Shown in pieces: positions 1 to 64,000 of a stretch of DNA of 64,000 bases (within the stretch, counting starts at the first letter, position 1; every line of letters begins with the position of its first letter). This DNA comes from an uncultured Clostridia bacterium. Lineage in GTDB: Bacteria; Bacillota; Clostridia; Christensenellales; UBA1242. Below the pieces are notes generated by a model. The model saw only the letters and a program-made list of their open reading frames with translations. It was not told where the DNA came from and searched no databases. The stretch lies in contig CALVZQ010000006.1 in NCBI GenBank assembly GCA_944372585.1, positions 43,749 through 107,748 on the forward strand, in the 5' to 3' direction. The position numbers and the translations under genes were made by a program.

Positions 1-1
1 T

Positions 2-124
2 ACAGGAACTGACGATAATGTTTTGCAAGATGAATTTAAAGGAAAACACCGTGCTTGGAATGAGATAGAATTAGAAGGAAAGGCTTATACAATTGATTGG
101 ACGCCTCACTTAGGACTTTTATGA
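2..124 (+). CDS. 3' end of a cut gene, possibly transglutaminase-like
   Basis: An open frame enters from the left edge and stops with TGA at 122-124, leaving 40 residues. It contains HRAWNEIELEGKAYTID, which resembles the H-A-W-N-E-V...G-x-W-Y-x-V-D block around the catalytic His and Asp of transglutaminase-like domains. That comparison is from memory and the fragment is short, so the family is tentative. Codon use looks like that of the neighbouring real genes. The start and most of the protein lie outside the window. Confidence 0.4.
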   Translation, partial: TGTDDNVLQDEFKGKHRAWNEIELEGKAYTIDWTPHLGLL

Positions 125-260
125 CAAAACCAAGAACAAGTCAAATTAACGAAAAAGAAAGAGTTTTTTGAATATTTTGATTTTAGCGAAATCAAAAAAG
201 GCTTCGTTGTTGGCCGACACAAAATATTGTTATAATACAATTTTAACGGAGGTTTATATT

Positions 261-803
261 ATGTTGCATGAAATTATTAAAGATGAAAACATAGGGTTGA
301 AAAATAAAGAATTAAAAAATCCTAGGAAAAGAATTGGTGCAAGGGGTGTTGTTGTCAAGGGAAATAAAGTTGCTTTATTTTACAAAAGACATAAAAATGA
401 ATATAAACTTCCTGGTGGTGGAGTTGAAGATGGCGAAGATTTGGAACAAGCTTTTTGTAGAGAAGTATTAGAAGAAACTGGTTGTAAGGTCAATATTATA
501 TCTAAACTTGGAATTACCGAGGAATTTAAAGGTGCTTCTAATTTTTATCAGTTGTCACATGTTTTTTTTGCTGAGGTTGTTGAGGATAGAAAGCAATTAG
601 ATTTAACAGAAAAAGAACGAGTCGAAGGCGGTGAACTGCTTTGGGTACCTCTTGATGAGGCGATAGAAAAAGTAAAAAATTGCTTTGATAATCTTAAACC
701 AAGTCCATATGACGAACAAGAGGATGTTTACTCAACAAAGTTTGTAATTAAAAGAGATCTTTCAATTTTGAATTACTTTAAATCGTTACACATTTTACTT
801 TGA
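261..803 (+). CDS. Nudix hydrolase
   Basis: This is a 180-residue Nudix-fold hydrolase, a family that cleaves nucleoside diphosphates linked to another group X. The Nudix box is complete, G-x5-E-x7-REVLEETG, with the RE and EE residues that bind Mg2+. Preceding strands read GARGVVVKGNKVALFYKRH, typical of the domain start. I chose ATG 261 because ACGGAGGTT lies about 6 bases before it; the frame stays open upstream to 168 but no ribosome site supports an earlier start. The substrate cannot be read from sequence. It is separated from the next gene by about 100 bases. Confidence 0.85.
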   Translation: MLHEIIKDENIGLKNKELKNPRKRIGARGVVVKGNKVALFYKRHKNEYKLPGGGVEDGEDLEQAFCREVLEETGCKVNIISKLGITEEFKGASNFYQLSHVFFAEVVEDRKQLDLTEKERVEGGELLWVPLDEAIEKVKNCFDNLKPSPYDEQEDVYSTKFVIKRDLSILNYFKSLHILL

Positions 804-901
804 TTATTTACAAAATCAAAAACAAGGACTTTTTGAAAGTCAAACGCAGTAATACAAGAATTATTGTAAATGAAGGGAAAACTTAACTTTTTGAGGTGGT
901 T

Positions 902-1630
902 ATGAAATTGATAATTGAAGCAGATGATTTTGGTTTGAGTGAAAGTGTTTCAGACGGAATTGTTGATGGCATCAAACATGGATTTATCACTTCGACAAAT
1001 ATTATGGCAAACATGCCTTGTGCCAAATATGCCGTTGACCAAGCACTGAAAAACAATATCAAAAAATTGGGCATACATATCAATCTCACTGTGGGAAAAC
1101 CAATCACTGAAAATCCGCTTTTAACAGATGAAAATGGTGTCTTTTTATATAACAAAAAACAAATTGAAAACAACAAACTTACTTACAAAAGTGTTTATGA
1201 TGAAATTGTTGCACAACTTGACATGGTTGACAAATATAGCGGGGGGGGGATTGTGATAAATCACATCACTTGTCATCATTTGGGAGATAATAACATTATA
1301 AAACAAGTGGTATATGATGTTGCTAAACAGTTTTTTTTGCCAATCAGAAGAGAAGATTATTCTGAAAAATTTGATATTAAAAAACCAGATTTGTTTTTTT
1401 GTGATTTTTCTATAAAAAATGTCAATTTGGACTTTCTAAAAGAATTTATTAACAAATACCGTGACACTGATTTGGTGATTGAATTGTTGACACATGCGGG
1501 ATATATTGACGATTATACAAAGACAATTACATCTTATTTGAAAAGAGATGAAGAATTATCAATCTTGAGGCGAGCAAAAGAAGAAGGTCTTTTTGATGGA
1601 ATTGAACTGATAGACTATGACAATTTTTAA
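902..1630 (+). CDS. ChbG/YdjC-family carbohydrate deacetylase
   Basis: The 242-residue protein matches the YdjC/ChbG family of Zn/Mg-dependent deacetylases acting on acetylated oligosaccharides. It opens with the metal-binding IIEADDFGLSE motif, then GFITSTNIMANMP, a central HINLTVGKP block and ITCHHLGD carrying conserved histidines. ATG 902 is preferred over GTG 896 because GAGGTGG (893-899) is the ribosome site and overlaps the GTG. A run of nine G (1241-1249) sits inside the frame and encodes Gly-Gly-Gly. The gene begins a tightly packed cluster that runs to 4029. Confidence 0.85.
   Translation: MKLIIEADDFGLSESVSDGIVDGIKHGFITSTNIMANMPCAKYAVDQALKNNIKKLGIHINLTVGKPITENPLLTDENGVFLYNKKQIENNKLTYKSVYDEIVAQLDMVDKYSGGGIVINHITCHHLGDNNIIKQVVYDVAKQFFLPIRREDYSEKFDIKKPDLFFCDFSIKNVNLDFLKEFINKYRDTDLVIELLTHAGYIDDYTKTITSYLKRDEELSILRRAKEEGLFDGIELIDYDNF
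1241..1249 (+). repeat. G9 homopolymer inside the ChbG-like gene
   Basis: Nine consecutive G occur within the coding frame as three glycine codons. In such AT-rich DNA a run this long is rare and prone to slippage; a change of one base would frameshift the deacetylase. Confidence 0.9.
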
Positions 1631-1653
1631 ATTGATATTTAAAAGGAGATATT

Positions 1654-1995
1654 ATGAAAAAGATTTCTTTGAGTGAGACACAAGAATTTAAAAACAGCGA
1701 TTGTTGCATTGCTACAGAATATGACTTTCAAGATAAGGACATTGATGTGGCTACAGCAACTATTTGTGGAAGATACCCAGAAGATGCTTATTGTGTCAAT
1801 ACAAAGGTTAAAGAAATGATATATGTTATTGATGGAATGGGAGAGATTCATAAAGAAAATGAGATTATCTCATTTAAAAAAGGTGACGCAATTCTTATTG
1901 ACAAGAATGAGAAATATTTTTGGATTGCTGACTGCAAGGTTTTGATGTCATGCTCGCCTGCTTGGTTTCCAGAGCAACATCAAATTGTTAAATGA
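1654..1995 (+). CDS. Small cupin-fold protein
   Basis: A 113-residue protein with a single cupin barrel: the segment YVIDGMGEIHKENE followed by ISFKKGDAILIDKNEKY is the usual cupin pattern in which a gly-rich turn precedes the G-D and P/D-x-x-x-H/Y strands. The first cupin motif normally has two His and a Glu for metal; here E and few His are visible, so metal binding is uncertain. AAAAGGAGAT lies 6 bases before ATG 1654. It is spaced 23 bases from both neighbours, suggesting one operon with the deacetylase and hydrolase. Function unknown. Confidence 0.7.
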   Translation: MKKISLSETQEFKNSDCCIATEYDFQDKDIDVATATICGRYPEDAYCVNTKVKEMIYVIDGMGEIHKENEIISFKKGDAILIDKNEKYFWIADCKVLMSCSPAWFPEQHQIVK

Positions 1996-2018
1996 TTTTA
2001 TTAAAAAGGGTGTGATAT

Positions 2019-2867
2019 ATGAAGATTATTGAAGTTGAGACGGCAAAGGGCGACAAACTCTATGGTTGTCTGTATGGCGAAAAGTTTAAAGATGTCTGTG
2101 TGATTGTTACCAATGGAACTGGTGGAAACATTTTTGAAAATAATTTTTTGCAAATTGTTGGAGAAGTGCTTGAAGCCAATGGTATATCTTTCATCTATGC
2201 TCATAACAGCGGGGCTTTTCAAATGATTGATACTCCAAGCAAAGACGGAAGGAGAAAAGGTGTCACTTTTGAATGTTTTGATGAGTGTTTGGACGATTTG
2301 CAGGCATTTGTTGATTTCGCAAAAATTCAAGGATACAAACACATAATTCTTGGTGGACATAGTTATGGTGCAAACAAGGTTGTCTTTTATCTATCACAAA
2401 ATCAAAATGAACCTATCGAAAAATTTATTCTTATTTCTCCTACTGACACAACAAGATTGAAAGAAAGTGAAAAGATTTCAGCAGAGCAGTTTATGCCGAT
2501 TGCTGAAAAGTTTGATAAAGAGAATAAATTAGATGAAATCATTCCTATTCTTTTTGATGGATACAACTTTTTTACAGCAAGAGCATTTTTTGATTTTATG
2601 CAAAATAAAAATGCTAAAAACCTTCCTGTATATTCAAAAAATAAAGATTTTTCTCAACTGAGAAAGATAAAACAACGGGGATTATTTGTTATGGGCGAAA
2701 ATGATTCTTTTGCCTTTGGTGACACACAGAAACATTTGAATGTCATTAATGCAAATTCTGGAAGAAAGGATAACATCACTAAGATGATTCAAAAAACAGG
2801 ACATACTTTTAGGGGTAAAGAATTTGAACTTGCACAAATAATTTTGGATTTTATAGTGGAGAAATGA
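2019..2867 (+). CDS. Alpha/beta-fold hydrolase
   Basis: This 282-residue protein has the alpha/beta hydrolase layout: an oxyanion-type TNGTGGN turn near residue 30, the nucleophile elbow GGHSYGAN (Ser as nucleophile), an acidic GENDSFAFGD segment and a late KTGHTFRG with the catalytic His. No signal peptide is seen, so it should be cytoplasmic. The ribosome site AAAGGGTG precedes ATG 2019. The next gene begins 3 bases after the stop, implying cotranscription. The substrate (ester, peptide or lipid) cannot be told. Confidence 0.8.
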   Translation: MKIIEVETAKGDKLYGCLYGEKFKDVCVIVTNGTGGNIFENNFLQIVGEVLEANGISFIYAHNSGAFQMIDTPSKDGRRKGVTFECFDECLDDLQAFVDFAKIQGYKHIILGGHSYGANKVVFYLSQNQNEPIEKFILISPTDTTRLKESEKISAEQFMPIAEKFDKENKLDEIIPILFDGYNFFTARAFFDFMQNKNAKNLPVYSKNKDFSQLRKIKQRGLFVMGENDSFAFGDTQKHLNVINANSGRKDNITKMIQKTGHTFRGKEFELAQIILDFIVEK

Positions 2868-2870
2868 AAG

Positions 2871-3212
2871 ATGAAAATTGAAGTTAATAAAGTTAAAATT
2901 TTTGTGGCAGTGCCGGCCGGATATGTCGACGAAGTCAGAAAGGCAATGTGTGAAGCAGGTGCTGGCGTTATTGGGAATTATACTTTCTGTTCAACTTCTG
3001 TCAAAAGTGTTGGAACTTTTATTCCAAACAGCAATGCCAAACCTCATATTGGAAAAGCAAACAATTTGGAGTTTGTTGACGAGGAAAAATTGGAAGTTGT
3101 GTGTGATGTGGAAAAAGTCAAAGATGTTTTGGTGGCTTTGAGAAAGGTTCACCCATATGAAGAACCTGGAATTGATATCGTTCCGGTTTTTGACAAACAC
3201 GATTTTGCTTGA
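2871..3212 (+). CDS. NIF3/CutA-like stand-alone domain protein
   Basis: A 113-residue protein corresponding to the PII/CutA-like domain that is inserted into NIF3/YqfO proteins and also occurs alone. Visible signatures are KIFVAVPAGYVDEVRKAM, the GAGVIGNYTFCS strand-turn and the highly conserved KVHPYEEP near the C terminus. The domain usually forms trimers; its biochemical role is not established. It follows the hydrolase with only 3 bases between, so it is probably translated from the same mRNA. Confidence 0.8.
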   Translation: MKIEVNKVKIFVAVPAGYVDEVRKAMCEAGAGVIGNYTFCSTSVKSVGTFIPNSNAKPHIGKANNLEFVDEEKLEVVCDVEKVKDVLVALRKVHPYEEPGIDIVPVFDKHDFA

Positions 3213-3276
3213 TGAAATTGTAGGGTTATCTAATTTAAACTAAAAAAATATGAAAATTTGTTATAAGGAGATGGTT

Positions 3277-4029
3277 ATGAAAGAGAAAGTTTTTTTGATT
3301 ACTGGTGCGGGGGGGGGTATTGGCTCTGCCATTGTTAGAACTATTGCTCAAAATGTTCAAAATGGAGTGATTTTGATCCATTATAATTCTAATAAAGCAA
3401 ACGCACAAAAACTGAAAGAAGAAATTGAAAATGAAAATATTAAAGCGGAAACAATTAAAGCAGATTTGGAAAATCAAAAGGAATGTGAAAAACTATGTGA
3501 ATATGTATTGAATAAATACGGTGCTGTAGATGTTTTGGTTAACAATGCAGGCTTTGTTGAAGACAAGGAATTGATTGAACGAACTTATGAAGATTTTGAA
3601 AAAACTGTGAAAATTAATTTGATTGCAAACTTTTATCTTTCTAAAGTTTTTGGCTATAAAATGTTTGAGAAAAAATATGGAAAAATAGTTAACATTTCCT
3701 CAACCAGCGGTTTGATTTTACATTCTGGCAGTATGTGTCCAACTAGCATTGATTATGATGCTACAAAAGCAGGAATTAATGCTTTGACTAAAAATTTTGC
3801 AAAAGAGTTTGCGCCTTATGTTAACGTCAATGCTGTCGCACCAGGTTGGGTGGATACCCCCTTAAATTTTGAACTTCCAGATTATGTGAGAGAAGATGAA
3901 AATAAAAAAATACTAAAAAATCGTTGGGCTCAACCAAATGAAATTGCTGACTTGGTTTGGTTTTTAATAAGTGACAATGCAGATTTTGTTAATGGAAGCA
4001 TCTATGAAATTGATGGAGGAAAAAGATAA
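3277..4029 (+). CDS. SDR-family NAD(P)-dependent oxidoreductase
   Basis: A 250-residue short-chain dehydrogenase/reductase resembling FabG. It has the cofactor loop TGAGGGIGSA, NNAG, a catalytic Ser in NISSTSG, and Tyr-Lys in DYDATKAG, then the APGWVDTP loop and a typical C terminus SIYEIDGGKR. AAGGAG (3265-3270) places the start at ATG 3277, not at 3250 or 3271. A G9 run (3309-3317) encodes the glycines of the cofactor loop. As the last gene of the small cluster it may act on the product of the preceding enzymes; that is inference. Confidence 0.88.
   Translation: MKEKVFLITGAGGGIGSAIVRTIAQNVQNGVILIHYNSNKANAQKLKEEIENENIKAETIKADLENQKECEKLCEYVLNKYGAVDVLVNNAGFVEDKELIERTYEDFEKTVKINLIANFYLSKVFGYKMFEKKYGKIVNISSTSGLILHSGSMCPTSIDYDATKAGINALTKNFAKEFAPYVNVNAVAPGWVDTPLNFELPDYVREDENKKILKNRWAQPNEIADLVWFLISDNADFVNGSIYEIDGGKR
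3309..3317 (+). repeat. G9 homopolymer in the SDR cofactor loop
   Basis: Nine G in a row code for part of the Gly-rich NAD(P) loop. Together with the run at 1241 it is one of two G9 tracts only 2 kb apart. Slippage would abolish the enzyme near its N terminus. Confidence 0.9.
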
Positions 4030-4111
4030 ATTTTTGAATGAAAGTCATTTTGTTTGATTTTGTTGCAAAGAATTGATAAAATGATAACAACGTATTAGGA
4101 GGCGGAGAAGG

Positions 4112-6733
4112 TTGGCTTATCACAGTCAGAGTGGAGAAACAGTTGTAAAAGAACTTGATGTTGATCTTAAAACTGGCTTGTCGGAAGAACAAGTGGTTGA
4201 AAGGCGCGCAAAATTTGGACCAAACAAACTTGCAGACAAAAAGAAAAAGAATATGTTTGTTCGTTTTTTGGAGCAATTTAAAGATGTGATGATCATCATT
4301 CTTATTATTGCAGCAATCATATCTTTTGTTGTGGCTTGTGTTGAACAAGACCCTATGGAATTTATTGAACCAGCACTCATTTTGCTTATTGTCATTCTTA
4401 ATGCGGTTATGGGACTTGTGCAAGAGAGTAAGGCGGAAAAAGCCTTGGACGCTCTTAAAAATATGTCCGCTCCGCATGCAAGAGTTTTGCGTGGTGGAAA
4501 AGAAAAAATTGTTGGTGCTGATGAGTTGGTCCCTGGAGATGTTATTCATCTTGAAGCAGGAGATTTTGTGCCTGCTGATGCCAGGCTTTTGGAAAGTTCC
4601 AATTTGAAATCTGAAGAGTCCGCTTTGACAGGAGAATCGGTTCCTGCTGAAAAAGACGCTGAGATTGAAGTTAAAGAAAAAGCAGCAGTCGGTGACAGAA
4701 ATAATATGGTGTTTTCTGGTTGTTCAATCACTTATGGAACAGCAACTGCAGTTGTGACAGCAACAGGAATGAACACTGAAATGGGCAAAATTGCAGGACT
4801 CCTTGCTGGTGAGAAAGAAACAAAAACACCTCTTCAACAAAAACTCTCAGAGCTTGGAAAATATTTGGGATTTGCCGCACTGGTTGCCTGTGCCATTGTT
4901 TTTGTTGTTGGACTTTTGAATGGACAGGATATCATGAGAATGTTTATGACAGCGGTTTCTTTGGCTGTCTCTGCAATTCCAGAAGGTCTGCCTGCTATTG
5001 TGACAATTGTGCTTTCCATTGGTGTCACAAGAATGGTCAAAAAGAATGTGATCATCAAAAGACTTCCCGCTGTGGAAACTCTTGGTTGTGCGTCTGTCAT
5101 TTGTTCTGATAAAACCGGAACACTGACACAAAACAGAATGACATTGGTTAAGACTTATGTTGATGGTGGAGATCTTTTGGATTTTGATCCAAAGAAAGTG
5201 GGAGATAAAGAAAAAACTCTTCTTAATTATGGAACCTTATGTTGTGATGGTTCTGTGAATTTTGAGAAAGGCAAAGAAGTTCATCTTGGCGACCCTACTG
5301 AAACCGCAATTGTTCTTGCATCGCATAAGATAGGGGAGAGCAAAAAGAAACTCAACAAACTCTATCCTCGCGTGGCAGAACTTCCCTTTGATTCTGATCG
5401 TAAATTGATGGCAACTGTCAATGAAATTGATGGAGAATTTGTTGTGATTGTCAAGGGAGCATTTGATGTTATGGCAACCAGATGTGTTGAGGGCGACATT
5501 GAAACTGCACAGAAAGTCAATCATGAAATGAGTTCTCAAGCTCTTAGAGTTTTGGCAATAGGATATAAAAAAATTAAGAAAATGCCTAAGAACATTACAA
5601 GTGAAGAACTTGAATTTGGACTTACTTTCTTGGGACTTGTGGGAATGATTGACCCCCCAAGACCTGAAGCAAAAGAGGCGGTTGCACTTTGTCGTCAAGC
5701 CGGAATCAAACCGGTTATGATAACGGGTGACCATGTTGTGACAGCATCAGCAATCGCAAAAATGCTTGGAATCATGGAAGAGGGAGACAAGGCAATCACT
5801 GGTGCAGAACTTGATGCTATGAGTGAAGAACAGTTGGACAATGAAGTTGAAAAAATTTCTGTCTATGCTCGTGTGTCACCAGAAAACAAAATTCGAATTG
5901 TCAAGGCTTGGCAAAAGAAGGGACATGTTGTGTCTATGACTGGTGATGGTGTGAATGATGCTCCTGCCTTGAAGGCGGCAGATATTGGTTGTGCCATGGG
6001 AATCACTGGCACAGATGTGGCAAAAAGCGCAGCAGATATGACACTGACTGACGACAATTTTGCAACTATTGTTGATGCGGTCAAAGAAGGTAGGGGAATT
6101 TATGCAAACATCAAAAAAGTTGTAGGTTTTCTCCTTGGAACAAATATCAGCGAAATTATTATTGTTTTTCTTGCAATGATTGTTTGGCATGCATCTCCTT
6201 TTGTTTCAATTCAACTTCTTTGGATAAATCTTGTCACTGACTCTTTGCCTGCGATTGCTCTTGGAATGGAAGCTGTCGAAGACAATGTTATGCATAGAAA
6301 ACCTAGGTCAAAAAAAGAGAGTATGTTTGCTCACGGATATGGTGTTCAGATTTTCTTGCAGGGCTGCATGTTTGCGGCTTTGACACTTGGAGCATATTTT
6401 ATTGGAGAAATGATAACTGGGGGATCTCCAGAAGGTGGAAGCACTCTTGCATTTATGACATTGACGCTCATACAAATCATTCATGCATACAACATGCGTT
6501 CTGAACGTTCATTGTTTAAGATTGGCCCTTTCAGCAATCACAAGTTAAACTGGGCGGCTTTAGGTGCCATTCTTCTTGTTGCTTTTGTGCTGTTTACGCC
6601 AGGTGTTGTCACTGCTTTTGGAATGACCTATCTTCCTTACTATGGTTATTTGATTGGAATAGGTTTTTCACTTGTTCCAGTTGTTGTTTTGGAAATTTCC
6701 AAGGCGATTGGTTTAATCAAAAAACGACATTAA
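4112..6733 (+). CDS. Calcium-transporting P-type ATPase
   Basis: An 873-residue type II P-ATPase that pumps Ca2+ out of the cytoplasm using ATP. Domains in order: N-terminal cation ATPase segment, actuator loop with LTGESVPAEK, the M4 motif IPEGLPAIV, the phosphorylated Asp in CSDKTGTLTQN, hinge MITGDH and TGDGVNDAPALK, then M5-M10. In M6 LLWINLVTDSLPAIALG carries the N..T.D ion-binding residues typical of Ca2+ pumps. Translation starts with TTG at 4112, 6 bases after AGGAGGCGG; no in-frame ATG is as well placed. It is followed by a terminator. Mn2+ cannot be excluded as a second substrate. Confidence 0.93.
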   Translation: MAYHSQSGETVVKELDVDLKTGLSEEQVVERRAKFGPNKLADKKKKNMFVRFLEQFKDVMIIILIIAAIISFVVACVEQDPMEFIEPALILLIVILNAVMGLVQESKAEKALDALKNMSAPHARVLRGGKEKIVGADELVPGDVIHLEAGDFVPADARLLESSNLKSEESALTGESVPAEKDAEIEVKEKAAVGDRNNMVFSGCSITYGTATAVVTATGMNTEMGKIAGLLAGEKETKTPLQQKLSELGKYLGFAALVACAIVFVVGLLNGQDIMRMFMTAVSLAVSAIPEGLPAIVTIVLSIGVTRMVKKNVIIKRLPAVETLGCASVICSDKTGTLTQNRMTLVKTYVDGGDLLDFDPKKVGDKEKTLLNYGTLCCDGSVNFEKGKEVHLGDPTETAIVLASHKIGESKKKLNKLYPRVAELPFDSDRKLMATVNEIDGEFVVIVKGAFDVMATRCVEGDIETAQKVNHEMSSQALRVLAIGYKKIKKMPKNITSEELEFGLTFLGLVGMIDPPRPEAKEAVALCRQAGIKPVMITGDHVVTASAIAKMLGIMEEGDKAITGAELDAMSEEQLDNEVEKISVYARVSPENKIRIVKAWQKKGHVVSMTGDGVNDAPALKAADIGCAMGITGTDVAKSAADMTLTDDNFATIVDAVKEGRGIYANIKKVVGFLLGTNISEIIIVFLAMIVWHASPFVSIQLLWINLVTDSLPAIALGMEAVEDNVMHRKPRSKKESMFAHGYGVQIFLQGCMFAALTLGAYFIGEMITGGSPEGGSTLAFMTLTLIQIIHAYNMRSERSLFKIGPFSNHKLNWAALGAILLVAFVLFTPGVVTAFGMTYLPYYGYLIGIGFSLVPVVVLEISKAIGLIKKRH

Positions 6734-6754
6734 TTGTTGTTAACCAATTCATAC

Positions 6755-6788
6755 AAAAGATGCGAAATGGTTGCATCTTTTTTTTGTT
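6755..6788 (+). terminator. Intrinsic terminator after the Ca2+ ATPase
   Basis: AAAAGATGC (6755-6763) pairs with GCATCTTTT (6773-6781), loop GAAATGGTT, followed by a run of T. Confidence 0.85.
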
Positions 6789-6837
6789 GTGTTTTTTGTT
6801 TGTGTAATTTTTCAGTGTGGACAACATATCTTATAAC

Positions 6838-7566
6838 ATGAAAAAGTTACATTTTTTGACCATTAATGGTCGCAGATTTTTGACTAATATGGTGATTGTT
6901 GTCATGCTTGCAATCATTTCATGTATGGCTGTGTATGGCGTTGATTATGTCACTTCGTCAAGCGTTATCAATGGGGTTTATTACAGTGGCGACGAAAAAT
7001 CAAACAAAATCACGCTTATGATCAATGTCTATTGGGGGACAGAATATCTTGATGAAATGTTGCAAATTTTGGAAGATAATGATGTCAAGACAACCTTTTT
7101 CGTTGGTGGCACTTGGGCGGTTGCAGAAAGTGATATGTTGCAAAAAATTTATGATGCTGGGCACGAAATCGGAAACCATGGTTATTATCACAAAGACCAA
7201 GGGAAACTTTCTGCAGAAAAGAACTATGAAGAGATTATAAACACTCACAATTTGGTCAAAAGTTTGATTGGGATCGAAATGGATTTGTTTGCTCCACCAA
7301 GTGGTTCCTACAACAAAAAAACTGTGGAAATTGCCACAGAACTTGGCTACAAAACAATCATGTGGACTGATGGAAGGGATACGATTGATTGGAGAGACAA
7401 AGACAGCGAAGTGATTTATAATCGTGCAATCAAAAACTGCAAAGGTGGAGATTTTGTTTTGATGCACCCAACGGAAGCAACAAAAAATGCTCTTGACCGA
7501 ATTATCAAAACCTTGAAAGAAAAAGGCTTTGAACTTTGCACAGTTTCTGAAAATATTGGACAATGA
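6838..7566 (+). CDS. YlxY-like polysaccharide deacetylase homologue, membrane anchored
   Basis: A 242-residue protein with one N-terminal membrane helix (about residues 14-34) and an extracytoplasmic NodB-homology domain. It keeps VKTTFFVGGTWA and GHEIGNHGYYHKD with the two metal-binding His, but the first motif, usually TFDDG, reads LMINVYWGTEY. The paired Asp is therefore missing, as I recall for the sporulation-associated YlxY group, so catalytic activity is doubtful. No ribosome site precedes ATG 6838 or the alternative GTG 6817, so the start is uncertain. It stands alone between the ATPase terminator and ftsK. A spore-envelope role is inferred from family only. Confidence 0.75.
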   Translation: MKKLHFLTINGRRFLTNMVIVVMLAIISCMAVYGVDYVTSSSVINGVYYSGDEKSNKITLMINVYWGTEYLDEMLQILEDNDVKTTFFVGGTWAVAESDMLQKIYDAGHEIGNHGYYHKDQGKLSAEKNYEEIINTHNLVKSLIGIEMDLFAPPSGSYNKKTVEIATELGYKTIMWTDGRDTIDWRDKDSEVIYNRAIKNCKGGDFVLMHPTEATKNALDRIIKTLKEKGFELCTVSENIGQ

Positions 7567-7693
7567 TGGTTGAATGTTCAATTTTGTGCTTGTTTATTGG
7601 CAAAAGAAAGACAATATCTTTGACATTTTTGCAAAATCTTTTTAATTTGGATTTATTTTTGCTTTTTCCGTGTTGTTTTTTTGTTAAAACTGT

Positions 7694-7723
7694 TTGTTGT
7701 TTTTATCTATTTAATGATATAAT
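7694..7723 (+). promoter_or_regulatory. Predicted promoter of ftsK/spoIIIE
   Basis: TTGTTG (7694-7699), 18 bases, TATAAT (7718-7723). It lies 64 bases before ATG 7788 in a 220-base gap that otherwise holds nothing recognisable. Confidence 0.5.
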
Positions 7724-7787
7724 TATATTTGTAAAAAGATAGGTTTTGATTTATCTTCGTTTTGACCTTTAAATTGGGGGTTATTTA

Positions 7788-10598
7788 ATGGCGGTTTATA
7801 AACTAAATTCAAAAAAGAAAAAGACTAAAAATCCTAACGCTAAGAAGATTGTTGGCTTCTCTTTGATTGCTGCAGCATCTGTTGTGTTCTTGTTCTTGAC
7901 AGGCATTGTTGCTCCAATTCAAACTTTTTTCTTGGGACTTTTTGGGGTTTTTGGTTATCCGCTTTGCATCATTCTCTTTGTTGTCGGGCTTGCACTTGTT
8001 AACAACAGAAGATATGTTATGTCGAAAAAATATACAATTTGTTTGATTTTGACGGTCTTTTTTGCTCTTTGCATTTTGCAACTTGCAATTGTGGGAAATA
8101 ATGTACAGGTTGTTGATGGTGAGAGTGTCAAGATGTCATTTTGGGACTATTTAGCAAAGAACTACACTGCAAAGTGGACTGCAGGTGGTTTTTTGGTTGG
8201 GATTTTCACAACAATTTTCTTGTATATGGCAAACATTTATGGGGCTTACATCATCTTTGCTTTGGCTTTTGTGCTTTGTCTTGCTCTTCTTTTGGACAGT
8301 TTGAAGTATATGAAAAAACAAAAGGCTGAAGACGAACCTGTTTCCGTCCAAATTAAAGACAAAAAGACTGGAAAAGTTTTGGACGAAGATGTTGAAGAAA
8401 AAGAAGTGGAAGTCATTGGAGAAAAAGTTGAAGAAGAAGCACCTAATGTTGTCTTGAATGGCAATTTGAAAGAGGAAGAAAACAAACAACTTACTGCAAG
8501 ACAAATTTTGGGATTGGACAAAAAGAGAGATAAGGCGTATGAATATGAAAAAACACCTATTCAAACAGCGAAGAAAGAACCTGAGAAACCAAAGTCTTTG
8601 AAAGAATTGATTTTGACTCCACCTCAAATTGACATTGATGAATATTTCAAAGATGTCAGAAAACAAAATGATGTGCCTGCAAAAGAAGAAATTCAAAGCA
8701 ACATCAATTCTCTTAAGACTGATGAAATTGAACCTTCAGAGGTTTATCATGAAGACGAATTTAAGCCAGACAATCAACCGGTTATCAGAAGAACGCTTCC
8801 TGAAGTTAGAAGTGAAGAATTGGTTGAAAAGGCTGATGACATTCTCAAGAGTGCCATTGAAGAAGAAAAGAAAGAAAATCCAGACATTTATGAGCACATA
8901 AATGAAGACAGTGAAAGAAATGTTATTGATAGACTTCCAGACAGAAACAACAGTGGAAGTTTTGAAAGACGTTCATTTGACAGGTCTTTTGATAGACATG
9001 AGAAACTGACAAATCAGGAAGATATTGATGCGAGAAGAGATTTTAACCGTGATTACGACAGAATTTCTGCAAGGAACGGTTCTCTCTCAAGAGAAAATTC
9101 TCCAATCCCTGACGAACAAGAACCAGAAGAAAAAGAACCTTATGTTTATGAAAAACCACCAATTGAATATATCACCACTCAAAGTGTGGACTTGTCAACT
9201 TTGAATGAAGATGTTGCAACAAAACGTGTGCTTTTGGAAAATACGCTTGAAACATTTGGTGTTCCTGCAAAAGTTCAGGGGGTTGTTGTTGGACCTGCTG
9301 TTACGCGTTATGAACTTGAAATGCCACAAGGAATTTCGGTAAGCAAAATCAAAAATCGTGCTGACGACATTGCACTTTCACTTGCAGCTGAAGGTTCAAT
9401 CAGAATTGAAGCACCTGTTCCTGGGAAAAGTGTGGTTGGTGTTGAAGTCCCAAACACTTCAATTGCAACAGTCAGTCTGAAAGATGTTCTGATTTCAAAA
9501 GAGTTTACTCAAAGTTCTTCTCCACTTACATTTGCTCTTGGAAAAGATATCACTGGAAACACCATTTGCTGCAATATGCAAAAACTTACACACCTTTTGG
9601 TTGCTGGGTCAACTGGCTCTGGTAAGAGCGTTTGTTTGAACTCCATCATCTTGAGCATCATCTACAAAGCATCGCCAGAAGATGTCAAAATCATTTTGAT
9701 TGACCCTAAGCGTGTGGAATTTTCTTCTTATGAAGCGTTGCCTCATTTGATTATGCCAAAGATTGTGTGTGAAACTCAAAAAGCAATCAACACTCTTGCT
9801 TGGGCGGTCACTGAAATGGAAAGACGTTTTGAACTTTTGGGTATGGCAAGAGTTAAAAACATTGATGAATATAACCAAACTCCAGATGTTATTTCTGGTA
9901 AAGTTGAAAAAATGCCATTCATTGTCATTATTGTTGACGAGCTTGCTGACCTTATGATGACAGGAAAGAAGGAAGTGGAAGAAAAGGTCTGTCGTCTTGC
10001 TCAGAAATCTCGTGCTGCTGGGATTCACTTGATTTTGGCAACTCAAAGACCTTCTGTTGATGTCATTACCGGATTGATTAAGAGTAACTTCCCTTCTCGT
10101 ATTGCTTTTGCTGTCACAAGTGCGGTGGACTCCATGACCATTTTGGACAGAGTTGGAGCAGAAAAACTTTTGGGAAAAGGGGATATGCTTTATTATCCAG
10201 TTGGGGCACAAGAGCCTAAACGTGTTCAAGGTTGCTTCATCACAACAGGAGAAATTAACAAGATTGTCGACTATGTTCGTGACAACAACAAACCAATTTT
10301 CGACAAAGATATTGAAGAGCAAATTTTGAATCCTAACAAAAATAACAATTCTGGTCCGGGTTATAACAACGAGATGGACCCATTGTTGCCACAAGCACTG
10401 AAGGCTTCAATTGAATGCAAGCAGGCAAGTGCAACGATGATCAGAAGACGTTTTGCCATTGGTTATCCAAGAGCTGCAAGAATCATTGACCAAATGGAAG
10501 CAGCGGGTTACATTTCTAGTGCTGACGGTGTGAAAGGCAGAACTGTTTACACCACCGAAGAAGAATTTAATGAACTTTTTGGTGACCAATTTGACTAA
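7788..10598 (+). CDS. ftsK: DNA translocase FtsK/SpoIIIE
   Basis: A 936-residue DNA translocase that moves chromosome ends through closing septa. Four membrane helices fill the first 180 residues, followed by a charged, low-complexity linker (about 180-460) and the motor: Walker A GSTGSGKSVC near residue 607, Walker B VIIVDELADLMM, and a C-terminal winged-helix gamma domain (QASATMIRRRFAIGYPRAAR). The linker includes repeated R/S/F/D-rich stretches. GGGGGTT is the ribosome site before ATG 7788. In a spore former it may serve both division and forespore DNA import; no second copy is in the window. Confidence 0.93.
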   Translation: MAVYKLNSKKKKTKNPNAKKIVGFSLIAAASVVFLFLTGIVAPIQTFFLGLFGVFGYPLCIILFVVGLALVNNRRYVMSKKYTICLILTVFFALCILQLAIVGNNVQVVDGESVKMSFWDYLAKNYTAKWTAGGFLVGIFTTIFLYMANIYGAYIIFALAFVLCLALLLDSLKYMKKQKAEDEPVSVQIKDKKTGKVLDEDVEEKEVEVIGEKVEEEAPNVVLNGNLKEEENKQLTARQILGLDKKRDKAYEYEKTPIQTAKKEPEKPKSLKELILTPPQIDIDEYFKDVRKQNDVPAKEEIQSNINSLKTDEIEPSEVYHEDEFKPDNQPVIRRTLPEVRSEELVEKADDILKSAIEEEKKENPDIYEHINEDSERNVIDRLPDRNNSGSFERRSFDRSFDRHEKLTNQEDIDARRDFNRDYDRISARNGSLSRENSPIPDEQEPEEKEPYVYEKPPIEYITTQSVDLSTLNEDVATKRVLLENTLETFGVPAKVQGVVVGPAVTRYELEMPQGISVSKIKNRADDIALSLAAEGSIRIEAPVPGKSVVGVEVPNTSIATVSLKDVLISKEFTQSSSPLTFALGKDITGNTICCNMQKLTHLLVAGSTGSGKSVCLNSIILSIIYKASPEDVKIILIDPKRVEFSSYEALPHLIMPKIVCETQKAINTLAWAVTEMERRFELLGMARVKNIDEYNQTPDVISGKVEKMPFIVIIVDELADLMMTGKKEVEEKVCRLAQKSRAAGIHLILATQRPSVDVITGLIKSNFPSRIAFAVTSAVDSMTILDRVGAEKLLGKGDMLYYPVGAQEPKRVQGCFITTGEINKIVDYVRDNNKPIFDKDIEEQILNPNKNNNSGPGYNNEMDPLLPQALKASIECKQASATMIRRRFAIGYPRAARIIDQMEAAGYISSADGVKGRTVYTTEEEFNELFGDQFD

Positions 10599-10689
10599 TG
10601 CGAAAATGAAATTTGGGTTTTAACTGAATTGAAGATTTGCTTTATTGCTTAAGAATAGATTACAAAATTAATTAACGAGAGAGAAGAAA

Positions 10690-12021
10690 ATGGACGAAAG
10701 ATTGAAAGGAAAAAAAGTGTCTGCAATTTCTCTTGGTTGTGACAAAAACCGTGTTGACCTTGAGAAAATTCTTTTTAGACTGAAAGATTATGGCTTTGAA
10801 ATTGTGGAAAATGTCAGTGATGCAAACATTGTCATTGTGAACACTTGTGCATTCATCACACCTGCAAAACAAGAGGCCCTTGACAACATTTTTCAAATGT
10901 GTCTGTTGAAAAACAGCGGCGCAATTGAAAAAGTGATTGTCAGTGGTTGTTTGTCTCAAAGGCATAAAGATGAACTTGTGAAAGAGATTCCAGAAGTTGA
11001 TGCGTTTTTGGTTGCAGCTGACAATCAGAACATTTGCCAAATCATTGAAAAGTTGTACGGTGTTGAACAAAGCAAACCAAAAAGCAAACTTGGAAGAATT
11101 TTCACAAGCAGAGGTGCTTATGCTTATCTGAAAATTGCGGAGGGGTGCAGTAATGCTTGTTCTTATTGCACAATTCCAAGAATTAAGGGCAGATATCAAA
11201 GTTATCCAATTGATGAAATTGTGGACGAGGCAAAATATCTTGCTGACAACGGTGTGAAAGAGCTCATTGTTGTTGCTCAAGATGTCACCAGATATGGTGA
11301 AGATTTGTATGGCAAAAACAGATTGGTGGAATTGTGTCAAAGACTTGCAAAGATTGACAAGATAAAGTGGATAAGACTGCATTATGCGTATCCAGAAAAA
11401 ACTGATGACAATCTTTTGAATTTCATTGAAAAAGAGCCTAAAATGTGCAAATATCTGGATATTCCACTTCAACATATTGATGACAGAATTTTGAAAAGTA
11501 TGAGAAGAAGAATGTCTGAAGAAGACACCAGAAAACTTATCGACAAACTCACAAGCGAATACCACAACATTGAACTTAGGACAACCTTCATTGTTGGGTA
11601 TCCAAGCGAGACGAAGGCTGATTTTGAAAAGTTGTGCGATTTTGTCAAGAAAACAAGATTTGATTATGCTGGTTTCTTTCCATATTATCGTGAAGAAAAT
11701 ACGCCAAGTTATTTCATGGAAGGCCAAGTGAGCGAATTTACTAAAAAAAGACGACTGAAGAAAATTCAAAAAATTCAAAGCAATGTCGTGACCGAAAAGA
11801 CAAAAGAGAAAATTGGCAAAGTTTTTACAGTGCTTGTTGACTATTTTGACGAAAACACTGGTCTTTATGTCGGTCATACTGAGTTTTTATCTCCAACAGT
11901 TGACTTTGGTGTGGAAATTGTGGATAATGAAAATGTCAAAGTTGGCGAGTTTGTGAAAGTCAAATTTGTTGACTTTAATGGTGAAAATTATAAAGGAGTT
12001 TATTATGAATCTTCCAAATAA
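10690..12021 (+). CDS. rimO: Ribosomal protein S12 methylthiotransferase RimO
   Basis: A 443-residue radical-SAM enzyme that methylthiolates an Asp of ribosomal protein S12. It has the N-terminal MTTase domain (AISLGCDKNRVD, NTCAFI, VSGCLSQR supplying three Cys for the second FeS cluster), the radical-SAM CSNACSYCTIP motif near residues 153-160, and a C-terminal TRAM domain ending in GVYYESSK. The LGCDKNxVD signature and LQHIDDRIL separate RimO from MiaB, which is also in this window. Its stop overlaps the start of pgsA by 17 bases. Confidence 0.93.
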   Translation: MDERLKGKKVSAISLGCDKNRVDLEKILFRLKDYGFEIVENVSDANIVIVNTCAFITPAKQEALDNIFQMCLLKNSGAIEKVIVSGCLSQRHKDELVKEIPEVDAFLVAADNQNICQIIEKLYGVEQSKPKSKLGRIFTSRGAYAYLKIAEGCSNACSYCTIPRIKGRYQSYPIDEIVDEAKYLADNGVKELIVVAQDVTRYGEDLYGKNRLVELCQRLAKIDKIKWIRLHYAYPEKTDDNLLNFIEKEPKMCKYLDIPLQHIDDRILKSMRRRMSEEDTRKLIDKLTSEYHNIELRTTFIVGYPSETKADFEKLCDFVKKTRFDYAGFFPYYREENTPSYFMEGQVSEFTKKRRLKKIQKIQSNVVTEKTKEKIGKVFTVLVDYFDENTGLYVGHTEFLSPTVDFGVEIVDNENVKVGEFVKVKFVDFNGENYKGVYYESSK

Positions 12022-12640
12022 AATAACTTGCGTTAGACTTGCGCTTATTCCAATTTTTGTGTTTTTCTATATGGCTGATTTCATTCCTTATGGAAAACTT
12101 GTTGCAACAATAGTCTTTGCTGCTGCTTGTCTTACCGATTTCATTGATGGCAAGATTGCAAGGAGCAGGGGACTTGTCACAAATTTGGGAAAATTTCTTG
12201 ACCCTATTGCTGACAAAGTTTTGGTTATGGCTGGACTTTTGCTTTTGATTGCTTATCCAATTGTTCCAAATGTTGGAACTGAAGTTGCGCCTGTAATCAT
12301 GCCTCAATATGTTGGGATTATCGCAGCAATCATCATTCTTGCAAGAGAACTTATTATCAGTGCTTTCCGTCAAGTTGCAGCAACAAAAAATGTCGTTTTG
12401 GCTGCTGATATGTATGGAAAAGTTAAGGCTGTTTTCCAATTTATCACATTGATTTTCTATTTTGTTTACGCATTTGTTATTGAAGAATTTTATAATGCAG
12501 GCAGCCAGGCTTGGCTTACTGCAAACACAGTGCTCAATATCATTGGATATGTTTTGCTTGCTGTGACAGTCATCATGACAATTGTTTCTGCTTGGAAATA
12601 TATTTCAAACAACAGACAGGTGCTTAAAGATGCAAAATAA
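12005..12640 (+). CDS. pgsA: CDP-diacylglycerol--glycerol-3-phosphate 3-phosphatidyltransferase
   Basis: A 211-residue integral membrane enzyme making phosphatidylglycerophosphate, the first step towards phosphatidylglycerol. The CDP-alcohol phosphotransferase motif D-G-x2-A-R-x8-G-x3-D-x3-D is complete within DGKIARSRGLVTNLGKFLD plus PIAD. Five or six hydrophobic segments are visible. AAAGGAG (11993-11999) sets ATG 12005. It overlaps rimO upstream and the cinA-like gene downstream, giving the common Firmicute order rimO-pgsA-cinA-recA. Confidence 0.93.
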   Translation: MNLPNKITCVRLALIPIFVFFYMADFIPYGKLVATIVFAAACLTDFIDGKIARSRGLVTNLGKFLDPIADKVLVMAGLLLLIAYPIVPNVGTEVAPVIMPQYVGIIAAIIILARELIISAFRQVAATKNVVLAADMYGKVKAVFQFITLIFYFVYAFVIEEFYNAGSQAWLTANTVLNIIGYVLLAVTVIMTIVSAWKYISNNRQVLKDAK

Positions 12641-13646
12641 AGTTATTGTCTTTTCTGACAATCAAAATTTGACATCAAAATGTTTGGAGAAAATCGAAAA
12701 GTCGCTTCTCAAAAGAGGACTTTTTGACTTTTCTTTTTTATCATGTTCTCTTTATGCTGATTGTGTTGGCTTTTGCATTGATGCCAAAAATTCCTACGAT
12801 AATGCTATCATAATTTGTGATAATGACAATGTTGACAAATTGGTTGAGGCAAGCAAAACTGACACTGACAATTTGACATTGATTCAAGAACAGGCGATTA
12901 AACTTGAACAGACCACAACATATCGCAAAATGTTGTTTGTTCCAATTGAACTTGATACTGACAAATTTTTGGACGAACTTTTGCAGTCAAAAGATGTTTT
13001 TTCTTGTTCCATATTTGGGAAAAGTAAAAATTTTGTGGTTTCAAAATTTGAGGAAATTAAAGCACAGAAAGAAAATTTTGATTATAAAATAATAACAAAT
13101 TCTGCGTTTTTACATATTGTTTATTATTCTAAGTTTGTTGATGAAAGTGTTCTTGTTGAAAAATTTGGTGACGGACTTTTTGCAACAAATGACAAAGATT
13201 TGGTTGTTTGTTGTGGTGAAATTTTGAGACGAAATTCTTTGTCTATTTCCATTTGTGATGGTCTTACTGTTGGAAAAATTTCGGAAAAATTGTCTGAGTT
13301 TGATGAGAATGACAAGATCAACATCAGTGAAAGTTTGATTATGTTTGGGGACAATTCCTTTGAAAAACTTGGCATTGAAAAGACCTTTCTTGATGAACAT
13401 GGAACGGTTAGCAAGGAGACTGCTTTTGTTATGGCGAAAAATCTTTTGAAAAATGCGGAATCAGATTTGGCTTTGGTAGTTTCTGGTTTTGATTGTGATG
13501 CCGGAAGATGTTTTGTTGCTGTTGGAAACAAAAAAGAAATTCATGTCTTCTCTTCAGTTTTTTATGGAAACAGAAATGAAAGAATGGAAAATGTTTCAAG
13601 TTTTGCACTGTTTAGGTTGCTCAAATTTTTGAAAGAAAAATATTGA
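12630..13646 (+). CDS. Strongly degenerate CinA-like protein
   Basis: A 338-residue protein placed exactly where cinA lies in the pgsA-cinA-recA order of many Firmicutes. The C-terminal third follows the CinA amidohydrolase layout: SLSISICDGLTVGKISEKL replaces the usual ES-x-TGG helix, then EKLGIEKTFL, EHGTVSKETAFVMAKNLL, LALVVSGFDCDAG and GNRNERMENVSSFAL. The N-terminal MoCF-like domain is hardly recognisable and lacks the GDELL and GGTGPT motifs. Both active sites therefore look lost. The start ATG 12630 overlaps the pgsA end by 11 bases. The assignment rests as much on position as on sequence. Confidence 0.6.
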   Translation: MQNKVIVFSDNQNLTSKCLEKIEKSLLKRGLFDFSFLSCSLYADCVGFCIDAKNSYDNAIIICDNDNVDKLVEASKTDTDNLTLIQEQAIKLEQTTTYRKMLFVPIELDTDKFLDELLQSKDVFSCSIFGKSKNFVVSKFEEIKAQKENFDYKIITNSAFLHIVYYSKFVDESVLVEKFGDGLFATNDKDLVVCCGEILRRNSLSISICDGLTVGKISEKLSEFDENDKINISESLIMFGDNSFEKLGIEKTFLDEHGTVSKETAFVMAKNLLKNAESDLALVVSGFDCDAGRCFVAVGNKKEIHVFSSVFYGNRNERMENVSSFALFRLLKFLKEKY

Positions 13647-13674
13647 TAAGCACTGAAAATGTTATGATTTCATT

Positions 13675-13703
13675 TTGAAATTTGTGATGATTTGAGTTAA
13701 AAT
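13675..13703 (+). promoter_or_regulatory. Predicted recA promoter
   Basis: TTGAAA (13675-13680), 17 bases, TAAAAT (13698-13703), start expected near 13710. I found no GAAC-N4-GTTC LexA box of the Gram-positive type in the gap. Confidence 0.55.
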
Positions 13704-13741
13704 ATAACTATAAAAAGACAATAAGAATTTAGGAGATTGTT

Positions 13742-14788
13742 ATGGCTGAAAAAGAAAAGAAAGATCCTAGAGAAGAAGCTCTTGAGCAAGCACTTCTCAA
13801 GATTGAAAAAGATTTCGGAAAGGGTGCAATCATGAAACTTGGAGACCAACCTTATCAAAAAGTTGATGTCATTCCAACTGGTTGTTTGACTCTTGATATG
13901 GCACTTGGAATTGGTGGTATTCCTCGCGGAAGAATTATTGAAATTTATGGACCAGAATCTTCTGGTAAGACCACAGTTTCTTTGCATATGGTTGCTGAAG
14001 CACAAAAGATGGGTGGACGTGCTGCGTTTATTGATGCAGAGCACGCTCTTGACCCTGTGTATGCAGAAAAATTGGGTGTTGACATCAAATCTTTGTATGT
14101 TTCTCAACCTGATAATGGAGAACAAGCATTGAACATTTGTGACACACTTATTCGTTCTGGCGCTTTTGACATTATTGTTGTGGACTCTGTTGCAGCACTT
14201 ACACCAAAAGCAGAAATTGACGGAGAAATGGGTGACAATCATGTTGGTCTTCAAGCAAGAATGATGAGTCAAGCACTCAGAAAAATGACTTCTGTTTCTT
14301 CAAAGAGCAACACTGCTGTGATTTTCATCAATCAACTTCGTGATAAGATTGGGGTTATGTTTGGCTCTCCAGAAACAACAACTGGTGGTAAGGCTTTGAA
14401 GTTCTATGCAAGCATTCGTCTTGATGTCAGAAAAACTGACACAATCAAAGAAGGTCAAAACATAATCGGAAACAGAACAAAAGTTAAGGTTGTTAAAAAC
14501 AAACTTGCTCCACCTTTCAAGACTGCAGAATTTGACATTATGTATGGTCAAGGAATTTCTAAGTCAGGTTGCATTTTGGATATGGCTTTAAACTTGGGAC
14601 TTATTAAGAAAAGCGGTGCTTGGTTCTCTTATAATGATGAAAAAATTGGTCAAGGAAAGGAAAATACAAAGACCTATCTTGAAAAGAATCCTGACATCAT
14701 GAATGAAATTGAAACAAAAATCAGAGAACAGATGACTGGTTCTGATTTGCCAAGTTCAGAAGACGAAGATGACAACATTGAAGACTGA
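13742..14788 (+). CDS. recA: Recombinase RecA
   Basis: A 348-residue RecA, the DNA-strand-exchange protein of recombination and SOS signalling. Walker A is GPESSGKTT near residue 70, Walker [13 protein letters not shown], and the conserved [26 protein letters not shown] and [10 protein letters not shown] blocks are all present. The C terminus is short and acidic ([11 protein letters not shown]). AGGAGATTGTT precedes ATG 13742. It has its own predicted promoter and terminator, so it is probably monocistronic. Confidence 0.97.
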
Positions 14789-14823
14789 TTTTGAAGTTTG
14801 AATTGCTTGTGTTTGAGATGATA

Positions 14824-14853
14824 AAAAGACGATCATTTGATTCGTCTTTTTTT
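14824..14853 (+). terminator. Intrinsic terminator after recA
   Basis: AAAAGACGA (14824-14832) pairs with TCGTCTTTT (14842-14850), followed by T. It lies directly before the end of the convergent penicillin-binding protein gene. Confidence 0.85.
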
Positions 14854-14854
14854 G

Positions 14855-17098
14855 TTAAATATACCATTTTTGTTTTGGTTGAGTCTGTGTTTGTGTGGTT
14901 TTTGTGAGATTGAACTTTTTTTCTGCTTGCAAAGATTTGTCATTTTCACCAATGTAGTTTGCAATAATTTTGATTGTTGTTTCTTTTTCAGGAAAACTCA
15001 GTCTCAATGTGAGTTGTCCTTGTTTGTCTTCGACTTTTTGATATGGAATGTCGTCTTTATATATTTGATATTCAAGATGCTTTTGTGCGTTGAGAGAAAG
15101 GATAATTTGATTGTTTTCCACCTTTGTTTCAGCCGAGATTTGTGGTTTTTCGGTGAAGTTTTCAGAGATTTCAGTTGGCATATTGAAACGAGAGAACAAG
15201 CAAGTTTCTATGAAGCGAGCAGGGGCATAAGGGCTTGCAAGAACCAGTCTGTGATTTTCTTCTTTCTCCAAACTGTCAATCTTCACTTCTGCAACAGATG
15301 AAGGCACATCAAATTGTTTTTTGTCGTAAGTTTGTGAGCTCACATATTGTCTCACAACTTCAGTTGGTTGATTTCCGCCAGCAATTTTTGCAGGTTCATT
15401 GGAAAGAGAACCAAACCAAACACCTATTGTTTCTGTTGGAGTGTATGAAATGTTGTATGCGTCTGTGTTTCCACTGGCATTTTTCTTGCCGACCGTTCCT
15501 GTCTTTGAGGCAATTTCGGTGTTTGTGATTGTGCTGAGCTTTCTTGCTGTTCCGCTTTTTGCAGTTTCTTGCAATATGTCTGTCATAAGGTATGCGCTGT
15601 CTTCACGGAACACCATTTGAGCGGTTGGTTTGTGAATGTAAACGAGTTTGTTGTTTTTGTCTGTGATGTATTGAATGAAGGTTGAGTTTGAAAATTGTCC
15701 TTTGTTTGCAAAAGTTGTGTAGGCGGTTGCAAGGTCTTTGATGTTGACACCATAAGTCATTCCTCCAAGAGCAAGAGCATAACTGTCATCTTTTTCGTCA
15801 AAATTTATGCCGAGTTTTTGAGCATATTGTTTGCCAGTGTCTATGCCAATGTAACTCAGAACTTTTATTGCTGGAATGTTGATTGAATTTTTCACAGCAT
15901 CGGTCACGGACATATAGCCAGAGAATTTTTTGTTGACATTGCTTGGGCTGTAGTTTCCAATCTTTATTGGTTCGTCCAGAATTTGTGTTGATGGACTGAT
16001 AACATCTTCGTTCAAAGCAGGAGCGTAGACCAAAAGTGGTTTGAGGCATGAGGCGGGTTGTCTTTTCACATCCAAGATTTTGAAATTGCTGTTTCCGTGA
16101 AATGCACTGACTCCATGTGTGGAAGCATCTATGATTATCCCTGCGTTGTCAGAGCCATCTGTTTCGTTGTTTGAAAGAGCGTTTTTCAGTGCAGTTTGTT
16201 TTTCGCTGTTGCAGTATGTGTGAATTTTGTAGCCAGCAAGAGCAATTTGTTTTGCTGGAATTTTAAGTATTTTTGATGCTTCATCAATGCTTGCTTGGGA
16301 ATATGAATTCAGTTTATTTTCATTCTTTTGGGTTATATCAAGAGTGATTGGTTGATTTTGAGTGCTCAGTTTTTCGTCAACTGTGATTTTTCCATCTTTT
16401 TCCATTTCACTTAAAACCAAGTTTCTTCTTTGCAGACAATTATCATAATTCAAGATAGGGGAATATTTGGTCGGAGATTTGATTAAACCGGCAAGTGTGC
16501 AACTTTCATTCAAATTCAAATCTTTGGCATCTTTGTTGAAATAATATTTGCTTGCACTTTCAAGACCATAACAGTTATTTCCAAAAAAGATTATGTTTAA
16601 ATAACTTTCTAATATCTCGTCCTTACTGAAATTGTTTTCAAGTTTTTTTGTCAGTGCCATTTCTTTGAGTTTCCTTTCAAAAGTCTTTTCGTTACTTAGA
16701 TGGGTGTTTTTGATGAGTTGTTGGCTTATGGTTGATGCACCTTCTTTCAACTTTCTGCTTTTGATGTTGTTTATCATGGCTTTGACAATTCTTTTCTTGT
16801 TGAGCCCTTTGTGATTGTAAAATTCTTTATCTTCAATTGAAATAAAAGCATCTTTGGTGTATTGATGTAGGATTTCAAGTTTGCAAAAATCGCCATTGAA
16901 TTGATTTTCTTCCTTTATTGGTCGATTTTTATTGTCAAAAATTTCAATTGAAAGTGAAGGAGATGTCAAACTCTCTGTGTTGAGTGGAATTGATTGATAT
17001 TTTGCATAAGAAACAGCGACTAAACTTCCACAGAAAACACAGCCAAACACCACGACAAGCACAAAAGAAATTAGACATATTTTGACAATTTTCTTCAT
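14855..17098 (-). CDS. Class A penicillin-binding protein (glycosyltransferase-transpeptidase)
   Basis: A 747-residue bifunctional peptidoglycan synthase. A single N-terminal membrane helix (LISFVLVVVFGCVFCG) is followed by a GT51 domain with ISIEDKEFYNHKG (catalytic Glu) and EGASTISQQLIKN, then a transpeptidase domain with PASCLKP (S-x-x-K), NSINIPA (S-x-N) and ASKTGT. The C-terminal extension is K/E/T/Q-rich. No clear ribosome site is seen; I chose the methionine before KKIVKI, though a GTG 36 bases upstream (17134) is possible. It converges on recA and diverges from miaB. Confidence 0.92.
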   Translation of the reverse strand: MKKIVKICLISFVLVVVFGCVFCGSLVAVSYAKYQSIPLNTESLTSPSLSIEIFDNKNRPIKEENQFNGDFCKLEILHQYTKDAFISIEDKEFYNHKGLNKKRIVKAMINNIKSRKLKEGASTISQQLIKNTHLSNEKTFERKLKEMALTKKLENNFSKDEILESYLNIIFFGNNCYGLESASKYYFNKDAKDLNLNESCTLAGLIKSPTKYSPILNYDNCLQRRNLVLSEMEKDGKITVDEKLSTQNQPITLDITQKNENKLNSYSQASIDEASKILKIPAKQIALAGYKIHTYCNSEKQTALKNALSNNETDGSDNAGIIIDASTHGVSAFHGNSNFKILDVKRQPASCLKPLLVYAPALNEDVISPSTQILDEPIKIGNYSPSNVNKKFSGYMSVTDAVKNSINIPAIKVLSYIGIDTGKQYAQKLGINFDEKDDSYALALGGMTYGVNIKDLATAYTTFANKGQFSNSTFIQYITDKNNKLVYIHKPTAQMVFREDSAYLMTDILQETAKSGTARKLSTITNTEIASKTGTVGKKNASGNTDAYNISYTPTETIGVWFGSLSNEPAKIAGGNQPTEVVRQYVSSQTYDKKQFDVPSSVAEVKIDSLEKEENHRLVLASPYAPARFIETCLFSRFNMPTEISENFTEKPQISAETKVENNQIILSLNAQKHLEYQIYKDDIPYQKVEDKQGQLTLRLSFPEKETTIKIIANYIGENDKSLQAEKKFNLTKTTQTQTQPKQKWYI

Positions 17099-17142
17099 TT
17101 TTCTATTATGTGTCGTATTTTGGTAAAAATTCACAGTTTGAC

Positions 17143-17171
17143 TTGCTTAATTTTTGTTTTTTTTGTATAAT
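17143..17171 (+). promoter_or_regulatory. Predicted promoter of the miaB-mutS-mutL-miaA operon (leaderless)
   Basis: TTGCTT (17143-17148), 17 bases, TATAAT (17166-17171). Six bases separate the -10 box from ATG 17178, so transcription should start at the start codon itself. No ribosome binding site is present. Confidence 0.6.
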
Positions 17172-17177
17172 TATGGC

Positions 17178-18302
17178 ATGAAATATTACATAGTTACTTA
17201 CGGTTGCCAAATGAATGTTCACGAGTCGGAAAAACTCGCTTCAATTTGTGAAAAAATGGGATATACCCTTGCTGACAAAAGAGAAGATGCAGATTTGATT
17301 GTTTTCAACACTTGCGCCATTCGTGAAGGGGCAGAAGATAGAGTTTTTGGAAATGTTGGGGCTTTGAAAAAGTTGAAAAAACAGAAGCCTTCTTTGATTA
17401 TTGCGGTTTGTGGGTGCATGACCCAAAAACAGACCACTGCAAACTATATCATGAACACTTTTCCTTTTGTTGACATTGTGATTGGAACTTTCAATTTGCC
17501 AAACTTTGAGCATTATGTCAATGCTGTTAAAACTGGAAGACAGTTGGAACTTTTGCAGGAAGGTGACATTGATGAAAGTGTGCCATACAAAAGAACAAGT
17601 GGTGACAATGCTTGGGTAAACATTATGCAAGGGTGCAACAACTTTTGCACATACTGCATTGTTCCTTACGTCAAGGGCAGAGAGAAAAGCAGGCAAGAAG
17701 CCAACATTTTGAAAGAAATTCGAGAAGTTTTGGCAGAAGGGAAATATAAGAAAATTACATTGTTGGGACAAAATGTCAACTCCTATGGGAAAGACCTTGT
17801 TCCTGCGGTTCCTTTTGCCCAACTTTTGCGTGACATTTGCGCGATTGAAGGAGATTTCAAACTTACTTTCATGACTTCTCATCCAAAAGACTTGACAGAT
17901 GAAGTGATCGATGTGATTGCAAATGAGGACAAAATTTTGAAAGATATTCATCTTCCTGCTCAAAGTGGGAATAATCGAATTTTGAAATTGATGAACAGGG
18001 TTTATACAAGAGAAAAATATCTTGGAATTATCAACAAAATCCGTGAAAAAATTCCTGATGCAAGAATCACATCTGACTTTATTGTTGGTTTTCCAACCGA
18101 AACTGAAGAAGAATTCCAAGACACAATGAGTCTTGTTAGGGAAGTTAAGTTTGACAGCATTTTTGCTTTTATGTACTCTCCAAGAGAAGGCACTGTGGCA
18201 AGCAAAATGGAAGGACAAGTTCCACAGGAAATCAAACAAAGAAGAGTCAATGAACTTTTGGCTCTAGAAAAAGAAATACAAAAACAGGAAGGAAAAAAAT
18301 GA
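17178..18302 (+). CDS. miaB: tRNA-2-methylthio-N6-isopentenyladenosine synthase MiaB, no TRAM domain
   Basis: A 374-residue radical-SAM methylthiotransferase modifying A37 of tRNAs that read UNN codons. It has YGCQMNVHESEK, NTCAIREGAEDR, the CNNFCTYCIVPY cluster near residues 153-160, and VGFPTETEEEF. It ends at LLALEKEIQKQEGKK, just where the C-terminal TRAM RNA-binding domain should begin, so that domain of about 65 residues is missing; family members usually exceed 430 residues. The upstream frame extends to 17154 but ATG 17178 fits the promoter. The stop overlaps mutS (ATGA), and miaA, which makes its substrate, lies in the same operon. Confidence 0.92.
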   Translation: MKYYIVTYGCQMNVHESEKLASICEKMGYTLADKREDADLIVFNTCAIREGAEDRVFGNVGALKKLKKQKPSLIIAVCGCMTQKQTTANYIMNTFPFVDIVIGTFNLPNFEHYVNAVKTGRQLELLQEGDIDESVPYKRTSGDNAWVNIMQGCNNFCTYCIVPYVKGREKSRQEANILKEIREVLAEGKYKKITLLGQNVNSYGKDLVPAVPFAQLLRDICAIEGDFKLTFMTSHPKDLTDEVIDVIANEDKILKDIHLPAQSGNNRILKLMNRVYTREKYLGIINKIREKIPDARITSDFIVGFPTETEEEFQDTMSLVREVKFDSIFAFMYSPREGTVASKMEGQVPQEIKQRRVNELLALEKEIQKQEGKK

Positions 18303-20920
18303 GCGTCAGCAAAGTGAAAGAACCATCAAACATGATGAAACATTATTTGCAAATGAAAGAGAAATACAAGGATTGTATTCTCTTTTATCGTCTTGGTGAC
18401 TTCTATGAACTTTTCTATGACGATGCGATTGAAATTTCCAATGTCTTGGATTTGACTCTGACTGGAAAAAGTTGCGGGCTTGACGAGAAAGCACCAATGT
18501 GCGGAGTGCCTTATCATGCTGCGGAATCCTACATTGCAAAGTTGGTCTCTCTTGGCTATAAGGTGGCAATTTGTGAACAATTGACAGAGCCTAAAAAGGG
18601 TGTCAAGATTGTTGAAAGAGATGTTGTCAGAGTTGTTACTGCCGGAACAGTGGTTGACGATTCTATGCTTGAAGAGAGAAAAAACAACTACATAATGTCC
18701 ATGTTTTTGCAAGATGACAAGTTGTCAGTTGTCTATTGCGATATAACAACTGGGGAATTTAATTTGTGTCATTTTGACGGCGGACTTGACAGCAATTTTT
18801 CTGATTTGTTAAACCGCATTATGCCTTCTGAAGTGATTGGAAATGCCAAAGCAAAAGAATTTTATAATGCTTTGCCAATTTTGAAATTTGGGGTTTATCC
18901 AAGATTTGAAGAATATTATGAATATGCTTTTGGCGCAGAAAAAGCAAGGGAAAATGTTTGTGCTCAATTTGGGGATAATGCTGTCAATGTTTTTGAGTTG
19001 AAATCTAACAAACAGGACATTCCTGCCATTGGGGCACTTTTGGAATATTTGCAAGAGACACAAAAAAGGTCGCTTAAAAACATCAACAAAATCAACAAGG
19101 TCAAGAACAATCAATTTATGGTCATTGACATGAACACAAGACGAAATCTTGAACTTGTGGAATCAATCAGAGAAAGAAAAAAATATGGTTCTCTGCTTTG
19201 GCTTATGGACATGACCAAAACAAGCATGGGGGCAAGAAGGTTTAGGGCAATTTTCGACCAACCACTTCAAAATTCAACAGAAATTAACGACAGGTTGGAC
19301 AGTGTTGAAGAACTTTCAAAAAATCTCATTTTGAGAGACAAACTTGTTGAAAGTTTGACCGGAATCAAAGACATTGAGAGAATCAGTGGAAAAATTGCCT
19401 ATGGGAATGTTCTTCCAAATGACTTGAATTCGCTTAAAAGTTCTCTTTCTCAAATTCCTGAACTTAAGAAAATTTTGGGAAATGTCAAGAGCAAAAAGTT
19501 GGTTGATTGCAGAGAAAAATTGCAAGATTTTTCTGAAATTGTGAAACTTCTTGGAAAGGCAATCAAAGAAAAACCGCCAGCATTGACAAAAGAAGGCGGA
19601 TATATCAATGGTGGTTTTAATCAAGAACTTGATGACCTTCGTCATGCCAAAGAAATTGCCAAGAAAGAGTGTGACAAGTTGGAAGAAATCGAGAGAGAAG
19701 AAACTGGAATCAAAAACTTGAAGATTCATTCCAACAATGTTTTTGGGTTCTATATTGAAGTAAGCAAAGGACAAACAAGCCTTGTGCCTTTGAGATATAT
19801 AAGAAAACAAACCATTGCAAATGCTGAAAGATACACAACTGAAGATTTGCAAAAAATTGAGGATAAGATTTTCAACTCTGCAGAAAATGCCATCAAATTG
19901 GAAGAAAAACTCTACAAAATGCTTTTGGATTATCTTTCCAATTATCTTTCTGCTTTTGCAGATTCTGCAAAAATTATTGCAGAAATTGACGCATTGCTTT
20001 CACTTTCTTTGTGTGCTGTCAAATATGGTTTCTGCAAACCTGTTATCAACAAAAATATCAAAAAAATAAACATTGTTGATGGACGTCATCCAATTGTTGA
20101 AAGATTTGTCAAAGATGGTTCTTTCATTGCCAATGACACTTTGCTTGACGATGATGAAAACAAAATGATGATCATCACTGGACCAAACATGGCCGGAAAG
20201 AGCACATATATGCGTCAGGTTGCAATCATCACATTCCTTGCACATATTGGGAGTTTTGTCCCTGCAAAGAGTGCGGAAATTTCGATTACGGACAGAATTT
20301 TCACTCGTGTTGGTGCAAGTGATGACTTGGCTTTTGGACAAAGCACATTCATGGTGGAAATGAGTGAAGTTGCAAATATTCTTCTCAATGCAACCGACAA
20401 AAGTTTGGTTGTTTTGGACGAAATCGGAAGAGGAACTTCGACTTTTGACGGACTTTCCATTGCATGGGCAGTTGTGGAATACATTGCAAAGAACTTGAAA
20501 TGCAAAACGCTTTTTGCGACGCACTATCACGAACTTTCAGAACTTGAAGGGGTGATTAAAGGTGTGAAGAACTATAAAATTACTGTCAAAGAAATCAATG
20601 ACACTGTCGTTTTCTTGCGTAAGATTGTCAGAGGCCATGCAAGCAAAAGTTTTGGTGTGGAAGTTGCACAGCTTGCTGGTGTTCCTCAAAAAGTTATTGA
20701 CAGAGCAAAAGAAATCAGTTTGAATTTGGAAAAAGTCAACACAAAACTTGATATGAACATTTTTGGCGAAGACGAAGAGAGAACAAAGCAAGAAAAAAAC
20801 AACAAACTTGGTCAAAAACTGCTCTCGATTTTGAGAGATATGGACATCAACCGAATGTCACCAATTGAAAGTTTTGAAGTTTTGAACGATTTGATTACGA
20901 AGGCTAAGACCGAAGAATAA
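18299..20920 (+). CDS. mutS: DNA mismatch repair protein MutS
   Basis: An 873-residue mismatch-recognition ATPase. The mismatch-binding F-x-E is in RLGDFYELFYDDA near the N terminus; the clamp and lever domains follow, then Walker A GPNMAGKSTYMRQ near residue 627, Walker B VVLDEIGRGTSTFDG and the conserved FATHYHEL. The C-terminal helix-turn-helix and dimerisation segment is present (DMDINRMSPIESFEVLNDL). It overlaps miaB by 4 bases and is followed after 11 bases by mutL, so the pair should be made together. Confidence 0.97.
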   Translation: MSVSKVKEPSNMMKHYLQMKEKYKDCILFYRLGDFYELFYDDAIEISNVLDLTLTGKSCGLDEKAPMCGVPYHAAESYIAKLVSLGYKVAICEQLTEPKKGVKIVERDVVRVVTAGTVVDDSMLEERKNNYIMSMFLQDDKLSVVYCDITTGEFNLCHFDGGLDSNFSDLLNRIMPSEVIGNAKAKEFYNALPILKFGVYPRFEEYYEYAFGAEKARENVCAQFGDNAVNVFELKSNKQDIPAIGALLEYLQETQKRSLKNINKINKVKNNQFMVIDMNTRRNLELVESIRERKKYGSLLWLMDMTKTSMGARRFRAIFDQPLQNSTEINDRLDSVEELSKNLILRDKLVESLTGIKDIERISGKIAYGNVLPNDLNSLKSSLSQIPELKKILGNVKSKKLVDCREKLQDFSEIVKLLGKAIKEKPPALTKEGGYINGGFNQELDDLRHAKEIAKKECDKLEEIEREETGIKNLKIHSNNVFGFYIEVSKGQTSLVPLRYIRKQTIANAERYTTEDLQKIEDKIFNSAENAIKLEEKLYKMLLDYLSNYLSAFADSAKIIAEIDALLSLSLCAVKYGFCKPVINKNIKKINIVDGRHPIVERFVKDGSFIANDTLLDDDENKMMIITGPNMAGKSTYMRQVAIITFLAHIGSFVPAKSAEISITDRIFTRVGASDDLAFGQSTFMVEMSEVANILLNATDKSLVVLDEIGRGTSTFDGLSIAWAVVEYIAKNLKCKTLFATHYHELSELEGVIKGVKNYKITVKEINDTVVFLRKIVRGHASKSFGVEVAQLAGVPQKVIDRAKEISLNLEKVNTKLDMNIFGEDEERTKQEKNNKLGQKLLSILRDMDINRMSPIESFEVLNDLITKAKTEE

Positions 20921-20931
20921 AAGGAGAAAAT

Positions 20932-22902
20932 ATGGCTATTAATGTCCTTTCACCAAGAATTTACAACCGAATTGCTGCAGGGGAAGTTGTTGAAAGACCT
21001 GCTTCGGTTGTTAAAGAACTTGTGGAAAACAGTTTGGACGCTGGGGCAACAAAAATTAAGGTTGAAATTGAAGAAGGGGGAATCAAAAAAATTTGTGTTT
21101 CCGACAATGGGTGTGGAATTGCAAAAGATGATTTGCCTCTTGCTTTTTTGCCACATGCGACAAGCAAAATTGCTGATATTGATGATTTGGACGAAATTTC
21201 AACTCTTGGGTTTCGTGGAGAGGCCCTTGCAAGCATTGCTTCTGTTTCCATGATAAGTTTGACAACAAAGACAAAGAACAACGAAACGGGATACAAAATT
21301 GATGCAGATGGTGGAGAAATTTCAAAAATAACCGAGGTTGCAAGACTTGATGGAACAACTCTCACTATGCAAAACCTTTTCTTCAACACTCCTGCAAGAG
21401 CCAAATTTTTGAAAAAGCCAAAAACAGAAGAGAGTGAAATCACTCATTTGATTGAAAAATTTATGCTTTCCCGTCCTGACATTGATTTTGAATATGTTGT
21501 TGATGGGAAGACCATCTACAGTCACAATTCTGGAAACCTGGACGAAGTGATTTATTTGATTTATGGCAGAGATGTTTTTGAAAATCTGCTCAAACTTGAC
21601 TATGATGAAGACGACATCAAAGTTGAAGGTTATGTTGTTTCACCAAAACTTTCAAGACCAAACAGAACCTATCAGACGCTGTTTGTCAATGGAAGATTTG
21701 TTGAAAATTATATGGTTTCCGCTTGTGTTCAAGGGGCATATGAACCGCTTCTCATGAAAGGCAGATTTCCGATTTATGTGATCAAACTTGAGGTGCCTTT
21801 TGACAAGGTTGATGTCAATGTTCATCCAAACAAGAGAGAAGTTAAGTTTGAAAATTCTTCCAAAGTTTTTGGAGTCATTCGCAGAGCGGTTGAAAGAGCA
21901 TTGCTTTCAACAAATCTTATTGCAGATTTTGAATTTACAAGCAAGGACGAAGAGGAATGGAGTAAGTTTGACATAAAGAACGAACCAAATCCAAAAGAAA
22001 CTGACTTCAATGCGTTTGAAAAATCCAGATTGGACAAGATGTCAGCTTTGGAAGGGGCAAGTTTTGGACAGGCTAAGGTTGACACAGATGCTACTGCTGA
22101 AAAAGTTGTCTCTCCAAAAGAATATCAAAAACAAGGAATTGAAATCATCAATATGCCAGATTTTTCAAATGTTAAGTCTGACAAAAGAAACAAAAACAGA
22201 CCTGGTGGAAACATCTTTTTTGATCAATCAGGTGACAGTTTCTTGCATGAAGTTGAACTCAGTGTTCAAGAGGATTTGAAAAAAGAAGAGAAGAAACCGG
22301 AACAATTTGTTGAAGAAAAGTTTTTGACAGCAAAGGTTGAAGAGATTAAAATTGTTGGTGTTGTTTTCAAAACTTACATCATCACAGAATATGATGACAG
22401 CATCTATGTCATTGACCAACATGCTATGCATGAAAGACAAAACTATGACAGACTTAAAAAGCAAATTGAAGAAAATAATGTTGCAAAACAAGATATGCTT
22501 TTGCCTTACAACTTCAAGTTACTTGCAAAAGACAGAGACAATTTTGAAAGCAAACTTGACAATTTGAGAAAAATTGGTTTTGAAATTTCTCAAAATGGCA
22601 ACGAATTTTCTGTGACGAGCATACCTTTTGTCCTGTCAGGTATCCGTCTTGAGAAATTTATTGAAGAAATTTTGGCTGACGAAAGCATGAGAGAAAGAAC
22701 AGCAAGTGATGTCATCAACGAAAAACTTTGCCAGACCGCTTGCAAGCACGCAATTAGAGCAGGAGACGATGTCACAAAAGAGCAAATTGCATATTTGATT
22801 GACAAAATGAAAGATGGAGTCGCTCTCTGTCCACATGGACGTCCAATCATTGTCAAAATCACAAGAAAAGAACTTGAAAAGATGTTTAAAAGGGTTTTAT
22901 GA
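20932..22902 (+). CDS. mutL: DNA mismatch repair protein MutL (endonuclease type)
   Basis: A 656-residue GHKL ATPase that couples MutS to strand incision. N-terminal motifs: RIAAGEVVERPASVVKELVENS, DNGCGI, HATSKI and GFRGEAL. The C-terminal domain has VIDQHAMHERQNYD, close to the DQHA-x2-E-x4-E endonuclease motif but with Asp in the last position, and ALCPHGRPI, the zinc-associated motif. It is therefore of the nicking type expected in bacteria without MutH. AAAAGGAG precedes ATG 20932. The stop overlaps miaA. Confidence 0.96.
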   Translation: MAINVLSPRIYNRIAAGEVVERPASVVKELVENSLDAGATKIKVEIEEGGIKKICVSDNGCGIAKDDLPLAFLPHATSKIADIDDLDEISTLGFRGEALASIASVSMISLTTKTKNNETGYKIDADGGEISKITEVARLDGTTLTMQNLFFNTPARAKFLKKPKTEESEITHLIEKFMLSRPDIDFEYVVDGKTIYSHNSGNLDEVIYLIYGRDVFENLLKLDYDEDDIKVEGYVVSPKLSRPNRTYQTLFVNGRFVENYMVSACVQGAYEPLLMKGRFPIYVIKLEVPFDKVDVNVHPNKREVKFENSSKVFGVIRRAVERALLSTNLIADFEFTSKDEEEWSKFDIKNEPNPKETDFNAFEKSRLDKMSALEGASFGQAKVDTDATAEKVVSPKEYQKQGIEIINMPDFSNVKSDKRNKNRPGGNIFFDQSGDSFLHEVELSVQEDLKKEEKKPEQFVEEKFLTAKVEEIKIVGVVFKTYIITEYDDSIYVIDQHAMHERQNYDRLKKQIEENNVAKQDMLLPYNFKLLAKDRDNFESKLDNLRKIGFEISQNGNEFSVTSIPFVLSGIRLEKFIEEILADESMRERTASDVINEKLCQTACKHAIRAGDDVTKEQIAYLIDKMKDGVALCPHGRPIIVKITRKELEKMFKRVL

Positions 22903-23813
22903 TGAAGAAAAAAGTTGTTTTCATTTTGGGACCTACGGCTGTTGGAAAGACATTTTTCAGTGTTAAACTTGCAAAAAAAATGAACGGGGAGATTATTTCT
23001 GCAGATTCAGTGCAGATTTATAAGGGACTTGATATTGGTTCCGCAAAGGTCAAGCCAGAGGAAATGCAAGGAGTTGTTCATTACGCAATTGACATCTTGG
23101 AGCCTTGGCAGGAATTTTCAGTTTATGAATTTGTGGAATATACCAAGCAAAAGATTGATGAGATTATTTCCAAAGGAAAACTTCCAATTGTGGTTGGTGG
23201 AACAGGGCTTTATGTGAAAGCATTGACTTTGGGATATAACTTTGGTGGAACAAAGAAAGATTCAAAACTGAGAGAGCAGTTGGAAAATTTGGCAAAAGAA
23301 AAAGGAAATGAATTTCTTTTTTCAATGCTTGCAAAGAAGGACAAGGAAATGGCTGAGAAAACTGACAAAAACAACACTGTTCGGCTTGTCAGGGCTTTGG
23401 AAATTGCTCTTTCTGATGGAGAGAAGCAAACTGGAGAAGTTGAAATTGAACCGCTGATTTTTGCGCTTGTTAAGGACAGAGCGGTTTTGTATGATGCAAT
23501 AAACATACGTGTTGATATGATGCTGGAAAATGGTTTGATTGATGAAGTGAAAAAGCTTAAAGAGAGCGGTCTTTCAGTGAAAAATCAAAGCATGAGAGCA
23601 ATTGGATATAAAGAAGTTTTGTCATATTTGGACGGAGAAATTGATTATGACAGAATGGTTGAGATTTTGAAGCAACACAGCAGAAATTATGCCAAGAGGC
23701 AGTTGACTTTTCTGCGTGGAATGAAAAATGTTGTCTATGTTGACACTGCAGATATTGAGAAAGCAGAAAAAGAAATTTTTGAGAAAGTTGAGGATTGGTT
23801 GAAAAATGGATAA
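22899..23813 (+). CDS. miaA: tRNA dimethylallyltransferase MiaA
   Basis: A 304-residue enzyme adding an isopentenyl group to A37 of tRNA, the substrate of MiaB. It shows the P-loop GPTAVGKTFFSVKLA, ISADSVQIYKGLDIGSAK, VVGGTGLYVKAL and the C-terminal QHSRNYAKRQLTFLRG. Its start ATG-ATG overlaps the mutL stop, and its end overlaps the next gene, so five genes form one translationally coupled unit. A later ATG at 22902 is equally possible. Confidence 0.95.
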   Translation: MMKKKVVFILGPTAVGKTFFSVKLAKKMNGEIISADSVQIYKGLDIGSAKVKPEEMQGVVHYAIDILEPWQEFSVYEFVEYTKQKIDEIISKGKLPIVVGGTGLYVKALTLGYNFGGTKKDSKLREQLENLAKEKGNEFLFSMLAKKDKEMAEKTDKNNTVRLVRALEIALSDGEKQTGEVEIEPLIFALVKDRAVLYDAINIRVDMMLENGLIDEVKKLKESGLSVKNQSMRAIGYKEVLSYLDGEIDYDRMVEILKQHSRNYAKRQLTFLRGMKNVVYVDTADIEKAEKEIFEKVEDWLKNG

Positions 23814-25026
23814 TTTAGAGATTATTGAAGACATTGAAAAGAAATTGGAAGGACAGTTTAAAGACATTGAAAGAACAGCCTATTTCAATCAAAAAAAAGT
23901 GCTTGATGCGTTCAGGGAAATTAGAGTGACAACTTCACATTTTGCCGGAACAAGTGGTTATGGCTACACTGACAAAGGCAGAGATGATTTTGCAAAGGTC
24001 GTTGCAAAAATTTTTGGTGCTGAAGATGCAATTTGTTCTCCACACTTGACTTGTGGAACACACACAATCGCCACTGCTCTTTATGGACTTTTGAGACCAA
24101 AAGATTTGATGTTGTCAATCACTGGGGAACTTTACGACACTTTGCATGACACTCTTTTTGGAAAAGATAATGGAAGTTTGGAAAGTTTGGGGGTTAACAT
24201 CAAATTTATTGATTTGAAAAATGGGAAGTTTGATGAAGAAAAAATCTTCAAAACTGTCAAAAAATTGAAGCCTAGGATTGTTTTTGTCCAAAAATCTCGC
24301 GGATATTCCAGCAGAATAGCATTGTCAACTGATGTTATGGAACCTGTTTTTAGGGAAATCAAAAAACTTAGCCCAAAATCTTTCATTGTGGTTGACAACT
24401 GTTATGGAGAATTTGTGGAAGTGAAAGAGCCAACTCAAGTTGGTGCAGATGTTTGCATGGGTTCTTTCATCAAAAATCTTGGTGGATCCCTTGCTCCAAC
24501 AGGTGGCTATATTGTTGGAACAAAGCAGGCAATTGAAAACATCGAAAGACGTTTCACTTGCCCTTCTCTTGGAAGAGAAACAGGTTCTTATGAAGCTGGT
24601 TACAGACTTTTTTATCAAGGTTTGTTTATGGCTCCTCACGTGGTTAGTCAGGCTGTTAAGGGTGGTCTTTTGATTGGAGAAGTGATGAAAAGTCAGGGAT
24701 ATAAAATCATTCCTGAGAGCAATGAAAAATGTTATGACATCATCAAATCGGTTGTGTTTGACACTGCAGATGAACTGATCAGGTTTGTTCAACTTATTCA
24801 AAAATTGTCTCCTGTTGACAGTAGTTTTGTGCCAATGCCTTATGCTATGCCTGGTTATACCTGTGACATTATTATGGCGGCTGGAACTTTTGTTGAGGGG
24901 GCTTCGATTGAACTTTCTTGTGACAGTCCAATCAGAAAACCATACATTGCATATTTTCAAGGTGGAATAACTTATGAGCAATTGAAAATTCTCGCTTGTG
25001 AACTTTTGAATTTCAAAAACAAATAG
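23806..25026 (+). CDS. PLP-dependent methionine gamma-lyase-family protein (YnbB/aluminium-resistance type)
   Basis: A 406-residue protein of the fold-type I PLP group annotated as methionine gamma-lyase family or aluminium resistance protein. Evident are SGYGYTDKGRDDFAKV, AICSPHLTCGTHTIA (cofactor phosphate site) and GSFIKNLGGSLAPTGGY with the Schiff-base Lys. The family commonly follows miaA in Firmicutes, as here, where the two genes overlap by 8 bases. The true physiological substrate is not established. A terminator follows. Confidence 0.85.
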   Translation: MDNLEIIEDIEKKLEGQFKDIERTAYFNQKKVLDAFREIRVTTSHFAGTSGYGYTDKGRDDFAKVVAKIFGAEDAICSPHLTCGTHTIATALYGLLRPKDLMLSITGELYDTLHDTLFGKDNGSLESLGVNIKFIDLKNGKFDEEKIFKTVKKLKPRIVFVQKSRGYSSRIALSTDVMEPVFREIKKLSPKSFIVVDNCYGEFVEVKEPTQVGADVCMGSFIKNLGGSLAPTGGYIVGTKQAIENIERRFTCPSLGRETGSYEAGYRLFYQGLFMAPHVVSQAVKGGLLIGEVMKSQGYKIIPESNEKCYDIIKSVVFDTADELIRFVQLIQKLSPVDSSFVPMPYAMPGYTCDIIMAAGTFVEGASIELSCDSPIRKPYIAYFQGGITYEQLKILACELLNFKNK

Positions 25027-25045
25027 TGCAATTTTATTGAAAATC

Positions 25046-25074
25046 AAAGACACACTTTTGTGTGTTCTTTTTTT
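25046..25074 (+). terminator. Intrinsic terminator of the mutSL-miaA operon
   Basis: An ACACAC/GTGTGT-type hairpin with a TTTT loop (about 25050-25065) followed by a T-rich tract. Confidence 0.75.
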
Positions 25075-25098
25075 ATGTTCTTTGAAATAAGATATTGT

Positions 25099-25722
25099 AT
25101 GGTCAAGTCTTATAAAACACATTCTTTCATTAATGGGTTGAGATTTTCTTGTGTCAGTACTCTTAAAGAAAACAAGGGTAAATTGATTTTATCCTTCATT
25201 TTGGTTTTTACGGCAATCTGCACGGGCGCTTTTATTGCAATAAAAAGCAACAATGCCTATGAACTTGGAAGGTTGCAAGATATTTCTCTTGATGATTTCT
25301 ATTCTGGAATCGCAGCTTCGTCTTCAGCATTCTTTTCAAGAACCCTTTCGCTTGTGGTTAATGTAACAATTTTGACGGTTTTGTCGTTTTCAATTTATCT
25401 TTTTCCGCTTGCCGAGATCCTGTTTATTTACAGGGGATATTTGTTTGGACTTAATTTTGCTTTGGTTTTCATCTTTTATGGCATAAGTGGCGCAATAACT
25501 GGGATTATTGTCATTCTGCCATGTCAACTCTGCACGCTGTTTGTTTTGATTATGTTTTATTTCATCTTTCAAAAAATGAATAGAAACAGCAAAAAATTTG
25601 GGTGCACAGAATGTAACAGAGCTTTATATGTTTTGGTTGCAATTTTGCTTCTTATTGCCATCAACTTGATCGAAACCTTGCTTCTTTGTGTGCTGAATGG
25701 AAAAGTTATCATGGTGATTTGA
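25099..25722 (+). CDS. SpoIIM-like membrane protein
   Basis: A 207-residue integral membrane protein with about five helices. The layout (helix near residue 33, amphipathic FYSGIAASSSAFFSRTL segment, then paired helices around YRGYLFGLNFALVF and GIIVILPCQLCTLF) resembles SpoIIM, a member of the peptidoglycan hydrolase complex acting in engulfment. Position beside dacF and scpAB is common for spoIIM in Clostridia and supports the call. I see no ribosome site before ATG 25099. A general SpoIIM/DUF95 relative outside sporulation is the alternative. Confidence 0.6.
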   Translation: MVKSYKTHSFINGLRFSCVSTLKENKGKLILSFILVFTAICTGAFIAIKSNNAYELGRLQDISLDDFYSGIAASSSAFFSRTLSLVVNVTILTVLSFSIYLFPLAEILFIYRGYLFGLNFALVFIFYGISGAITGIIVILPCQLCTLFVLIMFYFIFQKMNRNSKKFGCTECNRALYVLVAILLLIAINLIETLLLCVLNGKVIMVI

Positions 25723-25799
25723 AGTTTTCTGTTGCGAGAGTTTGGCACTTTTGCATAAAATGTTACCTTTTGTAGAAACTATTCGAAAAGGAGCATTTT

Positions 25800-26960
25800 A
25801 TGAAAAAACAGTTCAGCGGTTTGATTTTGTGTGTTTTGGCGTTTGCTATGTTTTGCACAGGTTTTGTGCATAATGGCAATGTTACATATGCAAGTAGTGA
25901 TATTGATATTTCCAGCAAAAGTGCAATTCTTATGGAATATGACAGTGGCGAAGTTTTGTATTCAAAAGATGAGGCAAAGCATCTACCTATTGCAAGCATG
26001 GTCAAGATGATGACAATTCTTATTGCTTTGGAAGAATTGCAAGAAGGGAATGTTGCCTTGGACACAAAAATAACCACAACAGAAAATGCGTCCAGTATGG
26101 GCGGTTCGCAGGTTTTTCTTGATCCGTATGTAGACTACACCTTTGAAGATTTGTTGAAGTCTGTCGTTATGGCTTCTGCCAATGATGCCAGTGTGGCGCT
26201 TGCAGAATATTTCAATGGAAATGAAAAGGCGTTCACAAACAGAATGAACAAGAGGGCGAAGGAACTTGGCATGACGGACACACATTATGTGAATTGCACC
26301 GGTCTTCCAGCTCCGGAGCAATATTCTTCTGCAAAAGATACAGCAATCGTTTTAAGAGAAATTTTGAAGCATGACATCTATCACAAATATAGCACAATTT
26401 GGATGGACGAACTTACCCACCCTTCAGGAAGAAAAACCGAACTTGTCAACACAAACAGATTGATAAGATATTATCAAGGTTGTGATGGCGGAAAAACGGG
26501 TTCGACAAATGAAGCTGGTTGTTGTTTGGGAGCGTCTGCTAAGCGTGGGGACATGAGATTGATTTCTGTTGTTATTGGTGCAGAAAACAGCAAGACAAGA
26601 TTCAACGAGAGTGCAACTTTGTTTAACTATGGTTTTGCAAACTTTGAAAGTCAAAAGTTGGTAGACAGCGATGTCGCCATTGCAAATGTTCAGGTTGCCA
26701 AGGGCAAACAAGAAAACGTTGATGTTTTTGCAGAAACAAGTTTTGCAGCAGTAATCAAGAAAGGTGACAAGTCTGGTTATGACACAATTCTTGATGTTAA
26801 ATCAACGATCTCTGCTCCAACTCATGTTGGTGACAAAGTGGGAGAAGTGACAGTGACAAAAGACGGAAATGTAATCAAAAAAATTCCAATCGTTGTTAGA
26901 GAAGAAATCAAACACTTGTCTTGGTTTGAAACCGCTCATAAAATCATTGAAAAGTGGTAG
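25800..26960 (+). CDS. dacF: D-alanyl-D-alanine carboxypeptidase (DacF-like)
   Basis: A 386-residue low-molecular-weight PBP trimming stem peptides. A signal peptide (LILCVLAFAMFCTGFV) is followed by the S11 peptidase motifs PIASMVKM (S-x-x-K), ASANDAS (S-x-N) and GGKTGSTNEAG, and a C-terminal beta domain ending in an amphipathic anchor helix (SWFETAHKIIEKW). AAAAGGAGC precedes ATG 25800. In Bacillus dacF heads the spoIIA operon; here it is separate, between SpoIIM-like and scpAB, about 28 kb from spoIIAA. Confidence 0.9.
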   Translation: MKKQFSGLILCVLAFAMFCTGFVHNGNVTYASSDIDISSKSAILMEYDSGEVLYSKDEAKHLPIASMVKMMTILIALEELQEGNVALDTKITTTENASSMGGSQVFLDPYVDYTFEDLLKSVVMASANDASVALAEYFNGNEKAFTNRMNKRAKELGMTDTHYVNCTGLPAPEQYSSAKDTAIVLREILKHDIYHKYSTIWMDELTHPSGRKTELVNTNRLIRYYQGCDGGKTGSTNEAGCCLGASAKRGDMRLISVVIGAENSKTRFNESATLFNYGFANFESQKLVDSDVAIANVQVAKGKQENVDVFAETSFAAVIKKGDKSGYDTILDVKSTISAPTHVGDKVGEVTVTKDGNVIKKIPIVVREEIKHLSWFETAHKIIEKW

Positions 26961-26983
26961 AATTGTTTTGATATGGCAAACCT

Positions 26984-27008
26984 AAAGAGAAGATTTCTTC
27001 TCTTTTTT
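26984..27008 (+). terminator. Intrinsic terminator after dacF
   Basis: AAAGAGAAGA (26984-26993) pairs with TCTTCTCTTT (26996-27005), followed by T. Confidence 0.8.
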
Positions 27009-27031
27009 ATTGTCAAACTCTTGTGTTTTAC

Positions 27032-27060
27032 TTGCTATTGGACTCAATATTTAGTATAAT
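27032..27060 (+). promoter_or_regulatory. Predicted scpAB promoter
   Basis: TTGCTA (27032-27037), 17 bases, TATAAT (27055-27060); start expected near 27067, 20 bases before scpA. Confidence 0.6.
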
Positions 27061-27086
27061 ATTTAAGTCGAAACATGGGAGATGAT

Positions 27087-27866
27087 ATGGAAGCTTCAGA
27101 AGAAAAAGTTGAACAAGTTGAAGAAAGCAAAGATATGCTTTTGTCTTCTGATGCCTACAGATTTAAGTTGGACAATTTTGAGGGGCCTTTGGACCTTCTT
27201 CTCCACTTGATTAAGGAAGCAAAACTTGACATTGCAACGGTTAAACTTGCTGACATCACTGAGCAATATTTGGAATATATGCAGGACATTAAGAATGTCG
27301 ATATGGACAAGGCGAGTGAGTTTATCACTGTGGCAGCCACTCTGATTGAAATCAAATCTAAGAGTGTCCTTCCTGTGGAACAAGAACCTGTGCCAGAAGA
27401 GGAAGATGATGAGGCATTACTTTTGAGAAGATTGCGTGAATATGAACTTTTCAAGGAGACAGGAAAAGAGTTGAAAGCAATTGAAGATGTCAACAAATTT
27501 TATAGGGCTCCTGGTAAGGAAACTGAGAAAGTTAAGGTCATCATCAAAGATATGGTGCTTGATCAATTGCTTGATGCTTTTGCAAAGGTTTTGACTCGTG
27601 AAGAGCTTAAAAAAGCGGTTGAAAATGAACAACCAAAGAAAATTGTTAAGGACAGATTTACTGTTGCAGAAAAGATTATTTCCATCAGAAATTTTGCAAA
27701 GGAACGCAAACGTTTTGAATTTGAAGAATTGTTTGACAACGATATGACCAAGAGTGAATTGATCAACACTTTCTTGGCTCTTTTGGAACTTTTGAAGTTG
27801 CAAACCATCAAGGTTATTCAAAGCGGAACATTTGGAAATATTGTCATAACTGCAAATGAGGTGTGA
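27087..27866 (+). CDS. scpA: Segregation and condensation protein A (ScpA kleisin)
   Basis: A 259-residue kleisin that bridges the SMC heads in the condensin complex. N-terminal block FKLDNFEGPLDLLLHLI and the following helices (LADITEQYLEYM) are characteristic; an acidic linker (EQEPVPEEEDDEALLLRRL) leads to the C-terminal winged helix LINTFLALLELLKLQTIKV. GGGAGATG places the start at ATG 27087, not 27075. It is followed after one base by scpB. Confidence 0.94.
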   Translation: MEASEEKVEQVEESKDMLLSSDAYRFKLDNFEGPLDLLLHLIKEAKLDIATVKLADITEQYLEYMQDIKNVDMDKASEFITVAATLIEIKSKSVLPVEQEPVPEEEDDEALLLRRLREYELFKETGKELKAIEDVNKFYRAPGKETEKVKVIIKDMVLDQLLDAFAKVLTREELKKAVENEQPKKIVKDRFTVAEKIISIRNFAKERKRFEFEELFDNDMTKSELINTFLALLELLKLQTIKVIQSGTFGNIVITANEV

Positions 27867-27867
27867 T

Positions 27868-28536
27868 ATGATTGTTGAAAACAAGAAAAATCTTAAAGAT
27901 ATTGTTTTGTCAATTCTTTTTGTGGCAGGAGAGGGAATTGAAAAATCTTTCATTGCTGAAAAATTGAATTTGACAGAAAAAGAACTTGATAAAGTTGTTG
28001 CTGAATTGGAAGAAACCTATTCTGGTGACAACGGCATTCATATCATCAAATTTAAAAACAAAATTCAACTTTCTTCAAATCCTGCTTATGCAGATTACAT
28101 CAGTGAAGTTTTGAATCCAATCAGAGAAAAATCGTTGACCAGGGCAGCTCTTGAAACATTGGCAATCATTGCTTACAAACAACCAATCACAAAACTTGAA
28201 ATTGAAGATATAAGGCGTGTTAACTGTGACTATGCTGTCCAGATTTTGGTCGACCAAAACATGATTGAGGTTGTTGGAAGAAAAGATGCAGTTGGAAAAC
28301 CATTGCTCTTTGGAACAACAGAAAACTTCTTGAAGAGATTTAATTTGAGAGATTTGGCAGACTTGCCTGATTATGATGGTTTGCTTGAGAGAATCAAAGT
28401 CATTGAAGAGGGTGAAGACCAGCCAAAGAGTGACAGTCTTTATAATGAATTTCCTTTGCCAGATGAAGAGATTCCAGATTTCTTGAAAGATGAAGAGGGT
28501 GTTCAGTCTGTTCAGGGCGATGACAATATTGCATAA
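27868..28536 (+). CDS. scpB: Segregation and condensation protein B (ScpB)
   Basis: A 222-residue kleisin-associated protein with two winged-helix domains that dimerises and binds ScpA. Recognised blocks: ILFVAGEGIEKSFIAEKL, EALETLAIIAYKQPITKLEIE-type segment, RRVNCDYAVQILVDQNMIEVVGRK and the FGTTENFLKRFNL C-terminal region. GAGGTG immediately before the scpA stop is its ribosome site, so the two are translationally coupled. A short acidic tail ends the protein. Confidence 0.94.
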   Translation: MIVENKKNLKDIVLSILFVAGEGIEKSFIAEKLNLTEKELDKVVAELEETYSGDNGIHIIKFKNKIQLSSNPAYADYISEVLNPIREKSLTRAALETLAIIAYKQPITKLEIEDIRRVNCDYAVQILVDQNMIEVVGRKDAVGKPLLFGTTENFLKRFNLRDLADLPDYDGLLERIKVIEEGEDQPKSDSLYNEFPLPDEEIPDFLKDEEGVQSVQGDDNIA

Positions 28537-28538
28537 CT

Positions 28539-28566
28539 AAGAAGGTGAAGAGCCTTCTTTTTTTTT
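28539..28566 (+). terminator. Intrinsic terminator after scpB
   Basis: AAGAAGG (28539-28545) pairs with CCTTCTT (28553-28559), followed by T9. Confidence 0.85.
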
Positions 28567-28600
28567 GTCTATATGTTGACTTTTGTGCATATATTATTCC

Positions 28601-28744
28601 ATGGACAAGCAAAAGTCATATGGCGACAATTACAACATGATTAAACCAAAACATAAATTCTCAAACAAATTTTTGTTTGGAACTTTGTTTTGTTGCATTG
28701 TCACTGTCATCGTATGTGCTGTTTGTGTTGGTTGGTTGTTATGA
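28601..28744 (+). CDS. 47-residue single-helix membrane peptide upstream of SpoIVFB-like protease
   Basis: ATG 28601 to TGA 28742-28744 encodes a polar, Lys-rich N terminus (MDKQKSYGDNYNMIKPKHK) and one strongly hydrophobic segment of about 20 residues. The stop overlaps the start of the protease (TTATGA), so the two should be translationally coupled. Lys-rich N terminus before the helix predicts N-in orientation. In sporulators the gene at this place is usually spoIVFA, the regulator of SpoIVFB, which is much larger; this could be a reduced analogue or an unrelated leader peptide. No homologue is known to me. Confidence 0.5.
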   Translation: MDKQKSYGDNYNMIKPKHKFSNKFLFGTLFCCIVTVIVCAVCVGWLL

Positions 28745-29583
28745 AAAAATTTTCTATCCACCCATTCAGTTTGATTATTTGGTTGTGGTTGTGTCTCGTT
28801 TTGGGAATTTTGCCAGCCTTGAGTTATGTCCTTGCCATTGTCATTCATGAATTTGGGCATTTTGTTATGGCGAAAAAATTGGGCTATAGGTTGACCAACT
28901 TTTCAATTTCGCCTTATGGATTTTCATTGTCCTACCACAATCAAAACATTGATTTTAGAGATGAATTGAAAATTGCATTTGCTGGACCACTGGCAAACAT
29001 TGTTTCAGCATTTTTGGTTTTGGGAGTGTGGTGGCTTTTCCCATCAACATATTTTTTCACTGAGTCATTTGTGGTTGTCAGCTTTGTTATTGCTCTGTTC
29101 AATTTGCTTCCAGCATATCCGTTGGATGGTGGAAGAATTTTTATTGATTGTGCATCACACTTCTTCAGTGTCAAGATTGCACAAAAAATCACAATCGTGT
29201 TTAACTTTTTGCTTGCCGTTTTCTTTTTGCTGTTGTTTTTCATTTTTCTTTTTATAAATTTCAATCCAACGTATATGTTGTTTTCTTGTTTTTTGTTTGT
29301 GGGGGTGATTGATTTGAATTTTGTTAGCAAATATGAAAAAGTTAATATCTTTTGCAAACAGACTAAAAATTTTGTCAAACCTGTCATTTGTTGTGTGTAT
29401 CCCAATGTCACATTGAGAGAACTTATTCAGAAAATTCAAACCACAAAAACAAATGTTTTTTGTTTGATTTTAGATAATGGAAAAATTGTGAATTTAAGCG
29501 AAAAAATGGTTGTTAATTTATCAAAAAAATATTCATATGATGCAAAAATTAGTGATTTATTAAAAAAAATCGAAAAAAATTAA
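28741..29583 (+). CDS. M50-family membrane metalloprotease, SpoIVFB-like
   Basis: A 280-residue site-2-protease-type intramembrane metalloprotease. The zinc motif HEFGH is in the second helix, and the third ligand lies in ALFNLLPAYPLDGGRIF. About six membrane helices end near residue 200; a C-terminal domain with weak CBS-like pattern (VKPVICCVYPNVTLRELI...VFCLILDNGKIVNLSEK) follows, as in SpoIVFB, the protease that releases pro-sigma-K. The position after scpAB and the CBS-like tail favour SpoIVFB over RseP. A sigK gene is not in the window. Confidence 0.8.
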   Translation: MKKFSIHPFSLIIWLWLCLVLGILPALSYVLAIVIHEFGHFVMAKKLGYRLTNFSISPYGFSLSYHNQNIDFRDELKIAFAGPLANIVSAFLVLGVWWLFPSTYFFTESFVVVSFVIALFNLLPAYPLDGGRIFIDCASHFFSVKIAQKITIVFNFLLAVFFLLLFFIFLFINFNPTYMLFSCFLFVGVIDLNFVSKYEKVNIFCKQTKNFVKPVICCVYPNVTLRELIQKIQTTKTNVFCLILDNGKIVNLSEKMVVNLSKKYSYDAKISDLLKKIEKN

Positions 29584-29700
29584 AGAAAAATTGTCACTTG
29601 TCTTTTTTATTTGATTTTTGCAGATGTTTTTGTGTGCGATATTTAGGATATTTATGTATTTATTGTTCATATTTGTAGTTTTTTATCAATAAAAAATCAA

Positions 29701-29734
29701 AAAAATATATAAAAATCAATTTTTATATATTTTT
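29701..29734 (+). terminator. Perfect AT inverted repeat between convergent genes
   Basis: A 15-base arm AAAAATATATAAAAA and its exact complement enclose TCAA. It lies in a very AT-rich 180-base gap between convergent genes and could terminate transcription in both directions, though a stem of only A-T pairs is weak. Confidence 0.5.
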
Positions 29735-29764
29735 ATTATAATTTTTGATATTTTTTATTAATTT

Positions 29765-30214
29765 TTAATTATTTTTTAAATATGGCAACAATCTATCTAT
29801 ATTTTTTCTTTCAAATTCGTAGAGTTTGTCCATTATTTCATCAAGTTCTTCGGAAGTGTTTTTGTGGTCCTCTTTGTCTTTTATGCAAGTTATTATGCCC
29901 ATGAATGTTCCAATCAAAACCATTTCGGCAATGTTTCTTGTGCTCTTATCCATCATTGTGCCCATGTTTACACTTGTCCAAAGTTTTGCTTTTTCAATCC
30001 AGTTATTGTCTTTCAAGCCTTCAATTTTTTCAGCTTTTGCAAAGTTCTCACATTCTTTTGCAAGACAACTATATTCATCTTGCTCTTTTGACAATTCACT
30101 TACAAGGTCATTGTCAACACTTTTGTCAATTATGTCTTCAATTGATTGAATTGCAGTTCTTGTGTTTTGATAGATGGCATTGAGATATTTTGTGATTTTT
30201 TCTTTTTCTTCCAT
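29765..30214 (-). CDS. Conserved hypothetical helical protein
   Basis: A 149-residue, almost entirely helical protein with no signal peptide. It begins MEEKEKITKYLNAIYQNTRTAI and carries a central WTSVNMGTMMDKSTRNIAEMVLIG and GIITCIKDKED. The pattern N-M-x-T-x-x-D-x-S-T-x-x-I-A-E-M resembles a small uncharacterised family of Clostridia that I recall as a four-helix bundle, but I cannot name a function. AAGGAG sits 7 bases before the ATG at 30214; the longer frame to 30316 has no support. It diverges from the cyclase-like gene. Confidence 0.7.
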   Translation of the reverse strand: MEEKEKITKYLNAIYQNTRTAIQSIEDIIDKSVDNDLVSELSKEQDEYSCLAKECENFAKAEKIEGLKDNNWIEKAKLWTSVNMGTMMDKSTRNIAEMVLIGTFMGIITCIKDKEDHKNTSEELDEIMDKLYEFERKNIDRLLPYLKNN

Positions 30215-30325
30215 TGTTTTTCTCCTTAAAACTATTGTTTGTTGTTTTTGACAAATTATGACAATCTTTGCAACATTTTTGATTTTTTTGTGAATACAAA
30301 GTTTTTTCTTTCTCACAATAAGCGC

Positions 30326-31741
30326 ATGAGAACTTCAACAAAAATTTTGATTGTTTTGACAATTATTTTGTTTATACCGAATTTGTTTTTGACAAAATAT
30401 CTTTTGGAGGCGATCGTTCCAACGGGAAATGGCTTTGAATTTAATTTCACGCCTCTTGCTTGGGTTTCACTCGCTCTTCAGATTCTGTTTAATGTCTTTT
30501 TCACAATTTTGTTTATAAGATTTTTGAAAACGCAAAGGTTGTCAAACATGATTTTCTTTTCGCTTGCACCTTTGACCTTGGTTTATGGTGTTTTCATGGT
30601 TTATATCACTGCAGTAAAAAACATGACTGGCATCACTGCTGAATCAATAAGAGCAACACTGAACATTCAATCACAAGAAAATTCTTACAACAATTTTCTT
30701 TGGGCAGGACTTGCCACTTTAATTTATCTGGTTTTGGTTTTCTTAATTGTGCTGTTTTCTTGCAGGCCTTTGTCAAAAGTTGAACACGCGACGCAAAAAT
30801 TGGGCGATGGGAGAATGAAAAATGATAATTTTAAAATTGGTGGTGGCAAGCAATTTAAGGAAATTGAACATTCACTCAACAAAATAAATTACAATTACAA
30901 GGAAAAAGAAAACAAACTTAAACAAACCAATTTGGAAACGCAAAAGTTTATTCCTAAGCAATTTTTCAAATTTCTTGGGAAAAGCAGTGTGGAGGAATTG
31001 GAACTTGGAAACCAGGTTAAAAAGAACGCAACCACTCTTTTTTGTGATTTGAAAAGTTCGACCAACATTTCAAGAACGTTGAGTTTGGAAGAGAATTTCA
31101 ACTATATCAATTCTTATCTTAAAGTTGTTGCACCTTTGATCAAAAGATATGGCGGATTTATTGATAAATATTTGGGAGATGGGGTTTTGGCGGTGTTTTC
31201 AAAACCTCAAAATGCAATTGAATGTGCTCACGCGATTTTGAGAGCGATTGAAGTTAAAAACAAAAGTCAAAAAGAACTTCCTGCAATTGATGCTCGCATT
31301 TCCATTAACACAGGTGAGATCATTTTTGGAATCGTTGGAGATGAGGACAGAAAAAGTCCAACAATTATTTCCGATGTTGTAAATCTTGCATCCAAAATGG
31401 AAGAAATCAACATCTATATAGGAACTAAACTTTTGATTTCCAAACAATCTTTGAATGAACTGCCTCAAAATTTTGATTTTAACTATCGCTATACTGGTTC
31501 TCTTTCACTTAATGATGATGTTCAGATTTCGCTGTTTGAGAGTTTGGATTATTATCCAAAAAGCAAGAAAGAAAAATTGAAAAAACTCAAGAACAAATTT
31601 GAAGCAGGGGTGCGAGCATATAACGAAAAGAATTACGAAGAGGCGAAAGAGATTTTTTCTGCCATTTTGAAGCAAATTCCTGATGATAAACCTTCTTTTG
31701 TGTATTTCAATAAAGCCTCAGAAAAATTGAAAGACCATTAA
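30326..31741 (+). CDS. Membrane-bound class III adenylate/guanylate cyclase-like protein
   Basis: A 471-residue protein: about four membrane helices in residues 1-150 with an extracellular loop, a HAMP-like segment (CRPLSKVEHATQKLGDGRM), then a class III nucleotidyl cyclase catalytic domain. Metal Asp residues are in LFCDLKSST and KYLGDGVLAVF; the substrate region reads IISDVVNLASKMEEI. The transition-state Arg expected four residues after the Asn is Lys here. A C-terminal TPR-like stretch (AGVRAYNEKNYEEAKEIFSAIL) ends the protein. ATG 30326 has no ribosome site. It would signal through cAMP or cGMP if active. Confidence 0.8.
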   Translation: MRTSTKILIVLTIILFIPNLFLTKYLLEAIVPTGNGFEFNFTPLAWVSLALQILFNVFFTILFIRFLKTQRLSNMIFFSLAPLTLVYGVFMVYITAVKNMTGITAESIRATLNIQSQENSYNNFLWAGLATLIYLVLVFLIVLFSCRPLSKVEHATQKLGDGRMKNDNFKIGGGKQFKEIEHSLNKINYNYKEKENKLKQTNLETQKFIPKQFFKFLGKSSVEELELGNQVKKNATTLFCDLKSSTNISRTLSLEENFNYINSYLKVVAPLIKRYGGFIDKYLGDGVLAVFSKPQNAIECAHAILRAIEVKNKSQKELPAIDARISINTGEIIFGIVGDEDRKSPTIISDVVNLASKMEEINIYIGTKLLISKQSLNELPQNFDFNYRYTGSLSLNDDVQISLFESLDYYPKSKKEKLKKLKNKFEAGVRAYNEKNYEEAKEIFSAILKQIPDDKPSFVYFNKASEKLKDH

Positions 31742-31756
31742 TTTGGTCTTTTTCTT
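31730..31756 (+). terminator. Intrinsic terminator overlapping the end of the cyclase gene
   Basis: AAAGACCA (31730-31737) pairs with TGGTCTTT (31744-31751) around the stop codon, followed by T. Confidence 0.75.
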
Positions 31757-31788
31757 TTGCTTTGGCAGTGTTCATGTTTTGACTTTGC

Positions 31789-31817
31789 TTGACTTTTTAT
31801 GGCTTTTATTCTAAAAT
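31789..31817 (+). promoter_or_regulatory. Predicted promoter of the TM2 protein-mnmA pair (leaderless)
   Basis: TTGACT (31789-31794), 17 bases, TAAAAT (31812-31817), then six bases and ATG 31824. No ribosome binding site is present. Confidence 0.65.
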
Positions 31818-31823
31818 GCTTTT

Positions 31824-33514
<1,691 letters not shown>

Positions 33515-33537
33515 TTTTCTGTTTTGATGATAAAAAT

Positions 33538-33575
33538 AAAAATCGACTGGTTAAAACTAGTTGATTTTTTCTTTT
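33538..33575 (+). terminator. Intrinsic terminator after mnmA
   Basis: AAAATCGACTGGT pairs, with two G-T wobbles, with ACTAGTTGATTTT (33556-33568), followed by T. Confidence 0.8.
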
Positions 33576-33589
33576 TATTATGATAAAAT
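33561..33589 (+). promoter_or_regulatory. Predicted tRNA-Ser promoter inside the mnmA terminator
   Basis: TTGATT (33561-33566), 17 bases, TAAAAT (33584-33589). The -35 box is the right arm of the mnmA terminator hairpin. Confidence 0.5.
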
Positions 33590-33646
33590 TTCTGCAGTTG
33601 CAAGAAAAATTGCACGAGAATCGCATAATTTGAATAATTAAACCAA

Positions 33647-33680
33647 TTTGTAGAGGTGTCCGATTTGCAGAGGTGTCCGA
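33647..33680 (+). repeat. 17-base tandem repeat covering the tRNA-Ser 5' end
   Basis: TTTGTAGAGGTGTCCGA (33647-33663) is followed directly by TTTGCAGAGGTGTCCGA (33664-33680), 16 of 17 identical. The second copy contains the first 14 bases of tRNA-Ser. Confidence 0.9.
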
Positions 33681-33756
33681 GTGGTTTAAGGTGCAGCCCT
33701 GGAAAGGCTGTGTGCGAGAAATTGCACCAAGAGTTCGAATCTCTTCCTCTGCGCCA
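33667..33756 (+). tRNA. tRNA-Ser (GGA)
   Basis: Acceptor GCAGAGG (33667-33673) pairs with CCTCTGC (33746-33752), followed by G and an encoded CCA. The anticodon stem CAGCC/GGCTG encloses CTGGAAA with anticodon GGA at 33701-33703. A long variable arm (TGCGAGAAATTGCA) and the T-loop GTTCGAATC confirm a class II serine tRNA of 90 bases. Confidence 0.96.
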
Positions 33757-33856
33757 AAGTATGTAAGCAGACGATTTTGTTTGCTTATATTTTTTTATGA
33801 TGAATCAAATTGATTTCACGATTATTTTCTGAGAATTTTTTGTTAATAATTGGGTT

Positions 33857-36262
33857 ATGAGAAATTTAGACAAATACAATCAAAAAAGAAACTTTGATAA
33901 GACAAATGAACCTGTTGGAAAGGTTAAAACCAAACGTAAAAGAAAAATCTTTACCGTTCAGTTTCATCGTGCGAGAAAAGAACACTATGATTTTCGACTT
34001 GAATGGGACGGAGTTCTTTTGAGTTGGGCAGTTCCAAAAGGACCATCTTTCAATCCAAAAGACAAGCGCCTTGCCGTCCAAACAGAAGACCACCCGATTG
34101 ATTATGCAGATTTTGAAGGAGTGATTCCAAAAGGAGAATATGGCGGTGGTTCTGTTCTGCTTTGGGATTTCGGTTGGTGGGAAGAACAGGAAGAATTTGA
34201 CAAAGGGTTAAGGGGCGGTTCTTTGAAATTTATCCTTCATGGAAAACGATTGAAAGGCCGTTGGACTTTGGTTAAACTTAAGAAACAGAATGAGAAAGAA
34301 AACAACTGGTTGCTGATCAAAGAAAAAGATGAATATGCAAAAAATGAAACTGGGATTGAAGATTTTGTGACAAGTGTCAAAACTGGCAGGACTTCGGAAG
34401 AAATTGTTTCTCAGGAAGATTTATCAAAAAAGACCAATCCTTTTGAAAGTGTCAATGTTCAACTTGCTTCATTATGCGCGACAATTCCAAAGGGGAAAGA
34501 TTGGCTGTTTGAAGTTAAATACGACGGCTATCGAATTGTGAGTTTTGTTGAACATGGAAAGGTTAGACTTGTTTCCAGAAATGGCAGAGATTACACAAAA
34601 AAATTTTCTGAAATTGCACTAGAAATGAAAAATTATTTTGGAGAAAGAGCTGTTGTTTTGGACGGAGAGATGATTGCGGTTGATGAGAAGGGGAAAAGTG
34701 ATTTCCAATCTTTACAGAATTTTGTCAAAACAGAAGAAAGTCAAAATTTGGTTTATATGATTTTTGATTTGCTTGCTCTCGACGGAGAAGATTTGAGAGA
34801 TGTGTCTCTGATTGAAAGAAAGAAAAAGTTGAAAGAACTTTTGAGCGGTTCTTTTGAAAGTTTATGTTTCAGCCAACATGTTGTTGGAAATGGTGAAGAG
34901 TGCTTTGAAGCTGCCAGAAAACTTGAAATGGAGGGAATTGTTGGAAAGAAAATAAATTCCTTTTATAAGAGCGAGAGAAATGAAGATTGGATCAAGATCA
35001 AGTGTCGCAGAGAACAAGAGTTTGTGGTTGGCGGTTTCAGCAGAACAAGCAAAAATAGAAACGGAATAAGTGCGTTGCTTGTTGGTTATTTTGAAAGTGG
35101 CAAGTTTCTATATTGCGGAAAAGTGGGGACGGGGATTAGAGAAAGTGATGCAAAAGAGTTGTTGAAAAAATTTGAACAAATTGAAAAATGCCCTTTTGAT
35201 AGTGAAGTGATGCAGGGCGATGATGAGATTTTTTGGGTTGAGCCTGAGATTGTTGTTGTTTCGGATTTTGCGGAATTTACAAAAGATGGGCTTTTGAGGC
35301 AGGCGAGTTTTAAGGGGGTTCGAACGGACAAGAGTGCAAAAGAAGTTGTTTTGGAAAAGGAAATTGATTTAAAGAAAAAAGACGAACAAAATCTTAGAGT
35401 GAAAGAAAATGTTGTTGCAGGAGTGGAAATTTCCAATCCAAACAAATTGATTTTTGAAGATTGCAAAGTGAAAAAGATTGATGTTGCAAGATATTATGAA
35501 AAAGTTGCAAGCAGAATGTTGCAGTATATTTCTGGAAGAGTTTTGAGTGTTGTTCGATGTCATGATGGAGTTGGCAGTGAATGTTTTTTCAAAAAACATC
35601 CAAACACACAAATCGACGGAGAAAAAATTGTTGCAATCAAAAATGATGAGGGGGAAAGTTCTGATTATTTTTATATCCAAAATGTCAAAGGGCTGATTGG
35701 GGAAGTTCAACTTGGAACTGTGGAATTTCATGTTTGGGGAAGTAGAGTTGAAGCATTGGAACAACCGGATATGATGGTCTTTGATTTGGACCCAGATGAA
35801 AAAATGAAAATTGATGATATAAGGCAAGGCGTGAAAGATTTGAAGAAAATCTTGGACAAACTGTCTCTCAAATCTTTTCTTAAGACAAGTGGTGGAAAGG
35901 GATATCATGTTGTTGTTCCCTTCCAACCAAGTGCTTCTTGGGAAGGTTTTCATGACTTTGCTGAGAAAGTTGCTGTTGCCATGGAAAACAAGTGGCCAGA
36001 GCGATATACGAGCAACATAAGAAAAGACAGTCGAAAGGGCAGAATTTTTATTGACTGGGTGAGAAATGGACGAGGGGCCACAAGTGTTGCACCATATTCT
36101 TTGAGAGCGAGAAAGGGCGCCAAAGTTTCTATGCCAATTTTTTGGAAAGAACTTGACAGTGTTACTCCAACTGATTTTGATATTTATTCTGCAATTGATA
36201 GGTTGAAGAAAAAAGACCCTTGGGCAGGGTTTTATGATGTTAAACAAAAATTGAAGGTCTAG
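33857..36262 (+). CDS. ligD: Multidomain DNA ligase D (phosphoesterase-ligase-polymerase)
   Basis: An 801-residue end-joining enzyme. Domain order: 3'-phosphoesterase (about 28-150; H37, H43, D45, R47, H79 in the FHRARKEHYDFR and TEDHP motifs), ATP-dependent ligase with the adenylated Lys in EVKYDGYR and the VVLDGEM block, OB fold, then a primase-polymerase (VFDLDPD, KTSGGKGYHV, RVGRGATSVAPYS-type end). This order is that of Pseudomonas LigD. No Ku gene, its usual partner, is visible in the window. ATG 33857 lacks a clear ribosome site. In spore formers LigD/Ku repair DNA breaks on germination. Confidence 0.93.
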   Translation: MRNLDKYNQKRNFDKTNEPVGKVKTKRKRKIFTVQFHRARKEHYDFRLEWDGVLLSWAVPKGPSFNPKDKRLAVQTEDHPIDYADFEGVIPKGEYGGGSVLLWDFGWWEEQEEFDKGLRGGSLKFILHGKRLKGRWTLVKLKKQNEKENNWLLIKEKDEYAKNETGIEDFVTSVKTGRTSEEIVSQEDLSKKTNPFESVNVQLASLCATIPKGKDWLFEVKYDGYRIVSFVEHGKVRLVSRNGRDYTKKFSEIALEMKNYFGERAVVLDGEMIAVDEKGKSDFQSLQNFVKTEESQNLVYMIFDLLALDGEDLRDVSLIERKKKLKELLSGSFESLCFSQHVVGNGEECFEAARKLEMEGIVGKKINSFYKSERNEDWIKIKCRREQEFVVGGFSRTSKNRNGISALLVGYFESGKFLYCGKVGTGIRESDAKELLKKFEQIEKCPFDSEVMQGDDEIFWVEPEIVVVSDFAEFTKDGLLRQASFKGVRTDKSAKEVVLEKEIDLKKKDEQNLRVKENVVAGVEISNPNKLIFEDCKVKKIDVARYYEKVASRMLQYISGRVLSVVRCHDGVGSECFFKKHPNTQIDGEKIVAIKNDEGESSDYFYIQNVKGLIGEVQLGTVEFHVWGSRVEALEQPDMMVFDLDPDEKMKIDDIRQGVKDLKKILDKLSLKSFLKTSGGKGYHVVVPFQPSASWEGFHDFAEKVAVAMENKWPERYTSNIRKDSRKGRIFIDWVRNGRGATSVAPYSLRARKGAKVSMPIFWKELDSVTPTDFDIYSAIDRLKKKDPWAGFYDVKQKLKV

Positions 36263-36269
36263 GTCGAAG

Positions 36270-36299
36270 TTGACTTGAATTTGCTTTTTGTGATACAAT
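36270..36299 (+). promoter_or_regulatory. Predicted promoter of the small PriA-N-like gene
   Basis: TTGACT (36270-36275), 18 bases, TACAAT (36294-36299); start expected near 36306. Confidence 0.5.
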
Positions 36300-36320
36300 G
36301 GCAGCAGAGGTAATTTGAAA

Positions 36321-36581
36321 ATGATACATTCTTTATCAGGTGGGGTCATTCGAGAGAAGAAATATTTTGATTTTGCCAAAGTTAGATTTGACAGTGGTGA
36401 AATTTATTGGTATATCTCCACTTTTGAAAATTTGAAACCGGGTGACAGGGTTTTGGTTCCTGTTGGAAGAGATGAACAAGAGGTGGAAGCGTATGTGATC
36501 AGAATTGACAAGCATGTCTCAGAACAAGTTTCTCCGATTCCTGCCAGGCGAGCAAAAAAAATTATTAAGATTCTAAATTAA
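36321..36581 (+). CDS. Small protein resembling the PriA N-terminal domain
   Basis: An 86-residue basic protein. The segment FDSGEIYWYISTFENLKPGDRVLVPVGRDE, read as two short strands and a GDRVLVPxG turn, resembles the N-terminal 3'-end-binding domain of the helicase PriA, but nothing of the helicase follows. It ends in a Lys/Arg-rich tail (ARRAKKIIKIL) suggestive of nucleic-acid binding. AGAGG precedes ATG 36321, and a promoter and terminator make it a single-gene unit. The similarity is from memory and weak; function unknown. Confidence 0.5.
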   Translation: MIHSLSGGVIREKKYFDFAKVRFDSGEIYWYISTFENLKPGDRVLVPVGRDEQEVEAYVIRIDKHVSEQVSPIPARRAKKIIKILN

Positions 36582-36607
36582 AAAACTCACTATGTGTGAG
36601 TTTTTTT
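36581..36607 (+). terminator. Intrinsic terminator after the PriA-N-like gene
   Basis: AAAAACTCAC (36581-36590) pairs with GTGAGTTTTT (36596-36605), followed by T. It could also end transcripts arriving on the minus strand from the glycosylase gene. Confidence 0.85.
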
Positions 36608-36611
36608 GCAT

Positions 36612-37082
36612 TTATTTAAGTTGATTTTTCCATTCTTCAAAATTGTATCTTGGATTTGCCGAACTTGTTGAGGACATATAGATCACTGGAATTTCTGTTG
36701 GATATAGTTTGAGAAAAAGATTGTATGCTGTCTTGCCATTGCAAAGCACTTTTTCTATTTTTGTGTTTGGTGGAAATAAAAATGAAAAGTCGGCGGTGGT
36801 TATGTTTGATTTTTCTAGGTCAATATCTGCGGAGCCTTTTAAATCGCTTTCTTGAATTACGTCCCATAGGGCGATGTTGTGTTTTTTTAGAAATGCTTTT
36901 TTGTCATCTGTGTTGTCCGAAATATTTTCATTGTAAACTTGTTCAAGCATTTTCCAAAATCGGTTTTGTTTGTTTCCGTAATAAAATCCTACGACGCGAC
37001 TCTTGACACTTGGAAAACTGCCCAAAATCAATATCTTTGAGTTTTCATCATAAATTGGGTCAAAGCCTTTATTCTTTTCCAT
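36612..37082 (-). CDS. DNA-deoxyinosine glycosylase (uracil-DNA glycosylase superfamily)
   Basis: A 156-residue single-domain glycosylase. ILILGSFPSVKSRVVGFYYGNKQNRFWKML, here quoted in parts as GSFPSVKSR and FYYGNKQNRFWK, is the signature of the hypoxanthine-DNA glycosylase group, which removes deaminated adenine from DNA. The late motif YMSSTSSANPRY fits the second conserved block. It starts one base inside the stop of the upstream nucleoside hydrolase (TAATG), so the two are expressed together. Confidence 0.83.
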   Translation of the reverse strand: MEKNKGFDPIYDENSKILILGSFPSVKSRVVGFYYGNKQNRFWKMLEQVYNENISDNTDDKKAFLKKHNIALWDVIQESDLKGSADIDLEKSNITTADFSFLFPPNTKIEKVLCNGKTAYNLFLKLYPTEIPVIYMSSTSSANPRYNFEEWKNQLK

Positions 37083-38041
37083 TATGATTCCATGTTTTTT
37101 AAAAAAGTTTTGTCTGTGATTTCAATTTTGCCCAATTCTTTGAGCTTTTTGAAAAGCATTTTTTGAATTTTGTTTCTTTTTACTCCAACAACAATCTTAA
37201 ATGTTCCTTTTTTGTTGTAATGAGCAAATGTTTTTCCGATGTCTTTTTCTGTGTCTACTTCAATGTCCGCTCTTTTTGTTTTGTAAAACCTTGGATAAAT
37301 CAAATAATAAGCGGTGACAATATCATTTGTTGTAATCCTTTTGTCTTTGTATCCTGGTTCCCAGTATGTTTCATATGTTTTTGCCAAAAATTTTCCAATG
37401 ATATTGGTGTTTTTTATTTCTTCAACTTGAGATTCTGTAAAATAACTCTCATCACTCCCTATACTTGATGGACACATTATGGTTGGAATTTTTGAATCAA
37501 CTGTTATTTTGAATGCAGGAGCATCTGTTCTGATGTTGAAAGATTTGTGATTTGGATCTGAACGTTTTCCATTTGGAGCTCCACCCATCATCAAAATATT
37601 TTTGATCAAGTCTTTGCTGTCAGGGTGTTTCATTAGAAGATGTGCAACATTTGTGTGAGGACCAAGCACTATCAAGGTGACTTCTTTTGGATTTTGTTTT
37701 AAAATGTCATACATCGCATCGGCCGCTTCAACTTTTTTAGGTTTGTGCTTTGTGGTTTTTGGTGGTTGATAATTTCCCAAGCCTTCTTTTCCGTGCATAA
37801 AAGTTGCATCTTCTGTGTTGTTGCCAAGACGCTTTTCATAGCCTTTTACGACGGGAATGTCTTTGTTGAAGATATCTAAAATGTGACATATATTTCTTGT
37901 TGCGTGGTCAATGTTGATGTTTCCGTTTGCAATTGTAAACAGTTTTATGTCAAATTGTGGATCGTTCAAGAGATATATAAGAGCGTTTGTGTCATCAACG
38001 CCAGGATCTGTGTCAACGATAACTTTAAATTTTTTCTTCAT
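37082..38041 (-). CDS. Nucleoside hydrolase (inosine/uridine-preferring family), paralogue 1
   Basis: A 319-residue N-ribohydrolase releasing a base from ribonucleosides. The calcium-binding DTDPGVDDTNAL motif, TIANGNINIDHATRN and LGPHTNVAHLL are present. In the C-terminal active-site segment the usual His-Asp reads Asn-Asp (ITTNDIVTAYYL), so the leaving-group acid differs. AGGAG precedes the ATG at 38041. It forms an operon with the deoxyinosine glycosylase and is one of three such hydrolases in the window. A specific substrate cannot be given. Confidence 0.88.
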   Translation of the reverse strand: MKKKFKVIVDTDPGVDDTNALIYLLNDPQFDIKLFTIANGNINIDHATRNICHILDIFNKDIPVVKGYEKRLGNNTEDATFMHGKEGLGNYQPPKTTKHKPKKVEAADAMYDILKQNPKEVTLIVLGPHTNVAHLLMKHPDSKDLIKNILMMGGAPNGKRSDPNHKSFNIRTDAPAFKITVDSKIPTIMCPSSIGSDESYFTESQVEEIKNTNIIGKFLAKTYETYWEPGYKDKRITTNDIVTAYYLIYPRFYKTKRADIEVDTEKDIGKTFAHYNKKGTFKIVVGVKRNKIQKMLFKKLKELGKIEITDKTFLKNMES

Positions 38042-38180
38042 CTTTTTCTCCTAATGAATTTGTGGATCTATTTTTATAGTATAAAGATTTTTGTTGAAAT
38101 TGTAAAGCAATTTGATTGAGTTTGATTGTCTTTAATGTTTGTTGATTTGATATTATATTTGTGAAAATTGTCCATTTGTT

Positions 38181-38208
38181 TTGTATATTTATGTTTTTGT
38201 GTTATTAT
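38181..38208 (+). promoter_or_regulatory. Predicted promoter of the YhhN-like gene (leaderless)
   Basis: TTGTAT (38181-38186), 16 bases, TATTAT (38203-38208), then six bases and ATG 38215. Confidence 0.5.
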
Positions 38209-38214
38209 ATTCTC

Positions 38215-38928
38215 ATGGGAAAAAGCAAAGCGTCAGTTTTTAAGGTGATTATGACAGTAATTTTCGCATTACTTGTGTTTGCATCGTCTTTTTATGTGAT
38301 TTTTGGGAATTTTGATGAAAATTCAAATTTAAAATTGCAATATTTTGCATATGCTTGCGTGGGTTTATGTTTTTTGTTTTCATTATGTTTCATCAAAATA
38401 AATTTGAAAAAAATCCTTCTAACTCTTGGCTTAGCATTTGTTGTGATTGCAGATTATTTTTTGATCTTGATGCCTTCAGAACAAAATAAACTTGTTGGTG
38501 TTTGTGTTTTCTGTGTTTTTCAATTTGTTTTGTTGCTTTACACATTGTTTTTGAACCAAAGCATTGGAATAAGAATTGTCAACATTGCCATCAGACTTAC
38601 TTTGTGTTTGCTTGCGTATTTCCTTATTCCAAATTATTTTGAAGTTGGGACTTTGGAACTTGTTTCAATTATGTATATATTAAATTTCTTGGTGTCACTA
38701 ATCTTTCTTTTGATTCATGTTAAATCAGAATGGTTGCTGTTTTTAGGTTGTTTATTATTCTTCCTTTGTGATATTGTTGTTGGACTGAAAAATGGGGGAA
38801 TTGCACTACTAAATTTGTCCGGCCCATTTGTTGATTTCTTAAACAGTGGAGATATTTCATTTTATTTATATATCCCAGGTTTGTTCTTGATTGCAACTTC
38901 TTCAGTCTATGCAAAAAAGAAAAATTAG
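38215..38928 (+). CDS. YhhN/lysoplasmalogenase-like membrane protein
   Basis: A 237-residue protein made of about eight hydrophobic helices. The spacing of helices and the blocks LGLAFVVIADYFLIL and FLGCLLFFLCDIVVGL, each with an Asp inside a helix, resemble the YhhN family, some members of which hydrolyse lysoplasmalogens. Similarity is modest and I would not assign the activity. The frame is open to GTG 38161, but the promoter predicts ATG 38215 and no ribosome site supports either. leuS follows after 32 bases. Confidence 0.6.
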   Translation: MGKSKASVFKVIMTVIFALLVFASSFYVIFGNFDENSNLKLQYFAYACVGLCFLFSLCFIKINLKKILLTLGLAFVVIADYFLILMPSEQNKLVGVCVFCVFQFVLLLYTLFLNQSIGIRIVNIAIRLTLCLLAYFLIPNYFEVGTLELVSIMYILNFLVSLIFLLIHVKSEWLLFLGCLLFFLCDIVVGLKNGGIALLNLSGPFVDFLNSGDISFYLYIPGLFLIATSSVYAKKKN

Positions 38929-38960
38929 TTTTGATTTTTATTAACTAGGAGTGTTTTACA

Positions 38961-41378
38961 ATGAAAAATTATGATTTTAAAACCATTGAGAAAAAGTGGC
39001 AAGATAAGTGGTTTAAGGAAAATTCTTTTAAGGCGATTGATTTTCACCCTACAAAACCTAAATATTATGTTTTGTACGAATTTTTCAATATAAGTGGAAA
39101 TCTTCATATGGGACACTTGAAGGGCACTGTTCCTTCTGATGCTTTGGCTCGTATGAAAAGATTTCAGGGATATAATGTTTTGTTCCCTATTGGGGGTGAT
39201 TCTTTTGGACTTCCTGCAGAAAATGCAGCAATAAAAAATGGCATAAATCCTCACAAATTTGTCGAAGAGGGAGCAAAAAAAGCTTTTGAACAATCCAGAA
39301 AGATTGGACTTTCTTTTGATTGGGACAGAACTTTCTGCACTTCTGACCCAGATTATTACAAATGGACTCAATGGATTTTCTTGCAACTTTACAACCATGG
39401 AAAAGCATACAAAAAAGAGGGTGTTGTCAACTTCTGTCCAAATTGCAAAACTGTGCTTTCCAATGAAGACAGCCAAGGTGGAAAGTGTGACAGATGTGGC
39501 GGAGAGGTCATTCAAAAGAAACGCTGGGTTTGGTATTTGAAAATGAAGGAGTATTCAGAAAAACTCCTTGACAACATTGACAAGATCAATATGGCAGAGA
39601 GTTTGAAAGAGGCTCAAAGAAATTGGATTGGAAAAAGCGAGGGTATGCAAGTTGCTTTTGATCTTTTCAATGATAAAAACGAAAAATTGGGCAAAGTGGA
39701 AATTTTTACCACTTGCATTGAAACCATCTATGGTGTAACTTATGTTGTGCTTGCTCCAGAAAATTCACTGATTGATAGTTTTAAGAGTAATATTAAAAAT
39801 TGGACAGAAATTGAAGATTACAGAAAGAAAACTGCTCTGAGAAGTGAGTTTGACAGATTGTCTGACCAAAAGAATAAGACTGGTTGCAAAGTCGACGGGC
39901 TTTATGTTGTCAACCCTGTCAACAAGAAAAAAGTTCCTTTGTATCTTGCTGACTTTGTTTTGGCTGGATATGGAACAGGGGCTGTTATGGCGGTTCCCGC
40001 TCATGACCAAAGAGATTGGGACTTTGCAAAGACTTACAACATTCCGATCATTCAAGTTATTGAAGGAGACAGTGATAGGGCTGTTGAGAAAAAAGAATAT
40101 TTGAGTGCAAACAGCAAGATGATGAATTCTGCAGAATTTGATGGAATGAATGTTTTGCAAGCAAAGAAAAAAATTGCTGATAAGGTTGTCTCTTTGGGAG
40201 CTGGACAAAAACAAATCAACTACAAAATGCAAGATTGGCCTTTTAATCGTCAGAGATATTGGGGAGAACCATTTCCAATTATCTTCTGTGACCATTGTGG
40301 AACAGTTGCACTTGACGAAAAAGATTTGCCTCTCGTTTTGCCTGAGACTGATGACTATTTACCAAATGAAAAAGGTGATTCTCCTTTGTCTAAAGTTAAA
40401 GACTGGGTGGAATGTAAGTGTCCAAAATGTGGAAGAATTGCTCATAGAGAAACTGACACAATGCCAAACTGGGCAGGTTCGAGTTGGTATTGGCTTCGTT
40501 ATACTGACCCTCACAATCCAAATGCTCTTGCAGATTTTGAGAAATTGAAATATTGGGGGAGTGTTGATTGCTACACTGGTGGAACGGAACACATCACTCG
40601 TCATGTGCTTTATGCGTTTTTCTGGCAAAACTTCTTATATGAAATTGGTGTGGTCCCGACAAGAGAACCTTTCCTTAGAAAAATGGGAAGTGGATTGATT
40701 TTGGACGACCAAGGAAAGAAAATGAGCAAGAGTTCGACAAATGGTGTTTCTCCACTTGAAGTTATTGACAAGTATGGTGCAGATGCTGCAAGACTTCATG
40801 TTCATTTCTTGGGAGGATATGAGGACAACACTCCTTGGACTTATGACGGAATTTCTGGAATAACTGCATTTTTGGATAGAGTTTGGGCATTGCAAGAGAT
40901 TGTCAAGGGGGAAGACGTTTCAAAAGAACACAAAATTGAACTTAACAAACTGATTAAAAAGGTTACTGATGACCTTGAAGATTTGAAATTGAACACATCA
41001 ATTTCTGCTCTTATGATTTTTCTTAAGAAAGTCAGGGAAGATAAATTTATTACGAAAGCAGAATTGAAAGCCTTTTTGATTTTGTTAAATCCTATGGCAC
41101 CACATATCACAAGTGAAATTTTTGAAAATGTTTTCAAGTCTCAGATTCTTGATGAGTCTTGGCCAAAATATGATGAGAAATATTTGGTTGAAGATACAAT
41201 CAATTTGCCAGTTCAAATCAATGGAAAACTGTTCAAAGTTATTCCAGTTGCAAAAGATATTTTACAAGAAGACTTACTTGCCAAAATTGAAAAACAATAT
41301 CCAGAGGTTTATAATAAGGACGTTACACTCAAAAAGGTGGTTTATGTTCCAAATAGAATTATCAATTTGATTAAATAA
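38961..41378 (+). CDS. leuS: Leucyl-tRNA synthetase
   Basis: An 805-residue class I synthetase. HMGH near residue 50 and KMSKS near 587 are the ATP-binding signatures; the CP1 editing domain is present with GTGAVMAVPAHDQRDWDF, and zinc-type Cys pairs occur at CPNC/CDRCGG and CDHCG/CPKCG. TAGGAG precedes ATG 38961. There is no T-box in the 32-base gap, so any amino-acid control must act on an upstream promoter or be absent. Confidence 0.96.
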   Translation: MKNYDFKTIEKKWQDKWFKENSFKAIDFHPTKPKYYVLYEFFNISGNLHMGHLKGTVPSDALARMKRFQGYNVLFPIGGDSFGLPAENAAIKNGINPHKFVEEGAKKAFEQSRKIGLSFDWDRTFCTSDPDYYKWTQWIFLQLYNHGKAYKKEGVVNFCPNCKTVLSNEDSQGGKCDRCGGEVIQKKRWVWYLKMKEYSEKLLDNIDKINMAESLKEAQRNWIGKSEGMQVAFDLFNDKNEKLGKVEIFTTCIETIYGVTYVVLAPENSLIDSFKSNIKNWTEIEDYRKKTALRSEFDRLSDQKNKTGCKVDGLYVVNPVNKKKVPLYLADFVLAGYGTGAVMAVPAHDQRDWDFAKTYNIPIIQVIEGDSDRAVEKKEYLSANSKMMNSAEFDGMNVLQAKKKIADKVVSLGAGQKQINYKMQDWPFNRQRYWGEPFPIIFCDHCGTVALDEKDLPLVLPETDDYLPNEKGDSPLSKVKDWVECKCPKCGRIAHRETDTMPNWAGSSWYWLRYTDPHNPNALADFEKLKYWGSVDCYTGGTEHITRHVLYAFFWQNFLYEIGVVPTREPFLRKMGSGLILDDQGKKMSKSSTNGVSPLEVIDKYGADAARLHVHFLGGYEDNTPWTYDGISGITAFLDRVWALQEIVKGEDVSKEHKIELNKLIKKVTDDLEDLKLNTSISALMIFLKKVREDKFITKAELKAFLILLNPMAPHITSEIFENVFKSQILDESWPKYDEKYLVEDTINLPVQINGKLFKVIPVAKDILQEDLLAKIEKQYPEVYNKDVTLKKVVYVPNRIINLIK

Positions 41379-41400
41379 ACTTAATTATTGGGAAGAAAAA

Positions 41401-41427
41401 AATAACTGCGGTTGCAGTTATTTTTTA
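41401..41427 (+). terminator. Terminator between convergent leuS and the acidic membrane protein
   Basis: AATAACTGC (41401-41409), loop GGTT, GCAGTTATT (41414-41422), T run on the plus strand and A run on the other side, so it may work in both directions. Confidence 0.85.
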
Positions 41428-41434
41428 ACTATTA

Positions 41435-42559
41435 TTATTCGTTTGATTCATTGTTTTCTGAAGGTTGTTCTGTTTCTGTGTTTTCAGGTTTTTCTTCAGT
41501 AGTTTTTCTTTTTCTTCTCTTTGCTTTCTTTTCTTCGGTCAATTCTTCTTTTGCTTCTGAAATGTTTTTGAAAACAATATCAATCATATTTTTTGCAACT
41601 GGAACTGATTCTGCAGAATCAATCTCAATGATGACTGGTTTTTCTTTGATTTTGACATTCTTTTCTTTCTTTGAATAGTATTTAAGTTCGCTGCTTCCAG
41701 CCATGAAATTGCAAAGGAGTGATTCTTTTGAAAATTTTGCATCTAACAATTTCATTGAACCAATTTTTACTGTTTTATGATATTTTGCGTTTGAACATTT
41801 TGCACCTTGTTTTTCCATTGCGTATTCCAATATTTCATTGAAATAACCTTGTCTGTCAGCATCTAATTCTGCAAATTGTTCATCAAATGTTTTCTTTGGT
41901 TCGTTTGAAAAGATGACGCCTTGCTCTGTGATTTCTTCTTTTGCTTCTTCAGTTGTTTCTGTGTTTTCTGTTTCTTCTATGTTTTCGTTTTCTGCCTCTT
42001 CAACTTCTTCCGAAACAACTTCAACTTCTTCTTTGTTTTCTTCCAACAATGCAACAGGTTCTTCTGTTTCAGGGGCATTCAAAAGTTTTTGTTCTTCATC
42101 TTCAATTGTTTCTTCTTCGACTGTTTCTTCTGTTTCTGTGGCAGAAGTTTCAACTGGTTCTGTGACTGGTTCTGCTATGTTAGCGCTTTCTTCTGTTGCC
42201 ATTGTCTCATTTTCAACTTTCTTATTTGCATTTGATTTGATGATTGCGTTTATGATTAATGCCAAACAAATCGCAACAACTGCATATCCCAAACTTGTTC
42301 CAAAAGCTACACCAAGTGAAACTGCAAGATCAAATTCATATATGTTCATAAATAAGTATACCCAAAAGAAGATTGCAATTACTGGGAAAATTATTGTTGT
42401 CAAGACTGATGTGACTTTTCCAGCATCTTTATGTCTTGCAAAGAAAATAAATCCAGCAATGCTTACAACTGAAAAGATTAATGCAAGTATGAAAGCAGCA
42501 TAACCATCAGCAGTCAAGTTATTGAAGTTCATTCCTGCACATAATGTCGAAAAATTCAT
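41435..42559 (-). CDS. Membrane protein with long acidic linker, unknown function
   Basis: A 374-residue protein. Residues about 20-110 contain three or four membrane helices; residues 115-225 are a low-complexity Glu/Thr/Val-rich linker; residues 225-335 form a folded domain (FDEQFAELDADRQGYFNEIL...SKESLLCNFMAGSSEL); the tail is a basic then acidic K/R/E/T stretch. The folded domain recalls an uncharacterised Clostridia domain that I cannot name. GGAGGT lies before the ATG at 42559. It is not in an operon. Confidence 0.75.
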   Translation of the reverse strand: MNFSTLCAGMNFNNLTADGYAAFILALIFSVVSIAGFIFFARHKDAGKVTSVLTTIIFPVIAIFFWVYLFMNIYEFDLAVSLGVAFGTSLGYAVVAICLALIINAIIKSNANKKVENETMATEESANIAEPVTEPVETSATETEETVEEETIEDEEQKLLNAPETEEPVALLEENKEEVEVVSEEVEEAENENIEETENTETTEEAKEEITEQGVIFSNEPKKTFDEQFAELDADRQGYFNEILEYAMEKQGAKCSNAKYHKTVKIGSMKLLDAKFSKESLLCNFMAGSSELKYYSKKEKNVKIKEKPVIIEIDSAESVPVAKNMIDIVFKNISEAKEELTEEKKAKRRKRKTTEEKPENTETEQPSENNESNE

Positions 42560-42661
42560 ATTCTACCTCCGATTTATGTTTATATTCTATCATGTTTGGC
42601 TATGTTTGTCAATATAGGTTTGAAAATTATTTTTGTTTTTTTGTTAAAAATGTCAAAAAAA

Positions 42662-42690
42662 TTGCAAAATGTTGTTTTTATAGGTATAAT
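42662..42690 (+). promoter_or_regulatory. Predicted promoter of the exported beta-domain protein (leaderless)
   Basis: TTGCAA (42662-42667), 17 bases, TATAAT (42685-42690), then six bases and ATG 42697. No ribosome binding site. Confidence 0.65.
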
Positions 42691-42696
42691 ATTCAT

Positions 42697-43617
42697 ATGA
42701 GTAAAAAACAATGGATTATTTATAGTGCTGTTTGTGTGGCGATTGTTGCAATAATCGTTGGATTTTATTTTGTGTTTTTTGGAAATGATATTATCGAAAT
42801 TGTCCCTAATTCTGTGAAAGTGGAAGAAATTGATGATGAATATTATCTTGTCACTGATTATAGCGGAGAATATGGTTATCAATTCAAATTGGAACAATTT
42901 TTGAGTGATGAATATGTCACCGTTGCAGTGGTTGATAGTGATGTGAACATGATTAATTTGAATGAAAGTGAGATTGACATTATCGCTGGGCAACGTTATC
43001 GCTTTTCCGCTTGTTACACGACTGAAAATGGTGCTGGGAACGGTGGATTTTCACAAAGCTTAGAGTGGCAACCTGGTTGGGCTCTGGACACTGTGGACTA
43101 TGAAACAGTGTCTTTTGATGACGAAACTCAAATGTTGACATGGGGAAGTGTTTATTTGGCTGATGGTTATGTTGTCAAATTTGTTGATGTGAATGGCAAT
43201 GTTGTTGAACTTTCCACTGGAAGCAACTCCATTTCTGTTCAAGATGTTGAAGCCGGCAAATATAAAGTCTATGTCTTTGCACAGTCTTTAAATTTATTTC
43301 TAACACAATCTTATGCGGGTGAGGGGTTTGACATAACCATAACTCGCAAGAACATGATTGACAGTGTTTCTAGAGAAGCTGAAAGTTTGAAAATACATTG
43401 CACCGAAACAGTTGAAAAGTTTGAGGTCTATATTGATGAGCAATTGAAAGGAGTGCTTTCTGTTTCTAGTTTTGAAACTGAAAATGGGCTTTATCTCTAC
43501 ACTTTTGAAAATGTCGATTTTTTGTTTGGGCAAACTGACTTTGAAAAGTCGGTTGTGCAAATTAAATCCCTGGCTCGTGGTTGTGTTTTGGAAAGCGATT
43601 TGTTTGAAATAAATTGA
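42697..43617 (+). CDS. Membrane-anchored extracellular beta-domain protein, unknown
   Basis: A 306-residue protein with one N-terminal helix (WIIYSAVCVAIVAIIVGFYF), no lipobox, and an outside portion with strand-rich modules resembling fibronectin type III: FDDETQMLTWGSVYLADGYVV and the following VQDVEAGKYKVYVFAQS are the clearest. A further module begins near residue 210. No enzyme motif is seen. It could be a surface or forespore-envelope protein. It precedes the gerA operon but is separated from it by a terminator. Confidence 0.7.
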   Translation: MSKKQWIIYSAVCVAIVAIIVGFYFVFFGNDIIEIVPNSVKVEEIDDEYYLVTDYSGEYGYQFKLEQFLSDEYVTVAVVDSDVNMINLNESEIDIIAGQRYRFSACYTTENGAGNGGFSQSLEWQPGWALDTVDYETVSFDDETQMLTWGSVYLADGYVVKFVDVNGNVVELSTGSNSISVQDVEAGKYKVYVFAQSLNLFLTQSYAGEGFDITITRKNMIDSVSREAESLKIHCTETVEKFEVYIDEQLKGVLSVSSFETENGLYLYTFENVDFLFGQTDFEKSVVQIKSLARGCVLESDLFEIN

Positions 43618-43638
43618 CAATTTGTTGTTTTGAATTGG

Positions 43639-43663
43639 GGCAAACATTTGTTTGTCTTTTTTC
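43639..43663 (+). terminator. Intrinsic terminator upstream of gerA
   Basis: GGCAAAC (43639-43645) pairs with GTTTGTC (43650-43656, one G-T), followed by T. Confidence 0.75.
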
Positions 43664-43732
43664 TTTATTAAGAATTTTTATCTTATATATTTTTTTATTT
43701 TTTGTTTATACTAGCAAAAAGAGGAGACATTT

Positions 43733-45160
43733 GTGGAAGTAAAAAAAGAGATTGATAAATTTAAGAAACAACTCCATAACTCAATTGATGTGACAAGCAG
43801 AGAAATGGCAAAAAATGATGTTTATGTCGGTTTTGTATATCTGAAAAGCATCACAGACAATCTTATTTTTTCAACTGCAATCTATGACCCAATTTTGAAG
43901 TTTCAAGGAGATTTGACATTTGACAATTTGTCACAAATAATCAAGTGCAACGATGTTTCAGTTGTTAAGGAAGATGATGTTATTTCAAAAATTTTGAAAG
44001 GCTCGGTGATTATTTTGCTTTCAAACAGTGAAGAATTTTTGGCGATTGACATTTTGAAATTTAATATGAGAACTCCTTCAGAACCGCCAACCTCTCCTGT
44101 CATCATGGGACCCCGTGAAGGATTTACTGAAGATTTGAAAACAAACATCACCTTGATCAGAAGAAGATTCTGTTCACAGCAACTTGTTTTTGAGCAGGCA
44201 ATGGTCGGGGAAGAAACTCAAACGCAAGTTGTTTTGGCTTATTTGAATGATGTCGCTGACAAAAAAATTGTTAAAGAAATCAAAAACAAACTTTCAAAAA
44301 TCAAAATTGACGGAATTGTGGATTCTTATTATCTTCTCTCGTTGCTTTCAAATCGTCCAAATTCTCTGCTTAAACAAATTGGAAATTCGGAAAAGCCAGA
44401 CATTGTTGCCGCAAAAATGCTGGAAGGTAGGGTGGCAGTCATTGTTGACAATTCCCCAATCGTGCTGACAATCCCTTTTGTCTTTTTGGAAGATTTGCAA
44501 AACAGCAATGATTATTACACAAATTATATCTATTCAGGTTTTTTGAGAGTTATCAGACTGATCGGCTTGTTGATTGCAGTTGTTGGACCTGGAACTTATA
44601 TTGCTTTGCAGTTGTTTCATTATAACGTTCTTCCAATCAAATATTTGATTACAATTGCTGATGCCACTCAGCAAGTGCCTTTCACACCATTTATTGAAAT
44701 TTTGTTTATTTCGTTGTTATTTCAAATCCTTTATGAAGTCAGTTTGAGACTTCCAAGCTATTTGGGACTTGCAACTTCCATTGTTGGAGCATTGATTTTG
44801 GGGGATACTGGGGTTAAGGCGGGACTTATTTCTCCACCTTCCGTGATTGTGGTTGCCATTGCAAAGATCGCTCTCTACACAGTTCCAGAACAATCTGCAC
44901 AAATCAACGTTTTGCAATTCATTTTTCTTATCATTGGAGCATCTTTGGGACTTTTGGGATTGATTGGTGGAACAATTTATTTCCTCGCTTATGCAAATTC
45001 AATTGAAAATTATGGTGCGCCTTATCTTGCTCCATTTTCTCCTTTTATTTTGTCGGATAATAAAGATGGAATTTTGAAAGTGCCATTAAGTGACATGAAA
45101 AACAGACCAAGATTTTTCAAAAATTCAAACAAGGACAGAATGAATGACAGTGAAAGATAA
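43733..45160 (+). CDS. gerAA: Spore germination receptor subunit A (GerA family)
   Basis: A 475-residue A subunit of a nutrient germinant receptor in the spore inner membrane. A soluble N-terminal domain of about 250 residues (with the conserved SEPPTSPVIMGPREGFTE split here as EPPTSPVIMGPREGF) precedes four or five helices including VVGPGTYIALQLFHYN, RLPSYLGLATSIVGALILG and SPPSVIVVAIAKIALYTVPE. GTG 43733 follows AGAGGAG by 6 bases. TATACTA at 43707-43713 is close to a sigma-G -10 box, fitting forespore expression, but no good -35 is seen. gerB overlaps by 17 bases. Confidence 0.93.
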   Translation: MEVKKEIDKFKKQLHNSIDVTSREMAKNDVYVGFVYLKSITDNLIFSTAIYDPILKFQGDLTFDNLSQIIKCNDVSVVKEDDVISKILKGSVIILLSNSEEFLAIDILKFNMRTPSEPPTSPVIMGPREGFTEDLKTNITLIRRRFCSQQLVFEQAMVGEETQTQVVLAYLNDVADKKIVKEIKNKLSKIKIDGIVDSYYLLSLLSNRPNSLLKQIGNSEKPDIVAAKMLEGRVAVIVDNSPIVLTIPFVFLEDLQNSNDYYTNYIYSGFLRVIRLIGLLIAVVGPGTYIALQLFHYNVLPIKYLITIADATQQVPFTPFIEILFISLLFQILYEVSLRLPSYLGLATSIVGALILGDTGVKAGLISPPSVIVVAIAKIALYTVPEQSAQINVLQFIFLIIGASLGLLGLIGGTIYFLAYANSIENYGAPYLAPFSPFILSDNKDGILKVPLSDMKNRPRFFKNSNKDRMNDSER

Positions 45161-46235
45161 GAGTGTTAATGCTTGGCAGACGGGTATCCTTTTGTTTATT
45201 CTGCTGTTTGCCAACAAAATTTTGGTTTTGCCATCTTTGCTATATGATGGGGCAAAGGTGGAAGCATTTTTCATTCCTATCATTCTTTTTTCTTTGGAGT
45301 TGGGAGTGTTGTTTTTGTTTTATAAGGTCAAAACAAAATTCCCGACACAATCTTTTGCTGAAATTGTCAAAAATCATTTTGGAAAAGTGGTTACTTATGT
45401 CATTTTCATTTTGATAATGGTCTTTTTCATTTGTAAAGCAGTTTTGCTGTATAACATAACCTACATTTTTTTTAGAAATTTGATATATAAAGAGGCGAAC
45501 AATATTTTGTTTCTGTTTTGCTTTTTGCCTGTCATTAATCATCTCGCAATTTCAGGGCTGAGAGTCATGGGAAGAACTGCACAATTGTTTTTTCCCGTTA
45601 TTGTTGTTATAACATTGTTTTGCATAGTTGTGGGATTTTTCGGAATTGAAAGCATGCCTTTGTTTTTTGAATCGTCTTTTTCTGATGTGATGTTGACAGC
45701 GTTAAGACATATTTCTTCTTTTGGTGATGTTTTGGTCTTGTTTGTTTTTATGGACAAAATTCAGATTAAAAAGGGACAGTGGAAAATTTTGTTTTCGCTT
45801 GCGGGAAGTGCAATGATTGTTGTGACAATAATTACTGTCGTTTTCATTTTTTCTTACACTTACACATCTTTTATGCATCCATATGCTCTTTTTGAAATTA
45901 TGAGTTATGTCAAAGAATATGGCGGACTTGGAAGAATTGACATCATTTCAATGATTTTGATTATTATTTACACCTATTTTCATTTGGCAATCTACCTAAA
46001 GGCTTTCATGGCTTCTTTCAGTGTTGTATTCAGAAAGATTGATGAAATCTATTCCGTTTTGACATTCAACTTTCTTTTTTTGATTTTTATCAACTTTTTG
46101 GTCTTAAATCTGGAAAAAGCAGTTTTCTATGGAGAAGATATTTTGCCATTTTTCTCTGTCATTTCTTTCATCATTGTCCCTGTTGTCTGTCTTGTGCTAT
46201 TGTGTTTCAAGCATAGGAAAAAGCGAGGTGATTGA
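45144..46235 (+). CDS. gerAB: Spore germination receptor subunit B (GerB family)
   Basis: A 363-residue APC-superfamily membrane protein, the germinant-binding subunit. About ten helices are visible; the LPSLLYDGAKVEAFF start and the HLAISGLRVMGRTAQLFFPVIV block fit the GerAB family. It overlaps gerA at its start and gerC at its end (TGATG), so the three subunits are made in a coupled way. Confidence 0.9.
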   Translation: MTVKDKSVNAWQTGILLFILLFANKILVLPSLLYDGAKVEAFFIPIILFSLELGVLFLFYKVKTKFPTQSFAEIVKNHFGKVVTYVIFILIMVFFICKAVLLYNITYIFFRNLIYKEANNILFLFCFLPVINHLAISGLRVMGRTAQLFFPVIVVITLFCIVVGFFGIESMPLFFESSFSDVMLTALRHISSFGDVLVLFVFMDKIQIKKGQWKILFSLAGSAMIVVTIITVVFIFSYTYTSFMHPYALFEIMSYVKEYGGLGRIDIISMILIIIYTYFHLAIYLKAFMASFSVVFRKIDEIYSVLTFNFLFLIFINFLVLNLEKAVFYGEDILPFFSVISFIIVPVVCLVLLCFKHRKKRGD

Positions 46236-47485
46236 TGAAAGAATATTTGAAAAATGTCTATAAGACACCCATGGTCTTTGTCTTTATCTTGATTACAATC
46301 ATTTATGGTTTTAACGCTTTGGGCATGACAGCAGAAATCAATCGCTATGCAATCGTTTCTGCCATTGGAATTGACAGTTCTGATGAAGAAGAAAGCGAGT
46401 TTGAAATCTCCCTTTTGACATTTATTCCAATCGCAGAACAAACCTTCACTGAAACATACAAGGTTGTTTCTGCAAAAGGGAAAAGTGTTTCTGAGGCTAT
46501 GGACTATGCAGGTCTACATATTGGAAGAGAAGTTGGACTTTCTCATGTCAAGTTGATTGTTTTGAACGAAGAACTGGTTGGTGAAGATATCACAAAATTT
46601 CTGGATTATTTATCAAGAAGCAGAAACATGTCATCAAGCACAAAACTTGTCATCACAGACTCTTCTGCTAAGGAATTTTTGCAAGTTGCAGAACAACTTG
46701 ACAGTCAAAGTTCCATCAAAGTTAGTGAATTGATTGCATATAACAATGAATACATCTATGCCACTGATTCCACATTGGAAACTTTTTTTAAAGGTCTGTT
46801 CAGCCCAACAAGGGTCAGCCTTGTTCCTTATGTCATTTTGGAAGATGAAAGCACAAGTGGTTTTGCTGTTTCTTCTGGCGGTTCTGGAAGTGGAAATGGT
46901 GAAATGCAAGACAAAACTGTTCAGTCGGGAGACTCTGAAGAGAAAAAAATTGTTAATAATGGAGACACAATCGTTCTGAAAGATGCGGTGGAAAAAGTGA
47001 GAATTTCAGGCAAAGAAATTGATAAGATCAACTTGATCAGGGGAGATTTCAACACGGGTGCCATCAATATTGAAGACTTCAGTGACGAGAACTTTGATGA
47101 AGCAAATTTGACATTTGAAATTTTTGATAAAAAGTTAAAAAACAAAGTTACATATCAAAATGGAATTCCAATTTTTCAAATTGATATGGAATTATCTCTC
47201 ACTTTGACTGAAGTTGAAAACAAAAATGGTATGGTTGAAGAAAATGTGGAATTTTTCACTATAACACCAGAAGCATTGAAGGCGATTGAACAGAAGGTCA
47301 GAAAATCTGTCATGGAGGGTGTCGAAATCATGAGAGATAATCAGATTGATATCATCGATTTTTATACCATTATGCACAATTCGGACAAAAAGTCTTTTGA
47401 CAAATTCTTAAATTCATTGGAAGATAGGGACGATTATCTGAGTCGTATGGTTTTTAAGGTTGGTGTCAAGGTTTATTCAAAATAA
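46235..47485 (+). CDS. gerAC: Spore germination receptor subunit C (GerC family) without a lipobox Cys
   Basis: A 416-residue C subunit. The N-terminal block AEINRYAIVSAIGIDSSDEEE, GREVGLSHVKLIVLNEEL, LSRSRNMSSSTKLVITDSSAKE and FFKGLFSPTRVSLVPYV are diagnostic of the GerAC family. GerC proteins are normally lipoproteins, but this one contains no Cys at all; the hydrophobic stretch MVFVFILITIIYGFNALG would then be an uncleaved anchor. A Gly/Ser-rich spacer (about 205-215) divides the domains. GAGGTG before ATG 46235 is the ribosome site. Confidence 0.9.
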   Translation: MKEYLKNVYKTPMVFVFILITIIYGFNALGMTAEINRYAIVSAIGIDSSDEEESEFEISLLTFIPIAEQTFTETYKVVSAKGKSVSEAMDYAGLHIGREVGLSHVKLIVLNEELVGEDITKFLDYLSRSRNMSSSTKLVITDSSAKEFLQVAEQLDSQSSIKVSELIAYNNEYIYATDSTLETFFKGLFSPTRVSLVPYVILEDESTSGFAVSSGGSGSGNGEMQDKTVQSGDSEEKKIVNNGDTIVLKDAVEKVRISGKEIDKINLIRGDFNTGAINIEDFSDENFDEANLTFEIFDKKLKNKVTYQNGIPIFQIDMELSLTLTEVENKNGMVEENVEFFTITPEALKAIEQKVRKSVMEGVEIMRDNQIDIIDFYTIMHNSDKKSFDKFLNSLEDRDDYLSRMVFKVGVKVYSK

Positions 47486-47543
47486 TTTCGTATTTTTGTG
47501 GGTATTTAGACATAAAATTTTTTGTAAACTCGCTTTGTTTTGT

Positions 47544-47572
47544 TTGTATTATTTTTTCTTTTGTGATAGAAT
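47544..47572 (+). promoter_or_regulatory. Predicted promoter of ftsH
   Basis: TTGTAT (47544-47549), 17 bases, TAGAAT (47567-47572), leaving an untranslated leader of about 130 bases. Confidence 0.45.
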
Positions 47573-47708
47573 ATCCTAGTACATTATTACAAGAAATAAA
47601 ATCGCTATATAAATGTTTGTTCATTTGGTGGTTTTGGTCTGAATATATTTGTCAATACAAAAGATGTGACTTTTAGTTTGGACTGACTTGTAAAAATAAG
47701 GAGTGTGT

Positions 47709-49979
47709 ATGAACGATAAAAAACAACAAGGAGGCTTTAAACTTTCTTATGTGATTGTTCTCTTGGTTATTGTCCTTTTGTTTTCTCTTTTGTTTGTAAA
47801 TTTTGGAGATAACGGCCAAAGAGTCATTCAAAGTGATGTTGAAAGCCTTTTAAATGGAACCTACACTGTCAGTGAGGGTGGCGAAACGGTTAAGGCTGAG
47901 TTTGTTTATTTCAAAGACAACAAGGGTTATATCATTGTTGAAGGATCAAAGTATAAAGCAAATCAAGTCCCTACCTATTCCGATTTCTATTTTAATTGCG
48001 ACAGTGATTTTAGATCAGAAATTAGATTGGCAATTCGTGAAGGAGAATATGCGGACGTAGAATTTGACTGGGCCCCTGTGGGTATGAGTTTTTGGGATAT
48101 TCTTGTTCCTGTCCTTTATATTTGCTTTGCTATCTTCATTTTCTGGATGCTCTTTAGAATGCTTAGAGGGGCAAACAGCAGTGCAATGAATTTTGGAAAG
48201 ACAAAAGTTAAATCTTATGCTATGTCCAAAGTTAAATTTTCTGATATCGCAGGAATGGACGAAGAAAAAGCAGAACTTCAAGAAATCGTTGAGTTCTTGA
48301 AGAATCCAAAGAAATTTACTGACCTTGGGGCAAGAATCCCTAAGGGTGTTTTGCTCGTTGGTCAACCAGGAACTGGAAAAACTCTTCTTGCAAGAGCAGT
48401 TGCTGGTGAAAGTAAAGTTCCTTTCATTTCAATAAGCGGTTCTGATTTTGTGGAAATGTTTGTCGGCGTTGGGGCTTCAAGAGTGCGTGATTTGTTTGAT
48501 CAAGCAAAGAAAAACAAACCTTGCATTGTGTTTATTGATGAAATTGATGCTGTTGGTCGTCAAAGAGGTGCTGGACTTGGTGGTGGAAACGATGAACGAG
48601 AACAGACACTGAATCAACTTTTGGTGGAAATGGACGGTTTTGAACCTAATGAAGGTATCATTGTTTTGGCTGCAACCAACAGAAGCGATGTTTTGGACCC
48701 TGCATTGATGCGTCCGGGTCGTTTTGACAGACAAATTTATGTTCACATTCCTGATGTCAAGGGAAGAGAAGGTATCTTGAAAATTCATGCAAGAAACAAA
48801 CCTCTTGATGAATCAGTTGATTTCAATGTCTTGGCAAGAATCACAACTGGGTTTACTGGTGCTGATATTGAAAACATGTTGAATGAGGCGGCAATCCTTG
48901 CAGCAAGAGCTGGAAGACCAAAAATCATTATGGAAGATATCACCGAAGGTATCAACAAAGTTATCATGGGACCTCAAAAGAAGAGTAGACTTTTGACAGA
49001 AAAAGAAAGAAAACTTACTGCTTATCATGAAGCTGGTCACACTATTGTTGCAAAAAAAATGAAATATTGCGAAGATGTTCAAGAAGTTTCTATTATTCCT
49101 CGTGGCAATGCGGGTGGTTACACGATGAGTCGTCCTGAAAATGACGATATGACAATGTCATTTAACAAAGCAAATGACACCATTGCAATGAGCATGGGTG
49201 GACGTATTGCTGAAGAATTGATTTTCAAAGATATCACAAGTGGAGCCTCCTCTGACATTCAACATGCAACCAAAATTGCAAGAGCAATGGTATATGATTG
49301 GGGCATGAGCAAGAAGATTGGTTTCTTGTCACTTGGAGATTCTACACAAGTGTTTATTGGAAGAGATTATCAAACAAAGAATGACTTCTCTGAAAAACTT
49401 GCTGGAATTGCTGATGATGAGATTATGTCAATTTTGAACAATAACTATAAGAGAGCAAAAGAAGTCCTTTCTGAGAATATTGAAATTTTGCATGAAATGG
49501 CAAAACTCTTGCTTGCCAGAGAAACAATCTATAAAGAAGAAGTGGACATGGTTTTGGCTGGAAAGAAAACTGAAGAAATCGTCAAGATTATGGAAGAAAG
49601 AGAAAGACAGCAGAAAGAAAAAGAAGCAAAAATAAAAGCAGAAAAAGAAAAATTTGAAAAACTTGAAAATTTCCGAAAGAAAATTGCTGAAGGTGAAAGA
49701 CTGGTTAAGATGGGAATTATTACCGAGGCAGAGCTTGATAATTTGAAAAAAGAATTTTTGGAGTTTGAAAAATCTTTAAATCAAACAACACAAAAAATTG
49801 AAAAAACTGAAAAAGATACAAAAGATATTGATAAAAAAGAAAAAACCGAAAAGGATAAGGTTGAAGAAAACAAAGACAAACCAGTTAAGAGGACAACAAG
49901 AAAAATAGCAACAAAGAGACCTACAAAAGAGGTTGAAAAGAAAGAAGAGAAAAATAATAAAAATGACGAGGAAGGCTGA
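47709..49979 (+). CDS. ftsH: ATP-dependent zinc metalloprotease FtsH
   Basis: A 756-residue membrane AAA+ protease for quality control. Two membrane helices flank an external domain (residues 15-150); the AAA module has [13 protein letters not shown] near 218, [16 protein letters not shown] and the second region of homology [11 protein letters not shown]; the zinc site is HEAGH near 440. A C-terminal extension of about 130 residues is coiled-coil and K/E-rich, longer than in most FtsH. AAGGAG sets ATG 47709. The stop overlaps the next gene by one base. Confidence 0.96.
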
Positions 49980-50896
49980 TGGAAGAGAAAGATACAATTC
50001 AACCACAAAATGAAGAACAAAATCAAGAGCAGAATGATAATGTTGAATCTGTTGCAAATGACACAAATCAAGAACAAACTGCCGAGACTGTGAAAGAAGA
50101 AAAAACAGAGGTGACCGAAAACAAGAAGGGTAAGGCAAAGAAAAAGTCCAAATATGAAGACTTGACTGAATATGAAGGACTTTCTGATGATGAGTTGTAT
50201 GCAAAGATTCAAACTCAAAAACTTTTAAAAAAGAAACAAAATATGAAAATTGCAACTATCGTTGGAATGGGTTTTGCATTTGTCTTGGCTGTTGTAATAA
50301 TTATCTTGGCGGCAGTTCCTGTAAGTTTGAAACCGAGATGTATGGTTGGTGATTTTGACAGTATTGCGCTTTATCCAGGCAATACAAACGGTGTTTCATA
50401 TGCCAAAGATGAAGAGGGTTATGACGAATTTTTGAAGGTTTATGACGAAGCATTTAAGCAAACCTATTTTGCCGCAATCTTCAGTGGCAGTTTGTTTAGT
50501 TATGAAATTAATGAAAATGCTGATTCAGCTTCCAGCGTGATTGGTTCTGGCGGATCACTCATTCAGAACAACACATATTATGTTCGTTTGAGATATGCAG
50601 AAGAACAAGTTTTCACATATCAAAATGGCAGTGTTTTTCAGTCTAAATTTTATCCTGGCAGAGATACAAATTTGTGGAATGGAAAATATTCAGGCGGAAA
50701 GTTGTATTTCACAGATGTTTATTTTGAAGTTAGTCAAACAAGCGGGATTCAAGAAACCAATGTTTATGTTGTGGTCAGATATCCAAACAGAGTTGATGAA
50801 AATGGAGAAATAGAACTTTCTGATCCATATATAATCAATATCAAGGTCAAGGCAAACACTTATGCAATTTATGATGTTTGGAGTGATTTGACATAA
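49979..50896 (+). CDS. Membrane protein coupled to ftsH, unknown function
   Basis: A 305-residue bitopic protein: a Gln/Glu/Asn-rich cytoplasmic part (1-60), a short basic coiled region (KKKSKYEDLTEYEGLSDDEL), one helix (about 94-115), and an outside domain of about 185 residues rich in Tyr, Ser and Asn with strand-like pattern. It begins on the ftsH stop (TGATG), so expression is coupled; an FtsH partner or substrate is a reasonable inference only. A strong terminator follows. Confidence 0.8.
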   Translation: MEEKDTIQPQNEEQNQEQNDNVESVANDTNQEQTAETVKEEKTEVTENKKGKAKKKSKYEDLTEYEGLSDDELYAKIQTQKLLKKKQNMKIATIVGMGFAFVLAVVIIILAAVPVSLKPRCMVGDFDSIALYPGNTNGVSYAKDEEGYDEFLKVYDEAFKQTYFAAIFSGSLFSYEINENADSASSVIGSGGSLIQNNTYYVRLRYAEEQVFTYQNGSVFQSKFYPGRDTNLWNGKYSGGKLYFTDVYFEVSQTSGIQETNVYVVVRYPNRVDENGEIELSDPYIINIKVKANTYAIYDVWSDLT

Positions 50897-50934
50897 GATT
50901 TCCTTTTTAAGGTTTTGGATAGAATGTGAAATGA

Positions 50935-50967
50935 GGGTAATGTAATTTGATACATTATCCTTTTTTT
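50935..50967 (+). terminator. Intrinsic terminator of the ftsH operon
   Basis: GGGTAATGTA (50935-50944) pairs with TACATTATCC (50951-50960, one G-T), followed by T7. Confidence 0.9.
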
Positions 50968-51096
50968 GAATTTTTGCTTGCATAATTTTTATTTTTATGC
51001 ATGATAATTTTATTAAAAACATGAAAAACATAAATAATACAAACTTATAAACAAAAAATCAGAATGTTAAATAAAAAAATTTATTTGTTATTTTAG

Positions 51097-51125
51097 TTGA
51101 CAAACAGATTTTTTGTTGTTATAAT
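51097..51125 (+). promoter_or_regulatory. Consensus promoter of rplJL
   Basis: TTGACA (51097-51102), 17 bases, TATAAT (51120-51125): a full consensus match. The 405-base gap 50897-51301 holds only the ftsH terminator, this promoter and the L10 leader. Confidence 0.85.
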
Positions 51126-51131
51126 AACGAG

Positions 51132-51257
51132 GTATTAAAAATCTTCCGAAGACCGCAAGTGCGTTTTCGCGTAAACACTCTATGTGTGCTTGCCGAGGAA
51201 AAGTATGGTGATTGATTTTTCTATCTCTGTGACTTTTCCTGGGTTACAGAGATTTTT
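51132..51257 (+). promoter_or_regulatory. Ribosomal protein L10 leader with terminator
   Basis: The transcript leader has CTTCCGAAGACCGC (from 51142) and CTTGCCGAGG (51189-51198) around a variable stem, the conserved bulged structure bound by the L10(L12)4 complex in Firmicutes. It ends in a terminator hairpin, ATCTCTGT (51223-51230) with ACAGAGAT (51246-51253) and T6. Binding of excess L10 should favour this terminator and reduce rplJ-rplL expression, as known for the L10 leader family. Confidence 0.85.
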
Positions 51258-51301
51258 TAATGCTTATAAACACAAAAATCAAATTAAAAGGAGGTATGGA
51301 C

Positions 51302-51817
51302 ATGAGTGCTAATTTAGAGGCTAAAAAACTTGTTGTTGAAGAGATTAAAGAAAAATTCTCCAAAGCAAAAACTATTGCCTTTGTTGACTACCGTGGAATT
51401 ACTGTTGCTGAAGACACCGCTCTTCGTAGAAAATTCCGTAAAAACGGTTGTGATTACAAAGTTTACAAAAATCGCTTGATGTTGAAAGCACTTTCTGACC
51501 TTGGTATTGAGTGTCCTGTAAATTACTTTGAAGGCACCACTGCTGTTGCTATTGGATATGAAGATGAAGTTGCTGCTGCCAAAATTGTTTGTGACTTTAT
51601 CAATGATTCAAAGAAAATGGCTATCAAATTTGGAATTTTAAATGGTGTTAGCGTTGATGCTCACAACATCGAGGAACTTGCAAAACTCCCATCAAAGGAA
51701 GAGTTGATTGCAAAACTTCTTGGAACTTTGAACAACACTGCTTCAAGTTTGTGCAGAGTTCTTTCAGCTCCAACACGTGGGCTGGTTGTTGCTTTGAATG
51801 CGGTTGCAACAAAATAG
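51302..51817 (+). CDS. rplJ: Ribosomal protein L10
   Basis: A 171-residue stalk base protein of the large subunit. It begins SANLEAKKLVVEEIKEKFSK and has IAFVDYRGITVAEDTALRR, YKVYKNRLMLKAL and FEGTTAVAI, all typical of L10, and a C-terminal L12-binding helix. AAGGAGGT (51288-51295) selects ATG 51302, not ATG 51296. It lies behind its own leader regulator and 62 bases before rplL. Confidence 0.97.
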   Translation: MSANLEAKKLVVEEIKEKFSKAKTIAFVDYRGITVAEDTALRRKFRKNGCDYKVYKNRLMLKALSDLGIECPVNYFEGTTAVAIGYEDEVAAAKIVCDFINDSKKMAIKFGILNGVSVDAHNIEELAKLPSKEELIAKLLGTLNNTASSLCRVLSAPTRGLVVALNAVATK

Positions 51818-51879
51818 TCTTTTCTGACTTAAATCAAAAAATCGCATAATATATAGGTTTTTAAAAGGAGATAATTAAA

Positions 51880-52257
51880 ATGGCTGATATTAAAAATATT
51901 GTTGAAGAAATCAAAAAATTGACTATCGTTGAAGTTTCTGAACTTGTTAAAGCTTTGGAAGAAGAATTTGGTGTTAGCGCTGCTGCTCCAGTTGCAGTTG
52001 CTGCTGCTCCAGCAGCTGGTGCTGCTGCTCCAGCTGCAGAAGAAAAGAGCGAATTTAACGTATTCTTGAAAGAAGTTGGTGCAAACAAAATCGCTGTTAT
52101 CAAGGTTGTTAGAGAAGTTACAGGTCTTGGACTTTCTGAAGCTAAAGCTATCGTTGATGGCGCACCTGCAATGGTTAAAGAAAACGTTCCTGCAGCACAA
52201 GCTAAAGAATTTGAAGCTAAATTCAAAGAAGCTGGCGCCGTTGTTGAATTGAAGTAA
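51880..52257 (+). CDS. rplL: Ribosomal protein L7/L12
   Basis: A 125-residue stalk protein. N-terminal dimerisation helices ([20 protein letters not shown]), an Ala/Pro hinge and the C-terminal factor-binding domain [25 protein letters not shown] with [15 protein letters not shown] are complete. AAAAGGAGAT precedes ATG 51880. rplK and rplA are not upstream and rpoB is not downstream, so the usual ribosomal protein cluster is broken here. Confidence 0.97.
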
Positions 52258-52296
52258 TTTAAGAATATAAAAATATTAATTTGATTTTGTGTTAAA

Positions 52297-52328
52297 AAAA
52301 TACGCTCAAAAATTGAGTGTATTTTTTT
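52297..52328 (+). terminator. Intrinsic terminator after rplL
   Basis: AAATACGCTCAA pairs with TTGAGTGTATTT around a short A loop (52298-52324), followed by T. Confidence 0.85.
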
Positions 52329-52344
52329 ATTTTATTTGAGTCTA

Positions 52345-53685
52345 TTATTTTGACATTTTTGTGTTTCTTTTGCTTGATCTCTTGGGTGAAGAAGTTAATA
52401 TTTTTTGAATTTCTTCATAACTATAAAATTTGTCTGGGGTGGAATCTGTCAAAATTGCAACATAAACATTTTCTGGCGAGGAAAAGACCTTTTGGCAGAA
52501 TTTTTGTAGTTGCTCGGGTGTTATGTGTTCATAAAATCTTTTGCTTTCTTTTTTATACTTGCGAGACAATATGATGTCCCCATAGCATAGATATTCTCTG
52601 AAAAGTGAACTTGGATAGATATTTCGAACTCTTTCGTCTTTGCTTAGTTTTCTGTTTTGCTTTATTTTTTCAATTATTGTTTGTTCAACTGGGGAGTTTC
52701 TTAATTCCTCGAACAGTTCTCCGACTTTTGTTATGACTTTGTTGACATTATCACTTGAGCACCCAAAATTGATTCCTATTGTGTAGTTTGAAGGTATGCA
52801 GTCTGCCCACATATTGACGCTGTAAACAAGTCCATTGTCGCGAAGTATTGATGTTAGTTTTCCATTTAGACTGTTGCAAACTGAGCATAACATTGATGCA
52901 AGATTGTCTGTTTCCATTGATTCCAGAGTCTTGTCAAGCTTTATGCAAATGCGGCAATTTGATTTGTTGAAAGGAAAGTTTTCAATGTTAAGATTTCCTT
53001 TTTTGTCAATTTTGTTGGTGATATTTTTGTCAACAGGGTAATTTGGATTGCTTTTGAGTTTGTTTATAAAGTACTTTTCGGCAAGTTTTTTTGCCATGTG
53101 AAATGAAATTCCACCTTCAATTGTGATGATGAAGTTTTGAGAAATAAAGGTCTCTTCTTTGAACTTTTTAAGTGGCTTTGCTGACACATGTTCAATTTCT
53201 TCTTCGCTTCCTAGAACAACAGTGTTGGAGTTGTATTTGCTGGTCAGTGTTCTCAAAAAAGTGAAATACGAAATGGCATCGGGATTGTTTAGTTTTCTTA
53301 CCAATTCTTGTTTGATTACACCCTTTTCTGTGGAGATTGATTTCGCCGAAAATTTGGTATTTAAAAGCATTTCTGCAGAAAGTTTAAAACATGGTTCCAA
53401 TGCTTTGTTTGAACGACAAAAATCAATCTCGGTGTAGAATGGACTGGTCCTTCCGTTATACATGGAAAATGTGTTGATCATGGCTTGTTTGAGTTGTTCT
53501 GTGGTTTGATTCTCTGTTTCTTTGAAAAACATATGTTCGCAAAAGTGGGCGGTTGGTTCTGGATATTTATTTCTGTTTTCTCCAAAAACAAAGCCGGCAA
53601 TGACCGATGTGTGCTTGCGCTTACATTTTCGATATATTAATGTCGCTCCATTTTTATACAATTTTCTTTTTGGAATTGAAAACAT
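52345..53685 (-). CDS. M16-family zinc peptidase
   Basis: A 446-residue pitrilysin-type peptidase. The inverted zinc motif H-x-x-E-H appears as HFCEH near residue 48, with the third ligand expected in EKGVIKQELVR. The C-terminal half has the second M16-like domain (VCNSLNGKLTSILRDNGLVYSVN). It resembles YmfF/YmfH-type stand-alone proteins, which often act in processing or export of small peptides; the role here is unknown. GTGGAGG precedes the ATG at 53685. It follows a nucleoside hydrolase gene on the same strand after 51 bases. Confidence 0.85.
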   Translation of the reverse strand: MFSIPKRKLYKNGATLIYRKCKRKHTSVIAGFVFGENRNKYPEPTAHFCEHMFFKETENQTTEQLKQAMINTFSMYNGRTSPFYTEIDFCRSNKALEPCFKLSAEMLLNTKFSAKSISTEKGVIKQELVRKLNNPDAISYFTFLRTLTSKYNSNTVVLGSEEEIEHVSAKPLKKFKEETFISQNFIITIEGGISFHMAKKLAEKYFINKLKSNPNYPVDKNITNKIDKKGNLNIENFPFNKSNCRICIKLDKTLESMETDNLASMLCSVCNSLNGKLTSILRDNGLVYSVNMWADCIPSNYTIGINFGCSSDNVNKVITKVGELFEELRNSPVEQTIIEKIKQNRKLSKDERVRNIYPSSLFREYLCYGDIILSRKYKKESKRFYEHITPEQLQKFCQKVFSSPENVYVAILTDSTPDKFYSYEEIQKILTSSPKRSSKRNTKMSK

Positions 53686-53736
53686 AAACTCCTCCACTTT
53701 TAGTTTTATCAAATTATCAATCTTTATTGATTTTGC

Positions 53737-54675
53737 TTATGTTCTTTTTGGACTACATTTTTCGAGGGCTTCAAAAAGATCATATTTAAACATATTTATG
53801 TCTAAGTCTACACATACGGTCGCATTTGGTTTTTTGTCAAAATCTATGTCTACATAACCATAATCATCTGTTTCAGTTTTGTAATATTTAATTTCGATGA
53901 ATGCCTTTTCTGTCTTTATATATTCAGGGTGGGTGAGATAGTAGATTGTGCAAACATCGTGAACAGCAGCACCCATTTTTCCAACATGGTAGTCATTATA
54001 TCCTTTAAACATTTTTGCATAAATTTTTCCAATTTTGTTTGTTTTTTTGAATTTTTTGATGTCGTTATGGTCAAGATATGCAAAGTGACCAAGTTCCATT
54101 GGTACCATAACAAGCTTAATTCCGCTTTTAAACACTACTTCTGCAGCTTCAGGGTCATATCCAATGTTGAAAGACTTATATGGTTTTCCATAAATTTTTT
54201 CTTTTGTTCCGCTTTCAAAAATGATTTCTTTGATATATTTTTTACAGTCAGGAAATTTCTGTATCATTTTTGCCAAGTTTGTCATTGGACCAATTGACAC
54301 AATAGTGATTTTTTTCTGAGAGCTTTTTAGTGTTTGATATATGATATCGCATGCCTCACCTTTAACGGGTGAGTGCTTAAGTTTTTTCTTGTTGTATGAA
54401 TAAGCACCAAGTCCATTTTTTCCTTGAGCTTTGATTGCATAGTTTGCTGGACGAACCAATGGAGTTGCAGCACCTTGAACTACGGGTATTTCTTCGTTGA
54501 ATAACTCGGTGATGTGAATGGCATTTGCTGTTATGTTTTCTATTGGACCGTTTCCACCAGCAGAAGACAACAACTTTATGTTGAATCTTTCACTTTTTAT
54601 TGCATAGAGAAGTGCAATTGAGTCATCAACACCTGGGTCGGTGTCTATGATTAAATCTATTTTTTTGTCTTCCAT
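53737..54675 (-). CDS. Nucleoside hydrolase, paralogue 2
   Basis: A 312-residue N-ribohydrolase with the calcium site IIDTDPGVDDSIALLY, SAGGNGPIENITANA, SIGPMTNLAKM and a C-terminal AAVHDVCTIYYL that keeps the catalytic His-Asp, unlike the other two copies in the window. AGAGGAAA lies before the ATG at 54675. The protein is about as similar in layout to paralogue 1 as expected for an old duplication. It may salvage purine or pyrimidine nucleosides. Confidence 0.88.
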   Translation of the reverse strand: MEDKKIDLIIDTDPGVDDSIALLYAIKSERFNIKLLSSAGGNGPIENITANAIHITELFNEEIPVVQGAATPLVRPANYAIKAQGKNGLGAYSYNKKKLKHSPVKGEACDIIYQTLKSSQKKITIVSIGPMTNLAKMIQKFPDCKKYIKEIIFESGTKEKIYGKPYKSFNIGYDPEAAEVVFKSGIKLVMVPMELGHFAYLDHNDIKKFKKTNKIGKIYAKMFKGYNDYHVGKMGAAVHDVCTIYYLTHPEYIKTEKAFIEIKYYKTETDDYGYVDIDFDKKPNATVCVDLDINMFKYDLFEALEKCSPKRT

Positions 54676-54768
54676 TTGTTTCCTCTTGTTTTTATTATGA
54701 TGATATTATAGCATAAAACTTTTATATGACAAAATGTTTTGCTTTCAAAATCTGTGAAAGTTTTTGAT

Positions 54769-54797
54769 TTGATATATTGCGCTTACGGTTACATAAT
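54769..54797 (+). promoter_or_regulatory. Isolated promoter upstream of spoIIAA
   Basis: TTGATA (54769-54774), 17 bases, CATAAT (54792-54797). Start expected near 54804. Its -10 box is the left end of a perfect palindrome. Confidence 0.5.
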
Positions 54798-54819
54798 ACA
54801 CCATATGTTGTGTATTATG
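54792..54819. repeat. Perfect 10-base inverted repeat overlapping a -10 box
   Basis: CATAATACAC (54792-54801), 8-base spacer CATATGTT, GTGTATTATG (54810-54819). The position over the -10 and start site of a promoter is that of an operator. Confidence 0.7.
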
Positions 54820-54939
54820 CATTGCATACTACCACTTGATTTTGAGTCAATATTTTGTTTTGATATTTTCTTTTTTTATTTGTTATGCAAATTTATGGTG
54901 ACAATATTAGAACAAATTCAACATTTGTTCTTTTTTTTA
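54804..54939 (+). ncRNA. Candidate small RNA or leader between promoter and terminator
   Basis: A transcript from the promoter above would end at a strong terminator: GAACAAAT (54910-54917), loop TCAAC, ATTTGTTC (54923-54930), T9. This gives an RNA of about 135 bases with no convincing protein; the only frame (ATG 54805 to 54969) is hydrophobic, lacks a ribosome site and runs past the terminator. Nothing else on the plus strand enters the 306-base gap, so the terminator must serve this unit or attenuate the spoIIA operon. Confidence 0.45.
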
Positions 54940-54981
54940 TGCATTTTTCGTATGCTATGCTTTTTGTGAAAAGGAGTGGTT

Positions 54982-55290
54982 ATGCAAGTCAAAAGTCGTG
55001 TTCATGATGGAGTGCTCTATGTTCTTCTTTGTGGGGAACTTGATGAACATTCCGCAACTTACACAAGAATTACACTAGATGAAATGTTTGATAAACCTAA
55101 TTTTAAAAAAATTATCATTGACCTTTCTGAATTGGACTTCATGGATTCAACAGGCATTGGTGTTTTGATTGGAAGATACAAACGCATGAAGGATAAAGAT
55201 ATTCCAATTTACATTGCCAATCCGTCCGCTCATGCTGAAAAAATTTTTAAGATTACTGGGCTGTATGACATCATGCCGAAAATTGTGTAA
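54982..55290 (+). CDS. spoIIAA: Anti-sigma F factor antagonist SpoIIAA
   Basis: A 102-residue STAS-domain protein. The phosphorylated Ser is in FMDSTGIGVLIGRYK, and the N terminus VKSRVHDGVLYVLLCGELDEHSA, quoted in part, is typical. Dephosphorylated SpoIIAA binds SpoIIAB and frees sigma-F in the forespore. AAGGAG (54971-54976) selects ATG 54982. It is the first gene of spoIIAA-spoIIAB-sigF. I did not find a clear sigma-H promoter in the 50 bases after the terminator upstream. Confidence 0.95.
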   Translation: MQVKSRVHDGVLYVLLCGELDEHSATYTRITLDEMFDKPNFKKIIIDLSELDFMDSTGIGVLIGRYKRMKDKDIPIYIANPSAHAEKIFKITGLYDIMPKIV

Positions 55291-55302
55291 AAAGGAGTTG
55301 TT

Positions 55303-55749
55303 ATGAAATATTCAAATTTTATGGAAGTAACTTTCAAGGCGTTGTCTGTTAATGAGGGGTTTGCGCGTGTCTGTGTTGCATCTTTTTGTGTTCAATTAAA
55401 TCCTTCTGTTGACGAAATTACTGATATTAAAACAGCCGTTTCTGAGGCTGTGACAAACTGTGTTGTTCATGCGTACCCAACGTCTGTTAAGGGTGATGTT
55501 ATTTTGCGTTGTGAGCTTGAGGACAACATGGTCACCGTTACTGTCACTGATAAGGGCGTTGGAATTAAGGATATAACCAAGGCGAGAGAGCCATTCTACA
55601 CATCAAAACCTTCTGCTGAGCGTTCTGGCATGGGTTTTACTGTCATGGAAAGCTTTATGGACGATGTTCAAGTTGTCAGTAATTCTTTTGGAACCTCTGT
55701 CAAAATGACGAAAAAAATTTTATCCGATTCCTGTGAAAAGGTGGGCTGA
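55303..55749 (+). CDS. spoIIAB: Anti-sigma F factor and kinase SpoIIAB
   Basis: A 148-residue GHKL kinase that binds sigma-F and phosphorylates SpoIIAA. The N box is AVSEAVTNCVVHAYP, the G1 box VTDKGVGI, and SGMGFTVMESFMDDV forms the ATP lid. AAAAAGGAG precedes ATG 55303, 12 bases after the spoIIAA stop. The sigF start follows its stop by one base. Confidence 0.95.
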   Translation: MKYSNFMEVTFKALSVNEGFARVCVASFCVQLNPSVDEITDIKTAVSEAVTNCVVHAYPTSVKGDVILRCELEDNMVTVTVTDKGVGIKDITKAREPFYTSKPSAERSGMGFTVMESFMDDVQVVSNSFGTSVKMTKKILSDSCEKVG

Positions 55750-55750
55750 T

Positions 55751-56473
55751 ATGCTGGGACAAGACGAAACTCTTGACCTTATTAAAAAAGCACAATCTGG
55801 AGATGAAAGTGCCAAAGAAAAATTGGTTGTTGAAAATTCTCCTCTAATAAAAAGTGTGATTAGGTGGTTCAGAGATAAGGGAATTGAAAATGAAGACCTT
55901 TTTCAACTTGGTTGTCTGGGATTTTTGAAGGCGATAAACAACTTTGACTGCTCTTTTAATGTCAAATTCTCCACCTATGTTGTGCCGATGGTTGTTGGTG
56001 AAATCAAACGTTTTATGAGAGATGATGGTGCTGTTAAGGTTTCAAGGGCGATTAAGGGACTGAATTTGAAGATTAACAAATTTGTTGATGTCTTTTTTGT
56101 CGAAAATGGCAAGAAACCTTCAATTTCCGAAATTGCCGAACATTTTAAGATTAGCGAGCAAGATGTCGTTCTTGCAATGGACTCTGCCAAGATGCCTATT
56201 TCTCTTTACACTCCTTTCGATGATGGTGAAGAAGATGGACTGACTGTTATTGACAGATTTGATGGGCAGGAAAACGAGGATTTTGTTGACAAGTTTGCAT
56301 TGAAAGATATGATTGACAAACTTGAGGACAGGGATAAAAAGATTATTTTGATGAGATATTTCTATGACAAAACTCAAAGTGAGATTGCTGAGCGTTTGGG
56401 TGTTTCTCAAGTTCAAGTTTCTAGGCTTGAAAATAAGATTTTGGAGAGTTTAAGGAAAAAATTGGAAAGTTGA
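55751..56473 (+). CDS. sigF: RNA polymerase sigma factor SigF
   Basis: A 240-residue forespore sigma factor. Region 2 reads GNEDLFQ-type in this protein as ENEDLFQLGCLGFLKAINNFD, region 2.4 as KFSTYVVPMVVGEIKRFMRD, region 3 as PSISEIAEHFKISEQDV and region 4 as RYFYDKTQSEIAERLGVSQ followed by VSRLE. Position after spoIIAB distinguishes it from sigma-G and sigma-B. AAAAGGTGG is its ribosome site; an earlier in-frame start at 55733 inside spoIIAB is less likely. Confidence 0.95.
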   Translation: MLGQDETLDLIKKAQSGDESAKEKLVVENSPLIKSVIRWFRDKGIENEDLFQLGCLGFLKAINNFDCSFNVKFSTYVVPMVVGEIKRFMRDDGAVKVSRAIKGLNLKINKFVDVFFVENGKKPSISEIAEHFKISEQDVVLAMDSAKMPISLYTPFDDGEEDGLTVIDRFDGQENEDFVDKFALKDMIDKLEDRDKKIILMRYFYDKTQSEIAERLGVSQVQVSRLENKILESLRKKLES

Positions 56474-56507
56474 TATTTCTCAAATTTTTGAATGATTTGT
56501 GACTTAT

Positions 56508-56536
56508 GTGTTGAAAATTTTTCAACACTTTTTTTG
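56508..56536 (+). terminator. Intrinsic terminator of the spoIIA operon
   Basis: GTGTTGAAA (56508-56516) pairs with TTTCAACAC (56520-56528), followed by T7. Confidence 0.85.
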
Positions 56537-56543
56537 TTTTTAT

Positions 56544-56571
56544 TTGCTGTTTATGATTTTTATGATATAAT
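56544..56571 (+). promoter_or_regulatory. Predicted promoter of the HD phosphohydrolase operon (leaderless)
   Basis: TTGCTG (56544-56549), 16 bases, TATAAT (56566-56571), then seven bases and ATG 56579. No ribosome binding site. Confidence 0.6.
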
Positions 56572-56578
56572 GTTCTAC

Positions 56579-57256
56579 ATGAATAAAAAAGACGATTTAA
56601 CAGAAAAAGAAATTAAACAAATTTTCCAAATGTATAAAAATGCACATACCTTAAAAACCGTTTTAAGAAGTGGCTGGGTAAAATGGGGTTTAGACAAAAA
56701 GATTAGGCATGAAAGCATTGCAGAGCATGTCTATGGTTGTTGTATGCTTGCTCTTTCAATTTTTGCTAATGGTGGTGCAATGAATTTGAATGTTGATAAA
56801 GTCTTTACAATGCTTGTTCTTCATGAAACTGAAGAAATTTTTATTGGCGACATAACTCCATTTGACAAGAAAGTTGGAGACAAAAAAGAATTGGGAAAGA
56901 AGGCTGTTATGAAATTTTTTGAAGGTGCTCCAAATGCTGATTATTTTTTGAAAATCATTGAGGAGTTTGAGACTAATGAGACGGAAGAAGCCAAATTTGC
57001 TCATCAAATTGATAAGTTTGAAGCAGATATTCAGGCGAAGTATTATGACAACCATTTTGTTGAGAAGAAAGATAAAAGTGTTTTAAAAAGTGAAAGAATT
57101 ATGAGATATAAAGCTTTGGGTTATACTAAAGTTTCAGATTTTTTTATTTTATATCACAAACATATCTTTGATGATTATTTCTTGAAATTACTTGAATATT
57201 TGGAAAATGATGATGAGATTGATAGGGAGTATGATGCTGGTGAAAAACAGAACTAA
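56579..57256 (+). CDS. HD-domain phosphohydrolase, YfbR/HDDC2-like, with His-Glu in place of His-Asp
   Basis: A 225-residue HD-superfamily protein. The opening VLRSGWVKWGL and RHESIAEHVYGCCMLAL resemble 5'-deoxynucleotidases (YfbR, HDDC2), which remove phosphate from deoxynucleoside monophosphates. H50 and H82 are present, GDITPFD follows as in those enzymes, but the defining Asp after H82 is Glu83. Activity may therefore be altered. The gene overlaps the nucleoside hydrolase-phosphoesterase fusion by about 23 bases, suggesting that its nucleoside product is the next enzyme's substrate. Confidence 0.8.
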   Translation: MNKKDDLTEKEIKQIFQMYKNAHTLKTVLRSGWVKWGLDKKIRHESIAEHVYGCCMLALSIFANGGAMNLNVDKVFTMLVLHETEEIFIGDITPFDKKVGDKKELGKKAVMKFFEGAPNADYFLKIIEEFETNETEEAKFAHQIDKFEADIQAKYYDNHFVEKKDKSVLKSERIMRYKALGYTKVSDFFILYHKHIFDDYFLKLLEYLENDDEIDREYDAGEKQN

Positions 57257-58661
57257 AGTGTTGATTGATTCTGATATTGCTAATGAAATCGATGACCAAT
57301 TTGCTTTGGCCTATGCTTTTTCTTGTCAAGATAAATTGGATATTTTGGGAATTACGATTGCACCTTTCAGAGTTTCTTGGCAAAAGAATTTGTCAATTCG
57401 TGATGGTATGATTGACAGCAAAAATGATGCTTATAGACTTCTTCGTTTTTTTGGAATTAAACATGATAGCAATAATCCATTTGTGTATTTGGGGTGTGAA
57501 GGCTTCTTGTCTGAGGGGTATAATTCCACAAATCCTGCCGTTGAAAAAATAATACAGTTGGCACATGAGAATAAATCATTTTACATTTGTTGTCTTGGAA
57601 CCTTGACCAACATTGCCATGGCTCTGCGCATTGAGCCTTCCATTGCTTCAAAAATTAAAGTGGTTTGGCTTGGCACAGATAATGTCCTTTTGGACAAGTT
57701 TGAAGATACAAACTACAAAAAAGATATTCAGGCATTTAACGAAATTTTGGCAAGTAAAATAGATTTGACAATTTTTCCTACATATCTTGCAAGAACATTT
57801 GTGACTTCAACTTATGAATTTTCTCAAAACGTCAAAGGAAATCATGTTGCAAAATACCTCACTTCAATTATGAATAATTTTATTTTCACTGAAGAGAATT
57901 TGGGGATTAAAACAATTTATGACATAGGACCAGTTGCTTATTTGCTTCATAAAGACAAGTTTGAGGTTAAAAAGATTGATGCTCACATTATCTTAAAAAG
58001 CAAAGATATGAAAATTGATGATGCCAGAAAGGTCAACTATATTATCTCTATTCCAAAACACTCTTTTGTTTGGTGTGATTTTTTGAAGGCGATTAACTCA
58101 AATAAAGATTATTATTTCAAACCAGATATTTTCTTTATATCGGACACACACTTTAATCATGAAAGAAAGGTTAGATTGAAACAGGTCCCATTCAAGACCG
58201 TGGAAGAGATGAACAAAGAGTTGGTTAAGCGTTGGAACAATAAGGTTGGGCCAAATGATATTGTCTATCATTTGGGTGATTTTGGTGACTATGATTTTGT
58301 TAAAAAACTTAATGGAAAAATTCATTTGATTTGTGGAAATTATGAAGAAAAAGACTATGGAAAAAACTTTGAAGAGTTTAGAAAGAAACTTATAAAACTT
58401 GGCTTTGCTGATGTTATTAAAAATGGTGTTTATCTTGATAAGAAAGTGTTGGGCGAAAAAGTTTATTTAACTCATAAACCATCAAATCATGCAAAAGATT
58501 GCTTGACAATATTTGGACATGTTCATGATCTTGCTCTTGTCAAGAAATTTGGATTTAATGTTTGTGTGACTTATCATTATTTTTCGCCTATAAGTCAAAA
58601 AACTGCAAAAAAATATTTGAATTTTGTTAAGAATTTTGCTGACGGAGAAGTGTTTATTTAA
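57234..58661 (+). CDS. Fusion of a nucleoside hydrolase and a metallophosphoesterase
   Basis: A protein of about 475 residues with two enzyme domains. Residues 1-295 are a nucleoside hydrolase: VLIDSDIANEIDDQFALAYAF carries D12, D14, D20 and D21, and CLGTLTNIAMAL is the central conserved loop; the usual C-terminal His-Asp reads Tyr-Asp (IYDIGPVAYLL). Residues 298-475 are a calcineurin-like phosphoesterase: SDTHFNH, HLGDFGD, LICGNYE, LTHKPSN and GHVHD. The start is chosen as ATG 57234 after AGGGAG, but 57231 or GTG 57240 is possible. I know of no described enzyme with this fusion. A terminator follows. Confidence 0.85.
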   Translation: MLVKNRTKVLIDSDIANEIDDQFALAYAFSCQDKLDILGITIAPFRVSWQKNLSIRDGMIDSKNDAYRLLRFFGIKHDSNNPFVYLGCEGFLSEGYNSTNPAVEKIIQLAHENKSFYICCLGTLTNIAMALRIEPSIASKIKVVWLGTDNVLLDKFEDTNYKKDIQAFNEILASKIDLTIFPTYLARTFVTSTYEFSQNVKGNHVAKYLTSIMNNFIFTEENLGIKTIYDIGPVAYLLHKDKFEVKKIDAHIILKSKDMKIDDARKVNYIISIPKHSFVWCDFLKAINSNKDYYFKPDIFFISDTHFNHERKVRLKQVPFKTVEEMNKELVKRWNNKVGPNDIVYHLGDFGDYDFVKKLNGKIHLICGNYEEKDYGKNFEEFRKKLIKLGFADVIKNGVYLDKKVLGEKVYLTHKPSNHAKDCLTIFGHVHDLALVKKFGFNVCVTYHYFSPISQKTAKKYLNFVKNFADGEVFI

Positions 58662-58705
58662 TAGAGGGGACATGATAGTGGTAAACCAGGTGAAATTTGA
58701 TCAAT

Positions 58706-58728
58706 AAAGAGCGGATGGCTCTTTTTTT
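58706..58728 (+). terminator. Intrinsic terminator after the fusion gene
   Basis: AAAGAGC (58706-58712) pairs with GCTCTTT (58718-58724), followed by T. Confidence 0.8.
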
Positions 58729-58752
58729 GTAGTTTTTGTTTTTGAAAATAAA

Positions 58753-58778
58753 AAAACATCTAATTTCTTAGATGTTTT
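58753..58778 (-). terminator. Terminator of the tRNA cluster (minus strand)
   Basis: AAAACATCTAA (58753-58763), loop TTTC, TTAGATGTTTT (58768-58778); on the minus strand the hairpin is followed by a T run and ends the tRNA transcript. Confidence 0.8.
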
Positions 58779-58781
58779 GTT

Positions 58782-58856
58782 TGGAGCTGGCGAAAGGAAT
58801 CGAACCTTCAACCTGCTGATTACAAGTCAGCTGCTCTACCATTGAGCCACGCCAGC
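58782..58856 (-). tRNA. tRNA-Thr (TGT)
   Basis: Acceptor GCTGGCG/CGCCAGC with encoded CCA at 58782-58784. The anticodon loop CTTGTAA gives TGT (58822-58824 complement). D-loop TCAATGGTAGAGC and T-loop GGTTCGATTCC are normal. Confidence 0.95.
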
Positions 58857-58871
58857 ACATAGGCTTATTTT

Positions 58872-58956
58872 TGGTGGGCAGGGATGGATTCGAACCATCG
58901 AAGACATAGTCGACGGATTTACAGTCCGTTGCATTTGGCCGCTCTGCAACCTACCC
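58872..58956 (-). tRNA. tRNA-Tyr (GTA)
   Basis: Acceptor GGGTAGG pairs with CCTGCCC (one G-T), then A and encoded CCA. The anticodon loop CTGTAAA gives GTA. A long variable arm makes it 85 bases, as expected for a bacterial tyrosine tRNA. Confidence 0.95.
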
Positions 58957-58995
58957 ATATTCTTGTGTCAAAGTGGAATTTATGTTTTTAAATAA

Positions 58996-59111
58996 TTCCA
59001 CTTTGTTCACTTTATGGTGCCCAAAGGTGGAATCGAACTCTCTCTTTCAGGAGATTTGGGTGGATCTCTTCCACTTTGTTCACTTTATGGTGCCCAAAGG
59101 TGGAATCGAAC
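58996..59111. repeat. 43-base direct repeat with a duplicated 3' half of tRNA-Phe
   Basis: Bases 58996-59038 and 59069-59111 are identical and start with TTCCACTTTGTTCAC. Both contain the encoded CCA, 3' acceptor strand and T arm of tRNA-Phe; only the right copy continues into a full tRNA. The left copy is thus a pseudo-tRNA fragment separated by 30 unrelated bases. Confidence 0.9.
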
Positions 59112-59163
59112 CACCGACACAGGGATTTTCAGTCCCTTGCTCTACCGACTGAGCTATCTGGGC
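59088..59163 (-). tRNA. tRNA-Phe (GAA)
   Basis: Acceptor GCCCAGA pairs with TTTGGGC (one G-T), then A and encoded CCA. The anticodon loop CTGAAAA gives GAA. All arms are standard, length 76. Confidence 0.95.
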
Positions 59164-59166
59164 TTA

Positions 59167-59243
59167 TGGCGACTCGGAAGGGGCTCGAACCCTCGACCTC
59201 TAGCGTGACAGGCTAGCGTTCTAACCAACTGAACTACCGAGCC
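59167..59243 (-). tRNA. tRNA-Asp (GTC)
   Basis: Acceptor GGCTCGG pairs with CCGAGTC (one G-T), then G and encoded CCA. The anticodon loop CTGTCAC gives GTC. It is only 3 bases from tRNA-Phe. Confidence 0.95.
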
Positions 59244-59310
59244 AAATCGTCTTCTCTTTTGCAAGACTTTTTGAGTCTAACATATTTTCGACCTATTTTG
59301 CAAACATTAT

Positions 59311-59337
59311 CACCAAAATTTTTAAAAAATTTTGGTG
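59311..59337. repeat. 27-base perfect palindrome at the 3' end of tRNA-Met/Ile
   Basis: CACCAAAATTTTT, one central A, then the exact complement. Its right arm includes the CCA and discriminator base of the neighbouring tRNA. It may act as a processing or termination signal in the 90-base gap between tRNA-Asp and tRNA-Met/Ile. Confidence 0.7.
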
Positions 59338-59409
59338 GGCCTTCACGGACTCGAACCGCGGACCGACCGGTTATGAGCCGGTTGCTCTAACCAACTGAGC
59401 TAAAGGCCC
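59333..59409 (-). tRNA. tRNA with CAT anticodon (Met or lysidine-type Ile2)
   Basis: Acceptor GGGCCTT pairs with AAGGCCC, then A and encoded CCA. The anticodon loop CTCATAA gives CAT. The body resembles tRNA-Ile2 and elongator Met alike, and acceptor pairs do not resemble initiator Met. I cannot separate Ile2 from elongator Met by eye. Confidence 0.93.
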
Positions 59410-59439
59410 AAAAATCTTGCTTTGCAAACTTAAGTTTGC

Positions 59440-59515
59440 TGGTCGGGGTGGAGGGTCTCGAACCCCCGACCTCACGGTCCCAAACCGCGCGCTCTACCAA
59501 CTGAGCCACACCCCG
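59440..59515 (-). tRNA. tRNA-Pro (TGG)
   Basis: Acceptor CGGGGTG pairs with CACCCCG, then A and encoded CCA. The anticodon loop TTTGGGA gives TGG. It is the first gene of the minus-strand array. Confidence 0.95.
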
Positions 59516-59535
59516 AAATCAACGCTTGCTCAACC

Positions 59536-59564
59536 ATTTTATTATAATTTTGTGTGTTTGTCAA
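59536..59564 (-). promoter_or_regulatory. Promoter of the tRNA cluster
   Basis: On the minus strand TTGACA (59564-59559), 17 bases, TAAAAT (59541-59536), 20 bases before tRNA-Pro. Confidence 0.7.
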
Positions 59565-59618
59565 GAAATTTTTACATTTTTTTTGAATTTTTGATTTTTT
59601 CGTTTTTTTAATTGTAAC

Positions 59619-59646
59619 TTGAAAAATTTGTATATTTTGATATAAT
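59619..59646 (+). promoter_or_regulatory. Predicted promoter of the ART-like gene (leaderless)
   Basis: TTGAAA (59619-59624), 16 bases, TATAAT (59641-59646), then five bases and ATG 59652. Confidence 0.6.
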
Positions 59647-59651
59647 GTATT

Positions 59652-60371
59652 ATGAATATGGAAAATTTGCGATCTTTTTATAAGGAGGGTTTTGTGGAAG
59701 GATTTGTTTATCATGGAAGCCCAAATGGAGACATAAAAGTTTTTGAGCCTAGAAAATCTACTCAGAAAGGTGCTTATGTTTATGCAACAGATAAAATTGA
59801 GATTGCTGGTGTTTTTGGTTTTAAAATGAGTTCCATTGAAAAGTCACTAAGTTTTTGTGGAGATAACACATTGATTGTGACAGAAAGAGTGAAAAATTAT
59901 TTTAAAAGTCATGACCATCCGGTCTATATTTACAAACTGGATGGAAGGAGTTTTGACTATTTTGATGAAAATAGTTGGGGTAAACATGAAGTCCGCTCTC
60001 CTGAAAAAGTTGTGTCTTTGGAAATAATTAAATTTGACAGTGCTCTTGAAATGCTTAAACAATTTGAACAAGAGGGAAAGATAAAACTTTTTCTTTATCC
60101 AAATCGACCAAATTTTCTTCCAAGTAATGATTTTGATTTGTTTGCTGCTGTTGCAAAAATTTATGCATTCAATCCCGAAAGAAATTGCAATGTTTTTGAC
60201 AGATTGAAAAGATATCATCCTGATTTTGCTGGATTCTGCGATGTTATAAAAACAAAAATGGATAAAATGGACGAGAAGGAAAAATTTCAGTATGCTGCAG
60301 GTTTGTATGACTTCAAAACACATAAATGCAGTCAAGAAGTTTATGATTTCTTCAGAGATAAAACTTTATAA
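59652..60371 (+). CDS. Unknown protein with a possible ADP-ribosyltransferase-like N terminus
   Basis: A 239-residue soluble protein. VYHGSPNGDIKVFEPR followed by GAYVYATDKIEIAGVFGF has the H-G-S...P...G-x-x-V-Y-A-T...A pattern seen at the start of several ART-fold families (DUF3990- or Tpt1-like), where the first His binds NAD. No confident second motif (S-T-x or final Glu) was found, so this is a suggestion only. The second half is helical and Lys/Asp-rich. A promoter sits just before ATG 59652; ATG 59658 is an alternative. No neighbour shares an operon with it. Confidence 0.6.
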   Translation: MNMENLRSFYKEGFVEGFVYHGSPNGDIKVFEPRKSTQKGAYVYATDKIEIAGVFGFKMSSIEKSLSFCGDNTLIVTERVKNYFKSHDHPVYIYKLDGRSFDYFDENSWGKHEVRSPEKVVSLEIIKFDSALEMLKQFEQEGKIKLFLYPNRPNFLPSNDFDLFAAVAKIYAFNPERNCNVFDRLKRYHPDFAGFCDVIKTKMDKMDEKEKFQYAAGLYDFKTHKCSQEVYDFFRDKTL

Positions 60372-60442
60372 AAAATTTATGCATGAAATTGTTTTGATTA
60401 CTTTGAATTTTGTTGTAAAATATAAATCAAGGAGTGTGAGGA

Positions 60443-61807
60443 ATGATTAATATTGCAATTGATGGTTTCACAGGAAGTGGAAAATCTACGCTTGCAAAGG
60501 TTCTTGCTCAAAAACTTGGAGATAATTTTAAGATTTTGGATACTGGAGCTATTTTCAGAGGGCTTGGCTATGCTTTTGATTTGGCTGGCTATAAAGATAT
60601 GACCGTTGAAAACATTTCGTCATTTTTGAAAGATGTTGATGTGAAAGTTGTTTTTATTGATAATCTTCAACATATTCTCATAAATGGCTCTGACATAACA
60701 AATTATATCAGAACAGAGAAAGTCAGCCAGTTGGCTTCAAAAATTTCGGTCTTTCCTGCAGTTCGTGAGAAGTATTTGGAAATCGCAAAGAAGTTTGCTC
60801 GTGAACATGATTGTGTTATGGAAGGAAGAGATATTGGAACTGTGGTTATGCCAAATGCTGATGTCAAAATCTTTTTGACTGCTGATGAAGATAAAAGAGC
60901 AAAAAGAAGATTTGATGAACTTGTTGCTAAGGGGACAAATGTTTCTTATGATGAAGTTTTGAAAGATTTGAAGGAAAGAGATTTTCGTGACAGCAGTCGT
61001 CCAGTTGCACCATTGATGCCTACGGAAGACAGTCTCATTGTTGACAATTCAGAAATGTCTTTTGACGAGACCGTTGATTTTTGTTTGGACATAATCAATA
61101 GAAAAATCAATGAAACTAAAACCATTAATATCGCAATTGATGGTTATGTTTGCAGTGGAAAGAGCACAATCACGAAAGCTCTTGCAAAAAGATTGAATTT
61201 CAGAATTTTTGATACTGGGGCGATTTATCGTGGCATCGCTTGTGCATTTGTTTATATGAACTATGATGAAAGCAAAATTTCAGATGAATACATCTGCAAG
61301 TTTGCAAAACAAATCAATGTCAAAATTGAATTTATGGACGGAACTGAACACGTTTTTGTCAATGGAATTGATTACACACCATATCTGAGAACTGAGAGAA
61401 CAAGTGTTCTTTCAGCCAAAATTTCACCTTTTACTTGCATCAGGAAGAAAGTTCTGTTTTTGCAAAGAGAGTTTGCTAAACATAACAATACAGTTATGGA
61501 AGGAAGAGATATTGGCTCGTTTGTTTTGCCAAATGCAGATTTCAAATTCTTCTGCACCGCTGACGAACAGGTGAGAGCAAGAAGAAGATATGAACAGCAA
61601 AGAGCATTGGGAAATGATGTGACTTATGAAGAAGTCTTGAAAGATTTGAGAGAAAGGGATTACAAAGATGTCCACAGAGAACATGGTGCCATCAAACTTC
61701 TTCCTGATTCAATCATCATTGACACAACAAATCAAAGCCTTGAGCAAAGTGTTGATTTTTGCATCAAAGAAATAAAAAAGAAATATCCTGATATAAATGT
61801 CATGTGA
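60443..61807 (+). CDS. Tandem (duplicated) cytidylate kinase
   Basis: A 454-residue protein with two complete CMP-kinase-like domains. Domain 1 (about 1-220): IDGFTGSGKSTLAKVLA, ILDTGAIFRGLGYAF, VMEGRDIGTVVMPNADVKIFLTA quoted in part, RDFRDSSRPVAPL. Domain 2 (about 229-454): IDGYVCSGKSTITKALA, FDTGAIYRGIACAF, MEGRDIGSFVLPNADFKFF, RDYKDVHREHGAI. Both P-loops and DTGA-x-x-R motifs are intact; the Pro-Leu after the last Arg is changed in domain 2. AAGGAGTG precedes ATG 60443. Cmk is usually a single domain of about 220 residues. It phosphorylates CMP/dCMP; division of labour between the halves is unknown. Confidence 0.9.
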   Translation: MINIAIDGFTGSGKSTLAKVLAQKLGDNFKILDTGAIFRGLGYAFDLAGYKDMTVENISSFLKDVDVKVVFIDNLQHILINGSDITNYIRTEKVSQLASKISVFPAVREKYLEIAKKFAREHDCVMEGRDIGTVVMPNADVKIFLTADEDKRAKRRFDELVAKGTNVSYDEVLKDLKERDFRDSSRPVAPLMPTEDSLIVDNSEMSFDETVDFCLDIINRKINETKTINIAIDGYVCSGKSTITKALAKRLNFRIFDTGAIYRGIACAFVYMNYDESKISDEYICKFAKQINVKIEFMDGTEHVFVNGIDYTPYLRTERTSVLSAKISPFTCIRKKVLFLQREFAKHNNTVMEGRDIGSFVLPNADFKFFCTADEQVRARRRYEQQRALGNDVTYEEVLKDLRERDYKDVHREHGAIKLLPDSIIIDTTNQSLEQSVDFCIKEIKKKYPDINVM

Positions 61808-61813
61808 CATGGC

Positions 61814-62377
61814 TTAACATTGTTTTATGTATTTTTTAACCTCTTGAAATATATGTAAATTTCCATTATAACCTTTCGGATTTGCAGGTGATGGGTGATA
61901 TATTGGAATAATAAGATATGTTTTATCACCAAACTTGATATTCATAGGTTTTCCAACATAATCTGAAAATTTTTTAATCTTCATTTGTAATATTGCCTGT
62001 GTTGTATACAATCCCATTGGCAAAATTATGTCACAATTAATTTCTTTTAATTGTTCAACTAAAAATGGAAAACAGTTTTTTGTATATTCGTTCAAGCGGC
62101 TTCTGTCAATTATTTGACATTTGCATAATTCAGTAAAGTTTATGTTTTCCAGTTCTAGACCAATAGAGTTTAACAGTTTATTTAAGACTATTCCTGTTGC
62201 CTGCAACTTATTATTTACATTATAAAATGCTCTACCAGAACTTATCCAACCATCTTTTGCAGGGCTTTCTCCGACTATTAAAAGATTCGTGTTCCCTTTT
62301 TGCAAAAAACTCTTTTCTAGTTTTGGATAATTGCCGCAAAGTTTGCAAGCTTTGATGTTTTGATATAGAGTTTCCAT
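61814..62377 (-). CDS. Uracil-DNA glycosylase superfamily protein, family 4-like
   Basis: A 187-residue DNA-repair glycosylase. Cys at 11, 14, 85 or 87, and 102 match the spacing of the 4Fe-4S ligands of family 4 enzymes. LLIVGESPAKDG is the water-activating motif and YHPSPANPKGYNG the DNA-intercalating His-Pro-Ser block. AAGGAGAG lies before the ATG at 62377. It converges on the cytidylate kinase gene with 6 bases between the stops. Confidence 0.8.
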   Translation of the reverse strand: METLYQNIKACKLCGNYPKLEKSFLQKGNTNLLIVGESPAKDGWISSGRAFYNVNNKLQATGIVLNKLLNSIGLELENINFTELCKCQIIDRSRLNEYTKNCFPFLVEQLKEINCDIILPMGLYTTQAILQMKIKKFSDYVGKPMNIKFGDKTYLIIPIYHPSPANPKGYNGNLHIFQEVKKYIKQC

Positions 62378-62429
62378 ATGCTCTCCTTGACATAAGTGTA
62401 TCATTTTTTTCAAAAAAAGCAAAGGTTAA

Positions 62430-62458
62430 TTGTCTTGTTTAAAAATATATTGTAGAAT
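62430..62458 (+). promoter_or_regulatory. Predicted rRNA operon promoter P1
   Basis: TTGTCT (62430-62435), 17 bases, TAGAAT (62453-62458). A hairpin AAAATGAC/GTCATTTT followed by T7 (62468-62493) begins just after its expected start. Confidence 0.45.
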
Positions 62459-62598
62459 ATTAATCACAAAATGACCGAAGTAGTCATTTTTTTGATGGAA
62501 ATAGTGATGAGAATAGTGAACACGAGGGATAGTTGTGGAGAGAGTGAGAAGAAAAAGATAAAAAAGTTAGAAAAAATGAAAAAAGTTTTGAAAAAGTG

Positions 62599-62628
62599 TT
62601 GACAAAGGAGGGAGAGATGATGTAAAAT
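62599..62628 (+). promoter_or_regulatory. Predicted rRNA operon promoter P2
   Basis: TTGACA (62599-62604), 18 bases, TAAAAT (62623-62628), preceded by a long purine/A-rich stretch that could act as an UP element. Confidence 0.65.
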
Positions 62629-62634
62629 ACCCAT

Positions 62635-63018
62635 GTTGACACTGCAAGAGCGGTTTCCGGGGCCCACGAAAATGTTTACATTTTTGGGGAAGAGGAGACA
62701 ACAAGCGAAAAGGCGAAATGAGCAAGAGCGCAGTTGTCGACGAGAACTTTGACAATTAAATAGTTGATCGAACAAACAACAAACTTTACGAAAGTATATT
62801 TTGAACAAGTCAATGTTAGTTATCGAGTTCAGGAAAAAACAAAAAGCACAAGTGTATATGTGCGACTAAGATTAATCTAAAAGTCTTCTTCAAAAGCAAT
62901 CAAAAAACTTGTTTTTGGATTGCCCAACAAAATGGAGGAGGCTTGGGAGAGGAACCGAAATTTAGTTGTTAGACCGAAGGTCGTGCAACGTTAAGAATTT
63001 AAGGTGCCTCACCAGTTT
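62635..63018 (+). other. 16S rRNA leader
   Basis: No gene lies between 62378 and 63018. After P2 come CTTTGACAATTAAATAG (62747-62763), a common rRNA leader element, a hairpin GCAATC/GATTGC (62896-62923), GACCGAAGGTC (62971-62981), and GAGGC/GCCTC arms (about 62938 and 63005) that may close around the 16S 5' end for RNase III cutting. Confidence 0.6.

Positions 63019-64000
<982 letters not shown>

Follow-up and report, generated by a model that had tools for sequence, protein, structure and literature searches.

We found a protein in which a cytidylate kinase (Cmk) is joined in frame to a second cytidylate kinase. Its gene lies in the window, that is, in the whole stretch of 64,000 nucleotides from an uncultured Clostridia bacterium that we analysed, and the same architecture is seen in related genomes of the genus, none of which has the UMP kinase PyrH over cut-off. 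With moderate confidence, and by comparison of sequences, we take the protein to be a two-site pyrimidine-NMP kinase: both halves would be active, on CMP and dCMP and probably on UMP, with sites that have diverged in base preference.

The tandem protein and its locus

The gene (60443-61807, forward strand) is open from ATG to stop in the reading-frame check of the window and codes for 454 amino acids. In Pfam, PF02224 matches the protein in two stretches (394.1 bits for the whole protein, cut-off 26), and in the genome search the N-terminal half scores 212.9 and the C-terminal half 186.2 bits, each match running over model positions 1-210 of 211. The cytidylate kinase profile TIGR00017 also matches in two stretches, with 393.6 bits against a cut-off of 135.55. 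The N-terminal half (aa 1-223; 60443-61111, forward strand) has the P-loop GFTGSGKST and the motif DTGAIFR, the C-terminal half (about aa 224-454; 61112-61804, forward strand) has GYVCSGKST and DTGAIYR, and EGRDIG is common to both. Two full CMP-kinase domains in one frame of 454 residues are what the earlier note had claimed from the sequence, and the motifs are as it described them. A Cmk usually has one kinase domain per chain and this protein has two; because the single domain is usual for the family but is no part of the profile, we classed each half as a Cmk domain and the complete chain as an architecture of a new kind.

In the AlphaFold model of the tandem protein (built on an alignment of two sequences; mean pLDDT 78.8, pTM 0.53) the order of Cmk elements is present twice, and Foldseek ranks 1-21 for the model are all CMP kinases. 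The low-confidence segments of the model (184-191 and 409-418) are those that hold the loops in which the halves differ (R186-P-V-A-P-L and R412-E-H-G-A-I), and the packing of the two halves against each other in this model should be regarded as unreliable.

A ribosome-binding-like AAGGAG (60429-60434, forward strand), read from the sequence, lies 8 bases 5' of the start codon. The promoter-like match at 60394-60421 on the same strand (9/12) is weak, since the stretch contains 18 matches of this quality where shuffled sequence gives 13.0 +/- 3.8. Upstream of the kinase gene there are six tRNA genes and a 239-aa protein with no family over cut-off; downstream there is a protein of the uracil-DNA glycosylase superfamily on the opposite strand, followed by the start of a 16S rRNA gene (63020-64000, forward strand), 1.2 kb 3' of the kinase gene. 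By a simple pattern, a 16S start was seen downstream of the tandem gene in 7 of 35 stretches, and several stretches with long contigs behind the gene are without it, so this proximity is not general. Elsewhere in the window, a nucleoside hydrolase and a calcineurin-like phosphoesterase domain share one 489-aa frame (57192-58661, forward strand); a further nucleoside hydrolase is found at 53737-54675 and, by eye, another at 37082-38041.

The genome to which the window belongs is a draft assembly of 11 contigs (1,121,691 bases, 97.8% complete), in which the tandem frame is the sole place with PF02224 over cut-off. Two further matches are weak and cover only model positions 1-32 and 3-35.

When we compared the protein with known systems, each half shared the profile match, the predicted fold, the P-loop and the NMP-site residues with bacterial Cmk (TIGR00017, PF02224; for example E. 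coli 1CKE/2CMK and S. aureus 2H92). The tandem differs from these enzymes in having two domains per chain and, in its C half, in having A101 and H-G-A where Cmk has S101 and V/I-A-P. In AroA-Cmk (NF008816), PanC-Cmk (NF010004) and Cmk-Der (NF007071), Cmk is likewise joined in frame to another domain, but there the partner is another enzyme whereas here it is a second Cmk, and all three NCBIfam profiles are below cut-off on the tandem protein. The eukaryotic UMP/CMP kinase and the bacterial PyrH catalyse the same UMP reaction that the tandem would catalyse if our hypothesis holds, but they belong to other families, the eukaryotic enzyme being related in type to adenylate kinase. PyrH is a member of the amino acid kinase family (excerpt of PMC12667214). 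Two cmk copies in one genome are described for Haemophilus influenzae, with no fusion mentioned in the excerpt (PMC3603445); in our case the two are in one chain, and there is no PyrH over cut-off.

Distribution and history of the duplication

Among the 112 genomes of the genus, 97 have PF02224 over cut-off, and we assigned them to classes from the match table and a reading of all 97 Cmk places. The tandem frame is found in 36 genomes, complete in 35 and running off the contig end in one (G019). One genome (G009) has two adjacent, separate Cmk genes and another (G063) a lone C-type gene; in six, the Cmk frame continues into an epimerase-like domain. A single Cmk of the C-half group is present in four genomes and another single Cmk in 47, and two (G011, G114) have Cmk fragments. 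Of the 72 good genomes, all have rplB but seven are without a Cmk over cut-off. On the species tree there are nine Cmk-negative genomes, each of which would require its own change, and 18 of the 35 tandem loci run out within 2 kb 3' of the gene, so these negatives are likely to reflect gaps in the assemblies. Some of them may be real losses, and if the absence in 7/72 is real, another route exists.

Outside the genus the architecture appears to be rare in what was sampled; the earlier note had proposed to search genomes for it. In a sample of 396 genomes of the order, the full-length matches to the tandem protein are all from this genus among the matches listed (best first); a diverged tandem may exist elsewhere, for instance in the Cmk frames of about 470-530 aa in families f3 and f6. 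In a sample of 398 genomes of the phylum, the window itself is the only full-length match among the matches listed (best first). Many genomes of f3 and f6 have a Cmk match in such a frame, and these frames are probably further Cmk fusions. In five of the genomes with 470-530-aa frames (G488, G601, G508, G518 and G571) there is one Cmk match per genome, which disfavours a tandem there; others have a second match, so that a tandem is conceivable in them. A scan of genome contigs gave a single locus, on CALWJY010000009.1 ('uncultured Clostridia bacterium'), with 67% identity over aa 1-447. In the other genera of the family, at least 13 of the 179 genomes carry two full-length Cmk genes that are separate, and two Cmk matches are seen also in some genomes of other, PyrH-bearing families. 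Among the papers listed by text searches of open-licence literature, none describes a Cmk fused to a Cmk or a natural loss of PyrH.

Several long frames were rejected as tandems. The 555-567-aa frames of six genomes of the genus (L101, L102, L103, L104, L153 and L154, in a sister clade) contain Cmk and then an NAD-dependent epimerase-like domain; five were read and one, L101, was scanned with Pfam. The 621-aa frame of G138, a genome of another genus (L162:2923-4785, reverse strand), is Cmk, acyltransferase and NUDIX by Pfam, and its neighbour is another Cmk gene, which is not fused to it. In the phylum sample, G990 has a 462-aa frame that looks by eye like Cmk followed by a PlsC-type acyltransferase.

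The species tree was built from 16 ribosomal proteins (2675 columns) with a quick search and midpoint root; rplB was found in 82 of the 112 genomes, and 79 of those are in the tree. The tree includes 23 tandem genomes, and these make up a single clade of 28 genomes (support 100) together with G063 and four Cmk-negative genomes; the sister of this clade is G009 (support 100). The duplication is thus specific to a lineage, a point which the earlier note had proposed to settle with a tree. The two Cmk genes of G009 are 31 bp apart and in the same order as the tandem halves.

In the Cmk domain trees, the N halves are monophyletic and the first G009 gene is their sister, and the C halves cluster together with the G063 gene, which is flanked as at the window locus, by tRNA genes upstream and 16S downstream. 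The Cmks of a sister clade, four single and six fused to an epimerase-like domain, group with the C halves (support 85 in one tree and 77/88 in another, both unstarred). When both halves, the G063 gene and both G009 genes were constrained as one clade, the tree was 26.7 lnL worse and not rejected (AU p 0.186), so an origin of the paralogues inside this lineage is not rejected. Constraining the C halves together with G063 and the second G009 gene gave a tree 4.7 lnL better than the free one (p 0.584). The simplest history would be that two adjacent genes were fused once and that the N half was later lost in G063.

A Cmk from another genus of the family (L269, in genome G156) joins the N halves (99/95), which may reflect transfer or old paralogy. 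This genome carries two unlinked Cmks, L268 with Y40, A101 and the loop REESPM, and L269 with F40, S101 and the loop REIAPL. The pair repeats the contrast of the tandem at positions 40 and 101, which hints that the same pair of Cmk types may have been assembled twice.

Active sites and selection in the two halves

Both halves of the window protein have all eight of K18, R41, R110, R131, D132, R181, D185 and R188 (E. coli numbering). S36 is replaced by T in both halves; Y40 of E. coli corresponds to F38 in the N half and Y262 in the C half, and S101 to S99 and A325. Across the tandem proteins, K18, R41, R110, D132, R157, R181 and D185 are invariant in 36/36 N halves. K18 and R41 are likewise invariant in 36/36 C halves, and R110, D132, R157, R181 and D185 in the 35/35 that reach those positions. 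R131 is kept in 35/36 N halves and 35/35 C halves, R188 in 30/36 N halves (K in five, N in one) and 35/35 C halves, and position 36 is T in every half except one C half with V.

The differences between the halves are also shared by the tandem proteins. Position 40 is F in 36/36 N halves and Y in 36/36 C halves, and position 101 is S in 35/36 N halves and A in 33/35 C halves. The contrast in the last catalytic loop that the earlier note had read from the window protein (RPVAPL against REHGAI) holds as well: positions 190-192 are H-G-A or H-G-E in 35/35 complete C halves, so that H-G is fixed, and A191 and P192 are each found in 29/36 N halves. We take R157, R181 and S101 to have roles in Cmk, that of S101 being presumably base recognition, and base-pocket mutants of E. 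coli Cmk are reportedly the subject of a FEBS J paper of 2007. Roles of residues in the CMP site, including the stacking of position 40 on the base, are given in an excerpt of PMC3603445, according to which a change of R188 abolished the activity of Yersinia Cmk.

Not all of these differences are particular to the tandem. Of the 61 Cmk domains of the genus that stand outside a tandem, 10 have A101, and an H-G or Y-G loop is present in some other single Cmks; since both occur in non-tandem Cmks, A101 with the H-G loop is no tandem signature. F40 is rarer outside the tandem: the first G009 gene is the one case among these 61 domains, and of 24 domains from beyond the genus 4 have it.

Both halves are under purifying selection. 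For the N halves dN/dS is 0.027-0.13, with 12 of 13 pairs giving a value, and the C halves have 0.015-0.103 (13/13 pairs). The C halves are better conserved than the N halves in 556 of 595 species pairs, that is, the N half evolves faster. Together with the K or N at position 188 in 6/36 sequences, this may mean that the N half is weakening in some species. The halves of the window protein are 48% identical to each other, and over 35 proteins the identity between the halves of one protein is 38-50%.

The UMP kinase PyrH and a proposed role for the tandem

We searched for PyrH with TIGR02075 (cut-off 243.9). None of the 112 genomes of the genus has a match over cut-off (two have weak matches, 36.2 and 25.5 bits), and neither has any of the 197 sampled genomes of the family, 36 of which have weak matches of at most 38 bits; the window genome has no TIGR02075 match anywhere at E 0.001. 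In an order sample of 151 genomes, 143 belong to other families and 133 of these have PyrH over cut-off, against 0 of the 8 from this family. Among the control genomes 14/14 gave a match, 10 of them over cut-off. An order family, f20 (G055, G336, G357, G375, G392, G407 and G431), is the mirror image: its genomes have PyrH over cut-off and, with the protein as query, no match to the tandem Cmk at E 0.001.

In E. coli, pyrH is essential, and cmk on a plasmid or overexpressed lets the cell lose pyrH completely (excerpt of PMC3386227). The UMP kinase activity of Cmk is described as low (excerpt of PMC3603445), and UMP is accepted by the Cmk of Thermotoga maritima (excerpt of PMC10248530). Taken with the missing PyrH, these results would be explained most simply if Cmk had taken on UMP as a substrate in this family, and since the whole family appears to be without PyrH, the fused enzyme most likely makes all pyrimidine diphosphates. 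The tandem is not required for life without PyrH, because PyrH is missing alike from tandem and single-Cmk genomes of the genus. A search for uracil phosphoribosyltransferase (upp) found none over cut-off in 112 genomes of the genus (8 weak matches; controls 14/14 matching, 12 over cut-off), which puts UMP production in these cells in question and counts against a UMP-kinase reading.

The mechanism that we propose is as follows. Two Cmk paralogues, adjacent at first, would have been fused once in one clade of a genus with small genomes. Each half would have the full CMP-kinase fold, including a P-loop and an NMP site, and would probably be active. In a family apparently without PyrH, the fused enzyme would supply all pyrimidine diphosphates (ATP + CMP, dCMP or UMP to CDP, dCDP or UDP), and its two sites would have drifted apart in base preference and shared the pyrimidine substrates between them. 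A splitting of substrates between the halves, as suggested in the earlier note, stays plausible, and it gains weight from the lack of PyrH over cut-off in the family, a fact beyond that note.

Potentially, both halves could be plain CMP/dCMP kinases with one and the same function, kept by dosage or drift, with UMP handled by an unrecognised enzyme or avoided by import of UDP or UTP. We consider this less probable. In its favour, the CMP site is kept in both halves, relatives with a single Cmk also live without PyrH, no upp is over cut-off in the genus, and 7/72 good genomes are without Cmk too. On the other hand, the base-site differences are fixed throughout the clade, and the low identity between halves of one protein argues against plain redundancy.

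It is rather unlikely that only the C half is catalytic and that the N half is regulatory, or decaying and being lost. The better conservation of the C halves and the loss of R188 from 6/36 N halves would agree with this, as would G063, which stands within the tandem clade and whose gene at this locus is of the C type alone, and the grouping of the sister-clade Cmks with the C halves, with unstarred support. But K18, R41, R110, D132, R181 and D185 are intact in 36/36 N halves, the dN/dS of the N halves is low, F40 is fixed and S101 is kept in 35/36 of them, and the N-grouping L269 stands as one of two Cmks in its genome. The earlier note had allowed for a regulatory half; with the CMP-site residues kept under such selection a purely regulatory role becomes less likely, and the faster evolution of the N half and its loss of R188 in 6/36 sequences are what still speaks for it. 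An assembly or sequencing artefact, which the earlier note had named as what would undo its claim, fits the draft state of the window genome (11 contigs) and is nevertheless rejected as next to impossible, since the halves are just 48% identical and the frame recurs in 35 other genomes, with 23 of the 36 tandem genomes in one clade of the species tree.

Returning to the two-site pyrimidine kinase, we see the double Cmk as what may be a natural stand-in for the missing UMP kinase. More tentatively, the family may have lost PyrH and use Cmk in its place, and the tandem would then combine, in one chain, two active sites each tuned on its own to UMP or CMP. Bacteria would in this way have arrived, through duplication and fusion, at an equivalent of the UMP/CMP kinase of eukaryotes. 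PyrH is discussed as an antibacterial target (excerpt of PMC12847342). If our reading is true, these bacteria would present a natural case of the laboratory swap in which extra Cmk replaces PyrH, and the genus would offer a stepwise series of single gene, adjacent genes, fusion and loss of one half, in which specialisation after duplication would be directly testable.
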